64,000 nucleotides of DNA from Steromphala cineraria (Eukaryota; Mollusca; Gastropoda; Trochida; Trochidae), in NCBI GenBank assembly GCA_916613615.1, contig OU744720.1, positions 3,389,749 through 3,453,748 on the forward strand, written 5' to 3'. The notes under the pieces were generated by a model. The model saw nothing but the letters and a program-made list of their open reading frames with translations. It was not told the origin of the DNA and made no database searches. The translations under genes were made by a program, and so were the position numbers. Shown here in pieces: positions 1 to 64,000 of this stretch; the first letter of the stretch is position 1, and the number at the start of each line of letters is the position of its first letter.

Positions 1-1769
1 ACGGTTCGATTCTTTTCTTTCATTATGAAACAAAAGGTTGAATAAAAAATCCATGGTGTCTTTCACGTCATCTCTTTCATTGATAATCTAATAAAGGTGA
101 CTCTCTAATAAGAAATTGATATTCGAGACATTTTCCTCCAAAGCCTGATCAGGCTGTGTGTCCTGCCATGGAGCCAGGGAGACTCCTTCAAGAATACAGG
201 TCAGGTTTTGCCCTCAGAACCGACCCTCCAAGTTGACCTCACGAGGTCACCCAGGTCAACGGTCATCTTGGCAGCCATTGATTTTCAGGTGCCATGTAAC
301 CTGAGGGTGATGAGCATGACCCGCTACATGCTCATTGGCTGTAGGTGTCGACTGGAACTCTGAGAGATGCTGCCCTCTTCAGATTTACAGGTGATTAGTT
401 TTCTATTGGAGCGCAGGATCTGACCTCGTTCTTCTCTCCGGGACAGACGGCCAGAGCAACAGGGTTTGGGCAACTCTCTTTGGCTGGTTTTTGTACCATA
501 TTTTTATTGTTCAGTTGAGAAACTTATTTGTTTTCAAATGATTTTGGCCCTACACCTCTTTTCGAACTGATTTTTGGGAAGGGGTGGTGTTGCTTTTCTC
601 ATACTAGCCGGTAGTACTTTCCTAACACTTAATCATGTTTTATCATTAGGTCAGTGAAACTGGATATTTCATGTCATTGTCTCCCCCTCTTCCCCCCTCT
701 TTCTCTCTAAACAGTGAAATGAACAGAGATGGATAGCTTTAGATTTGGCAGTTTTTATGACATCCATATTCTGTCGTCAAGTTTATGTTATTGGGTTTTT
801 GAAATCAGGATGATTATTCACAATCTCTCTAACATACAATGAAAGCAGGGGTTGGGAAAGATTCAGTTAGGCAGACTTTAGTACCATCCACAACCTATGT
901 TTTTATCATAGGGTTCTTGAGACCTGGAATTTTCAGAGCATGTTCGGCCTGTACTTTCCCCACAGATTGTGAAAGCATCAGTGGTGGAATGGCTTACCTT
1001 TGATTGACTTCAATAGCCATTGTCATGCTTTTATCACTAGGCCTCTGAAATCTTTTGGAAGATGGCATGAAAATATTTTGTTATTCTGGGTTTCCTCTCC
1101 TGGTTCCAGAGCCAGGTTCTGACACGTGGTATAACCATACAAGCTCTCTGTGAGGATCCTATCAAATTAGCAGCTCCCATCAAGCCGAGAGAGCCCGCTC
1201 TATTGATCAGCCAGCCCTCACTATACCTACTTCACTCAAGGTTTTTTCTCAACTTCAAATAAGGCAGAACTTATACATCTACTCCATCAGCTGACGACCA
1301 GCGCCGTCATATGCAATTAGATGTTGATAGATGATATTGCCTCACGGGGAACAAAATGTTCTTCAATATTCATTCAGGTTCCTGCTTTCGATATTTTTTC
1401 TGCTTGGTCAAGGCTATTTGAGGTATCAAAAGTGAACCATTGACAAACAATAGTGCTAACATTTCCTCTGGCCCACTGAAAATCTTTTGACTTCCTTATT
1501 CCAAGAAAGCATTTAACTGTGAAAATGGTCAACTTTCGAATATCCTTATTTGATAATGTAGATGTTTCTTAACTTGCTATTAACAGGAATTGAACCAGTC
1601 AACTATTTGTCATCAATGGTATCCTAAGACTAAGGACTGTAATGCTTTGTACTCAGCAGTATGTAAAGTTGAAAGTATTTTTAGTCCACAGCAGCTACAA
1701 TAATTGCAACATTATCTTTAATCAACAGCCCCGAGTTATCAAAGACTGTCCTGTCTTCCATTTAACATC
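1..1769. other. Non-coding, no gene found
   Basis: Either intron or 5' flank of the syndecan gene. Apart from the half-site cluster near 240, I see no exon with credible splice sites and no signal-peptide sequence. Confidence 0.5.
234..265. promoter_or_regulatory. Cluster of nuclear-receptor half-sites
   Basis: TGACCT (234-239), four bases, AGGTCA (244-249), three bases, AGGTCA (253-258), two bases, GGTCA (261-265). This gives an everted repeat with 4-bp spacing and a direct repeat with 3-bp spacing. Sequence pattern only; no gene start is seen beside it. Confidence 0.4.
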
Positions 1770-1773
1770 TTAA

Positions 1774-2328
1774 AGATGCTATATCATACTTGCAATATTT
1801 TTAAAAATATTTTTAATGTATACGTTGTATTTTTAGAAAAATTTAGCGACCAACCTTGAGAAAATCGGACCAAAATTCATCAAATAGGAGATAATTTACC
1901 AAAAAATACCGAAACGGCAGTCGACATAAGGGCGAATCAAGTGTGGCCATTTCACAACTTCCGGTTTCTAAATGTACGCTTGAAAACCGTCTTTGTCACG
2001 CTCAACTAGATTTTATATTCTTTTTCTCCGAATTAGGTGTTCATTGCTGTCAAAGTTGATACCCATCGAACGCAATTACGGTAGTTGAGACACGATGTAA
2101 ATCCTACAAGCATAATGATTACGTCACCGAAAGCGGGTTCGTAAAATGACATGTCCTTTCTACGAGGGGTACTGTGCTTGAAGCGTCGAAATAAGTATGT
2201 TTTTGTTGATTAAACAATCTCAATATGATATCAAAATTTTGACGAAAGATTTTTCTACAAAGTGATGTATTTCATTTCTCAATAGCTAAGTTTCATCCTG
2301 AACCGCTTGCAAGTATGATACAGCATCT
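1774..2328. mobile_element. TTAA-flanked MITE (family 1)
   Basis: TTAA at 1770-1773 and 2329-2332 flanks inverted termini starting AGATGCTRTATCATACTTGC (21 of 22 match). Interior shares stretches, in inverted orientation, with 46458-47685. Contains one ttacgtcac motif. No open frame of note. Confidence 0.8.
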
Positions 2329-2332
2329 TTAA

Positions 2333-5300
2333 TTGGATGGCATTGAAGAGAAACTCAAATTGGTCATTCAGGCTACATATTAGGAAAGAAACTATTTGTA
2401 CTTGGTGCTATAATGATTTTCCCTGACAAGTAGAATTCTTTGTAATTGATATATAATAAGAGATAGCAATATGGTTGTATGTTATGGCCTTTATCGAATG
2501 ATGTTAGAATAACCCATTGTATTTGAACTTCTCCATATGTTTTCAATAAAAGTGTTCGTGAAACGTATTTAGTGATCAATAGGGCAGATTATTACTATAA
2601 TAGGTATAATAACTACATCATGTATTCCTATATGACAATAATAATATCATCCCGGCTGGTGTATACGACAATGCCCTCAAACAATTCCTTTCTGCTGGTT
2701 TAACATCAAGAAGTGAATGCACTGATATAAACACTATTAATCCCTGGTAGAGTCTTGCTACTCTCGTATCATCCCAGCTGGTGACTATGAGCATATACCA
2801 CTGGCAGGTGCCCTTGTCACCAGGCTCCAGCACAGGACTTCCCCTTCCCTGATTCAGTGCTTGCTACTGCTCTACCAGCTAGAAGTGAATGGGTTTTAGA
2901 GAGGCTGTGAGTTTGCAATAGATTGCTGCTGATTTCCTTAATGGTAGATGTCTGAGGACAGAGTGACAAGCTATCGAGACGAGAGCACGCTGATTGTAGG
3001 AGTCCATTGGACGTGTGCTGTGATCAGCCCAGTCGGAAGCAGATTGTAATTGTACTGTTTTCTTCCAGCTACTCTACACTGGTAAATGGAATGTGAAAAG
3101 AGTCCTAATGTCAACTGCTGAGGCTTGAAGTTATTCAATCAGTTCCTAGAGTTCATTTACATAAAATTGTTGATCATTTGCCAGACTTTTTGAATACGAC
3201 TCAATTCTTGTTCAATGGGTTATACATGACTAAAGTTTAAGAATGGTGTCGTTGAACAACTGTTATGTTACTTTAACTCTTCCAATGGAACTCAATCTGA
3301 AGCATTGCAATTTGCATATGGAGCGTGATAAACCGTCTTTATCATTTGCTGGGTAGCCATGATTGCAGCATTGTGCAGTTGTCTGTTTAGAAGATGATCT
3401 TAGAACAGTGTGTTGAACAATATTTATTCAAACTCTTCCAATAGAGCTCAAATAAAGCAGCATAATTTGCCTATGATGCGATATTAATGGTCCATCATTC
3501 TCTGACTGGCGGTGATGGCACCATTGTATGGCTGTCTCTGAAGACACGGTATGATCTACAGTGTTTGACAAGCATAATCTGGCTGCCTGTATATAGGGCT
3601 CGGTATACAGAGCTGACAACTCCAGTTTAAGCAGCAAATTGAATGGAAGTGCCACGATCCGCCGCCTCTCTCCGCTCCCGGGATTGATCACTCCCTGCCT
3701 GCAGGAAACCTGATTGTCAAACAATTTGATTATAGAAAATGAAATTGTTTGTGATTGTCATTACGCAATTGAAGTATTCTTCAGGTTTTTCTTCACTGTT
3801 ATTAGATGTCATTTCACAGCCAAGATAACACACAATTATTTCTTTTTCATTCATTAATGCAAACCTGAATAGACTGTAATTATTCAGAATTTCATTGGAA
3901 AGAGAAAAAAGTAGATCAAGTTTGAATTTTCTGATACTTGCAAATAAAATTATGTCTTTGAAGAATGAAAATGAATTGTTTGGTAGTACAGGAAAGTGAG
4001 CTGGAATTATTGCAGATGTCGACGAGTTGATTAGATTACATTCACTTTGAGAAGTTTCAACTTACATTAATTATGAAGTCATTTCAGTCCATGATCATTA
4101 TCCTCCATATATTCATCTCATTAGTGAGTGTATTAATTGTGACTTAATTAAGACTCCTTCAAAATGGCCTAATTTAGTCTTGTATTATTTTAAAGAAATC
4201 TCCGAGAAGAGGGGTAAGTGCCTTTATAGAAATCATATTTTCTTAGTCAATGTCCATTGTATTGTGACTTGTATTGTGATTTCAAGTTTTCTCTGAATAT
4301 TGTGTTGGTCGACAAGTTGATTGTGATATTGAATCCATCGTGCTGTGACATGTACGCACATTGTGTCCGTGAAGAGTCTAGAATTGTAGAACCCATCACC
4401 ATACATCCTTCATCGTCTAGTCAGGAAGTCTTCTTGCTGTTAGTCTGGTGTGCAACTGCATGAATCGTTATTTACAGTATTTGCTTATGAGCATGGCTCA
4501 AAGATTGCCTTTAACATTATTTCTAGCTTGATTTTACATCTTAGATATCTAATAAGATTTTGTAACATTATCTAGAAGTTTAGAAAGTCGTAACATCTAA
4601 CTAATATTATAAATCTAACTAAAGATAACAGTATGTAGTATTGGTTTAACATGAAATGCGTCCAATGAGGTTGATCTTGATTCAAGTAATTTGAACCTTT
4701 CACTGTCAGTAAAGAATTATTAGATTTTGAAAATATGAAGTATTTTGTACATTTAATAGAAACAACTAGTGGTGTATCTCAAGCTTTTACAATGAGGAAA
4801 GGTAAGTAATTGAAAAATTAGTAATGAGTTTGAATTATCCCTTTAATAGCTTTTAAAAAAATAATAACAAAGATACAGGGTTCACTTTATCCCAGTTCAA
4901 GAGCTTGTAATTATATGTCAACACCATGCCTGATTGGGTAAATGCAACAATATAATGTACAAATGAGGCATTTAGGATATTATATTTAAATCTAAGGTAA
5001 TTAAATCTTTACATATTGTAGAGATGCTAGCTTATACATACTAATGGTCATGTCAAATATTGGCACCATTTATGCAAGATTCGCAGTGCTTGTCTCCATA
5101 CAATACTCTACTCATTAGAAATAGGTATACTGAAAGAAGAGTATGTTATCAATGAATCAATGTAAGAAGGCATCTGTATACATCCCTTTCACATCAAGTC
5201 ACTTATATTCATAGCGGTTACAGAAAATATATCTTTAAGTTTAATACACAAATTAGTCTTACACACAGACGCTTGATCATATAATTCACCCCATGGAAGC

Positions 5301-7006
5301 AAGTCTAGATCTGGGCTGCTCTAGCTTCTCCATTTGTCTAAGGCTCCTTTTAAAAATTTAATAAAATAAGAGTTTTACTAATAAACATTTCAGAGACTAA
5401 AAATAAGTCTATACACAAATGGATTCCTTCAGTTAGGCAACATCCATGTTAATTGCATTCACAAACTCTGTATGTTCATGGTACAAACATATGGTGCAAG
5501 TTAATGTACCATTCATCATACTCGCTGAAACCTTTACTGGCATCAAGCCAGACCCTGCCACAAGACTATTTATGTTTTGTGAAGATGTGTAAAATTTAAC
5601 CTCTGGAGGTTTTTTTTTTATAAGCCTTTTAGAAGGCATGGGACTGAAATCAACTGAATAACAAGAAGTTGTTGTAGAAGGAAATAATCTGGGTTTTACT
5701 CTGAGTATATGATGCCTTAATGTCCTAACAAGAGATGGTTCATAAAGATAAAAGGCCTTTCTAGGCCCTCATTCAACACATACATACTAACTCATTGGGT
5801 ACATGAAATAGCAAGTCTAAGAAAATTACATTAGCATAACATTGCATGAAATAAGCAAGAAGTCATAAGTACATCTTTTAGTATAAGGAAATAATGTCAC
5901 TCCTAAAGAGGGAAAGCAATATTTCTATTGAGTGAAATAAAGAGGAAATGTTGGTTTAGGAAACTCAATCAGATATTCAAGGTTCTAATACAGTCTAAAG
6001 AGAGAACTGGAGTGTGAATAAGTTGTACAGTTCGAGGGATGTAGTATCTCAGATCTTCAGTGTTCCAAGTTTAGAGAGAACTAGAGTGTGAATAAATTGT
6101 ACAGTTGGAGGGAAGTAGTATCTCAGATCTTCAAGGTTCTAAGACAGTCTAAAAAGAACTGGAGTGTGAATAAGTTGTACAGTTCGAGGGAAGTAGTATC
6201 TCAGATCTTCAGGGTTCATCTATAAAGCAAGGTGAAGGCCACCAACAAGCTGTTCTGCAAGATGTTTTCACTGAAAGGTTGAATTAGAAACCTATCTCTC
6301 GTGTTTATCTACTCGATTTATCTGCTGACGTCAATTTGAAGCATTACTTGCATACTGTGTCTGGAAATGTTATTATGATGATAATGAACCAAAATTTTAT
6401 AAAAATTTGAGCATAGAATTACGTTTTGTTAACAAATTCCTTTTAGCCTATCCATTAGCCTTATGTGCTGACAATATCGAATGGAAATTTTTTTCTACGT
6501 TTTAGTTTTTCAGAAATCACATCTCGTTATGTAAATAGGTCAGTTTTGATAAGTATACAAGCAGTTAAACTCTTACACCTCACAATATTCCGTTCTGAGG
6601 ATATATGATATAAATTTAATGTTTGCCAACATAGAACAAAAACCAATTAACTTCTATTATCAAGAGAAATTTCAATAAGACTTAAGGGACTCATGTTTCA
6701 CCTCTTTGACTTTCAAAGCAGTAATTGAAATATTTTTCTACGTAAATTTGTGATTCAAATTCTTTAGAAAATCTCAAACCAAATCAAAACATCCAGAAAT
6801 TCATATAATCTGTCTGTCCCCCGTCTGACATTTAAAATGCTTCCTACACACTGCTGTAAAACTCGGCTCTAGGCTGCGTCGTATAGGTAAAAGATTACTG
6901 ACATTTCTAGTGTACTTTCAACATCTCATCAATTTTTTTGTTCTTATTTTGAATATTAATTTATTAAACATTGTTATGAGGCAGTATGTTCATATTGGTG
7001 TAACGT
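2333..7006. other. Non-coding, AT-rich
   Basis: Only short chance open frames on both strands (up to 98 codons near 3428-3724) without recognisable domains. Holds the repeat at 5981-6215. Confidence 0.5.
5981..6215. repeat. Tandem repeat, about 75-bp unit, 3 copies
   Basis: Motifs agtctaaagagagaactgga, gtgtgaataagttgtacagt and gtagtatctcagatcttca recur three times with small differences. Confidence 0.85.
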
Positions 7007-7010
7007 TTAA

Positions 7011-7365
7011 AGGGGCAGTAGCACGTTTTTTGATAATTTTATATTTTAAATATTTCAGTGATAATTGAAAGTTAATGCTAAATGTATTAATTTGACAGTG
7101 TCAAAAAACACATTACACAAGCCACACATCCATAGTCAGAGTACAAAGTATGGAGATTCACATAAATTCCATTGGCGGCCATTTTTTGTGAACACCTTTA
7201 ATTCATTTTGTGTAAAAAAAGGAATTGCATGGTTAAACTTTACGTTATGTATTTGAATTAGCACTGCTTCATTTAGTTTAAATACATTTTCTTTCAATTG
7301 GAATCATTAATTTTCATTTTCTTGACATCACCTTATATTCCCCCTAAAAACGTGCTACTGCAACT
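7011..7365. mobile_element. TTAA-flanked MITE (family 2)
   Basis: 355 bp between TTAA at 7007-7010 and 7366-7369. Left end AGGGGCAGTAGCACGTTTTT; complement of the right end AGTTGCAGTAGCACGTTTTT (18 of 20). A short open frame inside has no recognisable content. Confidence 0.82.
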
Positions 7366-8199
7366 TTAACATCTTCGAAAAAAATGAGATAGATTTCAAA
7401 GGGTGGATGCCTGTTACACAAGTGACCCTATTGACTTGGTTAATCAGTAAGGATCATTAACAAATAAAATAACAAGCATTCACTTAAAGTAATTCACTTA
7501 AAGCACTAAAACATGAAATTTGCCATTACATTAAGTATGGTAGACTCAGATAAGTGATTATCTAAAAAATTCAATAGCTTTAGCCAGAACACTTTACTTT
7601 ATTACAAAATCAAAGAGTGACACATTATCTTGATGGATTCAAGGATCAAAACATTAACCTCTGTCAGGTTTCAGCAAAGATAAGTATCAATTGCAGTCAT
7701 GTATCTAAAAACCTAAGTAGGTATCCAACATTATCTTAATGATAGCGGTCAACCGGACGTTGACAAATATTGATTGATTGTCTATCTTGATTTACAATGT
7801 CAAAAATATGCTAAAAAGGTATGAAAGAAAATGTAAAACTTTTGAAACTACAAGCGTCAAAAGTCGAGGTGGTTAGAGTTTATAAATCTACACCCAAGCA
7901 TGACAAGCTGTATGAATGCCTAAGGATGAAGTCCAAAATATTAATGGAGGGTCAGCTTCTTTCTTGTAATGGTCTGTACACATGATGTGTTTCTATCTTG
8001 TACAGATATGAACATTGATGTAAGGTTGAGTTGGTTTGTTCATGTTTGCACTCTTATCAAAATGAGTTATAACATTCCGCCGAGGGTGCACAGGGATATA
8101 TCAGCATCTAGCTTGCTGTTATGCAAGGAGCCAAAGCCAGTTGATAGAACTACAATGTATATATGTTAGCGGCAATAAGGAGAATCAGGCAGTAACGTT

Positions 8200-8270
8200 A
8201 CTTCCTAGGCAATATCACACTTCCTAGGCAATATCACACTTCCTAGGCAATATCACACTTCCTAGGCAAT
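8200..8270. repeat. 19-bp tandem repeat, about 4 copies
   Basis: Unit acttcctaggcaatatcac, perfect in the central copies. Confidence 0.9.
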
Positions 8271-9043
8271 AACGAGAAAGACTCATAGTAAACTCTAGAC
8301 TATAATGAAACTACTGTTATTCAGATGTAATGAGCGTAAGCTTGATTCAGATAAGCTCAGTTACCTCCCCTTTTACTGAAGGCATTTTGATTGGTTTCCA
8401 AGGAAATATTGAAGTGGATATGTTATTAATGCAAAAGTCTGCTAAGATAATGTTGAAGAGCTATTTGTCTGGAAATGATCGGAACTGGTGTTCTTAGGAG
8501 AAGCTCATCCGCCTCATAAATAATTTCTTAACGAGAGGAATTTTGAGTTGTAAATGGAGTTCTTCCTAATAGTTTCTTTGAGGAAACAACACTGTAATCT
8601 TTTATGAAATTGGAATTATAACAGTTATACAAAACTAAGGCTACAAACAGTTAGATATAAATTCAATCTTTTTGATCAAATGTTGTTAAAATAACAGTAC
8701 AAATCTAAAATGTATTTCTCTATCAGAATTCTGTAATTTTTAAGTTCATTGTAAATTATTTTAAGAAGCAAGCAAAAAATTAGTTTCACTTAACCATAGA
8801 AAGTTGTTTCAGTTTGAATATACCGGCTCAATATTTCTGTCAACAACATAAATTTTTACAAGACTTGTGGCCTAATTGAAACAATATTTGTAGATGCATC
8901 AAGAGTGTGTTCGGGAAATCTTGAACTCATTGTGAACATTTGAATGAAAGGGATTGTTATGTTCCACCTGGTATAGATTGAGAGAGTGATGGCTTGCAGA
9001 TTGTAGCTGGGGTCTCTTGTCGGAGGGTAGCAATACAACTAAA

Positions 9044-9079
9044 CGTGGGTTCGTTCAACACCGTGGGTTCGTTCAACAC
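9044..9079. repeat. 18-bp direct repeat, 2 copies
   Basis: Unit cgtgggttcgttcaacac twice in succession. Confidence 0.85.
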
Positions 9080-10737
9080 CGCCATCTGAAACCAAGGGAA
9101 TGTTGATCGTCATTGTAGCTATCGCTTTTTGTAGAAAAATGCAGATTGTTTGACTTTAAATTGTGGTTAATTTGAAAGGAGTTTTTCTTATCCTGTATAC
9201 TATTAGGGGAAGAATCAAATTCAGAAAAATATGATTTTGGATACAGTTTGGTTGGGATTAGATGATATTTGGTTGTTCTTTGTCAGGACACAATTTCTTT
9301 TGACTGCTATTTCTCCTACTGTGTTCAACTGCAGGAAAATGTTTCTATTTGAACATAGGATGAATATTAAAGAATTAAGGATGTAGTTGTCAAATCAATG
9401 TCTGCCAAGCAAAGTGTTAATAGTATTCACTAGGAGTTTATGAGGATCATTCCATGAACTTTGTAAAATGACAAATTTCACTTACAGCATTATGAATGAA
9501 TAAGTAATTGTGGAAAGTAAGAAACTGGAAGCATGTCAGTAGGGGGAAATTATAAGAAATGGAACTTGATAAAAATCCATGGTTGCCAATTTTGTAAAAT
9601 AACAAAATTCACATACAACATCATAAGAAATAAGTATCGATGATGAATTTAATTGATAGATCATGTCAGAATGAAGGTAGTCTAGAGCTGAGACCATGTC
9701 TGAATCACACCAGGAAATGAGAGTAGAGAGTAACATGTAGACAATGATTACATGAGTACGGGAGCATGTGCTCTACATGGTCTGAAGGTGCCTCATGACA
9801 CAGCTGTGGGGCCGATCACCCTCAGCCCATTATAGTTCATTAATTTCCATATCTGGGGAATTCTGACATTAACTTTTCAACTCGTGGTGCAGAAAAATCA
9901 GGTTTGTGCATGGATTGGCAAAAAAGAAATGAGTTTAACACATGCTTTCTCTCCTGAATTGCATTCCCCGGACCTTCTCCTGAAACCCTCAATTCCCTCG
10001 ACCAATTAAAAATAATTGCGATTACTATAAATTCAATACAAGCCTATTTTTACATCTGTTTCTATCGACATGAAAATTTATGAGCCGAGTTCAAATAGCC
10101 TTTGATGCTTGGAGTTCTCTGGGTAACAATAGGGTCACTAACGTTGCTGGCCGGAGTGGTCACTTGGTCTGGAATGTGACCTTTCTACTCGGACCAGTCT
10201 ATGAGATTATGGTGAGGTCAAGCGGGTTAGTGTCCACTTTGAACCAATAAAACCTGAATTCAGCACAGCTCATCTGTTAGGAATTTTCCAATAACAATTT
10301 GCTCACGCTGTAGGAATATTAAGAAATCAAATATCATTATTTTAAGAATCCATTTGAATTAATATTGAATGGTAATTGAAGAATTTAATGTTTTCTATTG
10401 ATTTTCGTTAACATTTGCATATGAAAAGGATTTCTTGAATTATTCACAGCACCCCAACCTTGTAATTGAATTACACATTTGATGACATGGCATACAAATT
10501 AACAATGTGGATGGCATGAAATCTTGATTACTTGAACCTGTTATATTTATTATGTACCACTTTTAGCTTAAAAATTCTTTGCTTTTGCAAAGCAAAGACC
10601 ATTCTTGTCATAGACCTGACTATTTAGGTTTTACCAAAAGAATGCGGGAATACAGTTGATGCTTTCTTGGCTACAAATGTTTTCAGAATTTTGTTGCCAA
10701 AAAGGCAGACAGTTTCCCCTGTTGCTGTTGAAGTCAT

Positions 10738-12530
10738 ACCAGTAATACTAATATTGGATAACAAAGTGCTAAGATTCCTCGGATACTAACAAGACCAGAT
10801 AACAACATGTATAGGTCTCAGTTCTCCAAGCAAATTCTTATCTAGTATTGTAAACAAATTCTCTTATAGTACTTGATGATGAGTAAAACTACCTTTTATC
10901 AATTTTGGAAAACTGTTTTTCATAAGTTTCTCCCACAGCTAGTGGCTATTGCCCAAGTGTCGCTTAAACACACACTGTTTTTAAGTACCAGTGTAGAAAT
11001 ATGAGCACAAGTAGTAGATAACAATGTGCTAAGATAACTGAGTTGTCAATGCCAATATTGAATAATTATGTCCTCAGAGAACCTTAAACCATTATTCTTT
11101 AAGGTAAATCTATTCTTGTGTATCTCAGCACATGATTAAATCATTAACCAGTCTGAATAATGGTATCTCTGAATAGGTACTTAGCCTTAATTTAAATGGA
11201 CAATGTCCTAGTGTATTCTTGAAGTAAAACTTCCTTAACAAGGTTCAACTATAACTGGATAACAATGTGCTTAGTCACCTCAGCTTTCAGTAATAATACT
11301 GGAAAACAATTTGCTTCATGAAAAGTGTAAATTGTTTTCCAGTGATACTACTGAAATCTGAGACGACTTAGCACAGTTTTAATATTGGTATCTTTGTATC
11401 GGTACTTAGCTTTGAAATATAAATGGACAATGTCTTAGTCTATTCTTTAAGTAAACTTTCCTTAACAAGGTTCAACTATAACTGAATAGCAATGTACTTG
11501 GTCATCTCAGATTTCAGTAATAATCCTGGATGACAATTTGCTCTCTTTGTCAAACAAATTGTTATCCAGTATATAGGTCCTACTTCTCTGTCGCTAATAC
11601 TTGATACAAAGATACTAAGGTATCAAATATCTAATTACAAGTGCTGAATAACAATGCACTAAGATCTTGGCACTTATGCTGGGTAACAAGATATATCTGT
11701 AGGCCTACTAAATATAATCCTCCGAGAATTCTAAGTTCTACTTTATTACAAAGCAAGGCATCCAGGTATGAAAGATCTTGGTACTATAAACAAACACTCT
11801 GAGAATATCAACTTTGTAATACTAGATAACAATGTGATAAGATACCAAATATTAAGTAACAAATACTAAATAATAAAATGTTCTAAGAGTCGTAAGATCT
11901 CGGTACCACTGCCGCATAACAATGTGTTAAGATACCTAATATCTCAGTGTTAATACTGGATATCAATGTTCTAAGAATCATAATATCTCAGTACTAATAC
12001 TGGATATCGATTTTCTAAGATGACTAAGGTTTCAGTACTAATACTGGATATCAATTCTCTAAGAATTCTAATATCTCAGTACTAATACTGGATATCAATA
12101 TGCTAAGATGACTAAGGTTTCAGTACTAATACTGGATATCAATTCTCTAAGAATTCTAATATTTCAGTACTAATACTGGATATCAATATGCTAAGATGAC
12201 TAAGGTTTCAGTACTAATACTGGATATCAATTCTCTAAGAATTCTAATGTCTCAGTACTAATACTGGATATCAATGTTCTTTCAAAGAATCCAAATATCT
12301 CAGTACTAATACTAGATATCAATTCGCTAAGATGACTAAGGTTTCAGTACTAATAGAGGATAAAAATCTTTTAAGAATGCTAAGATTATGACTCTAATAC
12401 CAGATAACAATATGCTAAGATGCTGATTATTTCAGTACTAATACTGGATAATAATGTGCTAGGAGGAATAAGATTTCAGTAATGTGCTAGGGTGATATGA
12501 TTTCAGTTCTAATACCGGATACCAATTGGC
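10738..12530. repeat. Degenerate tandem array, 44-bp unit with 88-bp higher order
   Basis: Repeated phrase cagtactaatactggatatc. From 11951 to 12351 copies start every 44 bp (one gap of 48), and alternate between an 'aagaattctaatat' type and a 'gctaagatgactaagg' type, giving an 88-bp dimer. Toward 10738 the units become diffuse (ggataacaatgtgctaag). The array ends about 40 bp before syndecan exon A. Confidence 0.85.
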
Positions 12531-12571
12531 ATGAGCTAACATTTTAATTGCATTGTTGCTTTCCCTTCCAG

Positions 12572-12619
12572 CCCCCCGGGAGTGTTATAGACATTGACAC
12601 CGAGATCAGCAAGGAGAAG
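12572..12619 (+). CDS. SDC: Syndecan exon A (16 codons, phase 0-0)
   Basis: Short exon after a pyrimidine-rich acceptor (cccttccag) and before donor gtaaga. Only one frame is open; it reads [16 protein letters not shown] and enters exon B in phase 0. This is the most N-terminal coding piece visible. It carries no signal peptide, so at least one further 5' exon must exist. Confidence 0.75.
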
Positions 12620-15600
12620 GTAAGATCCATTTGCATGTTCCTTTCTTACTTATTTACTTACTTATTTACTTATCCTTAGCTAGAATTCATCCTGGTTATA
12701 TGCCAAGTGCTATGCTTAGTTGCTGCCTGTTTTCTTGCAACAATTTACCATTTTTAATCTTTTAAAAAGGCAAAGGTTTTTCAATTTGTCAATAATCTTT
12801 AGATATTGCTAACAAACGCTTAACTGTGCAATTAATGATCTTTTGTTGGAAACCAATCTATGAAAATAAATAAATTCTTGAATATTTTAAATATCACTGC
12901 CTTTATTGAATTCACTTAACAAGAAAAATAATAATGGTTAAGAACAAAACATCAAACAGTAATTGCTGAAGTTTAAGAATTGGTAACAACTGTCTTTATG
13001 TGTCAAAATTTGATTGAATCATTTTTGAATATGGATGTTTTTTTAATCGATATTTTGGCATGAATTTAAATTTGAATTTCTAAATCTCTGCCTGCATTTT
13101 GTGCATATTTTGTATTTCAACATGTTTTATTTTTTGTAAGGCTATTGAAATAACCTTTTACTAATAAACAATCACATCATTATGTCATATTTCTTTCCAT
13201 TCATTTTCATAAAAAAAATACTCGGTTGATATTAATGACACAATTGTAAGTTCATTGAAGTAAGTATCATCATCACATTTCTAGTTTACAGCCTGAAGTA
13301 GGTTATGATGTTGGTATGAAATATGAGGGTGTGATAACAGTGATGTGATAGGATGTGTCATATAGGATATAGAATATAAGGTATATGTTTCAAAGTGATG
13401 TGTCAAGTGTGTGTATCATACCAGCTGATATGCAGTATCAATTTTATCTTGCATACAGACATACAATATCATATATGATATGTAATACAGGGTTGTAATG
13501 CAAGACAATGTAGAAGATATGGTTATGTTCGCAAGGATGTTGTTTGAGCTAAAAGGTGCTTTGATGTAAGAATATCTTAGTCTTTGAAATGGTCTCCGTC
13601 CGTCCGTTCGTTCGTATGTAATACAGGGTTGTAATGCAAGACAATGTAGAAGATATGGTTATGTTCGCAGGATGTTGTTTGAGCTAAAAGGTGCTTTGAT
13701 GTAAGAATATCTTAGACATTTTAATGATGTTATTACAGCAGTAATCTTTTTAGCCATTGTAATACAATTCATTTCAACATTTGTATTTGTTCCAGTCTAA
13801 GCATACAGGCTTCAATGCAGAGCTAATGGTTTCCTTGTATAGCATGAAAAAATATATCTTTTACAGCTTATAAGATCTAATGAAAAATAAAAGTATTGGA
13901 ATGAAATGTAAAATATCTATAAACTATATGTAATAATGTGAAAGAAGTATATCTAAGGGAAATTTACATTTATGCAGATTAAATGTTGAAGATTTGATCA
14001 GGAACAACATGAACTATCAAATGAGTAATTCATACTGGAGTTGCCATGCTTCTATGCCTTGTGAGATATGAACTCTCTGCAAAACCAACCATTGACAGTT
14101 CAGAAATTTCTGATAAGACGAAATCATTGCTGCAATAAGCTTCTTGTTATGGTAGATAGAATGACAACAATCTTGCTTCAGTCTTACGACATCTCACAGA
14201 GTCTAACGACATCTCACAGAGTCTAATTTTATTTTTGTCAAAATATTTCAATCTCTATTTTACAAGCAGTCAACTTCATGTGCAAGGCATAATGTGTGGC
14301 ATCCCAATGACTGGCTCATTTAAACCTTGCAACAATTCTGACATCTTGTGCCTGCTCTCTAGCTGCCTGGTTCTGAGCTTGATGCTGTTGAGTATTCACA
14401 AATTTTGGTGTTTAGCAGGGCATAAACGTAACATTTGAATGTGAGATCACCTTCACCTAATTCGAACCCAGGATTGAGAGGCAGACTCTCTACCAATTTA
14501 ACTAAAGGGATATCCCTCTAGCCAAGGCCTATGGGAATGCTTATATCTCACCAAGCAACATTAATTGGCAAGGGATAGTTTGAACAAGTTTTTTGATCTC
14601 GGTATATTCTTCACATGGCTTCTTGTATTCTGATGTTCATAAGTTGTTTGAGAGGCATTTTAGAAGTTGGAGTATCAAGAAGACAAGGAGTTTATGAATT
14701 ATCAACTACATTCTATAATAAAGAAGTTGATAATCCATAAACTCCTTGTCTTCTGATGTTCATGATATTCACTCTAAGACTTAAGTCTCTATATGAAATA
14801 TTCCAGCAGTAAATCTCCTTGTGATCTAATTTCCATGATATTCCTTCTAACGCTCTCTGTCTCTGTATGAAATATTCCTGCAGTAAAGCTGACAGGGGAA
14901 GTCATGAAACACATTTTCCGGTTCTGACAACCATTAACCTTGTCACATTTGTCACTAAAACTGACTTTCATTACTCATGGGTCACTTTGTGTTTTAGCAA
15001 AATGATATACTGTATAAATTTTCAAGCAAAGAATGGAAAAAATAACTGTTTTGTCTAAAATAGCATGTAGATGTCTCGTAATAAAACATCTCATTAAAAT
15101 TGTACTGCAAAAGTGCATTGTGAAATTCAAAACTTTACAGTTAGCATCACGAGTCTTAAATTATGTTATTAAGAAACCACTTCCAACTAAGGAATGAAAA
15201 TCTATGATAAAATGATCATTTTAAAACCTTTCTGGAAAACAATTAAACAAATTTTTTCACAGAGAAAGCGTAAATGGTGTCAGTGGATGGAATTATCACA
15301 TCTGACTTAGGATCGTAAGTAAGGGACTATTTGTCAGGTTATGAAGTCTGATCTACGACCCATGTTCCTCATTAGATGCCCTCATGATCTCCTGATCCAA
15401 AATCTCTCTTAGCTGTCATTACTTTCTGTCAAATATATTGTGTGATATGAAATTTAATATTGATATTCCTCTAAGTCCTTGTCACATGTTGACAGCATGA
15501 TATGGACATGGTACAGCCAAAAGCTATAGAGCTATACGGTATATCTATGCTGCTGATGTTGGATATAAAGCATAACACACCGGACCGGCACCAAGCCAGA

Positions 15601-18600
15601 CCAATCATCTTGAAGACAGGGAAGTGTCAGGGGAGATAAATGATACACAGAATTCCACTCAGACCGCTAAAAAGATTTCAGAAGCTGCTACACCTCTTTA
15701 CCTCTGACAGTTTCACAATGGAAGATGCGTATCTTCCCCTCTATCCATCTCTCAATGCCAGATTCACTTTCAGGGGGGAAACTAACACGGAAGGTAGACG
15801 CTTCCTTTAGTTATAGTCTAGTGTATAAGATGATTGTGGGGGTCCATTAGAGTAGGCATCATTGGTATGTGAGAGTCAAACAGAGACCAAGTATTGGTTG
15901 TCTGTAGGCTAACGTTATTTGACAGTTGTGACTCTTTGATGGTATTATATCAAAGATATTTGAAAATTACAGACATCAATTCATAGAAAGAAAACAGCAT
16001 TCTCGTAAGACATTGTTCATGTTTAATTAGTGTTTTATGTTAATTTAGTGTAAGACTCGTAAATAAACCTTTATTCTGTAATATATAATACCATAAGTTC
16101 CTCCGAAGATGGGCTTGGCTGATGGTTGGCATGGTGAATTGTGTATGAATATTGGACAGTTTACAAGAAGTGTTCATATCCTTTGAGCAACAGATTCACC
16201 AAGTTGAGATTAGATTATTGAACCAATGTTATTATGTGTATAGAAGGCAAAACTGTATCCTCAATGAAAAGGTCTTGTGCCATATAGATCTAGATTACTC
16301 TTTAAGTTGAGCTTTGCTAGTCTTGGTGCTATGTGTATGGAAATCATAAAGTTTTCATCAGAGTTATGTTCACTTGTGCAACTATTCCTACTTAGTTGAC
16401 CTAAGCTTCACCTAAACTATTGTCAGCCATAGTGTTATGTGTTAGTTCACCATAGCGTAAGAATTGTCTCGTGCAGAAGGCCTCAGGTATATAAATCATA
16501 TCAGGAGCCTGACTGAAATCAGGAAAACCCAGGACCATGCCTGAAGCTCAATCGGTGAAGATCAAATTCTGTGTTCCTGCAGTGTAGATCTGCTGGTGTA
16601 GATCCAGTTCTGTGTTCCTGCAGTGTAGATCTGCCGGTGTAGACCCAGTTCTGTTTTCCTGCAGTATAGATCCACCGGTGTAAACCCAATTCTGTATGCC
16701 TGTAGTAAAGATCTGCCGGTGTAGATCAAATTCTGTATGCCTGCAGTGTAAATCTGCCGGTGTAGATCAAATTCTGTGTTCCTGCAGTATGGATCTGCCG
16801 GTGTAGATCAAATTCTGTGTTCCTGCAGTATAGATCTGCCGGTGTTGACCCAGTTCTGTTTTCCTGCAGTGTAGATCTGCCGGTGTAGATCAAATTCTGT
16901 CTTCCTGCAGTACAGATCTGCCGGTGTAGATCAAATTCTGTCTTCCTGCAGTATAGATCTGCCGGTGTAGATCAAATTCTGTTTTCCTGCAGTGTAAATC
17001 TGCCGGTATTGACCCAGTTCTGTATGCCTGCGGTGTAGATCCACCGGTGTAGAACAGTTCTGTATTCCTGCCGTGTAGATCCACCGTTGAGAACAGTTCT
17101 GTATTCCTGCAGTGTAGATCCACCGGTGTAGATCGAGTTCTGTATTCCTGCAGTGTAGATCCGCCGGTGTAGAGGAGTTCTGTATTCCTGCAGTGTAGAT
17201 CTGGCAGCTAGAAAACTTCTGTATTCCTGCAGTGTAGATCTGGCAGCTAGAAAACTTCTGTATTCCTGCAGTATAGATCCACCGGTGTAGAAAACTTCTG
17301 TATTCCTGCAGTGTAAATCTGCCTGTGTAGAACAGTTCTGTATTCCTGCAGTATAGATCCACCGGTGTAGAAAACTTCTGTATTCCTGCAGTGTAAATCT
17401 GCCTGTGTAGAACAGTTCTGTATTTCTGCAGTGTAGAACTGCCTGTGTAGAACAGTTCTGTATTCCTGCAGTGTAAATCTGCCTGTGTAGAACAGTTCTG
17501 TATTCCTGCAGTGTAGAACGGCCTGTGTAGACCTAGTTCTGTATTCCTGCAGTGTAGATCCACCGGAAGACTTACGTCTGGCTGCAGCAGTAGGAGTGAA
17601 CCCCGGGCTGGTATAACGATGATCCTACATGAGTGAACCCCGGGCTGGTATAACGATGATCCTACATCTGTTTTTGGTGATTAGCCAGTTGATGAGTATG
17701 GCCTGCACATCAGTCTGCCATCGATTAGTTCTCTCTCTGCTTGAGGAAGGTTTTGTGCCGTCTTTGACACTCCATCCGGTTGCTTGCATGTGCAGCGAGC
17801 TTGTCGGAGTTCTGTCTAAAGTTCATCACTTCAACATCAAGGGCCTTTCCTAAAATCAATTATGTAAATTTTTTGAAGCAAACATTGCCTTTTCAAGCTG
17901 ATATTTGAAGTAAACTTTAGTGTTGAATTATATTAGCAACAAGGGTTTTATAGACTTACTTTATTAAGTCAAGAGATCTTATTCAAGAGAAGAAAAATGT
18001 CTTTTAAACATATTTTTGGGTCTGTTAATCTAATCTGTTTTGATGCACTTGATTTTGTCAGATGGTATATGTTTAGCAAGAAATTTACTGATTTAAGTAC
18101 ATTTTCAAAGTTTAAGGTTTGCTTACAGAAGTTCTTTATCTTAGATTGGATCTAATTTCACATAAATAACCCTCCAGGGAAATCATATCAAGTTATTATT
18201 CATGTTTTGTTGCTTTATATTTACAATTCCATAATTATGGACTTTCATCAACTTGATATTTCAAATGTCAAACTGGAGTTTGGTTTAGATTCCTCCATCT
18301 TGTCACGAGTATAAAAGCAGGCTCTAGTTTTCATGGTTTTATGTATCAGTGACTCCCTGACTTGGCTTTATATCTGCAGAAAGATATCAATGTAGCTTCT
18401 GTCCAATGATATCATTTATAACTTACAATACTGTATTCGTCCTAATAAGCGCTCCGGGCGCTTAGCTTGCAAAAATCCATTATTAGGATACCCCAGAATG
18501 GGGGGGTCTTATTAGGAATACGTTATAGACAAGCGAAACTAGCACTTGTCGGGATTCTGAACGAGAATGAAAGTAGGTCGATCGTGGAAATTCAGTGCAA

Positions 18601-21600
18601 CTACACATTCACAGGCGCTCTGTTATATGGAAATTTGTAATAGGGGGCGCTTATTAGGAAGATTACGGTAATTAACTTATAAAGCGCTTAGTTTCTATCC
18701 AGAAGGTTGCTCACTGTGCTAGAAAAGACTAACAGTAAGAGAATAGACTGCCTTGAAGGATACAAGATTAAACATTAGAGACTTTAGAGAACAGGAATGT
18801 TTTTAGTTTCTAATGAGTTTCTATTAAAGATATTGTGTAACAGAGAGACAGAGGTTTAGACAGTTTCTTATTTTCATAGAGACTGTTGAGTACAAGCTAA
18901 AGAATTTCTTAAAATAATAGAGTGAAATAATGTTTGATTTCACCAATGATCTTATTTATTTCTAAGGATTATATCATTATATGGTGATATTTGCATATTC
19001 TCAATAATATCAGCCTTCCAACTTTTTAGTATACTCAATCTTGAGCAGACCACCCATCCGTCCCTCAGCTATGCTAATAGTGCTGAACTTCACTTTTGTA
19101 GTCACCTTTACTTTGCACAAGTTTATTTTATATTTGTTTCTGTAAAATATTGTTAGTTTGTACATGACTGTTTATATGTTCTTAATGATTGACAAATAAT
19201 ATTTTCTCTTAAGTTCATGAAAGTCAGTTTCTAGCTTATGTACAGATAACTCCTGAAAAGTGTAGAGTGAGATAATGTTGGGAGTGAGCAATGACAGGTT
19301 ATCCCTCCAGGGAATTTGGCCAGACACATTTATTTCTTAAATCTTCCTTGAATCAACATGTATTTCAAAACTGACAGTTTTCAGCATTTCCTTTCTAAGA
19401 GTCCTTACAAATGTAGCATTTTGAATGGAAATTGACAGTTTAAGTTATTTTCTCCCTAAGGTTTTACACAAATGTATCATTTGGAGGAAAAGTGGCAGTT
19501 AAACTTATTTTCTCTCAAAGGCTCGACATTTGGGAATGTGTTTAGAAGGCTGCATGTACAGTTAGGCCTGTAGACGGTATGTAGGTTAAACACACAACTT
19601 GCATCAATAAAGCCCAACTGTCTTTCACTCTACCTTCCCTGTGCAACCATTCTCACAAACCCAGTCATAAAACTCTCCTCATACGCCCTGCAAACTTAAT
19701 GATGGATTTGAACGAGGCAAAAAACTTTCTTTTTTGGTTACTGCATTTTCATAGATGTATTTCTTTTTAAAGATGCCTTCTCCAGGTTTTGGATCATTTT
19801 GTGAAGAGGAGGAAATGAAAACCCTTCAAATAAGTTTGTTTCTTAGGTTTCAAGGAAGAAGGAATTTTTTCTTCTGAGGATTTCAAAAATTTTTGTTGTT
19901 GATATCATTGTTTTTTTGTATGGAAATGATGATACACTCCAAATTGATTTTATTTTTTTAACATGCATGTATAGTGCTCTTTTTGGTAATTGTTAAAAGT
20001 TTTGTAATAACTCATCCTTTGTGGAGTTTTAAAAGAACAGCTATTGATTCAGATCATGATTCATCATGCTATTTGTTTCTATTTAACTAGTGGGGAAGAT
20101 GACACAGAATAATAATAATAATAAAAGTAAATGACTAAATTCCAAAGCTGAGAGCCTCAGAAATGAAAGCATGTTTTGATGTGTCAGCGTTTCCTCGTTT
20201 GTAAGGGATTATTATGGTACTTTTGACCTTCGATTGAACCGATATCTCCCTGATGTAGCCGTGTTTTCCTACAAACCTACATCAAAGGAGTCCCAGTTCA
20301 GGCAGTTCACCTTGCTGGTCTATGCTGTTATAGGACAAGTGGCTTCATAGACTAGTGCTATTACAGCTACACGTGGAAGCGATGCTCTTCTATTATGACT
20401 ACATATGGAAGCTAAACGTCTTGGTCTGGGGTGATGTGGGGTGAACATCTGAGGATTTAGATTCCAGACATTTATTTATGAATGTCACACCTTGTCCATA
20501 TGATATGTATGGGATAACAAAATCTGAAATGCTTTTTGGAGATATGATGTAACAATTGAATGTAAGAATAATGATAAGAGAAGTTAGAAATTCTTGTTTT
20601 GAAGTTTGAGATCAAAGCAGGGGAACTTATGAATAGTCAACTGCAATGGCTCAATTATTATTCTTCTTAAACAAACTGTAGCATTAGATGTAACCATAGA
20701 CCATCAACTTTATGTTAACAAATTCTGTCTTTCTGAAGAAGCAACTTGAGTCACCTGGCCAATCTAGTAACTGACATTTGTACTAGAACAGTGGATTGTT
20801 ATTTCAGAGCTGCATGGATGTTGCGAAAGTTTTCATGTCGGCATATTTTGATATTTAGGGGATAAATCCATTCTGTTTTTCATTTTGGGGTTGTATGTCG
20901 TGCATTCTTTACCCCTAAATATAATTTCAAACCGAGCTTGCGAGGTTTGAAATGTTTATTTAGGGGTAAAGAATGCACGACATACAACCCCAAAATGAAA
21001 AACAGAATGGATTTATCACCATTCTAACGTGACTAATTAGTAAAAAAAGGTGGAACTATTTTGACTTGCGCAAAAGCAATGTGATTAGGTCAAACCGATG
21101 CCGACCGGTTCCACTTACTTGCAAAACAACGGTACAGTCCACTTTCATAAAGAACACATAACAATTAAAATGTCATAACATACAGACAAAACACGTGTTT
21201 AAATATACTCACCTATAATCTATTGAGCATATTATCAATAGAAAACAGATTTTAATGTCGTCAAAGTTACGAGTTTTTACCTTAATACATGGGTCGACCC
21301 ATCACCCCTACAAAAGCGACAAGGACTGACCAAATCAAGGGACGTTACTCTGAAAAAAGTTGTTCACTACGACGTCGTTTCAAACTTAGTGGAAGCTGTC
21401 AAGAAAGTTATATTTTGTGTCATGGTTGGGGAGACTGTGACAGGAAAAGTGGTTTCTTGTAAATTAGAGGTAGGGACAGTGACAGCATTCTGCGAAATTA
21501 AAGAATAAAGACACTTCTGTTCATTTGACGAATCGCTGTATGAGAGGTGTGCGATCGTTGATTTTGTTTATAGATCTGTGGACTGTGATTAATTTACATT

Positions 21601-24600
21601 GCGAAGCAGTAAGAAACACTTCAAACAGGACCTAGTTATTCGATTAAAATTTGTAGGTGTTTCAAAATGTCGACAAGTTTCTGATATTGAAATTTTAAGT
21701 GTCGTCGCCAACATTTCTATATTGTAAACAGCAAGTCGCTGAGAGCAGATTGACAACGCGTGCGCGGAGGAATGTGAAGCGGTCGTAAATATTTAGAGGT
21801 GATTATCGGTGAAATAATTACTCCAAAATGTTTATGAGTAACCAATCAGAACGCAGTATTTTCAAACTAGTTTTCGTGTCATGTTAGAATTTCATATTTG
21901 TAGACGATCTCTGTATATCTAGTAAAGTGGGCTCATGCTCATAAATGCATTATAAAAACTCAAATAATGTTCATGTAGAATATGAACTTGCATTTATGTC
22001 CAATTCCTTTGTTCAGAAATTTAACTTTCCTGTAAAATGCGAGCTTGATGTACATGTAGACAAAAAAGTTTATTAAAAGCAAAAACATGCTATTCAGTTA
22101 AAGTGAATACACATTATAAGTAAGGTTAAATTACTTGCTAAAGTATTAATGATAGAAGCACTGCTAACATCAGATAGATAAAGAGAGAAACCAGTTGCAA
22201 AGACGATGTAACTGTACCTACTTAGCTCTGAAATCACTTGTGTAAACAATATAAGTAAAACAGATGCATCCATCATTACAGTGTTTATCACTCGCAGCTT
22301 GCGGCACCGGTCATTAAGTCCAAGATGGTTCTCTCCCAGGAATCAATAGCCAGGGCTGCATGCAAGTGACAAGCAATCCCTCCAAATAATGTCCTGTAAT
22401 GGCCTGCAAGGTCCATCCTGCCATGTCCTCCTGTACAGAAGGCAATTGACATTCTCGATATCGCTGGAGAATCTAGTTGACATTTTGGTTATCGACGGAG
22501 CATTCAGTTGACGTTCTTTATATCGCTGCTAAACAGCGGGGCTCCATCTCCTTCTAATGTGCTTCGCTCTCCGCAACTTCCTCTGGGATTTTCTCCTTTC
22601 TGATAATCTCTTTGTTTTATTGTCCTGCAGTGTGGGCTGATTCCTTGTCCTTCGTAATGTGTTTTCTGACAGTCCTTTGTTGTGATTGATGTTCAACTTG
22701 ATGAAATACTGCAATGGGCTGGAGAAATCCTTTCGTTGGAAGATTTTTTGTTTGGAAATATATTATGTATTCCTTTCATGACATATTCCCCATCTTACCC
22801 AGTAAGTTTCAGGACGTTGATAAATTCTCTAGAAATCAATATTTTGGAAGATCTTGTAATACATATTGTAGTTGATGTTTCAATAAACATGTAGATGTTG
22901 CACAGACAATCTCCGAGACATGGTATGATATATTGGAAAATGTAATTATAGTTTTTGAGCGGGTATGAAATTGTCTGTATTGAAACCTGGCAGATTTATG
23001 GCAGGAATGCAGAGTTTGAGTGTGCTATGGTAATATTTCTTTGCAGTAGAGAATGTCTAGTGTGTTTGTGAAGACGCCAGTTGGTGATTCAACCATTTAC
23101 CATCTGAAATAGAAAGGCAGTGGGGGTCAAATGAAGCTCATTCCTAAACCAACAAACTGTTTGCTCATCTTATGAGTAGAAAATGGTATGTTTATTATTG
23201 CAACATGGAAATTGGTAAATTCTCCTACATAGATCTAAGGAAAATATACATCAACTTATTTAATCATTTCATTTGTAGAACTGGCTTATCTATTGAAATT
23301 GCAAAAAGGTGCATGTTATCAGTGAAACAGAAATATTGACACTTCAGTTATTTATTTACTTCTCAGTGCTAATCTATGTTGCAAGTTGACAGCAATCACA
23401 ATTTCTAAATATGTAATCTACACATTTACAAAGCACACAATCTATGTTACAACACAAGCAAATGGATTGATATGAATATTGTTGATGGTTTCTGGTAATA
23501 TCCTCAACCATAAAGATAACCATAACGAAGCAGATAATTAGTCATTCTGTGATGTGTAGAAATAATAGGAAGAGATGGTGAGCAGAGCTGTCAGGATGTT
23601 AATTAAGATGTGTGTATTGATGGTGTTAATTAAGATGTGTGTATTGATGGTGTTAATTAAGATGTGTGTATTGATGGTGTTAATTAAGATGTGTGTATTG
23701 ATGGTGTTAATTAAGATGTGTGTATTGATGGTGTTAATAGCTTTGTGAATGGATAGACGCAGGCAACTCTGGTAGCCCGGACTACCATAAAGATAAGCAT
23801 TATGATTGCTTATATGAAGGAGATACAACTAGGTGGAGAATCAGGTGGTCATGGTTATGGATTTATTTGTAGGTTTGTCTATATTCCTCAGGATATTGTG
23901 TATCATGGTATCAATATGTTTACATTCTACAATATTCTATAGAGATATTGTTGTTCTTTCTTTGTCAAGTGATATTTTGGTGGCCATTTCACGTTCCATC
24001 AAAGTTTGATTGAATGTATAGCAAACCTGAAATATAAGTAATTGCTTATATCGAGGAGCTCGAGGATCAGGTGTGACAAATGTGCTCATGGTTATGGCTT
24101 TATTTGTAGGAAATTTGTCATAAAATTGTGTAATTGTTATTATTCTTATGTCATCATTGGTGATATTTTGGTGGCAATTTCATTTTCCAATTGAACTTTG
24201 ATTGAATGTATAGCAAACCTGAAACTTCCATTAAGTGAATTGAGAGCCTGTTGTGGTTGCTCATTGAACCAGTCATTCAGGAGTCCCGGTCGCTCCCCTC
24301 CCTGAGAAAAACAAAACAGGCCTGAGTAGTGTATTTCATTTATGACTCACAAATTATATCAATATTGCAAGGAATCACTGACCACATCACATTCACAGTG
24401 ATGACATAACAATCTAATTATTAACATTTCCGATTTATTAAACAGCTCCTCCTTAAACCGGCAAGTTATGAGTATATCTTTATGTTCTACTACAGGAGGG
24501 CAAGTTATGAGTATATCTTTATGTTCTACTACAGGAGGGCAAGTTATGAGTATATCTTTATGTTCTGCTACAGGAGGGCAAGTTATGAGTATATCTTTAT

Positions 24601-27600
24601 GTTCTACTACAGGAGGGCAAGTTATGAGTATATCTTTATGTTCTACTACAGGAGGGCAAGTTATGAGTATATCTTTATGTTCTACTTCAGGAGGGCAAGT
24701 TATGAGTATATCTTTATGTTCTACTACAGGAGGGCAAGTTATGAGTATATCTTTATGTTCTACTACAGGAGGGCAAGTTATGAGTATATCTTTATGTTCT
24801 ACTACAGGAGGGCAAGTTATGAGTATATCTTTATGTTCTACTTCAGGAGGGCAAGTTATGAGTATATCTTTATGTTCTACTATAGGAGGAGGTCACGGAG
24901 GAAGTCCCGGAAGAGAGTGGTTCTGGGAAGAGTGTAACCGAGGAGGATGATGACGATGATGAACTCGACAAATCCTCGGGATCCGGCAGCGGGGGATTCA
25001 ATACAGACAATGAAGGTGGGTATCTTGAGGTTGCGTTGTACATGTGGAACACCTTAGTTTAGAGAAAAGTTACTAATTAATCACAAATCAATCGGGACAG
25101 AATGTTAACAGAAATTGAGAGAGAACATAGAATCATAAATCCTTTGAAGTTCATCAGTTGAAATATTCAGCAGTTAATCTCAAAAGTAAAGATATTACTT
25201 GTCTTAATACAAAGGGTTGCTCTGTTCAGATTGAACACACAAGCAAAGTGGGCAAACTTTTCTAGCTTCTGTAAAATTTTACAGGATAGGATTGAAAAGT
25301 AATTGAAGTAGAAACTCTCATTACAAATGCTCTCAACACTGACCACGAAGGTTGATGCTTTGACAGATTTTACTTATGGATGCTAATTTTGCCGTCTTGA
25401 TGAAAAAAACCTCAAATTATTAAAGACAATTTTGAAAAGGAAATTAGAGAGAAACAAATGTTTAGATACTAATTAATTGAAATTATAAAAAGTAATATTC
25501 AAGATAACAGTTATCGGGAATATATTTTCAAGATGTATTTATCACCTATTACAAAATAATTTCTGGCTTTAAAGAAAAAAGATCTTTTTTAGCCTGGAAT
25601 CGATCATAGCCATTGAAATTGTCTGATCAGTGAGAATACAGAAGCATTGTGTGAGTGAAGATTAAGGTGCTAGACTGGAGATGAGTGAATCACCCACGGA
25701 GTCTGGTCACAATTCGGAGATTACCTGCCAGATTTAGATGCAAATTGTAGATAAGCTGGCTAGATTGAAACTGTTGAAGATATTAATTAATGCAAAGGTG
25801 ATAATCAAGTCTGGAAGAGATTGATGAAAGTCTCACGGACTGTTGTTTCTGGAGTTGTAATACCGTATCCTCGCGGGTATAAGACCAGGGGGCCCGGCAA
25901 ACAAATATCTTGAAAATAGGGGGGTGGGCTTTAACCCGCGAGAGACTCCAACCAAAAAAATCATTGATGCGAGTTGCATTGAAAATTGACATCGATACTT
26001 TTGACTATGTTGGTCAGGTCTTGTTAAACATCAATTGACACTTTTCAAGACGTATATTATTAAAAAGAATCATAAAGAAATTGCAAATGCTAACTTACAT
26101 TGTTTGTTGTTTGTTTTAATCAGATTACATGATATCATTCTCATGAAAAACGAACGTGAATAATCAGTCGACATCTTTTGCTGCATGTGTGTACGAGTAG
26201 AGAGATATTTGTTACAAGCCTTTTCATTGGCCCAGAAAAGTAGGTCAACCAATCAGCAAGTCGATTAGAAAACGATGTGTGAAACTGAAACGTGGTTGTA
26301 ATAAATTCATGACAACATATTGTCGATACAATATTAAATGTCTAAATATTCAAATATTTGTTAAATATTTTCGATATATTACATTTTCAAAAAAGAAACA
26401 TGCAGTTAATTGAAATATTTACGTAAATAAATTTCGAAGAAAAATTTGCAAAAATTATGAAAATGAACGTGAAAGAATATTGATAGTTATTTGTCGTCAA
26501 GAAATTACGATTGAGATTCCAAGTACTGTAAAACAACGTGCTTTCGCGAAAGTATATTTGACAAAGATTGCTTTGAACTTCGACGATTAAATATGATAAA
26601 TAAGTTTGGAAATATGTCATATAAAACATTTAGAATGGATAACAAGCCTCATAAAGCGTTAGTTCTTGATAATGTTTTGGGAATCAAATATTTCAATTCC
26701 CGATCGCTGATGCAAGTGAAGCCACATACGATACAGCATGATTTCTGCTGAAATTTAACAGTACGTGAATGATGCGTGAACAATATATTGTTATATTTTT
26801 ATTAATTTACAAATAGTCATTAAAACAACAACAACAGGACAATGTATTTTTATTTTACAAAAAATGACATCGATGTAAACTTGTGCATTTTGCTTCCGGT
26901 GTAAACATCGCTAACTCGATAGTCTGACATCGATCGTGTCACACATCCGAGAATTGGGGGGTGGGCTTTAAACCGAGAATGACCCCAAACTGCTCAACCC
27001 TGGGAAAATGGGGGATGGTCTTTAGCTCGAGGGTGGACTTATACCCGCGAGGATACGGTAGTGAGATTCAGGAACTGGACAGATTTGTGTCTGATATATA
27101 TACGATATCAAGTTCTCACCCTAACAGAGATTGCTCAAGTTATTTCTTACTTAATAAACTATGTAACAAGTCTAGGAATTATCTTCAGTCAGGCTGTCTA
27201 GAAATAAAGTACAAGATTTTAAGGATATCCAACTTCTTTATTCACAGAATAACATTGTTTTGATATTAATCCTTCTGCCATTTTCAAGCATGTCCATTAA
27301 ATCCAGTTATTTATGCAATCCGCAAAGTTGTTTCAAATCCAGCATTTGGAATGGTCTCATTATGTTTAAGAATCACACTGGAATTCCTTCACCTGTACTT
27401 TACAGGTAAATACTCAATAGAGTTGTTTATGATATTTATAAGAAGAATATAGGGACAGTGTCCATGCTGCAAATATTGATATAAGTTCGGTGTCCATATA
27501 AAAAAATTTCACAACTAAAAAAATTCAAAATAATTTCAACATATGGCCCATCTGTGATAGAGGTTACTGGGGAAGAACTGACACGAGAACCATCTGTGAG

Positions 27601-30600
27601 GGAGATATATAGTAAGCAACAGCTCTACCCCCTGGTATGAGCTCGACTATATTCACTCATGTGATGGGCATTTCATATTTCTCAACTGTCATAAGCAAGG
27701 TTTAGTCTTTATTAATAGCATTTCCAGTTCTGCATAAGGTTCTGCAGAGATCCTTGATGAATTTAACATTTTCTAAACACTATAAATACTGAGCTTTTCG
27801 AAGAAAAGCATTATGATATGAAATTTCTATTTTTATGTCCCCGAATCGGAGATTCCGAGGGTATATTGTTTTTCACCTGTCCGTCTGTCCGTCCGTCTGT
27901 CTGTCTGTCCGTCTGTCTGTCTGTCCGTCTGTCTGTCCATTTGTCCACAAAAACTTTAACCTTGGTCATAACTTTTGATTGGTCGGAGCTAGGTCTTTGA
28001 TACTTGACATATGCATTCGTGTTTCACAAACACATCTTGTTTTCTATGGGGATGTACAAAATTGAATTTTAACAGCATTTTCAATTTAGTTTGGTTCATA
28101 TTGATGTTTTAAAACCTTGAAAAACTAAAAAATGCAAACCTCATAGCATTCTAACAGATAATCAGATTAACAAAAATAAATTGATAAACATTTAATGGGC
28201 TTTCTGTATCAAACATCAAAGATTGAATGAAATGACTATGTAAGTAATAAAATAAAAAATATTTGAATCTTCACTATCCATGTATAATTTTACTTTTCAA
28301 TGCTCAATAAATTTACAAAAATCAATCTCATTTTAGTCCTGTACCTGTTGTTGATTACAAAAGATTGGTCAGGAAAGGAAAGTTGATGATTATATACTGC
28401 TTGCAGTCTAATTGCAATGTCTGATCGTGTATACTATATAAATCTATAATTAAATGAAACATCCTTGAAAGAACGCACTGTGTTTTATCTCTCAGATCAG
28501 GAATTGCATCCGTGAAAACCATTCTGATTCAGCGACCTTGCTTTGAGAGATTTTATTCCAAATCAACCTTACAAATGCTGAATTGATACCTGCAAAGTGT
28601 TTCTCAAGGCAAAACTATTTTTTCAGATGCTGTTTTTATGACCAGTTCAGTCAATTTTTGCTTTTCTGAAAGTGTCCTGTTTATCTTATCTAATCTTAAA
28701 TATACTCCAATTGTATGATTTGTTTTGAATTATTTGGATGGAGATATCCCAAAGTTGTACAAAAAGAACAAAACTGCATGATGAAGTGTCAATAAAATTT
28801 TTCTTTCTTTTGAACAGAAATTGTTTAAAATATTTGTTGATTTTAGAAATAAACTCAATTGAAACTTCAGAATGGAGTTTAATTAAGAAAATATGACAAA
28901 TTTATTCTTGATATATGAATGCCTTTACTTAAAATAATCACCAATAAATCTAGTTAAACTAAACTAGTATCATGGTTTCATACTCACAAAGTAGGGCTGT
29001 TTGCACCATCTGGCCTCAGTGCCTGGTGTGGCATTATTTAACAAAGAAACATCAAACATAATGGAAAGAGAATGACTTGTTTTAATAAACATGTCAAATA
29101 CATCTATGTACATTTGTATAGCAATAAATTTCTACCTTTCCCAATTTGAATTGAAACAATGACCTTGTGCTTGTTAAATGAGTTTATGAGTATTCGAAAA
29201 GTAATGATCATGTGATTGTGAATTCCCCTTTACATGCAGATAATGTAATATTCCAGTTTTTGAAGAAATTAACCTGGAACAGGTTAAGGCTAAAGAGTTG
29301 TACCAATATGATTAAAGATGTGTCACATTGGTGGATCCAGACAGGTGGGATGGGGTGTTGGTGCGGAGATTGCTCCCCTCCCAATAGTGTTCCAACTAAG
29401 GTATATGTTAAGAGTTCTAATTTAATCATATGAAAGAAATTGAATATTTTACATTCTCAATCTAGTAATTAAGCTAATTTACCTGTTTCCACATATAGTT
29501 TTATCCAAAGTATATCACTTTCATATAGTTGCACTAATGACACCCTTTCGGTGCACCCCTCCCAAAACCGCCCTGGATCTGCCCCCATGTCTCACGGTCC
29601 TGTGCAATGCTCATTGACCGATATCCGTAACAATGGGTGCAGCTGACAAAATCTACATTTCTGCCAAGTTGACAATTGGCTGTAGGTTAGCTTCCTAGTT
29701 TTGATGAGCAGCTCTTCCCACACAAAGCTATATGCGAGATGACACATTATATTAGTGACATTTGGTAATAACATACTTGTCTGGATGATTGCTACTTTAA
29801 AAACATGTAGTGAGGAGGGAAATGTTTGATAAGTGTTTTATGATTTTGTTGATTCAGCAATTAAATAATAAATAAATCATATTGCACCTACTCAAGGTGT
29901 CAAAGAGTAGATGAAATTATTCATTTCAAAATCCCCCTCCGCAAAAAATAAATTGTTAGATAGCATTTAGTTCTTTTAATATTTAAAGAAAAATGAATCA
30001 AATTTGACATTTTAATTTAATAAGTCGTCATGTAAAGTACCAATGATTAGAATGCAACGAGTGATTCCATGTCTTAATGATGGAGTGCTAAGATTTGAGG
30101 GTCCTGAAAACTCTTTTGGAAATTCTAAAGTTTAACATCACACAGTGAGTTGGTAACCAGTGAAGGCTGGCTGCATAGATCTAGGTGTGTTCTGTCGAGA
30201 TAGTGTGGGAATAGAGGGAGCTGCAAATGTCACGTAACACAGGTACGAGGAAGCGGTGAGATCACTTCCTGTCTGTCTGACATGTGCACACCGCTCGATT
30301 CTTGTCTAGATGTCTACGTATATCCAACTCTCAACAGATATAACATTTGTAAAGCTGAATTAGATCTGTCTTTGACTTACCATATAAACTGATTAGGGCT
30401 TGTTTTGATCATCTGACTTCTGACAGATATTCAATTAAAAACCTAAATTGGATGTGAAAATTATCATGGAATGTGTTTCTGGCGTTTGAGAGGTTTTTGT
30501 AAGAAAAAACATTTAAATGCTTGTTTTCAATTCAGCCCCATGTTTAGTGATACTTGAATCTATAAAAAAACATCTCAATGATAAAAACTAGTCAAAATGA

Positions 30601-33600
30601 AATGAAATATCTGTTACAAAACTTAACTTCATCTCATAATCCTCCTTTGTATGACATTTAAACTTGATATAAAAGATGGGATGTAGAAAGCAGTTCTGTA
30701 GGCATATCCATACTCTCAAGTGATTACATCAACCCAAGAGTGGAATAATCCAGCTTAGTGTAAATGTCTACAGGATATTACTTGATTAAATATCAAAGTT
30801 CAACTTTGTAACTGGAAACTATTCATGAATTGTACTAGACGTTGTCTTCAGTATATAGGGACTTCTCAGTCAAGTGTCCAACACCTATAACATTATTGGC
30901 AAGAGGGAAATGGATGGGTTCTACGATGAGGTACAGACTAACCCGACTATAAAGGTTATTGTGTCTGTTCAGGTACCTGACCTCATTTGACATTCGGGTT
31001 GACCTTTCATTGAGCTTCTATTTGGGTTGCGTATGTAATTCAAGTGACTTAAATCGTATTATGCATTCACAATTGAAATGAATTGATGTTTTCTAAGTTA
31101 GGTAGATGGATAAAACAAATCATTTAGTTAAGTCATGTTCATTGTATGTTCTGTTTGTATTATTGATTATTTATTGCCTTGTGAAACTCTCATATCTTAG
31201 TCTTTTAGACACGTTACTGTTTCATATCAATATTCTAAGTGTATAAGATTCCTGTTTGAGTAAAAACCATGGACCCAAGGTACAAACAAAACGACAACCT
31301 GTTACAGAGTCAACTTCTTCTGTTTCATGCATCCAAATTGAGCAAGATTTAGCACAAAAAATGTTATCAATATTTTTTATATTTCAAGATTGATGATCAA
31401 CTTTTTATTATAGAAAGTAGCAAAATTTTGGTATAGAGCCTTATTCTGTTTTCAAATGGGAAAATGAGAGTACATCAATTAACAATACTTTCTACAATAA
31501 AAAAGTTGATCATCCATAAAATTGCTTGTCTTCTTAATATTTAAAACTACTAAAATACCTCTCAAATAACTTTATTATATATATCATTTATTCACATCTG
31601 TTTGCCAGATGATGACTACTACATGTTTCTATACACAAATTCATCTAAATATATTATTCAATAATCTCTCTTAAGAACCTCTATTAACACAAGATTCAGA
31701 AATCTCTAAAGTGTATTTACGATTATGAAGGTCTAGCAATGGATATGTTGCATATTCTGACACAATCATATTAAGCAATCCAAATCTCTTTTAACTTCAG
31801 ATGACAAAAATAAAGTCCTATTGCATAAAAAAGCAATTCCCAAGAACTGCAGATGAAATCTCTAGGGTCTCGTTGCACTCAATTTTTTAGCTCGCACACT
31901 GGATATGTTGCTCATCATTACACGGTCTGTTCCTCAGAAACCCCCACGACTACGATGAAGACGTTGAAGGGATGTGCCAACCTGTACGAGTCCAGCAAGC
32001 ACCTCTTGGGCAACTTTGTGCCACAGTGTGATGAAAATGGTGACTACCTCCCCAAACAGTGCCGCGGCCACGCCAGCACCGGACGATGTTGGTGTGTCGA
32101 CAACCATGGAGCTGAGATTCCTGGAACCGCCGTCGAACCACCCAACGATCTCGACTGTGTCACAAGTAGGTTACCTCGTGTACTCATGGTTCACTGTTTA
32201 TGGTCAGGTTTCACAAAATGTTAAAGTACGTAAGGTAATCTTAGTGCAGTGATGAAGAACGACACTAAAGTGAAACTTATTCTTTTTGTGCAAGAACCCC
32301 CTTGTCATAAGCAGGATAATCCTCAACTTTTTTGTCTTGGCCTCCTTTCACAAGGCACCAATGTGATAAGAATGGGAGTTAAGGCTAACCTTAGTAAAGG
32401 TTACGTTATAGAGACCTAATGAAGCCTTGTTGCTATAAGGCATTGGACATACACCAGCATCTGCTTCAAAATGTTATGTTAACTTTCTAATCAACCTTGC
32501 AGACAAGAGCCTGTCGCAGTGCCTGTTCAAGGTGGTGGAGGCGGTACGACACCCCAAGAAGCTGCTGGGACAGTACAAGCCCAAGTGTAAGATCAACGGA
32601 GACTTCGAGCCCCGCCAGTGTCAAGGCTCCATGTGCTTCTGTGTCGACCGGGACGGCGTGCAACAGTACGGGACCGAGAAACCCAGTCACAAGGTGACTT
32701 CTGATATGTGCCAGGGTACGCTTTTATTGTTTATCACCAAACTAGTAATTCTGTCATATAGAACTGCATACCCAATAAATCAGCTGATATGTGCCAGGGT
32801 ATGTTTACTGTTTATCACCAAACTAGTAATTCTGTCATACAGAACTGCATACCCAGTCCATCAGCTGATATGTGCCAGGATACACCCTAAATTAAGTTTT
32901 GATGTGTACTAGTCAATCAGTCAGTGGTATGAAACTTCTTTCCTGTCATTTCATATAAATTTTGTTTTTCATTGAAGGGAGACACGTTAGAGCCGAGCAA
33001 TTTCAACTTCCATCCAATTCAGATATTTTATCAAACAGTTCATAAGTATGTCCTAATTCAGGTGTTTTTTTTTACTTTCCAGAGAAAGAACTTCCTGTAG
33101 TTCCTGATGAAGCTATCACAGTGCGTGTTGATAAGCCAGTAAAGAACACAAAACCAGTGCCCACAAAACCTGTCAATCCAGAGGTCAGTGTAATTAGATC
33201 TTCAGTGATTGAAATTTAATTGACTTACATGTATATAAAACATTTAATGCCATGACCTGTGAACCCAAGATCACTGTTATCAAAAAGAAGTAAATCTTTC
33301 TGCAAATATTTGAAATTTTTAATCATATCTTCCTTACTCAATTAACAATGTACGGTAACCTCAATATGGTGATACTGCACAGGATTAATCCGTCTAATAT
33401 TCTCTATTAAATTTCTAACAATGTTTACAACATTGAATTGTCTCTTTCTGATTAAAGGTATGGCTACCTCAAAAGATGAAACCTTATTATGTACACTCAA
33501 TTTCTACCAATGTTTGCAACATTAAATTGTCTCTTTCTGATTAAAGGTATGGCTACCTCAAAAGATGAAACCATCTTATGTTTACTACTCAATTTTTACC

Positions 33601-34827
33601 AATGTTTGAAACATTAAATTGTCTCGTTCTAATTAAAGGTATGGCTACCTCAAAAGATGAAACCATCTTATGTTTACTACTCAATTTCTACCAATGTTTG
33701 CAACGCTAAAATGTATCTTCTGGATTTAGATCTGATTAACTTATAAGATGCAACCATCTAGAAACCCTATTTATCTTTGCAGTACACTATTCCATCCAAG
33801 AATCCCACAGTTAAAGTTGAGGCACCGATCTCTCCAGATGAAGACGACAGTACAGAAGGTATCATCTGCTCACTGTCTTTATCAAAACTATTGAAATATT
33901 AATGAAAATTGAGAAGTAGACAGTTCTAAATGATTTATCTTTGCAATTGATAAAAAGGCATTTGCTGAAGTTTTCATACAGGTGAATTGTTTCAAATTTG
34001 TCTCAACTGAGATGAAATTGGTAATAGAAATATTATCTTAAATGTGACAGATTTTTTATTGGATTTAAGAAAAATGGCTGTAAAACAATTAAGAAATTCT
34101 TCATTTAAAAAAAGATGTTGACTATCTAAGGGTTTCCCTCATTCCTTCTTTCTTAGGCTTAATGTCCTACTATTCTACTCTTGTTCCCACAGATAAGACA
34201 AAGTCGCCCAACACTACAGGTGATGATGGGGACGCAGGCCCATTGAAGGAAGAAACTAAATTTGCTTCAGCGCCGATAATGACACAACCTGGGCTCCTTG
34301 CAGGTATTTTCTTTAAAAAATAATTGTAGATTTGTTATATAATTTTTTTTCTCAATGTGGTTGATTCAAGGCCATATTGTACTGTAGTAACTGAAAATGG
34401 ATGACTTTCAGGGTAACGTCTCCTTTATTGAGAAATAACGTTCGGAATCCATCCAGATGGAGAAAGATTGCCATTTCTTTATAGAGAAGTTTTCCAGAAA
34501 ACTTGCTGTTCTTATGTATGCAACACCTAACTGCCTAACTAATTTCCAGCCATTGAGGTCTTGCAATTATTAAGCTTTATTAAAATTAGCATGATTTCTT
34601 GATATATGCAAAATAATAATTTAGGTCATATCTAACCCAGTGACACTATCAATGTTTCAGCCATCATAGGTGGCGCTGTAGTTGGACTACTCTGTGCTAT
34701 TCTCCTGGTGATGTTCATTGTTTACCGCATGCGGAAAAAGGACGAGGGAAGTTATGCTTTGGACGAGCCAAGGAAAAAGTCAACATATTCACCGATCAAC
34801 CAGACAGACAAAGAGTACTATGCATAA
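12572..34827 (+). CDS. SDC: Syndecan with two thyroglobulin type-1 domains (5'-partial, 8 exons)
   Basis: Type I membrane heparan-sulfate proteoglycan. CDS join: 12572-12619, 24886-25015, 31938-32165, 32503-32715, 33083-33183, 33783-33858, 34193-34303, 34661-34827; 1074 nt, 357 residues plus TAA, all junctions GT-AG and in phase. Numbering from the first visible codon: acidic stretch with five Ser-Gly pairs at about 26-57; Tg type-1 domain 1 at 72-133 (Cys 72, 90, 101, 110, 112, 133); domain 2 at 142-205 (Cys 142, 164, 175, 180, 182, 205); Pro/Thr/Lys stalk 208-302 with an NTT sequon at 272; membrane span about 304-324 with GxxxG; C1 block [10 protein letters not shown] at 325-334; variable region; C-terminal EYYA. 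C1, span and tail are diagnostic of syndecans, which couple matrix ligands to the cytoskeleton and PDZ proteins such as syntenin. The Tg domains are not part of any syndecan I know. Signal-peptide exon not found; it probably lies upstream of the window. Family call very secure. Confidence 0.93.
12644..12673. repeat. Microsatellite (tactta/ttta type)
   Basis: Alternating ttactt and attt units just after the syndecan exon A donor. Confidence 0.8.
13481..13715. repeat. Direct duplication of about 100 bp
   Basis: 13481-13580 and 13617-13715 are identical apart from a one-base deletion; the 36-bp spacer contains a gtccgtccgttcgttcg stretch. Very recent duplication. Confidence 0.92.
14186..14225. 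repeat. 20-bp direct repeat, 2 copies
   Basis: Unit acgacatctcacagagtcta twice without spacer. Confidence 0.9.
14678..14754. mobile_element. Foldback element, copy 1
   Basis: Inverted arms, 30 bp each, nearly perfect (left agaagacaaggagtttatga; right its complement) around ttctataataaaga. Shares the core 'pair of arms containing agttgat-atccataaa' with 31392-31534 and 40686-40813. Confidence 0.7.
16559..17565. repeat. Minisatellite, about 40-bp unit, about 25 copies
   Basis: Unit resembles cctgcagtgtagatctgccg followed by gtgtag-caattctgt. On the minus strand it stays open for 210 codons ([16 protein letters not shown] repeats), but there is no sign of a gene around it; I read it as a chance open frame. 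In the first visible syndecan intron. Confidence 0.88.
17594..17667. repeat. 37-bp direct repeat, 2 copies
   Basis: Perfect tandem copy of a unit starting gagtgaaccccgggctggta. A 74-codon plus-strand open frame starting here has no recognisable content. Confidence 0.9.
18429..18670. mobile_element. 242-bp MITE, TA-flanked
   Basis: Ends are inverted repeats: TACTGTATTCGTCCTAATAA at left, and the right end reads as TACCGTAATCTTCCTAATAA on the complement (21 of 24 bases match including the following gcgc). The TACCGTA terminus resembles the element at 25861-27060. Confidence 0.75.
20859..21020. mobile_element. Long hairpin (about 75-bp arms)
   Basis: Arms 20859-20936 and 20941-21020 are near-perfect inverted copies (for example cattttggggttgtatgtcg against cgacatacaaccccaaaatg) around a loop of about 6 bp. 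Could be a foldback transposon or the end of a larger element; right flank up to 21860 is locally richer in CpG than its surroundings. Confidence 0.8.
22441..22535. repeat. Degenerate repeat, about 32-bp unit, 3 copies
   Basis: Motif agttgacattctcgatatcg recurs three times with substitutions. Confidence 0.6.
23595..23740. repeat. Minisatellite, 27-bp unit, 5 copies
   Basis: Unit ttaattaagatgtgtgtatt plus gatggtg, essentially perfect copies, suggesting recent expansion. Confidence 0.9.
24460..24885 (+). repeat. 39-bp minisatellite, 11 copies, ending at syndecan exon B acceptor
   Basis: Unit gcaagttatgagtatatctt then tatgttctactacaggagg. Copies start every 39 bp from 24460. Each unit contains an acceptor-like ttctactacag/g; the last, ttctactatag/g, is the exon B acceptor. 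In the exon B reading frame each unit has a TGA. Two other frames stay open only because 39 is divisible by three. Confidence 0.92.
24886..25015 (+). CDS. SDC: Syndecan exon B: acidic glycosaminoglycan attachment region
   Basis: Acceptor ctactatag, donor gtgggt; 43 codons plus one base (phase 0 in, phase 1 out). Encodes Glu/Asp-rich sequence with two Ser-Gly clusters, EESGSGK and SSGSGSGG, separated by an Asp run. Repeated Ser-Gly next to acidic residues is the classic heparan-sulfate addition context. The acceptor is the last unit of an 11-copy 39-bp minisatellite. Confidence 0.92.
25861..27060. mobile_element. 1.2 kb non-autonomous DNA transposon, TA-flanked
   Basis: Left end TACCGTATCCTCGCGGGTAT and right end the complement of the same; 26-bp inverted termini with one mismatch. 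The outermost TA may be the target duplication, as in Tc1/mariner-like insertions. Sub-terminal motif ggtgggcttta recurs near both ends (25923, 26959). No transposase seen. In syndecan intron between exons B and C. Confidence 0.85.
27833..28010. repeat. Dispersed repeat with gtctgtcc microsatellite
   Basis: Conserved-looking lead-in (tatgtccccgaatcggagat), a gtccgtctgtct microsatellite at about 27878-27947, then ccacaaaaactttaaccttg. Pattern resembles a common mollusc repeat; the peptide it encodes is a by-product of the microsatellite. Confidence 0.5.
29327..29588. mobile_element. Probable MITE
   Basis: Left end ggtggatccagacaggtggg and right end ccctggatctgccccc are loosely inverted, G-rich against C-rich. 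Boundaries approximate; no target duplication recognised. Confidence 0.4.
31392..31534. mobile_element. Foldback element, copy 2
   Basis: Left arm gatgatcaactttttattat (31392 onward), right arm ending near 31514; the right flank continues ccataaa and cttgtcttct, as in copy 1. Confidence 0.65.
31938..32165 (+). CDS. SDC: Syndecan exon C: thyroglobulin type-1 domain 1
   Basis: Acceptor tgttcctcag, donor gtaggt; 228 nt, phase 1-1. After a short Thr-rich linker it encodes a full Tg type-1 module: six cysteines, the QC pair (KQC), the signature CWCV, and a closing Cys (DLDC). Tg type-1 modules occur in thyroglobulin, testicans, nidogen, EpCAM and the invariant chain p41, and several inhibit cysteine cathepsins. 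One exon encodes exactly one module. Confidence 0.95.
32503..32715 (+). CDS. SDC: Syndecan exon D: thyroglobulin type-1 domain 2
   Basis: Acceptor aaccttgcag, donor gtacgc; 213 nt, phase 1-1. Second six-cysteine Tg type-1 module with RQC and CFCV (Phe in place of the usual Trp of CWCV), closing Cys in SDMC. The loop between Cys 3 and Cys 4 is shorter than in domain 1. The exon's 3' end and donor are tandemly copied into the following intron. Confidence 0.93.
32699..32885 (+). repeat. Triplicated exon D end and donor
   Basis: The segment gatatgtgccagggta, together with about 60 bp of intron (tttatcaccaaactagtaat...), occurs at 32703, about 32785 and, partly, about 32866. The first is the real exon D end; the second keeps a donor-like ggtatgt; the third reads ggatac and has lost the GT. 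Confidence 0.88.
33083..33183 (+). CDS. SDC: Syndecan exon E: stalk with KPV/PTK repeats
   Basis: Acceptor ttactttccag, donor gtcagt; phase 1 in, phase 0 out. Encodes 33 residues rich in Lys, Pro, Val and Thr with short KPV-type repetition, typical of an extended, possibly O-glycosylated juxtamembrane stalk. Joins in phase with both neighbours. Confidence 0.88.
33414..33725 (+). repeat. Tandem repeat, about 90-bp unit, 3 copies and a fragment
   Basis: In the intron between exons E and F. The motif ggtatggctacctcaaaaga starts at 33457, 33546 and 33638 (89- and 92-bp spacing); copies about 90% alike. Confidence 0.88.
33783..33858 (+). CDS. SDC: Syndecan exon F: acidic stalk
   Basis: Acceptor tctttgcag, donor gtatca; 25 codons plus one base (phase 0-1). 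Encodes a stalk segment ending in an acidic run (SPDEDDSTE) with no Ser-Gly pair. Joins in phase; compositionally plausible, no motif of its own. Confidence 0.85.
34193..34303 (+). CDS. SDC: Syndecan exon G: membrane-proximal stalk
   Basis: Acceptor gttcccacag, donor gtattt; 111 nt, phase 1-1. Encodes a Gly/Asp-rich stalk with one N-glycosylation sequon (NTT) and the residues leading into the membrane span (QPGLLA). In known syndecans this membrane-proximal stretch is where sheddases cut. Confidence 0.9.
34661..34827 (+). CDS. SDC: Syndecan exon H: membrane span and cytoplasmic tail, stop codon
   Basis: Acceptor aatgtttcag, phase 1 in, ends at TAA. Encodes a 21-residue membrane span starting IIGGAVVG (GxxxG, the syndecan dimer motif), then the invariant C1 block [10 protein letters not shown], a variable region [17 protein letters not shown], and C-terminal EYYA, a conservative variant of the usual EFYA PDZ ligand. 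This exon alone identifies the gene. Confidence 0.97.
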
Positions 34828-35670
34828 GGAGAGACTGTTCAGAGACTCGTAACTTTCTATTGTAACAAGATGGCGGCAGACCGATAGAGAAGCAGGAAGC
34901 TGATGGCTGCACTGCCGTGTATTTGCCAGTTCGATGTCAGACCTCGGCTTGGCACATACATCCTTCCACAGCGAGCATCATTACATAAGTCGGCGTATGT
35001 TAAGTGAAATTACTGGATGGCAACTTGACCTCGTAAACTTATACACAAGATTAACACAGTTGTACACACATGCACACATACATTCAAACATACATACCAG
35101 TTGCCTTAACTAACAAAGTTGCCTGGCAGCCTTATTCAAATCCAGTGTATCACTTACTTACGTATGTACGTACCGTATGTGGTATGGCGGGCCTCTCTGA
35201 GAATATGTGCACTCTTGATCTTATCAGGAAGACTTCGTTGAATGGTAAACTCTGAGCCCAGGTGAAAATTGTGACAGCTAATTCTTGTTCCATTCAGGAG
35301 TTCCCTCCCCTGGAGCTAGCGGCCATATTGTTTTTACCCTCCGAATGCTCCTGAGTGTGACTGTTCTACAGTCGATCGATAGGGATTGATCTTCTGTCTA
35401 ACAGTCACACTGCCGGGCATGAAATTTATTTTTTTAATTCATAGATAGAATCTCCAGGGGGAGAGAACTCTCCCGATTGTACTTGGTGCTGATGACCCTA
35501 GTGATGGATTCTCTCATCACGTGTACAAATATACAAGCCGTGTTGTCCGATCATACTGCAGCTTGTAACTCTCATTTGGTTTACCTTGTTGTGTCATAAT
35601 TTTCACTTGGTCTCTATTGCGAAATGAGTTTTCATGGCTAACGTATTGCTTTGGTGACAGTTGCTTCTTT

Positions 35671-35763
35671 GGTCAATGTGTTGCTATGGTGACCGGTGGA
35701 TTTGAGGTCAACATGTTACCATGGTGACAGATTGATCTTGGGTCAACATGTTGCTATGGTTAA
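35671..35763 (+). repeat. Tandem repeat, about 35-bp unit, in syndecan 3' UTR
   Basis: Three copies of a unit like ggtcaacatgttgctatggt, each with an X-box-like near-palindrome (35680-35693, 35715-35728, 35750-35763). A related gtttccatggtaat lies at 35860-35873. Confidence 0.65.
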
Positions 35764-38700
35764 AGTCAAGGTATGGTCATGTGACTTGTGCGATGTGAAC
35801 ATTCCACTCTGCTGGCCTGCACTGGTTTGGGTTGCATTAATCATTAACATGGTAGCGTTGTTTCCATGGTAATGACATGTAACTTGTTGAAATCGTTTGT
35901 TATTCATGTGCTGCTTGTAAGCAGTATTTGTTTTCTGGATGAAAACTGAGTGAGAAGTGAGAAGGCGACATTCACCCATGTTTATGTTAATGTTAAGATG
36001 ACAAACTGTCCATACTGTGCAAGTTTCACGACAGTTGAAAATATAAACTAGCCATATTGTTATCACTGGATGTAGGCTGATTTGCTCAATGAAGTTTGAT
36101 AGTTGAAATTGTGAAAGCAAAGTTAACTACTTGCATAGGGCAGAGAAGTGCATGAAACTAGACCAATGAAGTAAGTATGACAATGAGACGTTTATATGGT
36201 AGATAAGACTCCCAACACCTCCCTCCCACCGATTGCTTGCTGTCTGTATATTGCCTTCTCATTGGTTGCTCACTGTACAATACGGCACTCCATGGTGGGA
36301 TATTCTGTATATTACATGCTTCCAGGGCTACTGCATCTTTATCTAGACCACTGGGTCTTCACGCTATCCAAGATGTCTCTCTCAAGGTCGTCAGGTCAAA
36401 CACTGCTTATTCAGGGAAGGATTTCTTGTAAAATAATAACGGTATTGTATAACGAAGTTTCATTTCTGCAAGTTTGTCAACAAAGTTGTAAAGGGATGTT
36501 CATTTAGAAGTCGTTAGGTTAATTCCCTGTGTTTGACATGAGTAATGGTTTGGTAAATGGCTGGCTGGTTTGTGTTCACACTTCCTGACTACACTGGGCG
36601 CTGGTGTCTGTGCCTTAGCACAATCTTCTGTGGAACAATTTTAAGCTTACTCTCCTCTGTATGAATGAAATGGGATCAAATCTAAAGGTACATGTCTGTC
36701 GTTCAGTTACACATTCACACCCATTTGTCATTGGTTAAGAAATGTGATTTTGAGCGTAACACAACACTCAAAGAAATGATGTGTTACTGAAAGCCGAACA
36801 ATGAATAGTGGTATCAATCATGATAAGTTAACCCTCTTGTGTCCGGATGACTCACAAAGTCCTGCTGAGGTATTCAGTTGTGTTGTCATCATGAACATTA
36901 AGGTTCCGCCCAGAACAAATATCCTAGGTTGTGTGTTGAGTTGGTGAGTCTCTTGACATCATCAACCTCTTTGGGTTGCGTTTTTCGCTGTTTCATTTTC
37001 GCAAGGTGAATGTTGAATGGGTGTGTGTGAGCGTGGCCCGATAATTGTAAAATTGTGCTAAAACTTTCAGCTTTAATGGTTGTCAATAAGGATCAATATA
37101 TGATTGTCTAAATTTCAAACAAGGTCTACAATCTAAGGGAATCTAAACATCAGTTCATACAATTTGATCACCGTCATTGTTAATAGTGGTAAATCTTCTT
37201 CTCTGCATTTACTGAAGTGACAAGAAGAGAACTCCTGTAATTGTCTAATTGTCTTCATAATCAACATGTGAATGGGACTAGTGTCTGGTTTTGGTTGTTT
37301 ATCATACTCTCTCCTGTGCGATATTGGCCTGTATCTGATGCTTCAGTTATTACCCAGGTTGGTATCTGTATCACTCTATCTGCATGTTATATGCAACATG
37401 TTGCTGCAATTAGCACAACTTTGTGTTACAAAAGTCTACAATCAGCCAACTTCCCCAGAGAGCTATTTCTTGATAACTCAGATCTTGACATGATGAAATG
37501 AATCAAACTACTTCCTGTACTATATCCAAAATAAGTTGTAATCCATGTAGCATGCCAGTGACCTACTGTTTGCTTTTATTTATGTAAATACTTAAATAGG
37601 TTAGAATTTATTTTGGATCACAATGTACTGCATCATCTATTTCTATTTCAATTGTCTGCTGTATATGTAAAGTCCTTTACCAGCCTGACATAGTCTCATA
37701 CTATTCAAGAAACACTTTCCAAAACTGTCAGTCGTAGGAATCGAGCTAAGTGGATCAATATTTCATGTTCACATCAAATTCCTTGCAGGGCATAACTCCT
37801 GACTGCCTCAAACACTGGCTGGTCTAAGCCTTACTGCTGTCCACCATTATCTGTGGTTTGAGTGCAACCTCTCAGACAAAAAGTTGCAACCTTCTGAAAG
37901 AACTGAAGAGTTTTGTGCAACAGGCTTGGCACAACAATGCTGCAAGTCTTAATCAGCCAGTGGTTTAGATGCGGTATTGAGAAAAGTTTCGGCATATTTA
38001 ACTCTGACTCATAAGCAGCTTCTTTCAGGCCCACCTTGTATCAGTCAAGACAAAAAGTGATGGAACAATGGTGATCTCTTCTCTATTACATCTCTACGAG
38101 ACTTTGGTCCGAGTTTGCCTCCGATAGTGAGAGATGTCCATTTTTCTACTGCTTGGCTGTAAACAGGTCTACATGCATCGCTGAGCGTATTTCAGCTGGT
38201 GTCTTTTAATATTGGATTTCTCATGTTCAGAATATTTTATTCATATATATTTGATGGTATATAATACCACTGCTTTTACAGTGCATTGACTATTATAATT
38301 TCTTTAATTTTGTATGATATTTGAATGTGAATCAACAATGATTGTTCATGCATTTAGCGTCGGCCCTCATGTGAAAATTTACTGTGGTACTTCATTGTGT
38401 AAATAGTCCTCCATATTATGATGTAAACACCTGGGGAAATTGTCATGTTTTTCTCACGTAACTTAGCACTTGTAAACAGACAAAAACAGGATTCAGTCTA
38501 TCAATCTGATTTACTTCCGAATTGCATCAAAATTTTCATGTGTTTTCAAAATTTGCCAAAATACCTCTGATTGAAATCTGTTTTTGTCTGGTCTAGAACT
38601 TATTTTATTTGCAAAGATTGATCATATTACCATGTGTACTTCTCGTGTCACTAACAACATGTAACAACATGTAGAAATAACAAGTGGATTCATATGTTAA

Positions 38701-38924
38701 TTAGCAGGCAGTTCACTGTAGGTTTCAAATTCGCACATTTTGATGAGCATAAATGATTTCAATATTTATTTCTGAGAGAATTAATTCAAGATCTTTCATT
38801 TGATTTTGGCTGAGTTTTAGTCTCTTTTGTTATTATATATTGTTTTGAACTCTTGTTTTTTCTCAAATTCTAGAATTTATTAAGTCATATATCAAACTTG
38901 AAAACTCGAACATATAATTTGAAA

Positions 38925-38930
38925 AATAAA
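38925..38930 (+). terminator. Candidate poly(A) signal of syndecan
   Basis: AATAAA on the plus strand, followed by a T-rich stretch and a GT-containing segment just downstream. First canonical hexamer after the stop at 34827 that I could find by eye. Confidence 0.5.
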
Positions 38931-38956
38931 CAGTTTTTCCAATATGATGAGTATGT

Positions 38957-38962
38957 TTTATT
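38957..38962 (-). terminator. Candidate poly(A) signal of RCC1L
   Basis: AATAAA on the minus strand, about 506 bp past the RCC1L stop codon at 39468; cleavage would fall near 38932-38942. A second minus-strand AATAAA is at 38876-38881 and could be used instead. Confidence 0.5.
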
Positions 38963-39467
38963 TACAAATGTTTCACATGTATTTCTACAAATAAATGGTT
39001 GTTCAATATCAGTTCGCCAGCGAGTCATTATGTATTGCATGTTCAGAGACAAATGAGGACCCTCTTGTTTGCTGAACTGACAGTCATTGCTCTTGTCTAC
39101 AAACATCAGATGTTACATGGACTTGAGACTATATATCTATTCTGAAATGCAAATTATAGCAAAATATTAGAAAAATTTCCGACAGGATTAAAATAACTTA
39201 TCTCAAAACAAACTAAAAATTCTGTCCTCTTACCAGTGTCCTTAAAACTTTAAAGGAAAACATTATCTCGTGCAAAATAACATCTATAGCTATTAGGAAA
39301 ACATAAGTACCACTTTCTAGGAGTTGGTTAAATGTTGGTCAGTCATTGCTAGACTCAACCCTTAATTGAAACACAAGAATGGTACCAATAGTGTGATCAC
39401 AATATTCAAGTTCAACAATAGAAGGAACTCTCACAAGCATGCCTGGATTCTCCCCATTATAGTCTAT
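38963..39467 (-). other. Probable RCC1L 3' UTR
   Basis: Non-coding stretch between the RCC1L stop codon and the nearest minus-strand AATAAA. No other feature seen. Confidence 0.5.
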
Positions 39468-39545
39468 TCAGCAATAGGACCGACAGAGCGCGACAGTGTG
39501 GTCCACGCCACAGTAGATGGAGTGAGCTTCAGCCGGCATCGACAC
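39468..39545 (-). CDS. RCC1L: RCC1L exon 11 (C-terminal, stop)
   Basis: Acceptor tctgttccag, phase 0, ends TGA at 39470-39468. Encodes VSMPAEAH, then YCGVDHTVALCRS, corresponding to human VTMPGEP and CGVDHMVTL. It lies 10.2 kb from exon 10 but restores the propeller-closing strand and gives a 464-residue total. Confidence 0.93.
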   Translation of the reverse strand: MSMPAEAHSIYCGVDHTVALCRSYC

Positions 39546-42500
39546 CTGGAACAGAAAGACAGTGTTTGAAATAAGCAGCCAAAAAGAATTACACTCCTTG
39601 TCAATAAGGACCCTCACATAAGAAACTCTGTAACTGTCAGCATTATCTTTCAGTACTGGTTTGACTTATTCAATACCAATTGGTATCAATATTTTATGCA
39701 ACATTGTTGTCAGTTTAGCGTGATTGGAAGATTTGTCTAGGAAATTGGTCTCACTACAAGAAGAAGGAACAGTGAGGATCAGTATCATGTTAAAAAACTG
39801 AGACTGTAAGGACCTGAATATATTCAAGACAGTGAGGGTTCTTAAGTACAATTGTCCGCGTTTGGCATACAGGCCGATGCTTATTACAAACAATGGTTTG
39901 TGCACTGGTCCAAGACTTTAGACTGGTTCCATATCTTATTTACTTGTCCAAGTTTCAAGCACATGGCACAGTCGACTCAGAGAATGGACGATGGTGGATT
40001 TGTCTTTTATGTAACATTAACATCCAGTCCTGCTCAAGTCTATCTACAGGGTATGTTAAAAGGTACACACAAACATAAGGCATTTCATAAAGAAGTGAAA
40101 TGTTGATTACCATTCTCACTGTTTGGAGAATGTTTTAAAAGATTTAGAAATAGAGCCAGTGGCTCTGTAGCTCCTCAGGCTTCATATCAATTTTGCTTTA
40201 GGGTGTGGCAAATGTGGTTCCCCCATACTTTGGACCACAGGGTCACCAAATGTACAATTTGGAATCCTCCTTATCTAACTTAGGACTTTGCAAACAAAGT
40301 TTCAGCTTTCTAGGCCTGATGCTTCTTGAGAAAAAGATGAAATTAGGTTAAAGGGTGTGGTCCCCGAGGCCCTTATTAGGGACAACAGGGCCACAAAAGC
40401 TATAAATCGTAATCCTCACTAGTCAAAGAGAGTTTCAGCTTTCTAGGCCTTACGGTTCTGGAGAAGAAGTTGAACTTCCACAAAGTTTACGAATGGACGC
40501 CGGACACCATGCCATGCCATGCCATAAGCCCATCGGGCGTTACAGGCCAGATGAGCTAAAAATCAATTTCTTATCTGCTGTTTCAACAAATTATTTTTCT
40601 ATGAAAGTAACAGTTGGAACTGTCAAGCATTCATTCACCAAACAGCTTCAGAGTTGACAATAATATTGGTATTGGTGACCAACACAAGGCAAGGTTATGG
40701 ATATACAACTTCTTTATTTTGGAAAAAGGATGTTGCTTTAAAACAGTGTAAGTATCTACGTCAAAACATCGCTTTTCCAGAATAAAGAAGTTGTATGTCC
40801 ATAAACTTGCCTTCATATGCTTCATCAACTAATCTTCTATAATGCCTTTAAAGCAGTCAACACTCATCATTTAGAATAAATTGGATCTTGCATCCTAAAA
40901 CTTGCTGATTCTTTCTCACACCCAAAGCAAAACCAGTCAAGCTATTTCAGACAAAGTTTAGAAGATGCCAGATAGGGAAGTCCACAGACCAGTTATATTT
41001 GAGTAACAACCCACCTAACAAAGCATACTTGTTATACACCAACCAACACAAGGCTGACCAGTTACCTCTCAGAAAACAGAGACAAACTTGTGGAGTCGTC
41101 AGATTTCTCGGTTGATTACCTACCAAGACTAATGACCCAGCAATCATCTACCAAGTCATAATGACCTGTTACTTAACCTCCATTGATGATGATTACAACA
41201 TGAGTATCGTTACCCTGTCTTTGACGTTGTGTTACCGATCTGTGGTAAGGTTACTGTGAACGAGTTTGAGCAGTTGTGTTCTCCATGGTCAATAGACAAC
41301 AGATCACTGTCACATCTAACGGTTGACTATGTAACAAGAATCAATCTACCAGCTTGATCAACTGTGAGGGTTGCATAGGTTCTGACAGTAAAGTAGCAAA
41401 GTCATGACTCGGATGACAAATTATACACTTGTTTACTTCTTCTTATAGCGTAACATTGTCTCATCCTGAAATGAAACTTCTTGCCTTACATGTCTTGAAT
41501 AATCACAATAGTGAGTTGACGAGAGCATGTTAATTCAAAACGGCAAATTATCTCAACCACATTGTGTAAATCAGTGAGGCCTGGGTTGTTCACTTGGAAT
41601 GGTTTTGGTTCAGTCAGTGCTTGCAACTGTTGCTATACTCAAATGGAGTTAGTTTGAATCCCTCCAGCTAAATTTCCTAAAAACAAGGACAATTAAAATA
41701 GGTTCTGATTGTAGGCATGGTAGCCGAGTCAGCAAAAAAGCAAGGCGTGCAAATCTCAAGTGCCATGTTCAGTTGGAATGGGATGGCAGCACTAGTTTGG
41801 ATGTAAAAAGTGTTAACATGTTATTTTTCTAGCCAAAGTGTACTGAAATAACTTCCAGAATAAAACAGATATTAGAATGTTTTGATTAATCTAGGAAAAA
41901 GTTTATCGTCCTTTAGTGTCCTTTTGTGCAATGAGATTAAATAAGTTGGTTAAAGTTTTCCAAAGTTAGCTTAGGCATCTTATGGCAGTTTGCCATACTG
42001 ACAGTATTGAAGATAATACAGCTGAGTTTGAAAGGAAATGGTAATGATAAGAAAAAAATGTAATTTGAATTGAGTATCAAGAAAATATTGAATTAGGTTT
42101 TGAATCAATATAAAACAAAGACATACAGAAGATACACTGCCTAGACCAGAGTAGTTTCCGTCCCACCACAGTTTGTTGAGCATATTCTCTAAGATGGCTA
42201 TCCTGATTGGCCGGATATATTGTAAGTGATTCAGTTGTCTCACTCATCACATTACTGGAATGGACTTCACTCAATGTGGGTTTAATCAAACTCCCAGGAG
42301 ACGAGAAGATATCCGAGTTGAAAAACACAGAAATAGTCCCTCTAATTCTTTTTCTCTCGAGTGTAATTGCTTTTAATAATTGAAGAGTCAATTCCTGGAG
42401 GCATATCACCCAGTGGCAGATAGATGATAGAGCCAGTCAAATCTGAGCTTCTCAACACGGCCAGCCTTTGAAGAAATGAAAGATTTCTGGACCATGCCAA

Positions 42501-45500
42501 ATCTGGTTCCAAATATACCACAGAGAGGTTCCTACATAGAACAGTAGACTGGGCGTTATGACGGATAGACTTCCTCAAGACAGATTGTACATTGATGCAG
42601 ATATGACAATATCCTACAATTTGGTCTACAAAATCAAAGAACTCTTTTGTCTATTATAATGGCACAATACAGTATCAGTTAATGACATTACAATAAGATA
42701 ATTCATAATACAGTCGTCCATTATTTTCACCTTTATCCTGCCTGTGTTGAATACAGTTCCCTACAGGTTTCATTCTTTATGCTGTGCATGCTTCCATAGC
42801 TATGACAGGTGTATTGTTCTGTTATCATCAATTTGAGAGCCTTAATTGATTCCCTGAATGTACATTAAATGCAGGCTACATCAGTCCATTAATCTGTCTG
42901 TGTTCACAATATACACAAAGCACACAACAAACACAATACCGTGTTGTCTCGGTATTCTAACACAAACTTTAACTCTTTAAATGCAGAAATTTTACGGAAA
43001 AAGTGTTTCAAAGGGGGTTAGGAGTTTGACCCTCTTGACCACAACCCCCCAATTAATAAAATGCCCTCCCCCTCCCCTGGATTTACCGACCCCTTGTACC
43101 AACATTCTGTGTGGTTTATCTTCATAGTGCCAAGTTCCTGGTAGGGAAACTACTACTTCTTTATTTTAACCTTATTTAGTATGACATTGCCAGAATTGGA
43201 AGTTGTGTCCTTAGGTCAAACGAGTCAACACTTTACCATTAACAAGAGAATTAGTGAGCAAGCTCACTTTTTATACCCCCGCTTCCCTAAGTGATTATAG
43301 AAACTAAGATACAACTACACTTAGTAAGGATTCCTACAAAATTGCAAAACTGTTTTAATTTGTTTTAAAGTCAATGAAAATGCAGATATAGACTTCCTGA
43401 TTGCATGTAAGCTATATAAGCTCTTATGAAACTAACAATGTCTTTTTCAGACATTTATGATTCTTATATAGTCATTATTGTATTAATAAAATCTTCAATG
43501 TCCTTTCAATGTGACTGTATCATAAGAAAGAAGTTAACCATACAAAAATACTGAGAGTACATTGAATGGCTCATCTGAAAAAAAAATATCAGAGTTAAGA
43601 GCGGAACAAAAATGACTTCCTCAAAGAGTCACTTTTACAAGGAGGAAATCGAAATCTTAAAATAATAATGAGAGTGGTCTGACTGAAATAGACAAAAGGC
43701 ATATCTAGGGACCATAGCCATTACATATATACAGTTTTATCACTTCGTAGCGGGGGTATAATAAAAATAACCCTTATTCTGACTACTGTTTTGAACATGC
43801 ACTTTGTGGATGGAATCAAGCTCAATACAAGTAGACAGTATCATATTTGCAAAAAAGTGAAAGTTTATGAAATGTTTCTTTAGAATATTGATTTCATTTC
43901 CCTTACAGCAGTAAAGTTGCCCCCATGCTCTCAAGAGCTCTTCTCTTACAGCAGTAAAGTTGCCCCCATGCTCTCAAGAGCTCTTCTCTTACAGCAGTAA
44001 AGTTGCCCCCATGCTCTCAAGAGCTCTTCTCTTACAGCAGTAAAGTTGCCCCCATGCTCTCAAGAGCTCTTCTCTTACAGCAGTAAAGTTGCCCCCATGC
44101 TCTCAAGAGCTCTTCTCTTACAGCAGTAAAGTTGCCCCCATGCTCTCAAGAGCTCAAACTCAAGCTATCTAGCACAATGCCTGCGTCTAGCTTGTTGTGC
44201 ACCAAGTCTTAATTGTTTTGACAGTTTATTAGTTTACGATTATTACTCCCACTTTGTAGCAAGTTGGTACGACCCTTGAACACGTGGAAGCAGAGAAGAC
44301 AAGTGGTCAAGGGAGGGTGTTACATAACGCCCGGCCGGGTGATAAGAACACGCAACACGCGCCTGCAGTGTACATTATTGATCAGGTGAGATACGGCGCC
44401 AACGGGAGAGGATTACCACAGTGTCAATAAACACCAATAAACAAGTCATGATCATCTAACAAACTGCAGAGCTGAGATTTTGTTATTTCTGTGATTAGAT
44501 TTTGTTTTGTGATTGTTTTTCAACCATGGGATAAGTGATGTAGAGACAATTGATAACTTCACCTGTAATAAAAGTTTGATAAATGTTTTTGGGGTTCTGA
44601 TTTTTTAGACATACATGATGTTTATTTACAGTATCTGCTTAAGAAATGAATGCTGAAGAGCTGACCACTGCAAATGGCTTAAATAATTTATTTTTTGAAT
44701 GAATTATAACATATATTTCTTAAAGATGGATTTGCAATTAAAAATAAGTTTCAATTTCAAGAAACAATAATCAAGATAAAGCAACCCAAATGAACAATCA
44801 ATTTCAGCACTCAACAACTATCAATCATTAAATACTTCCATGTTAATGTGTCAAGCATCATCATAGTATTGTCTGCCCGGTAAACATTAACATTAAAAGC
44901 AATTTACGTTTCATGTGAGAAGCCGACACCATGGAGCTGACAGGAGAAAACTACAAACAAAACATGCATGAAGAAATCAATGGAACTGTGGCAGCAAGTT
45001 GTTGAATATTGGAAGTGGATATTTCAGCAGAAACCACAGAGGATTGAGCTATTGAACAAAAAACAGACGAAGCATTAACGTTCATCACCGTGTGCGGCCA
45101 TCAGCATGATTGGCTTTCATTTACAATGCAAAATACTCTCTAAAATAATTATGGGTTTCAGCCTTTATTAATAGCAACTGGAATGGGCTATAGCAATAAT
45201 GAAACGCTCATTGTCAAATTTATTACGGCATTCTGTAACAAGCCTAATACTGCTGTAATTATTGATTTGCTAGAATGAAAAGGACAACTGAAAAATAATA
45301 AAAGGCTTCTTTCCTTTGATCGAGTGGGGTATATATTGACCAACTTGGACAGCATTGATGAGTAACTTGATGGGTTGGTTGGAACTGAACTGATAACAGT
45401 TAACTCACAAAATATTGATGTACAAAAAAACTAAAATTATTTTATTTACTATTGTTGTCAAAACTGGAGAATATTTATGATTCTATCATAATCATTAATA

Positions 45501-48500
45501 GGTTACTGGTATTCAGAAAGATGTTTGATGATTAATGAATATAACCATTACTTAATCAACTGCAACACTGCTTCCAATTGTCATTTGATTTTCTCTTACA
45601 AGCTGAGGCCTTATATTATACAATAGTTGAAAGTACTTCCCAACCACTATACCACTAGATAAGTATAATCAAACCTACTGTATGTCACATATTATAATTA
45701 ATCAAATACCTTTGAAACAGAAATACAACTAAAGAATTAGCCAACATATATTCTGATGGAGCTTCTACATTCAATAATGACTGGGCTTAGTGTAAAACAA
45801 AAAGGACAGCTACCTTTCAAGTATCTATGTAAACAGTTAATTTTTTCCAGAAATATCTTCAGAGATTAATAGTAAGACTTCAGTGGATATTTTCAGACCC
45901 AGTAACTGCATGCAGGTCATGAAGTCCAGTAAGCAGGTGCCCCTGTATATATATATATATATATTATGCATACATATACATATACACAGTCAGGTCTGTC
46001 AGTCTGGGCCATGTTATGACAGGTGTCAGCCCCTGTGTTATACATGTAATATACAACACGATATGGACGTCAATTGCATGTGGAAAGAAAATCTTGCCTT
46101 ACATATGTTCTGAATTCAGCTAAGACTTGCAAACTATAGCTGAACACACTTAATTGATGCTCTTCATGGAACTTATACAAAATTACATAAAATCTGATTG
46201 AATTTGACATTTCTTTCCGAATTCCATAGAAATAAAACCCAAAAACAACATCATTAGGTTTGGCAATACTATTGGTACAGAAATACATAAATAAAGGTAC
46301 AAAAATAAATTATATAATTCAAAAAAAGAAAAAGCAAACCCGAATATAATAATGTGATATTAAATAGTATTTTGTAGCTAATAAATGTTCTAAAATGGCC
46401 AAACTGATTTGCAATGAGTACGCTGTTTCAAAGCTTGATTTTTTTATCAGACATTAAAGCCCCACTGTCATACTTACATGCAGTTTGTGATGAAATTTAG
46501 CTACCATAAAGAAAAATACACTTCACTCGGTAGACAAATCTTTCGTTGAAAGTTTGATCTCATATTTAAATGTTTTATTAAACAATAAATAGAGGATATC
46601 TGTCTTTTCTTGACAAATACCATGTTTGTCTCATTGAGTGAGGTAGAAAGTTAATATTTTCACAAGTACTTGTCTTCTTATTACAAAAAAAAATGGCCAT
46701 ATTCTTGTTCGGTAGCCGCTTGGAAGGGTCCCTCGTCGCTGTAACAGTGTGACGTCATAAGAGAAATCGTTATGTCAGACCATTGTTTCATTACGTCACA
46801 CTCTTGAACTTGACGTCACCTAAAGGGACCATTCAAGAGGGGTATTTTTTGTGGAAACGAAATTCAGGAGGACTTTCCTGTTTACAGTTATATATGATTA
46901 TTTATGATAATTTCACACTTAATTTCAAATATGTTTGTGCGATTAGCATTTGAGTAGTTCAAGATTAAACAATTTGTCAAAGCATAAAGTGTATCGCTCA
47001 AAAAATAAAAACATCGTGAAATGAAGCCAATCATTGAAGCTACGATAGTAAAATGCATAACTTTTATTATGAATTATTTCTAAATATGCTCCCTTTTATC
47101 AATCAAGTATTTATTTCTTTATTTTGTTTATGAATTAGCATAATACAGCATGTTTGTCTTCTCGCAATGCTAACGTTTCAAAATGGCGGATGAAACGCGA
47201 TCGAGTGGTGCTAAAGATTATTGCCACTCAGAAGAGTGATGATAAAGGTTATCACAACTGTAGCCAGAGAGAAGGTTTATTTCACTGTTAGAACAGAGTA
47301 TCTCACTCTGTAATCTGTATCATATAATAAAATACTTAATTCGACGTTCAAAGTACAGTACCCCCTGCAAAAATGCTTTTAATGAACCTGCTTACGGTGA
47401 CATCATCATAATAATGTGTGTAGGTTTTACACCGCATCCCAGAAGAAAATTTAGCTGTGCACGACAAAGACGGCTTTCAAGCGTATATTTAAATTATGAG
47501 ATGGCCACACTTGATTCGCTTTCATGTTGACATGGTGGGGCTTATGTTTTGGTCATTTTTGCAAACTGTCTCCTATTTAATGAATTTTGGTCCAATCTTC
47601 TCATGGTTGGTCACAAATTATTGCTAAAAATACCACGAACACAGTAAAAATACTTCTTAAAATAGTGCAGTTTGATTATGGGTCTTTAATATAGATGATG
47701 TATTATACTCCTTGTTATGTTCTTGTTCAAGCATTACTGACCCTCAAGATTCACTTGGTAAGATCAGTGAGTTTGATATCTCCCAGTCTACTAAGGCCAA
47801 ACAAAAATAAAAACGTCTTTCTGGTCTTTACATTCAGGTAAAAAGGATGCAATGACACAGATTTTTTTTTTTAATTCCCAATTTTTTTTATTAGTTAACA
47901 TGAAGAAAAAGAAATAAATAAAACCTTTGAATAACTTTTTCACTTCTTCTCTGAAGGCATCCGTGGACAGAAACGAAAACAATTTAAGAGCCTGTGTTTC
48001 AATGTTTTTTCGAGGTCACGAGACTAAATTTCCATTTTTCCCTTGTCAACATTTTGAAAAAGATGCTTCATGCGGGGGTTTGAAACTAACGGGGGTGTTT
48101 CATGTCAGACTGTCAGTCAAGTGTCCTAGACAGGTGTCCAGTGATCAAATGTGTTGAACATGAAATTTTACAAATACAGTGTACCGGTAGTTATTTTATT
48201 GGTAGAATTTAGGACTCTGTTAAAAGCATTCAGTGTCAGAAAGTATGTGTTAAAATTGTTAATACTAAAACCCAAATATCTCAAAGATGAAGGTGACGGG
48301 ACATATTGAGATATTTTATGTGGGCTTCAATGTACAAGACCATAATGATGATATCGTTGTACACATTAAAATTGATTCAGTCTTAATTAGCCAGACACTT
48401 TTGTAATTACGGGTACTTACTAAATGTATTCTAACATTTCAATGAAACTAGTTATTTGGATGACTAGTCATTTCATTTCTCATTTTGCTAGACCAGCTAG

Positions 48501-51500
48501 CGTGTATGTTTTGAGAGAATCAGAATCAGTGGGTTTTTTTCAAATGAATTTCAAATTCTCATTTTCAATATACTCAATCCCTGTCCTGCCTTCTTATAAA
48601 GAACAGTCAAACCAATCTAGCCACAGGGTATTCAATACTTATTCAAGACATAAAGGAAGGCAACTAAAAATCGCAATTTTGTTACAAAAAATAAATTAAA
48701 AACTACCCGGTATATAATGAATCATAAGGTACCAACTTTTTTTTTATGTGTAAGAACTAGATGAGGAAAAAGGAAGTAGACGTGTCTTTTAGATAAACAA
48801 TCATGAATTATTAAATTTTTATACAAAATAGTAATTCCTGAAAAATTTCAAGCCACCATGAGCTAAACAGTACAATGTAACAGTTCAGGGATGTGTTAAT
48901 GCTTGAATAAGAGGCAAACAGCAAAAAAGTGTGTTTTAAGTACTGTTGAAATTCATCATCATCAGTAATTATCCATGTTGCTGATTCAAAGTTATCAAAT
49001 TATATAAAACAAATCAAGGGACTAGATACTACACAAATCTATCTATTCCACTTTCTTGAGTATCTTCATACGATAAATGTAATTACGGCAAAAACGCTTA
49101 CTGAAAACCTGGAAAAAGAGGCAAAAAATATGTGTATGTGATGCACTGTGATGTTCCCCGCCCCAACTAATCAAATCTCATCACCTTAGCTTTATTTGCC
49201 AGGGACATTCCACAAAAATAAATTTTAATAATTAAGAAGAAATAAGTAGTCTGAGGAGTAAAAAGGTCCACTCCATCTATGTGTCAAACATTATTCTAAG
49301 TCTCAGAAAATTCTAATGAAAATTTTGAAATAGAGGCCAGAAAGTTACCCTAACCCCCACAATATGTAGTGAGTTCAAATTGTTTAATTGAAACAGAAAA
49401 AAAGTAGGAACAGGCAGCACTTCACCACTAAATCTAACCACATACCAAGATAAGTAAAAGAAATATTGAACAGTTTATGACATATTGCCAGAGACATAAT
49501 GTTTTTTGATCCGTCTGTTATTCTATTTGTATGTAAAAAAAACCTTTTAAAATAAAATGAAACGTTTTTAAAGAAACTTACACGATTTATGATCAATGAT
49601 ATATATGACTACAACAACTCGCATAGTGTCTCTTTTGAGATAGGCCACTGTTAATGGCTGGAATATTGCCAAATCGGCGTTAAACAATAACACACTCACT
49701 ATCTTTAAAGCTATAGTTACCTACCTTGAGAGGGAAAAACTGATCATCCATCTTGCCGAGTCCAAGGCATCCCTGTCGGTTCTTCCCCCACGTGTACACG
49801 TCCCCCGTGTCTGAAGTTGAGCAACATAGTGGCTGATTGACTTTCACATTGTTTAATTTCTTATAATGGCAATGATAAGATCTCTCAAGAATGAATACTA
49901 GTATCACTCTCTGGAAGATTTTGATAAATAGAAATATTTAGCGGGATAGCTCAGTCGGCAAGAGCGCCGGTCTCACGTTGCTGAGGTCCGGGGTTCGAAT
50001 CCCATCCAGGCCAAGGTGTAAAAGCCTAGAGTTCACCGCTGTTAGAACTCTATAAGTGTCACCCTGGAGCCCTAGTGTGTAGTGCAACAAAAACTGCGCA
50101 CGTAAAAGATCCCACGAATTCATGTCAGTGGCTGAATGGTGGATACATGAACATGTGCATACGCCGAGCTGACGGTTATCAGCGTTCAGCAGTGTTGGAC
50201 AAACTGCTGTGACTATGTGTCTCAGTTCACCCAGCTGTGAATGGGTACCCTGTGAGGCATAGAATGGTCCCTAACCTGAGCTACATATGGATGCCGGTTG
50301 AATACTCCCCAGGGAGTTGAATTGCAAATGATCGGACAGTGAAAGAATGCCATTGACCAGGGAAAACAATGTAAGCGCCTTGAGCAACCACGAGTGGATG
50401 GATATGTGCGCTATATAAATATTCATATAATAATATAATAAGCTAATTTTAATTGAGAAATACCATTTGTTTCATTTATCATTTTGCCCTGTCTGTACTT
50501 TTGTATATATGCATTTACCACACCTCTCTGTTTCTCTGATAACCCAATCATTTCTTTTATAAAAAAAAAGTTAAATCAAAATCAAATTGATTGCAGGACT
50601 GAAGTAATTTATTGAACATTATTTTGCATGATCTTTTTCTTTTGAGCCCACTTTAGGCTGTCATGAGTTACCTAAAGAACCAAAATAAACTATAACGGCC
50701 CAATTGAATTTACGATGTGTATGTCATAGTAGGAAGCCATGATGAATCTGTATGTCATAGTAGGAAGCCATGATGAATCTGTATATCATAGTAGGAAGCC
50801 ATGATGAATCTGTATGTCATAGTAGGAAGCCATGATGAATCTGTATGTCATAGTAGGAAGCCATGATGAATCTGTATGTCATAGTATGGAGCCATGATGA
50901 TTCTGTATGTCATAGTATGAAGCCATGATGAATCTGTATATCATAGTAGGAAGCCATGATGAATCTGTATGTCATAGAAGGAAACCATGATGAATCTGTA
51001 TGTCATAGAAGGAAACCATGATGAATCTGTATGTCATAGTAGGAAGCCATGATGAATCTGTATGTCATAGTAGGAAGCCATGATGAATCTGTATGTCATA
51101 GAAGGAAACCATGATGAATCTGTATGTCATAGAAGGAAACCATGATGAATCTGTATGTCATAGTAGGAAGCCATGATGAATCTGTATGTCATAGTATGGA
51201 GCCATGATGAATCTGTATGTCATAGTATGAAGCCAGAATAAATCTGTATGTCATAGAAGGAAACCATGATGAATCTGTATGTCATAGTAGGAAGCCATGA
51301 TGAATCTGTATGTCATAGTATGAAGCCAGAATAAATCTGTATGTCATAGAAGGAAACCATGATGAATCTGTATGTCATAGTAGGAAGCCATGATGAATCT
51401 GTATGTCATAGAAGGAAACCATGATGAATCTGTATGTCATAGAAGGAAACCATGATGAATCTGTATGTCATAGTAGGAAGCCATGATGAATCTGTATGTC

Positions 51501-54500
51501 ATAGTAGGAAGCCATGATGAATCTGTATGTCATAGAAGGAAACCATGATGAATCTGTATGTCATAGAAGGAAACCATGATGAATCTGTATGTCATAGAAG
51601 GAAACCATGATGAATCTGTATGTCATAGTAGGAAGCCATGATGAATCTGTATGTCATAGTAGGAAGCCATGATGAATCTGTATGTCATAGTATGAAGCCA
51701 GAATAAATCTGTATGTCATAGAAGGAAACCATGATGAATCTGTATGTCATAGTAGGAAGCCATGATGAATCTGTATGTCATAGTATGAAGCCATGATGAA
51801 TCTGTATGTCATAGTATGAAGCCATGATGATTCTGTATGTCATAGTATGAAGCCAGAATAAATCTGTATGTCATAGTAGGAAGCCAGGATGAATCTGTAT
51901 GTCATAGTATGAAGCCAGGATGATTCTGTATGTCATAGTATGAAGCCAGGATAAATCTGTATGTCATAGAAGGAAGCCATGATGAATCTGTATGTAATAG
52001 TATGAAGCCAGAATAAATCTGTATGTCATAGTAGGAAGCCAGGATGAATCTGTATGTCATAGTATGAAGCCATGATGATTCTGTATGTCATAGTATGAAG
52101 CCAGGATAAATCTGTATGTCATAGTAGGAAGCCAGGATGAATCTGTATGTCATAGTATGAAGCCATGATGAATCTGTATGTCATAGTATGAAGCCATGAT
52201 GATTCTGTATGTCATAGTATGAAGCCAGAATAAATCTGTATGTCATAGTAGGAAGCCAGGATGAATCTGTATGTCATAGTATGAAGCCAGGATGATTCTG
52301 TATGTCATAGTATGAAGCCAGGATAAATCTGTATGTCATAGTATGAAGCCAGGATGAATCTGTATGTCATAGTATGAAACCAGGATAAATCTGTATGTCA
52401 TAGTATGAAACCAGGATGATTCTGTATGTCATAGTATGAAGCCAGGATGATTCTGTATGTCATAGTATGAAGCCAGGATAAATCTGTATGTCATAGTATG
52501 AAGCCAGGATAAATCTGTATGTCATAGTATGAAGCCAGGATGAATCTGTATGTCATAGTATGAAGCCATGATGAATCTGTATGTCATAGTATGAAGCCAT
52601 GATGATTCTGTATGTCATAGTATGAAGCCAGAATAAATCTGTATGTCATAGTAGGAAGCCAGGATGAATCTGTATGTCATAGTATGAAGCCAGGATGATT
52701 CTGTATGTCATAGTATGAAGCCAGGATAAATCTGTATGTCATAGAAGGAAGCCATGATGAATCTGTATGTAATAGTATGAAGCCAGGATGAATCTGTATG
52801 TCATAGTATGAAACCAGGATAAATCTGTATGTCATAGTAGGAAGCCAGGATAAATATGTATGTCATAGTATGAAGCCAGGATGAATCTGTATGTCATAGC
52901 AGGGAGCCAGGATAAATCTGTATGTCATAGTATGAAGCCAGGATAAATCTGTATGTCATAGTATGAAGCCAGGATGATTCTGTATGTCATAGTATGAAGC
53001 CAGGATGAATCTGTGTGTCATAGAAGGAAGCCATGATGAATCTGTATGTCATAGTAGGAAGCCAGGATAAATATGTATGTCATAGTATGAAGCCAGGATA
53101 AATCTGTATGTCATAGCAGGAAGCCAGGATGAATCTGTATGTCATAGTATGAAGCCAGGATAAATCTGTATGTCATAGTAGGAAGCCATGATGAATCTGT
53201 ATGTCATAGTAGGAAGCCATGATGAATCTGTATGTCATAGTAGGAAGCCATGATGAATCTGTATGTCATAGTAGGAAGCCATGGTGAATCTGTATGTCAT
53301 AGTAGGAAGCCATGATTAATCTGTATGTCATAGTATGAAGCCAGGATGATTCTGTATGTCATAGTATGAAGCCAGGATGAATCTGTGTGTCATAGAAGGA
53401 AGCCATGATGAATCTGTATGTCATAGTAGGAAGCCAGGATAAATATGTATGTCATAGCAGGAAGCCAGGATGAATCTGTATGTCATAGTAGGAAGCCAGG
53501 ATAAATATGTATGTCATAGTATGAAGCCAGGATAAATCTGTATGTCATAGCAGGAAGCCAGGATGAATCTGTATGTCATAGTATGAAGCCAGGATAAATC
53601 TGTATGTCATAGTAGGAAGCCATGATGAATCTGTATGTCATAGTAGGAAGCCATGATGATTCTGTATGTCATAGTTGGAAGCCAGGATAAATCTGTATAT
53701 CATAGTATGACACCAAGATAAATTTTGTATGCACACACCTGTTAGAGCCACAAAATGGCCCATTCCACACTTGATATCTGTAACTTTAGAAGCCGACTGT
53801 AGCTCGTTATGTCCAAAAAGAGTTCGAGGAATGTGCTCTGGTTGGTCCGAGGCTTCAAGATTAGGTCCTTTACCCAGGATACCGAACCCCCAGACAAACA
53901 CGTCACCAGCGTCTGAGAGAAAGATGATAAAAAATATCATTGGTATGATCAAACATATGCCATTTGATAGCCTATGAAATGCAACAAAATGAACCACAAA
54001 TCCTAGCTACATTATTTCTTAAATAGCAACACGGTCAAGATAAGTATGCTTATTACGATATCTTCTTTATCATTAAAGCCAATCCAAGGTTCAAGCTACC
54101 TACCATTGAGGACGGCACAGACTGAGCCCCCGACAGCTGATTGGACGATTTTGCCACACCGCTGTAGTGGGAGATGTCTTGGGACGGACACCTGGGCATG
54201 TTCTGTTACCATGGCGAGCTGGTTGTACTCAGAGTTACCCCATCCAAACACGTCACCTTTCTCTGGTGTTAAAACAGAGTAAAACAGATTTGGGTATTCC
54301 ATTAAAGGACATCCTCTTTAGTTTTCTGTCTGATAGAATTCTCTACAGAGCATTCTCTTTGTCATTTTTTTTTGTGGTACCACCAGTGGTATCAGGTATT
54401 TTTATCTAATCTTTAGGGAAACCCTTTCTAGATATGTAATGATTTTAGTCTTGATGAAAATAGGATATAACCTGACAAGAGGTATAGATAATAACAAATA

Positions 54501-57500
54501 CTCAGAGTTGTGAGTTGTAAACCTAACAAGTGTTACAAGTAAACAAGTCCAGTTACCTGACACAGCCAGCACACAGTCCGCAGAGGAGGAAAGGGAGATA
54601 ATCCTCTCTCCCTCGATGTCTCCTCTCACCAGGGTCGGGCTCGACACATTCTTGTAGGTCTCCAGTCCTGGAGCAAAGATTACAGCATTAAAGGGTTATC
54701 AATGTAAACCTAAAAATAAGGAAAGAAAGCCATGACTTTTCCCTTCCTTAAAATAATTAAAATCATAGCATGTAGTTGTGTTATGAAGATTTGGGCTGCA
54801 TGTGGGTAGAAGAATCTGTTCAATAATAACATAACTTTGTACAACATAACTGATCTTTGAAACCTGAATACGCAACAGAGGTAACACAAACCTACAAGGA
54901 CCAATGAAAGACAGACATTATTGTTCCCCTCCATGAAATAATAGAAATCCATTCAATATACAAGTATATCAGGTATCACATTGTGAAAGATCCTTCCAAC
55001 ATATGCCATGTCTTACACATAAACAGTGAATTAAGACACACCTGTCTGTCCGTCCGCTCCCAAACCACAACTGTACACCTGTCCGTCTTCCGTCAGAAAC
55101 ATTGTGTGGTCCTGCCCACACACAACCTGTAACATGGCATTTTATAATAAAAATTTATTTTATCAATAAAGAATTTATCAGTATAAATGTTGAATCCAAA
55201 AAAGATCTCTAACAGCATTAGTAAACTGACCCCTAATCTTTATATTCTATTACAGTGAATATCTGTTAATCAGGTTAGCTTTCCAGTGTACCACTCAATA
55301 TATGAAGCTCAAGTCCTTTCTATGTTCTGAAGATATATGTTGCAGAGGTGGTACGGAAGCATATGGGCCTACAGCAAAGCTTGTAGCTTCACACTTAAGA
55401 CTGTCAGGAGTGTAACACCTCTCACCTGTGAAACATTGTCTGGCAGACCGAGGACGCGGTTGATGGTCGGGTTGTGTGCGTAGACTTCATCCTCCACCAT
55501 CGCTCTCCCACACTGACCACTCGAGTTGTTGCCTAGGCTAAACACTGGAAGAGACATTGGGTCATAGATAATTAATTAGTAATGATACAAATAATAAGTA
55601 ATACAAATAAAGATGGAAACTCTTTCTGCGTGATGGCACAATGGCACAGTGCAGCACCTGTTTTATCCTTATAATGCTAAGCAACCTGTAAAGTAGCAAC
55701 ATCTCTTATTTTTCAAAGTCTTTTACCATGGTGCGGACCAGAATCAAACAGGGTCCGAGGTGAAGAGCTAACCTTTATCAACTGAGCTAATTCCCCAGAT
55801 GAACAGATATTTACCTTTATCCTATCAGTTATAATCTACATGTAAGAGTTTTTGATCCAGAAAGGAAAATTCTGGTGGTGTAGCCAGGCGTAGGTTTCCA
55901 AACAACTTCAAATTATTGTTTTGTGGATAAGACATTATGCTTTCATCTTTAGCATTGAGTATTTAATAAATGAACAGACAAAGGTAAGCATCCATAGAAT
56001 GTGTAGCGTAGAAAAAAAAAAAAGTTTAAGATTAGAACATAAATTGTTCAATTTCCCAAGGGCACATATAATATTTATGACATGAGCAATGGTTTCCACA
56101 GGAGATATCGCTTGTGAAAGATCAACTGATACCTCCTAGAGATTCTCTACATCTTTTTTCTTGAATACAGAGACAGTTGTCTCTTATGCTTTACTGAGAC
56201 TTGGCTAAACGGAGATATTAATAATTCATCATTGTCCCTAACTGGATTTGGCGAACCAATTAGAGCAGATAGAGATGTGAATTCTTCAGGAAAACTTCAT
56301 GGAGGCGGTTTGTGCATGTTTGTGAACACAAACTGGTGCAAGCAGTACGTCATACGAGAGACAATATGCAACCCGTACATCGAATTGCTTTCTGTGTCTT
56401 TCAGACCTTACTATTTGTCAAATATTTATTGTCCTTGTCTACATTCCGCCCAGCGCAAATGCTAAGACATCTTCAGAAACCATTTTCCAACACGTACAGA
56501 AACTAGAAAATATATCTCCAGAGGCCCCAAAATTTGTGCTTGGTGATTTTAATAAATGTTCTCTGAAATCTAATCTTCCAAACTATGAACAATATGTGGA
56601 TTGTCATACTAGAAGGAACAAAACCTTGGACCTTTGCTATGGTAACATCAAAGGCGCCTACAAAGCCGTTGACAAGCCACCACTTGGGTCTTTCGAACAT
56701 AATACAGTGCACCTCCTCCCATGCTACAAACAGAACATCAAGACAGGAAAGCCTGAAATAAAGACAATCAAGTCCTGGAACCCAGATTCTATCCAACAAC
56801 TACAAGGCTGTTTTGAGTGCACAGACTGGGATACACTGATGGCCAGGAGTTCCGACCCTGATCAGCTGACGGACACCATTACAAGTTATATAAACTTTTG
56901 TGTTGATTCTGTTATACCTACTAAAACTATCAAAATATTCCCCAACAATAAACCTTGGGTTACAAAAGATATGAAAAGCCTTCTAAACAAGAAGAAAAGA
57001 GCGTACTGTAAAGGGGACAAGCATTCAGAAAGATATTTCCTTGCAAATAAAGAAATGTAAAGATGAGTTTAAACGCAAAGTCGAGAAGGAGTTCTGCTGT
57101 GGTAATACACGGAAAATGTGGAATAGCTTAAAGACTATGACTCGAAGTGATAAAAAGAGGGAACAGATATATTCATCCAACGCTAAGTCTTTCGCTGAAG
57201 ACTTAAATTCATTCTATGCTAGATTTGATGATAAAGATTTTTCAAAGGATTTAAAACAGGAATTTGATTCTCCAGTCTTTATAAACACCTCCGCAAACGA
57301 CCTCAGTATTTGTGTAGACAATGTAAAATCATGTTTTACTAAAATCAATATTCGGAAAGCGTCAGGACCAGATCATTTACAAGGAATTGTTTTGAAGTCA
57401 TGTGCGGATCAACTCTCCCCGCTTTTTTGTAAGCTTTATCAGGCCTCTCTCGACGCCCATAGAATACCAAAGATATGGAAGACATCTACAGTGGTACCAG

Positions 57501-60500
57501 TTCCGAAGCGATCAAGACCAAAGGAACTGAATGATTACAGACCCGTTTCACTTACATCAGTGGCCATGAAATGTTTCGAGAGATTAGTGCTTCCGTTTCT
57601 CCTGCAAAGCATAAATCATATTTTGGACCCATTACAGTTTGCGTATTGGGCAAAGCGTGGAGTGGAAGATGCCACTCTAACGTTGTTGAATAAACTGTAC
57701 AATCATCTTGAAACTCCAAAATCTTATGCCCGTGTATTATTTGTTGATTTCTCGTCGGCGTTTAATACAATTCAGCCTCATCTTCTTGTCCGTAAACTCA
57801 TGAACATGAGTGTCAACCCATCCATTATTAAGTGACTTTCTTACCAATAGGACACAGTCTGTCCGTGTGAATAACTGTCACTCCTCAACTATTACCATCA
57901 ATACCGGCGCCCCACAAGGATGCGTTCTGTCACCAGTGCTGTTTATCACATATACGAATGACTGTGTTGCACATAATCAAAATTGTTCAATTGTGAAATT
58001 TGCTGATGATGCTGCTCTTATTGCTCTATTGAATGATAATTCTTCTGAAGATCAATATCGATCAGATATTTCAAATCTATCAGATTGGTGCCAGGATAAT
58101 TTTCTTCATATTAATGTGAACAAAACAAAGGAAATGGTTTTTGATTTCAGAATGGGGAGAAAGCAGTTAGAACCCATCAAAATAAGTGATACTCCTGTAG
58201 AAAGTGTGCCAGAATACAAGTACCTTGGTACTATAATCGATAACAAATTGAACTGGAATAACAATACACAAGCTCTGTACAGGAAGTGCCAACAGTGACT
58301 ATATTTCATGAGGAAATTGAAATCATTTGATGTTGATGTGAAATTAATGAAAGTTTTCTACACATGTTTTGTTCAAAGCGTTTTATCATTTAGCATGCAA
58401 TGTTGGTACGGCTCTCTTAGTCTTCAAGATAAAAACAAATTAATCAAAATTGTAAATATAAGTTCAAAAATTGCTGGTACCATTTTAGATCACCCGGCGT
58501 CCATAAATGACGACAAAGTATTATCACACGCTCGAAAGATTATTTCAGATCCATCACATGTCCTGCACTCAGAATATTCACTTTTGCCATCCGGTAAACG
58601 GTTTAATATGCCTTTCCACAGATCTAACAGAACTAAGAAGTCATTCGTACCTTCAAGTATTTCACTTCTCAACAAAATGTCAGATAAACATTGACTGTGC
58701 TCCTTATTATATCCCTGAAGGCCTCAAATTACGTGTATTTACGTGAATGTGTGTGTGTGTATTTTATGTAAATAGACTTTTTATTAATATTTAACTTATT
58801 ATATAAATGTCCATATGTATTTCATGCCATGAGCTCTATTTGATTCAAGAAGAATTCCCTTTTGGGTAATAAAGTGTTATCTTATCTTATCTTATCTTAA
58901 CATACAACAACTACCAATAAGAGGTAACACCATAATCCTGCTCACCCCCCTCTTTATCTGTCAATACCACAGTGTGAGCTCTTCCACAGGCCAGGTGCTG
59001 CACCCTGGTGGAGTCTGGCGACATCAACGGGAGGGAAATCGGCACTGGTTCCACAATAATGTCCAGGACACGACCTGGACCAACAAAACAACATTTATTG
59101 CCTACATTCAAGAGAAAACAACAAGTTGTACCTTCAAAAATTACACTCGGCTTCAATGTCAAATTAGATAAATAATCAACTAATTCTGTAAAGTATTCAC
59201 TTTCACCAGTTTTGAAATGGTGGATTAACTTTTCCTAATAGAAGTTAAATTCAAAATTCAAAATAATGTAGTTCTTCTTGTCTTTCACCTACGAAAGCTG
59301 CAACTATTCACTACCAAAGCCGCTAGGATGATCATTAAGTAGTTTTCTAACGTACCGGAACCGCGAGGGTACTCATGATAGCCAATCTGTGAGTCTGTGT
59401 TAATTCCTGTACCCATCAGCTTGTATCCTTTGGGAGTACGTGCTGAGAATACGGTGAATCCGTATCCACACGCCAAGTTTTTTATCTGCAGGTATGAGAT
59501 TGTCAGTAGATTTAAATATCATATAACCACAGTCAAAAAGAATTATCCTACCTCATATAAGAATCTCGATCTCTGATTGGTTCACGTGACCCTTAACAAA
59601 TTCCCATATACACCTTCACCGAGGGAGAATAAATCCCTTATACCCCGCGAGTAAAGCGTGCTTCCACGTCAACCATTCAAAGTCACGTGATAAGGTCATA
59701 GGTCAACCAGTATGCCTTGACTCGGACCTTTGTTGTTGTTTTGAAATAAAGGTTTTGTTCACTTCTGATTGTGTTTTTAACAATAGTTTTAGACATTCGG
59801 TAAGATAAATTCGTTATCACATTGCATAGCGGGTTACATCGTATTTATTATTGGTTTGAAAGGTTTTATGCAACTCGCGTTCCGCTCGTTGCATAAAACC
59901 TTTCGCGGGAATAATAAATACCGATGTAACCCGCTATGCAATGTGATAACTTATAATATCCATAACATATTGTGAAATACAATATCATAGAAAAACTCTC
60001 CATAGAATACTAAGGGTCAACAAAATGATACAAAGACATATGAATCAAGGCTAAATGTTATAAGTAACATATATATTGATATTGACTTTGTTAATTAGAA
60101 TACAAATTGTGTTCACAACATGAGAAGCAACTACATTCCAAGATAGATAAATCCTCGTAAAGAATGATCATCAGTTTTAAGTATGGGTAGTGCATATTAT
60201 GCAGATTCCCTAAAAACAGACAGTGGCATTGAAAGAAATAACTGAAAATCCAATTTCTCATCAATTTCTCAATATAATTCTACATAGCACTGTAAAACTC
60301 ACCTTAACATTGTGTTCATCTGTGAACTTGAGTCGAGAGGGAGAGGCTTGTTTGGTCCGAACATCTTGTCCTTTCTTTGGCTTCAAGTACGTCCTCACCC
60401 CTATCAGAGGTGATGTAACAGACTTGGTGAATCATAGATAATTAACATTGTTATAAGGAATATGGAACAGGGGCAATTGCACATTCTTGGACAAATACTG

Positions 60501-61899
60501 CAGATAAAGGTTAAGATTCATAGTGCTGCTCCTTCCTCTACCTATTCCCGTATTCGAACGTAATTGAACTGGAACTAATGCAAAAGCGATATTCCATTGC
60601 TGATGCAACCTCTGCTATAGGCATATGGGTACCGGAACCGCGAGGGTACTCATGATAGCCATTGACAACTAGAATACATGTACTATTGGTTCCCCAAAAT
60701 AATAGGGCTGCAACGATTCACTTGTCCTTCGTTTCGGTTCGATTTTCGATACTAGTCACTCGATTCGATTATTTTCGATTCGATTAACAGATCTGATAAA
60801 ATACAATTATTTAGGTATTAAAATGAAAAAATTATTACAAGAAGATGTTATTCTATTGAATTCTGTTGAATTGGTTCTGTTGTGTTAATGGACGGCTTTT
60901 GGACGCAGGTTTTTTTCAGTTTGTGTGTGGTAAATCAGAAAGTTTTTATACAAATTCTGCCATGAAAATGATATTTGCCATCTCGGTTCGATTTTCGATC
61001 AACAAACTTCGATTCGATTCAATTGATTCGGTTCGATTCTTGGTGCATTGAACCGAATCGTTGCAGCCCTACAAAATAACCTCATGTTCTCTATTGAAAA
61101 ATCCTAATACAAAGCTTGTCATGATACAATAGTATTAAATATGTACTATTATGTATACCCCTTTTTCTTGGTGTTTATTGAATAGAATCTTAAAATATAT
61201 AAAATAATGTTCACTTTCATCTCCATTTGTTTTCCAAGTAATGTTTAAGTTCAATAACTTCAACCAATCAGAGACCTTCTTTGCTTTTGAATATGTATTC
61301 AAATATATATTGTATTGTGGCATAAGCATTGAATCATTATAACTGGATTACAATTCTATAAGGCAAAACAACATACTAGTATCATGAAACTTTAACAAAT
61401 GAACCATAGGAGATGATTATCACTCCAATACTAAGATTGTGATACAGTAGACATTCTCATGTCTTTTAATCTTCAGTTAAAGAAAACAAAAAAGGACCCA
61501 AAAGACAAGTTTTTGTATTACACCATATTGACCATAACTATTTACCACTGAAAAAAAGTTCATGCTTTTTTGTTGATCAGCATTAAATACGCAGATCAAA
61601 AGGAAGTGAATCAGTGACATATGGCAGATGATCTGATATAGGTGGGATTGTACCATCTATCTTGTCCACTCACCAAGAGCTCCGGTTGTGGCACATCCCC
61701 ACACGTACACCCGTTCAGCTCGGTTCGCATTCTCACTCGCATACTGCACCACCTTCTCCTTCAACGCCTCTCGATTCATCATTCGTCTCTTCCATGATCT
61801 GTTTGCATGACGATGGCAGGAAGTTGACAATTGGGATGTATGCTGGGAGATGAGATGACACAAGCGACATAGAGATCTCTGAGGTAAGTTGGTAGCCAT
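39468..61899 (-). CDS. RCC1L: RCC1-like protein, mitochondrial (RCC1L/WBSCR16), complete, 11 exons
   Basis: CDS on the complement: 61899-61674, 60400-60303, 59485-59356, 59074-58946, 55544-55426, 55126-55042, 54667-54557, 54262-54104, 53912-53739, 49810-49725, 39545-39468; 1395 nt, 464 residues plus TGA, every junction GT-AG and in phase. The N-terminus (about 39 residues) has many Arg/His/Ser and no acidic residue, as in a mitochondrial presequence. The body is a run of RCC1 blades: VYVWG (64-68), ACGYGF, ACGRAH with GNNSSGQCG, VCGQDH with SCGLGADGQTG, FGWGNSEYNQL, FVWGFGILGKGPNL, YTWGKNRQGCLGLG, closing with YCGVDHTVAL. Several of these phrases match human RCC1L/WBSCR16 and distinguish it from nuclear RCC1. 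The human protein acts in mitochondria, in 16S rRNA/ribosome maturation and reportedly as an exchange factor for OPA1. Convergent with syndecan. Very confident. Confidence 0.95.
40140..40560. repeat. Dispersed repeat with internal duplication
   Basis: Two diverged copies of about 170 bp, each with 'gggtgtgg', 'acagggycac' and 'gtttcagctttctaggcct' (40200-40320 and 40350-40450), ending in gacgccggacaccatgccat and ccagatgagctaaaaat. Resembles high-copy non-coding repeats I associate with molluscs; family not named. In RCC1L intron 10. Confidence 0.45.
40686..40813. mobile_element. Foldback element, copy 3
   Basis: Left arm 40686-40726 and right arm 40771-40813 are inverted copies (acaacttctttatt against aataaagaagttgt; aaggcaagg/tatgga on the outside). 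In RCC1L intron 10. Same family as copies 1 and 2 by shared core. Confidence 0.68.
43271..43768. mobile_element. Probable non-autonomous DNA element
   Basis: Imperfect inverted ends: ttatacccccgct followed by aagtgat at left, and atcacttcgtagcgggggta at right. No open frame. In RCC1L intron 10. Confidence 0.5.
43902..44157. repeat. 43-bp minisatellite, 6 copies
   Basis: Unit cttacagcagtaaagttgcc plus cccatgctctcaagagctcttct, almost perfect, starting at 43902, 43945, 43988 and so on. Right after the DNA element at 43271-43768; in RCC1L intron 10. Confidence 0.92.
45945..45964. repeat. (TA)n microsatellite
   Basis: About ten TA dinucleotides in RCC1L intron 10. Confidence 0.85.
46458..47685. 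mobile_element. TTAA-flanked element, longer relative of 1774-2328
   Basis: TTAA at 46454-46457 and 47686-47689; termini only loosely inverted (AGCCCCACTGTCATACTTAC against AGACCCATAATCAAACTGCA on the complement). Between 47440 and 47640 it matches 1840-2060 on the opposite strand (for example the segments around tttggtccaat and gcgtatatttaaat). Carries two perfect TGACGTCA palindromes. In RCC1L intron 10. Confidence 0.65.
46750..46818. promoter_or_regulatory. Pair of TGACGTCA (CRE-type) palindromes
   Basis: Perfect 8-bp palindromes at 46750-46757 and 46811-46818, with a TTACGTCA half-site variant at 46791. All lie inside the TTAA-flanked element. Another TGACGTCA is at 63780-63787, about 1.9 kb upstream of the RCC1L start. 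Binding is not shown. Confidence 0.4.
49625..49700 (+). repeat. Dispersed repeat tail (ggctggaatattgcc type)
   Basis: The phrase ggctggaatattgccaaat, then cggcgttaaacaataac and cactcact, resembles a high-copy motif I recall from mollusc genomes. Family not identified. Close beside RCC1L exon 10. Confidence 0.4.
49725..49810 (-). CDS. RCC1L: RCC1L exon 10
   Basis: Acceptor tcaacttcag, donor gtaggt; phase 1 in, 0 out. Encodes YTWGKNRQGCLGLGK and DQFFPLK, matching human FVWGKNIRGCLGIGR and DQYFP. Reading through the donor would add 14 residues and stop, an alternative C-terminus lacking the last propeller strand. Confidence 0.94.
49940..50442 (+). mobile_element. tRNA-derived SINE (about 500 bp)
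   Basis: In RCC1L intron 9. The head looks like a tRNA: A box tagctcagtcgg (49947-49958) and B box ggttcgaatcc (49992-50002), spaced as in a tRNA promoter. A long conserved-looking body follows, ending in gcgctatataaat and an AT-rich tail. Not a functional tRNA gene: no acceptor-stem pairing was seen. The body resembles SINEs of marine invertebrates. Confidence 0.8.
50713..53730. repeat. 31-bp minisatellite, about 97 copies (3.0 kb)
   Basis: Unit ctgtatgtcatagtaggaag plus ccatgatgaat. Variants (tagtagg-, agaaggaaacc, tagtatg-, ccaggataa) recur in blocks, indicating higher-order amplification. Fills most of RCC1L intron 9 and reaches within about 10 bp of the exon 9 donor (GT at 53738-53737). 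Short open frames on either strand near its right end belong to the exon, not the array. Confidence 0.95.
53739..53912 (-). CDS. RCC1L: RCC1L exon 9
   Basis: Acceptor tttctctcag, donor gtgtgt; phase 1-1. Encodes VFVWGFGILGKGPNLEAS, RTLFGHNEL and KCGMGHFVALT, a very close match to human. Its donor is about 10 bp from the edge of the 31-bp tandem array that fills intron 9. Confidence 0.95.
54104..54262 (-). CDS. RCC1L: RCC1L exon 8
   Basis: Acceptor taacaccag (a second AG two bases on would shift frame), donor gtaggt; phase 1-1. Encodes VFGWGNSEYNQLAMVTE, then QVSVPRHLPL and GGSVCAVLN, matching human LFGWGNSEYLQLASVT and CAVLN. Confidence 0.94.
54557..54667 (-). CDS. RCC1L: RCC1L exon 7
   Basis: Acceptor ctttgctccag, donor gtaact; phase 1-1. 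Encodes SSPTLVRGDIEGERI and ADCVLAVS, matching the human SSPTKLGGDLAG and DCCLAVS. Confidence 0.92.
55042..55126 (-). CDS. RCC1L: RCC1L exon 6
   Basis: Acceptor atgttacag, donor gtgtgt; phase 0 in, 1 out. Encodes VVCGQDHTMFLTEDGQVYS and CGLGADGQT, a near copy of the human blade 4 core. Confidence 0.94.
55426..55544 (-). CDS. RCC1L: RCC1L exon 5
   Basis: Acceptor tctcttccag, donor gtgaga; phase 1 in, 0 out. Encodes VFSLGNNSSGQCGR and VEDEVYA, matching human VFSMGNNSYGQCGR and VENEIYS. Separated from exon 4 by a 3.4 kb intron holding the LINE. Confidence 0.94.
56090..58894 (+). mobile_element. 5'-truncated CR1/L2-like LINE, pseudogene
   Basis: Antisense insertion in RCC1L intron 4. Begins inside an APE-type endonuclease domain (TETWL near 56193, GGGLCMFVN, GDFN near 56540) and continues into reverse transcriptase: motif A FVDFSSAF near 57740-57765, PQGCVLSP near 57910, FADD near 58000, then the post-RT region ending near 58694. 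Inactivated by three frame changes (about 56430, 57045, 57820) and an in-frame TGA at 58296-58298. The endonuclease SDH motif reads SFEH. The 3' end is AATAAAG followed by a short TTATC repeat tail (58873-58894), as in CR1/L2-type elements. The 5' boundary is approximate and no target duplication could be identified. Clade call moderate. Confidence 0.85.
58946..59074 (-). CDS. RCC1L: RCC1L exon 4
   Basis: Acceptor ttggtccag, donor gtgagc; phase 1-1. Encodes VEPVPISLPL, then HLACGRAHTVVLTDKEG, closely matching human EPSPVSLPL and CGRAHSLVLTDREG. The donor sits in a run of six G, so slippage of one base would break the frame; the chosen site keeps phase. Confidence 0.93.
59356..59485 (-). CDS. 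RCC1L: RCC1L exon 3
   Basis: Acceptor catacctgcag, donor gtacgt; phase 0 in, 1 out. Encodes LACGYGFTVFSART, then GTGINTDSQIGYHEYPRGS, matching human CGYGF and GLNKDSQLGFH. Its last 29 bases plus the donor are duplicated in intron 1 (60629-60661). Confidence 0.93.
59812..59950. mobile_element. Long hairpin (about 65-bp arms)
   Basis: In RCC1L intron 2. Arms 59812-59876 and 59883-59950: gttatcacattgcatagcgg is mirrored by ccgctatgcaatgtgataac; the inner arms contain ggttttatgcaac and its complement. Loop about 6 bp. Likely a foldback-type element; family unknown. Confidence 0.8.
60303..60400 (-). CDS. RCC1L: RCC1L exon 2
   Basis: Acceptor cctctgatag, donor gtgagt; 98 nt, phase 1 in, 0 out. 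Encodes a Lys/Arg-rich linker (VRTYLKPKKGQDVRT...) ending FTDEHNVK, which occupies the place of the human blade-linker before the ACGYGF strand. Confidence 0.88.
60629..60661 (-). pseudogene. 33-bp copy of RCC1L exon 3 end with its donor
   Basis: Identical over 33 bp to 59352-59384, which holds the last 29 bases of exon 3 and the first four intron bases (gtac). Lies in intron 1, upstream of exon 2. Flanks do not match, so it is a fragment rather than an exon duplication. Confidence 0.85.
60703..61071. mobile_element. hAT-type MITE with 8-bp target duplication
   Basis: 369 bp in RCC1L intron 1. Termini are perfect inverted repeats, TAGGGCTGCAACGATTC and its complement at the right end. Flanked by identical 8-bp direct repeats CAAAATAA at 60695-60702 and 61072-61079. 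Interior is rich in ttcgattcgatt motifs. No coding capacity. Confidence 0.92.
61674..61899 (-). CDS. RCC1L: RCC1L exon 1: presequence and first blade strand
   Basis: Starts at the ATG at 61899-61897 (MATNLPQ...). The same frame is open a little further upstream but has no earlier ATG there; a tttgcag just before this ATG could be an acceptor for an upstream 5' UTR exon. Ends GALG before donor gtgagt, phase 1. Arg-rich, acid-free leader, then VVQY and VYVWG. Confidence 0.9.
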
Positions 61900-64000
61900 T
61901 ATTGAATCTGCAAATGCCAAATATCAGTTTTAACTATTTGCTGTATACGATATGATTTTATGATGAATGAAACCAGTGACGTAGTCAGTCTTAAAAAAAA
62001 CATCCGAGGAAAACAAGAATCAAAGATTCAAGCAATTATTATCAAATTACCAAGTTTTTCCACGAAACACAAAAAGCATTGATACAGTTCAGGTCTGCCT
62101 GAAAAAGGAAACATCATTATTGTACATATTTACCAACTAAATGACAACTACTACTGGTATATTAAATACATCATATATAATAGCAGTGTTGTTCGTAGGC
62201 AATCAGTTGAGGGGGTCATTTTGGCCTTTTATCCTCAGGTGAAATCGTTTGCAATGGTAAACGTATTCTACTTCTCTAAATTTGAAGGGACACCAAGAAA
62301 AACTGTTATAATGCCGCTCAATTTGCGAGGATACAGCATTCGCCGACAGCAAATTCGGTCTAAATAAAAACCCTGATATAACAATGTAAACAATGGTGCT
62401 GCTGAAGGCAGATGCCAGGAACATGTTACAGTGCATTGTTACTATTATATTTTATTGATAGTTTTTTTATTTTCTTCAACTATCAATAGGCATAATCAGT
62501 CATTTTTTAATAATCAACCAAACTTAACCAAACTTGGTGTGTGGGTAGTTTCTATAATAACATGCAATTTCAATTTTCAAAATAAAATTTTTCGTTAAAA
62601 AGATATTTGATTTCAAAGACACCCACCCTCGAAAAAAATAAAATAAATTTATTTTTCATCGATTTTGGTTTTTGGTTAGGATCTTATAAAAATATTTCTA
62701 CTCATCCTAAAAATACAGTTGAGTGCTCAATGTCTTCGTTGTTCTCTTGTCTATCAATTATAACTATTAAAAAAAATTAGGTGCCACATTTGCTATAAAA
62801 TTTTGACCCTCGAAGAGTAGTACCCCCATCACGTTTTTTTAACATGTCCTATTTTTTTTTTGAATATTGTCAATATTTATTTAAATGTTCCACAAACTAT
62901 ATTGTCATGGTCACTGTCATTGTCATCCGAGTCTGTTAAGCCCAAAAATGTGAAATTAAAGTTAACACAGAATATTTTACAACCAATTTAAGATGAGACT
63001 CAACTTTGCAGTTTAAAGGTCTCAAAATATACATATCGATCGAAACCTCAAATTTGATAAGCTTAAACAAAACAAGAGTATCATGTATTGCCAAATTTTA
63101 GTATAAGTTATCGAAATACCTTTTTAAAAATTTAAAAATACATATATATGTATATAAAATTGAAGGGTTAAATAAGAAATTTCAGATATATAAAATGCCT
63201 AGAAAATTGATTTTTTTTTTAAAGAATTTAATTAACTTAATTTACTGTATGTGATTAATGAAATAGAGCAAGTTAAAATTTGCACACTTAAAAAACAAAT
63301 ACTGTTGGGGAAAAAATTAAAAAACAGTTTGTTATTGTGTCATATGTTGGTTACATAAATCTTTACTCATACTTCATTACATCTGAGTAGTTGTAAATTA
63401 TATGTTAAAACTATTTAGACTTTATTTTAATTTTTGATCCGTCTATCTACTCAAGAAACAGCACATAAGATTCGAGAAAGGTGTTCCTTACCATATATTT
63501 AGTCATAAAAACAATGATTACAAACACAATCTTAGCTCACGCTTTTATCGTGAGAGCCAATGAAAGCAGGCGATTGCATGTGGGAGTTACTCCGATTGAG
63601 ACAGTATATGGTCGTTCTTTTATTTAATTTGATTTGAGTACGTTGTTATAAATATCCGATAGATAGTGCAAATTGTAGCTGAATATTTTTCTACATCATG
63701 AATTCTTTGTAGACATTTGCGCATTGCGAAAATACGTTTTTTACATTGCTGAAGTTTTTCTCCTTACAAAGTCAACATTTGACGTCACATAAATGAAAAT
63801 CTAAAAATAAGTGTCTCTGGATTTGTTATCCTATTTTCTTTTGTAGTATTTCGATTTTTTGTCCAATAAGAGGCAACGGTAAGAAAAAACGTAAAACCAC
63901 CCCCCCTTTTTTGACCCCAATTTCTAACCAACTTTTTACGCCTGGGAGAAGAGTTGTCCTGGCTATCTCCCCTGTCTGGTTATCGCTACTTTCAAGAATG
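61900..64000 (-). other. 5' flank or 5' UTR intron of RCC1L
   Basis: AT-rich, no TATA box or CpG-rich promoter stands out near 61900. A possible acceptor directly before the start codon suggests that the promoter may be further upstream. A CRE-type TGACGTCA is at 63780. Confidence 0.4.

Follow-up and report, generated by a model that had tools for sequence, protein, structure and literature searches.

The window, a 64,000-nucleotide stretch of the 1.27-Gb genome of Steromphala cineraria (C1:3389749-3453748), contains the 3' portion of a syndecan gene whose ectodomain carries two thyroglobulin type-1 (Tg-1) domains, while the 5' end of the gene lies beyond the window start. This gene is the only syndecan found in the genome. 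The encoded protein is composed of a signal peptide, an acidic Ser-Gly segment, Tg-1 domain A, Tg-1 domain B, a disordered linker, a transmembrane helix and a conserved syndecan tail, in this order. We consider it highly probable that it is a type I membrane proteoglycan for which the syndecan identity, the two-Tg-1 architecture and a general role as a tethered binding module hold jointly.

A Pfam search of the joined protein placed PF00086 (cut-off 20.6 bits) on exons 4 and 5 and PF01034 (cut-off 25.2 bits) on exon 9, and returned no family besides these two. Each Tg-1 domain contains six cysteines in the subtype 1A pattern, and the exon translations show no ectodomain cysteine outside the Tg-1 pair. 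The syndecan call of the original prediction is thus borne out by the PF01034 score and the directly read EYYA tail, and its two six-cysteine modules with CWCV and CFCV motifs by the PF00086 scores (Table 1). A genome-wide search with PF01034 yielded two places, the window gene with 85.8 bits and a site on C5 with 39.7 bits. The latter was rejected as a second syndecan, as the frame there ends in KDVKEWYV, a tail that we take to be neurexin-like. The best homologues among the matches listed are molluscan syndecans, the nearest relatives being those of two abalones, which match 88-99% of the query at 54-56% identity.

The gene model was predicted from genomic sequence. Seven exons between 24886 and 34827 have GT/AG ends and splice into a single open frame, with phases of 1, 1, 1, 0, 1 and 1 across the six junctions. 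GT/AG ends were confirmed for the junctions 25015-31938, 32165-32503 and 32715-33083, and the in-phase joining proposed earlier holds, the frame staying open between 24886 and the stop codon at 34827. A simple position-weight scan put acceptors 24886, 31938 and 32503 and donors 25015, 32165 and 32715 above the 90th percentile of local AG/GT sites, and acceptor 34661 (1.58 vs 1.89) and donor 33858 (0.14 vs 0.46) slightly under it. Both Tg-1 exons are of phase 1-1 and the frame stays open with both omitted, so that clean skipping is possible. For exon 1, 100 kb upstream and the window start were scanned for a signal peptide that begins with ATG and runs up to a phase-0 donor. The best candidate reached an alignment score of 73 and the next one 20; a first exon within the window was rejected, the top candidate there scoring 9. 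Exon 1 lies 38 kb before the window begins, and the coding span amounts to about 73 kb. A stretch matching exon 2 is missing from one Haliotis asinina isoform, as seen by isoform comparison. The Ser-Gly repeats of exon 3 are likely to represent glycosaminoglycan attachment sites, a putative assignment made from the sequence.

Table 1 Exons of the Steromphala cineraria syndecan gene. Positions refer to the window unless prefixed by C1.
Feature	Position	Strand	Evidence and remarks
Exon 1, signal peptide	C1:3351644, 38 kb upstream of window		ATG-led, phase-0 donor; scan score 73
Exon 2	12572..12619	+	Phase 0-0, IDID motif; tblastn with Haliotis rufescens P0002, splice ends read
Exon 3, acidic Ser-Gly exon	24886..25015	+	65% identity to Haliotis rufescens over 37 columns
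Exon 4, Tg-1 domain A (QC...CWCV)	31938..32165	+	Phase 1-1; PF00086 68.5 bits
Exon 5, Tg-1 domain B (QC...CFCV)	32503..32715	+	Phase 1-1; PF00086 46.6 bits
Exon 6, juxtamembrane linker	33083..33183	+	Frame, splice ends
Exon 7, juxtamembrane linker	33783..33858	+	Frame, splice ends; donor score weak
Exon 8, juxtamembrane linker, terminal IMTQPGLLA	34193..34303	+	Frame, splice ends; Haliotis match
Exon 9, transmembrane helix, C1 motif, EYYA C-terminus, stop	34661..34827	+	PF01034 83.9 bits; 93% identity to Haliotis over 57 columns

Two tandem repeats touch the exons of this gene. A 39-bp repeat at 24460-24889 comprises 11 copies and reaches the acceptor of exon 3, and an acceptor-like sequence such as TTCTACTACAG/GAGG is therefore present 11 times. 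The modelled start of exon 3 lies inside the final copy, with TAG as the in-frame codon immediately upstream, and the repeat is a possible source of splicing variation. An 81-bp tandem repeat at 32701-32883 duplicates the 3' end of the Tg-B exon, whose last 13 bases recur at 32703, 32786 and 32867. The second copy retains a GT donor, and splicing at this site would lengthen the exon by 83 bases and cause a frameshift. Elsewhere in the window, an open frame on the minus strand at 53641-54006 contains an RCC1 repeat (PF00415, 25.1 bits, cut-off 21.7) and probably represents one exon of an adjacent gene, and two overlapping reverse transcriptase frames on the plus strand at 56987-58295 (PF00078, 48.1 and 56.7 bits) are retroelement remains. 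The C-terminus EYYA (34813-34827) is common to two Haliotis species and a chiton. Passages of a 2006 survey term EFYA near-universal in Bilateria and name Ciona (EYYA) and fish syndecan-4 as exceptions (PMC1464127).

The combination of both domains extends well beyond this species. PF00086 and PF01034 occurred together in 116 of 120 homologues (best 120 of 1104), and a profile of seven non-molluscan sequences, with scoring limited to candidates sharing most words, returned both domains in 113 of 120 (best 120 of 1247). When a nemertean protein served as query with its transmembrane and cytoplasmic part only, which brings no bias toward Tg-bearing proteins, 22 of 120 contained both domains and 98 PF01034 only (best 120 of 887). 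We then ran our own profile on the 239 retrieved proteins and the window protein. A syndecan tail was present in 231 and absent from 9 others; two Tg-1 domains were found in 73 of these 231 (window protein included), one in 59 and none in 99, counts that are not frequencies as the sets were drawn from the best 120 of 1104, 1247 and 887.

Among the matches listed, all two-Tg-1 proteins with organism names come from molluscs (gastropods, bivalves, cephalopods and a chiton), and the named one-Tg-1 proteins represent a brachiopod, annelids and nemerteans (Lingula, Capitella, Owenia, Paralvinella, Ridgeia, Lineus and Tubulanus), together with two exceptions from molluscs. The 10 organism-named arthropod proteins in these lists contain no Tg-1 domain. 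Phyla were assigned by us from the organism names, which are lacking for many of the retrieved proteins. The combination, for which a search of molluscs and annelids was proposed earlier, is present in both groups. Flatworms, rotifers, bryozoans, deuterostomes and cnidarians are not among the matches listed, which does not imply absence of Tg-1 there. The Tg-less syndecans P0143 and P0144 have tails 84% identical to the nemertean tail; judged by sequence, they could stem from animals of the same branch in which Tg-1 was lost, skipped or never present. The molluscan exceptions are Batillaria P0056 and Tegillarca P0108, predicted proteins without Tg-A whose single Tg-1 is of the B type by sequence, that of P0108 being identical to Tg-B of Tegillarca P0069. 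Both would fit a transcript that skips one Tg exon.

Across 19 molluscs, mean pairwise identity is 43-44% for the Tg-1 domains and 11-25% for the rest of the ectodomain, which makes them its best conserved part at the level of sequence. For the single pair of window protein and Haliotis rufescens, identities are 68% in the N-terminal part, 65% in Tg-A, 56% in the Ser-Gly exon, 48% in Tg-B and 23% in the linker; since the N-terminal part and the Ser-Gly exon exceed Tg-B here, the conservation argument depends on the wider set. A tree built from 59 Tg-1 domains over 62 columns has the molluscan Tg-B domains together on the same side of one branch (support 97/92), and in it the window domains pair with their abalone counterparts (A 96/94, B 97/83). 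The molluscan Tg-A rows need two changes and are one-sided in 40% of bootstrap trees. Rows from single-Tg proteins are scattered, and the tree does not assign them to molluscan A or B. The simplest reading is one Tg-1 domain in the common ancestor and two in molluscs.

Spacing and charge were compared among the proteins retrieved. The distance from QC to CxC is 8 residues in 47 of 73 Tg-A domains, 4 in 67 of 73 Tg-B domains and 6 in 44 of 59 single domains, and alignment gives 6 residues for saxiphilin domain 1. As the Tg-A and Tg-B spacings are unlike that of saxiphilin domain 1, cathepsin binding could be altered or abolished. Window Tg-A carries a charge of -5 and Tg-B of +4, with medians over the 73 proteins of -1 and 0. 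A clearly basic, heparin-binding Tg pair was rejected on these medians of about zero, despite the value for window Tg-B.

The predicted fold is confident for the Tg-1 pair and not for the linkers. For an AlphaFold model of the exon 4 product, the closest folds are saxiphilin, thyroglobulin and the p41 fragment, with saxiphilin and p41 among the top matches of a PDB comparison (Z 9-10). The exon 5 sequence matches thyroglobulin, saxiphilin and p41, and weakly the tick thyropin 8r6t. The Tg-1 fold is common to thyroglobulin, IGFBPs and TROP2 and by itself therefore says nothing on function. Tg-1 domains of SMOC and testican are absent from the PDB comparison list, which carries no weight for or against them.

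Judged from these sequence features, the Tg-1 pair is most likely a surface-tethered protein-binding module. In the mechanism we propose, the glycosaminoglycan chains would concentrate ligands near the Tg-1 pair, which would bind a specific protein partner in cis, either on the cell or after shedding. Cysteine cathepsins are our leading guess for this partner, held tentatively and by analogy: thyropin-like inhibition of cathepsins would be tuned by the molecule's own glycosaminoglycan chains. Passages of a study on tick IrThy, which consists of two Tg-1 domains and little else, describe inhibition of cathepsins V, K and L (PMC10889554). As given there, glycosaminoglycans increase the inhibition of cathepsin V, decrease that of K and leave that of L nearly unchanged (PMC10889554). 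A growth factor of the BMP type is a second partner class by analogy, and an unlikely one. A wider proposal, possible but doubtful, treats syndecans from molluscs, annelids, nemerteans and brachiopods as thyropins (or SMOC-like BMP binders) that are tethered to the membrane and regulate themselves, their chains tuning Tg-1 in cis. Under it, the opposite shifts in spacing of the two molluscan domains (8 and 4) would give two partner specificities, and the fusion would have been retained from the common ancestor of these phyla onward. If true, a proteoglycan and an inhibitor (or a proteoglycan and SMOC), which are separate elsewhere, are fused in one chain.

An annotation artefact, with Tg exons that form part of a different gene or seldom enter the syndecan mRNA, would fit a gene model drawn from genomic DNA with cleanly skippable phase 1-1 exons, and also the prediction of P0056 and P0108 without Tg-A. 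Each of these two proteins nevertheless retains one Tg-1, and the 116 of 120 homologues (best 120 of 1104) with both domains include some that fill most of a short contig. P0021 (381 amino acids, 1,211 bases) covers 95% of its contig and P0070 (331 amino acids, 1,192 bases) 84%, as spliced transcripts would, which suggests an RNA origin. Because homologues unite both parts in one chain, chance joining is excluded and a separate gene for the Tg exons was rejected. The same two-part proteins contradict both outcomes that the original prediction had set against itself, namely a separate Tg gene and a syndecan mRNA from which both Tg exons are always missing. We regard an artefact as extremely improbable.

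More weight is due to readings that accept the architecture and assign it another task. The Tg-1 domains might bind BMP-type ligands as a SMOC-like module, one chain doing the job of glypican plus SMOC as a co-receptor. The fusion of a Tg-1 pair with a proteoglycan tail speaks for this, and passages of a study on C. elegans SMOC-1 report that residues of its TY (Tg-1) domain mediate BMP binding and that SMOC links BMP to the heparan sulfate proteoglycan glypican (PMC10464977). According to the same passages, however, full BMP interaction requires the whole protein and glypican is bound via the EC domain (PMC10464977), and Pfam detects no EC domain in the window protein. Our tree included no SMOC Tg-1 sequence, and we rate this reading as rather unlikely. 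It appears less plausible still that the Tg-1 domains mainly shape cis or trans assembly for adhesion or clustering, as in EpCAM/TROP2: saxiphilin and p41 give the higher Z values, and the joined protein shows neither a further Pfam family nor an ectodomain cysteine outside the Tg pair.

The usual picture of syndecans is that of disordered glycosaminoglycan carriers, and to our knowledge those of well-studied, textbook animals have no folded ectodomain domain. The earlier claim that known syndecans lack such a domain stands for these animals and for the Tg-less set, in which, among the matches listed, ectodomain cysteines number zero in 96 of 99 proteins, one in 2 and two in 1; it fails for molluscs, annelids, nemerteans and Lingula. 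Passages of the 2006 survey describe all syndecans as built from an ectodomain that bears glycosaminoglycan sites, a single transmembrane domain and a short tail, state that ectodomains diverge fast across the animal kingdom, and name in the methods one molluscan sequence, squid ESTs (Euprymna), among those with cytoplasmic domains (PMC1464127). Oyster phagocyte heparan sulfate proteoglycans are described, in part of another source, with tandem Ig domains (PMC7103635). In the literature searched for syndecan and thyroglobulin, which left most subscription journals outside its scope, we found no description of Tg-1 within a syndecan and no inhibition or binding data for any syndecan Tg-1. Both domains are already annotated in databases for many such proteins, so the combination is not unseen. 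In several phyla, the syndecan ectodomain instead contains a conserved folded module from a family that includes protease inhibitors and growth-factor binders. This offers a concrete, testable core-protein function for a syndecan, and a natural fusion of proteoglycan and Tg-1 could reveal how glycosaminoglycans tune Tg-1 domains.

Compared with known systems, the window protein has all parts of a syndecan (PF01034), i.e., signal peptide, acidic Ser-Gly segment, single transmembrane helix, C1 motif and EYYA, and the gene is single copy as in fly and worm. It differs by two folded Tg-1 domains from the 99 Tg-less syndecans among the matches listed, which have 0-2 ectodomain cysteines. With thyropins (Merops I31: p41 fragment, saxiphilin, equistatin, tick IrThy) it has the Tg-1 fold, QC and C(W/F)CV in common, and with saxiphilin and IrThy also two Tg-1 domains in tandem. 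Unlike thyropins, it is membrane-anchored within a proteoglycan and has a different QC-to-CxC spacing, and inhibition is putative. EpCAM and TROP2 have a cysteine-bearing N-terminal domain followed by one Tg-1, whereas the window protein has no such N-terminal domain. Testicans (SPOCK) are proteoglycans with Tg-1 as well, secreted and equipped with additional cysteine-bearing extracellular domains. Pfam does not find these further domains in the window protein, and the syndecan tail is present here but not in testicans. Testican-1 is named among the thyropins in part of the IrThy study (PMC10889554). SMOC resembles the window protein in that one or two Tg-1 domains act beside heparan sulfate proteoglycans, as laid out in passages of the SMOC-1 study (PMC10464977). 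SMOC, however, is secreted and has EC domains, whereas the window protein, without an EC domain, has a transmembrane helix and a syndecan tail.
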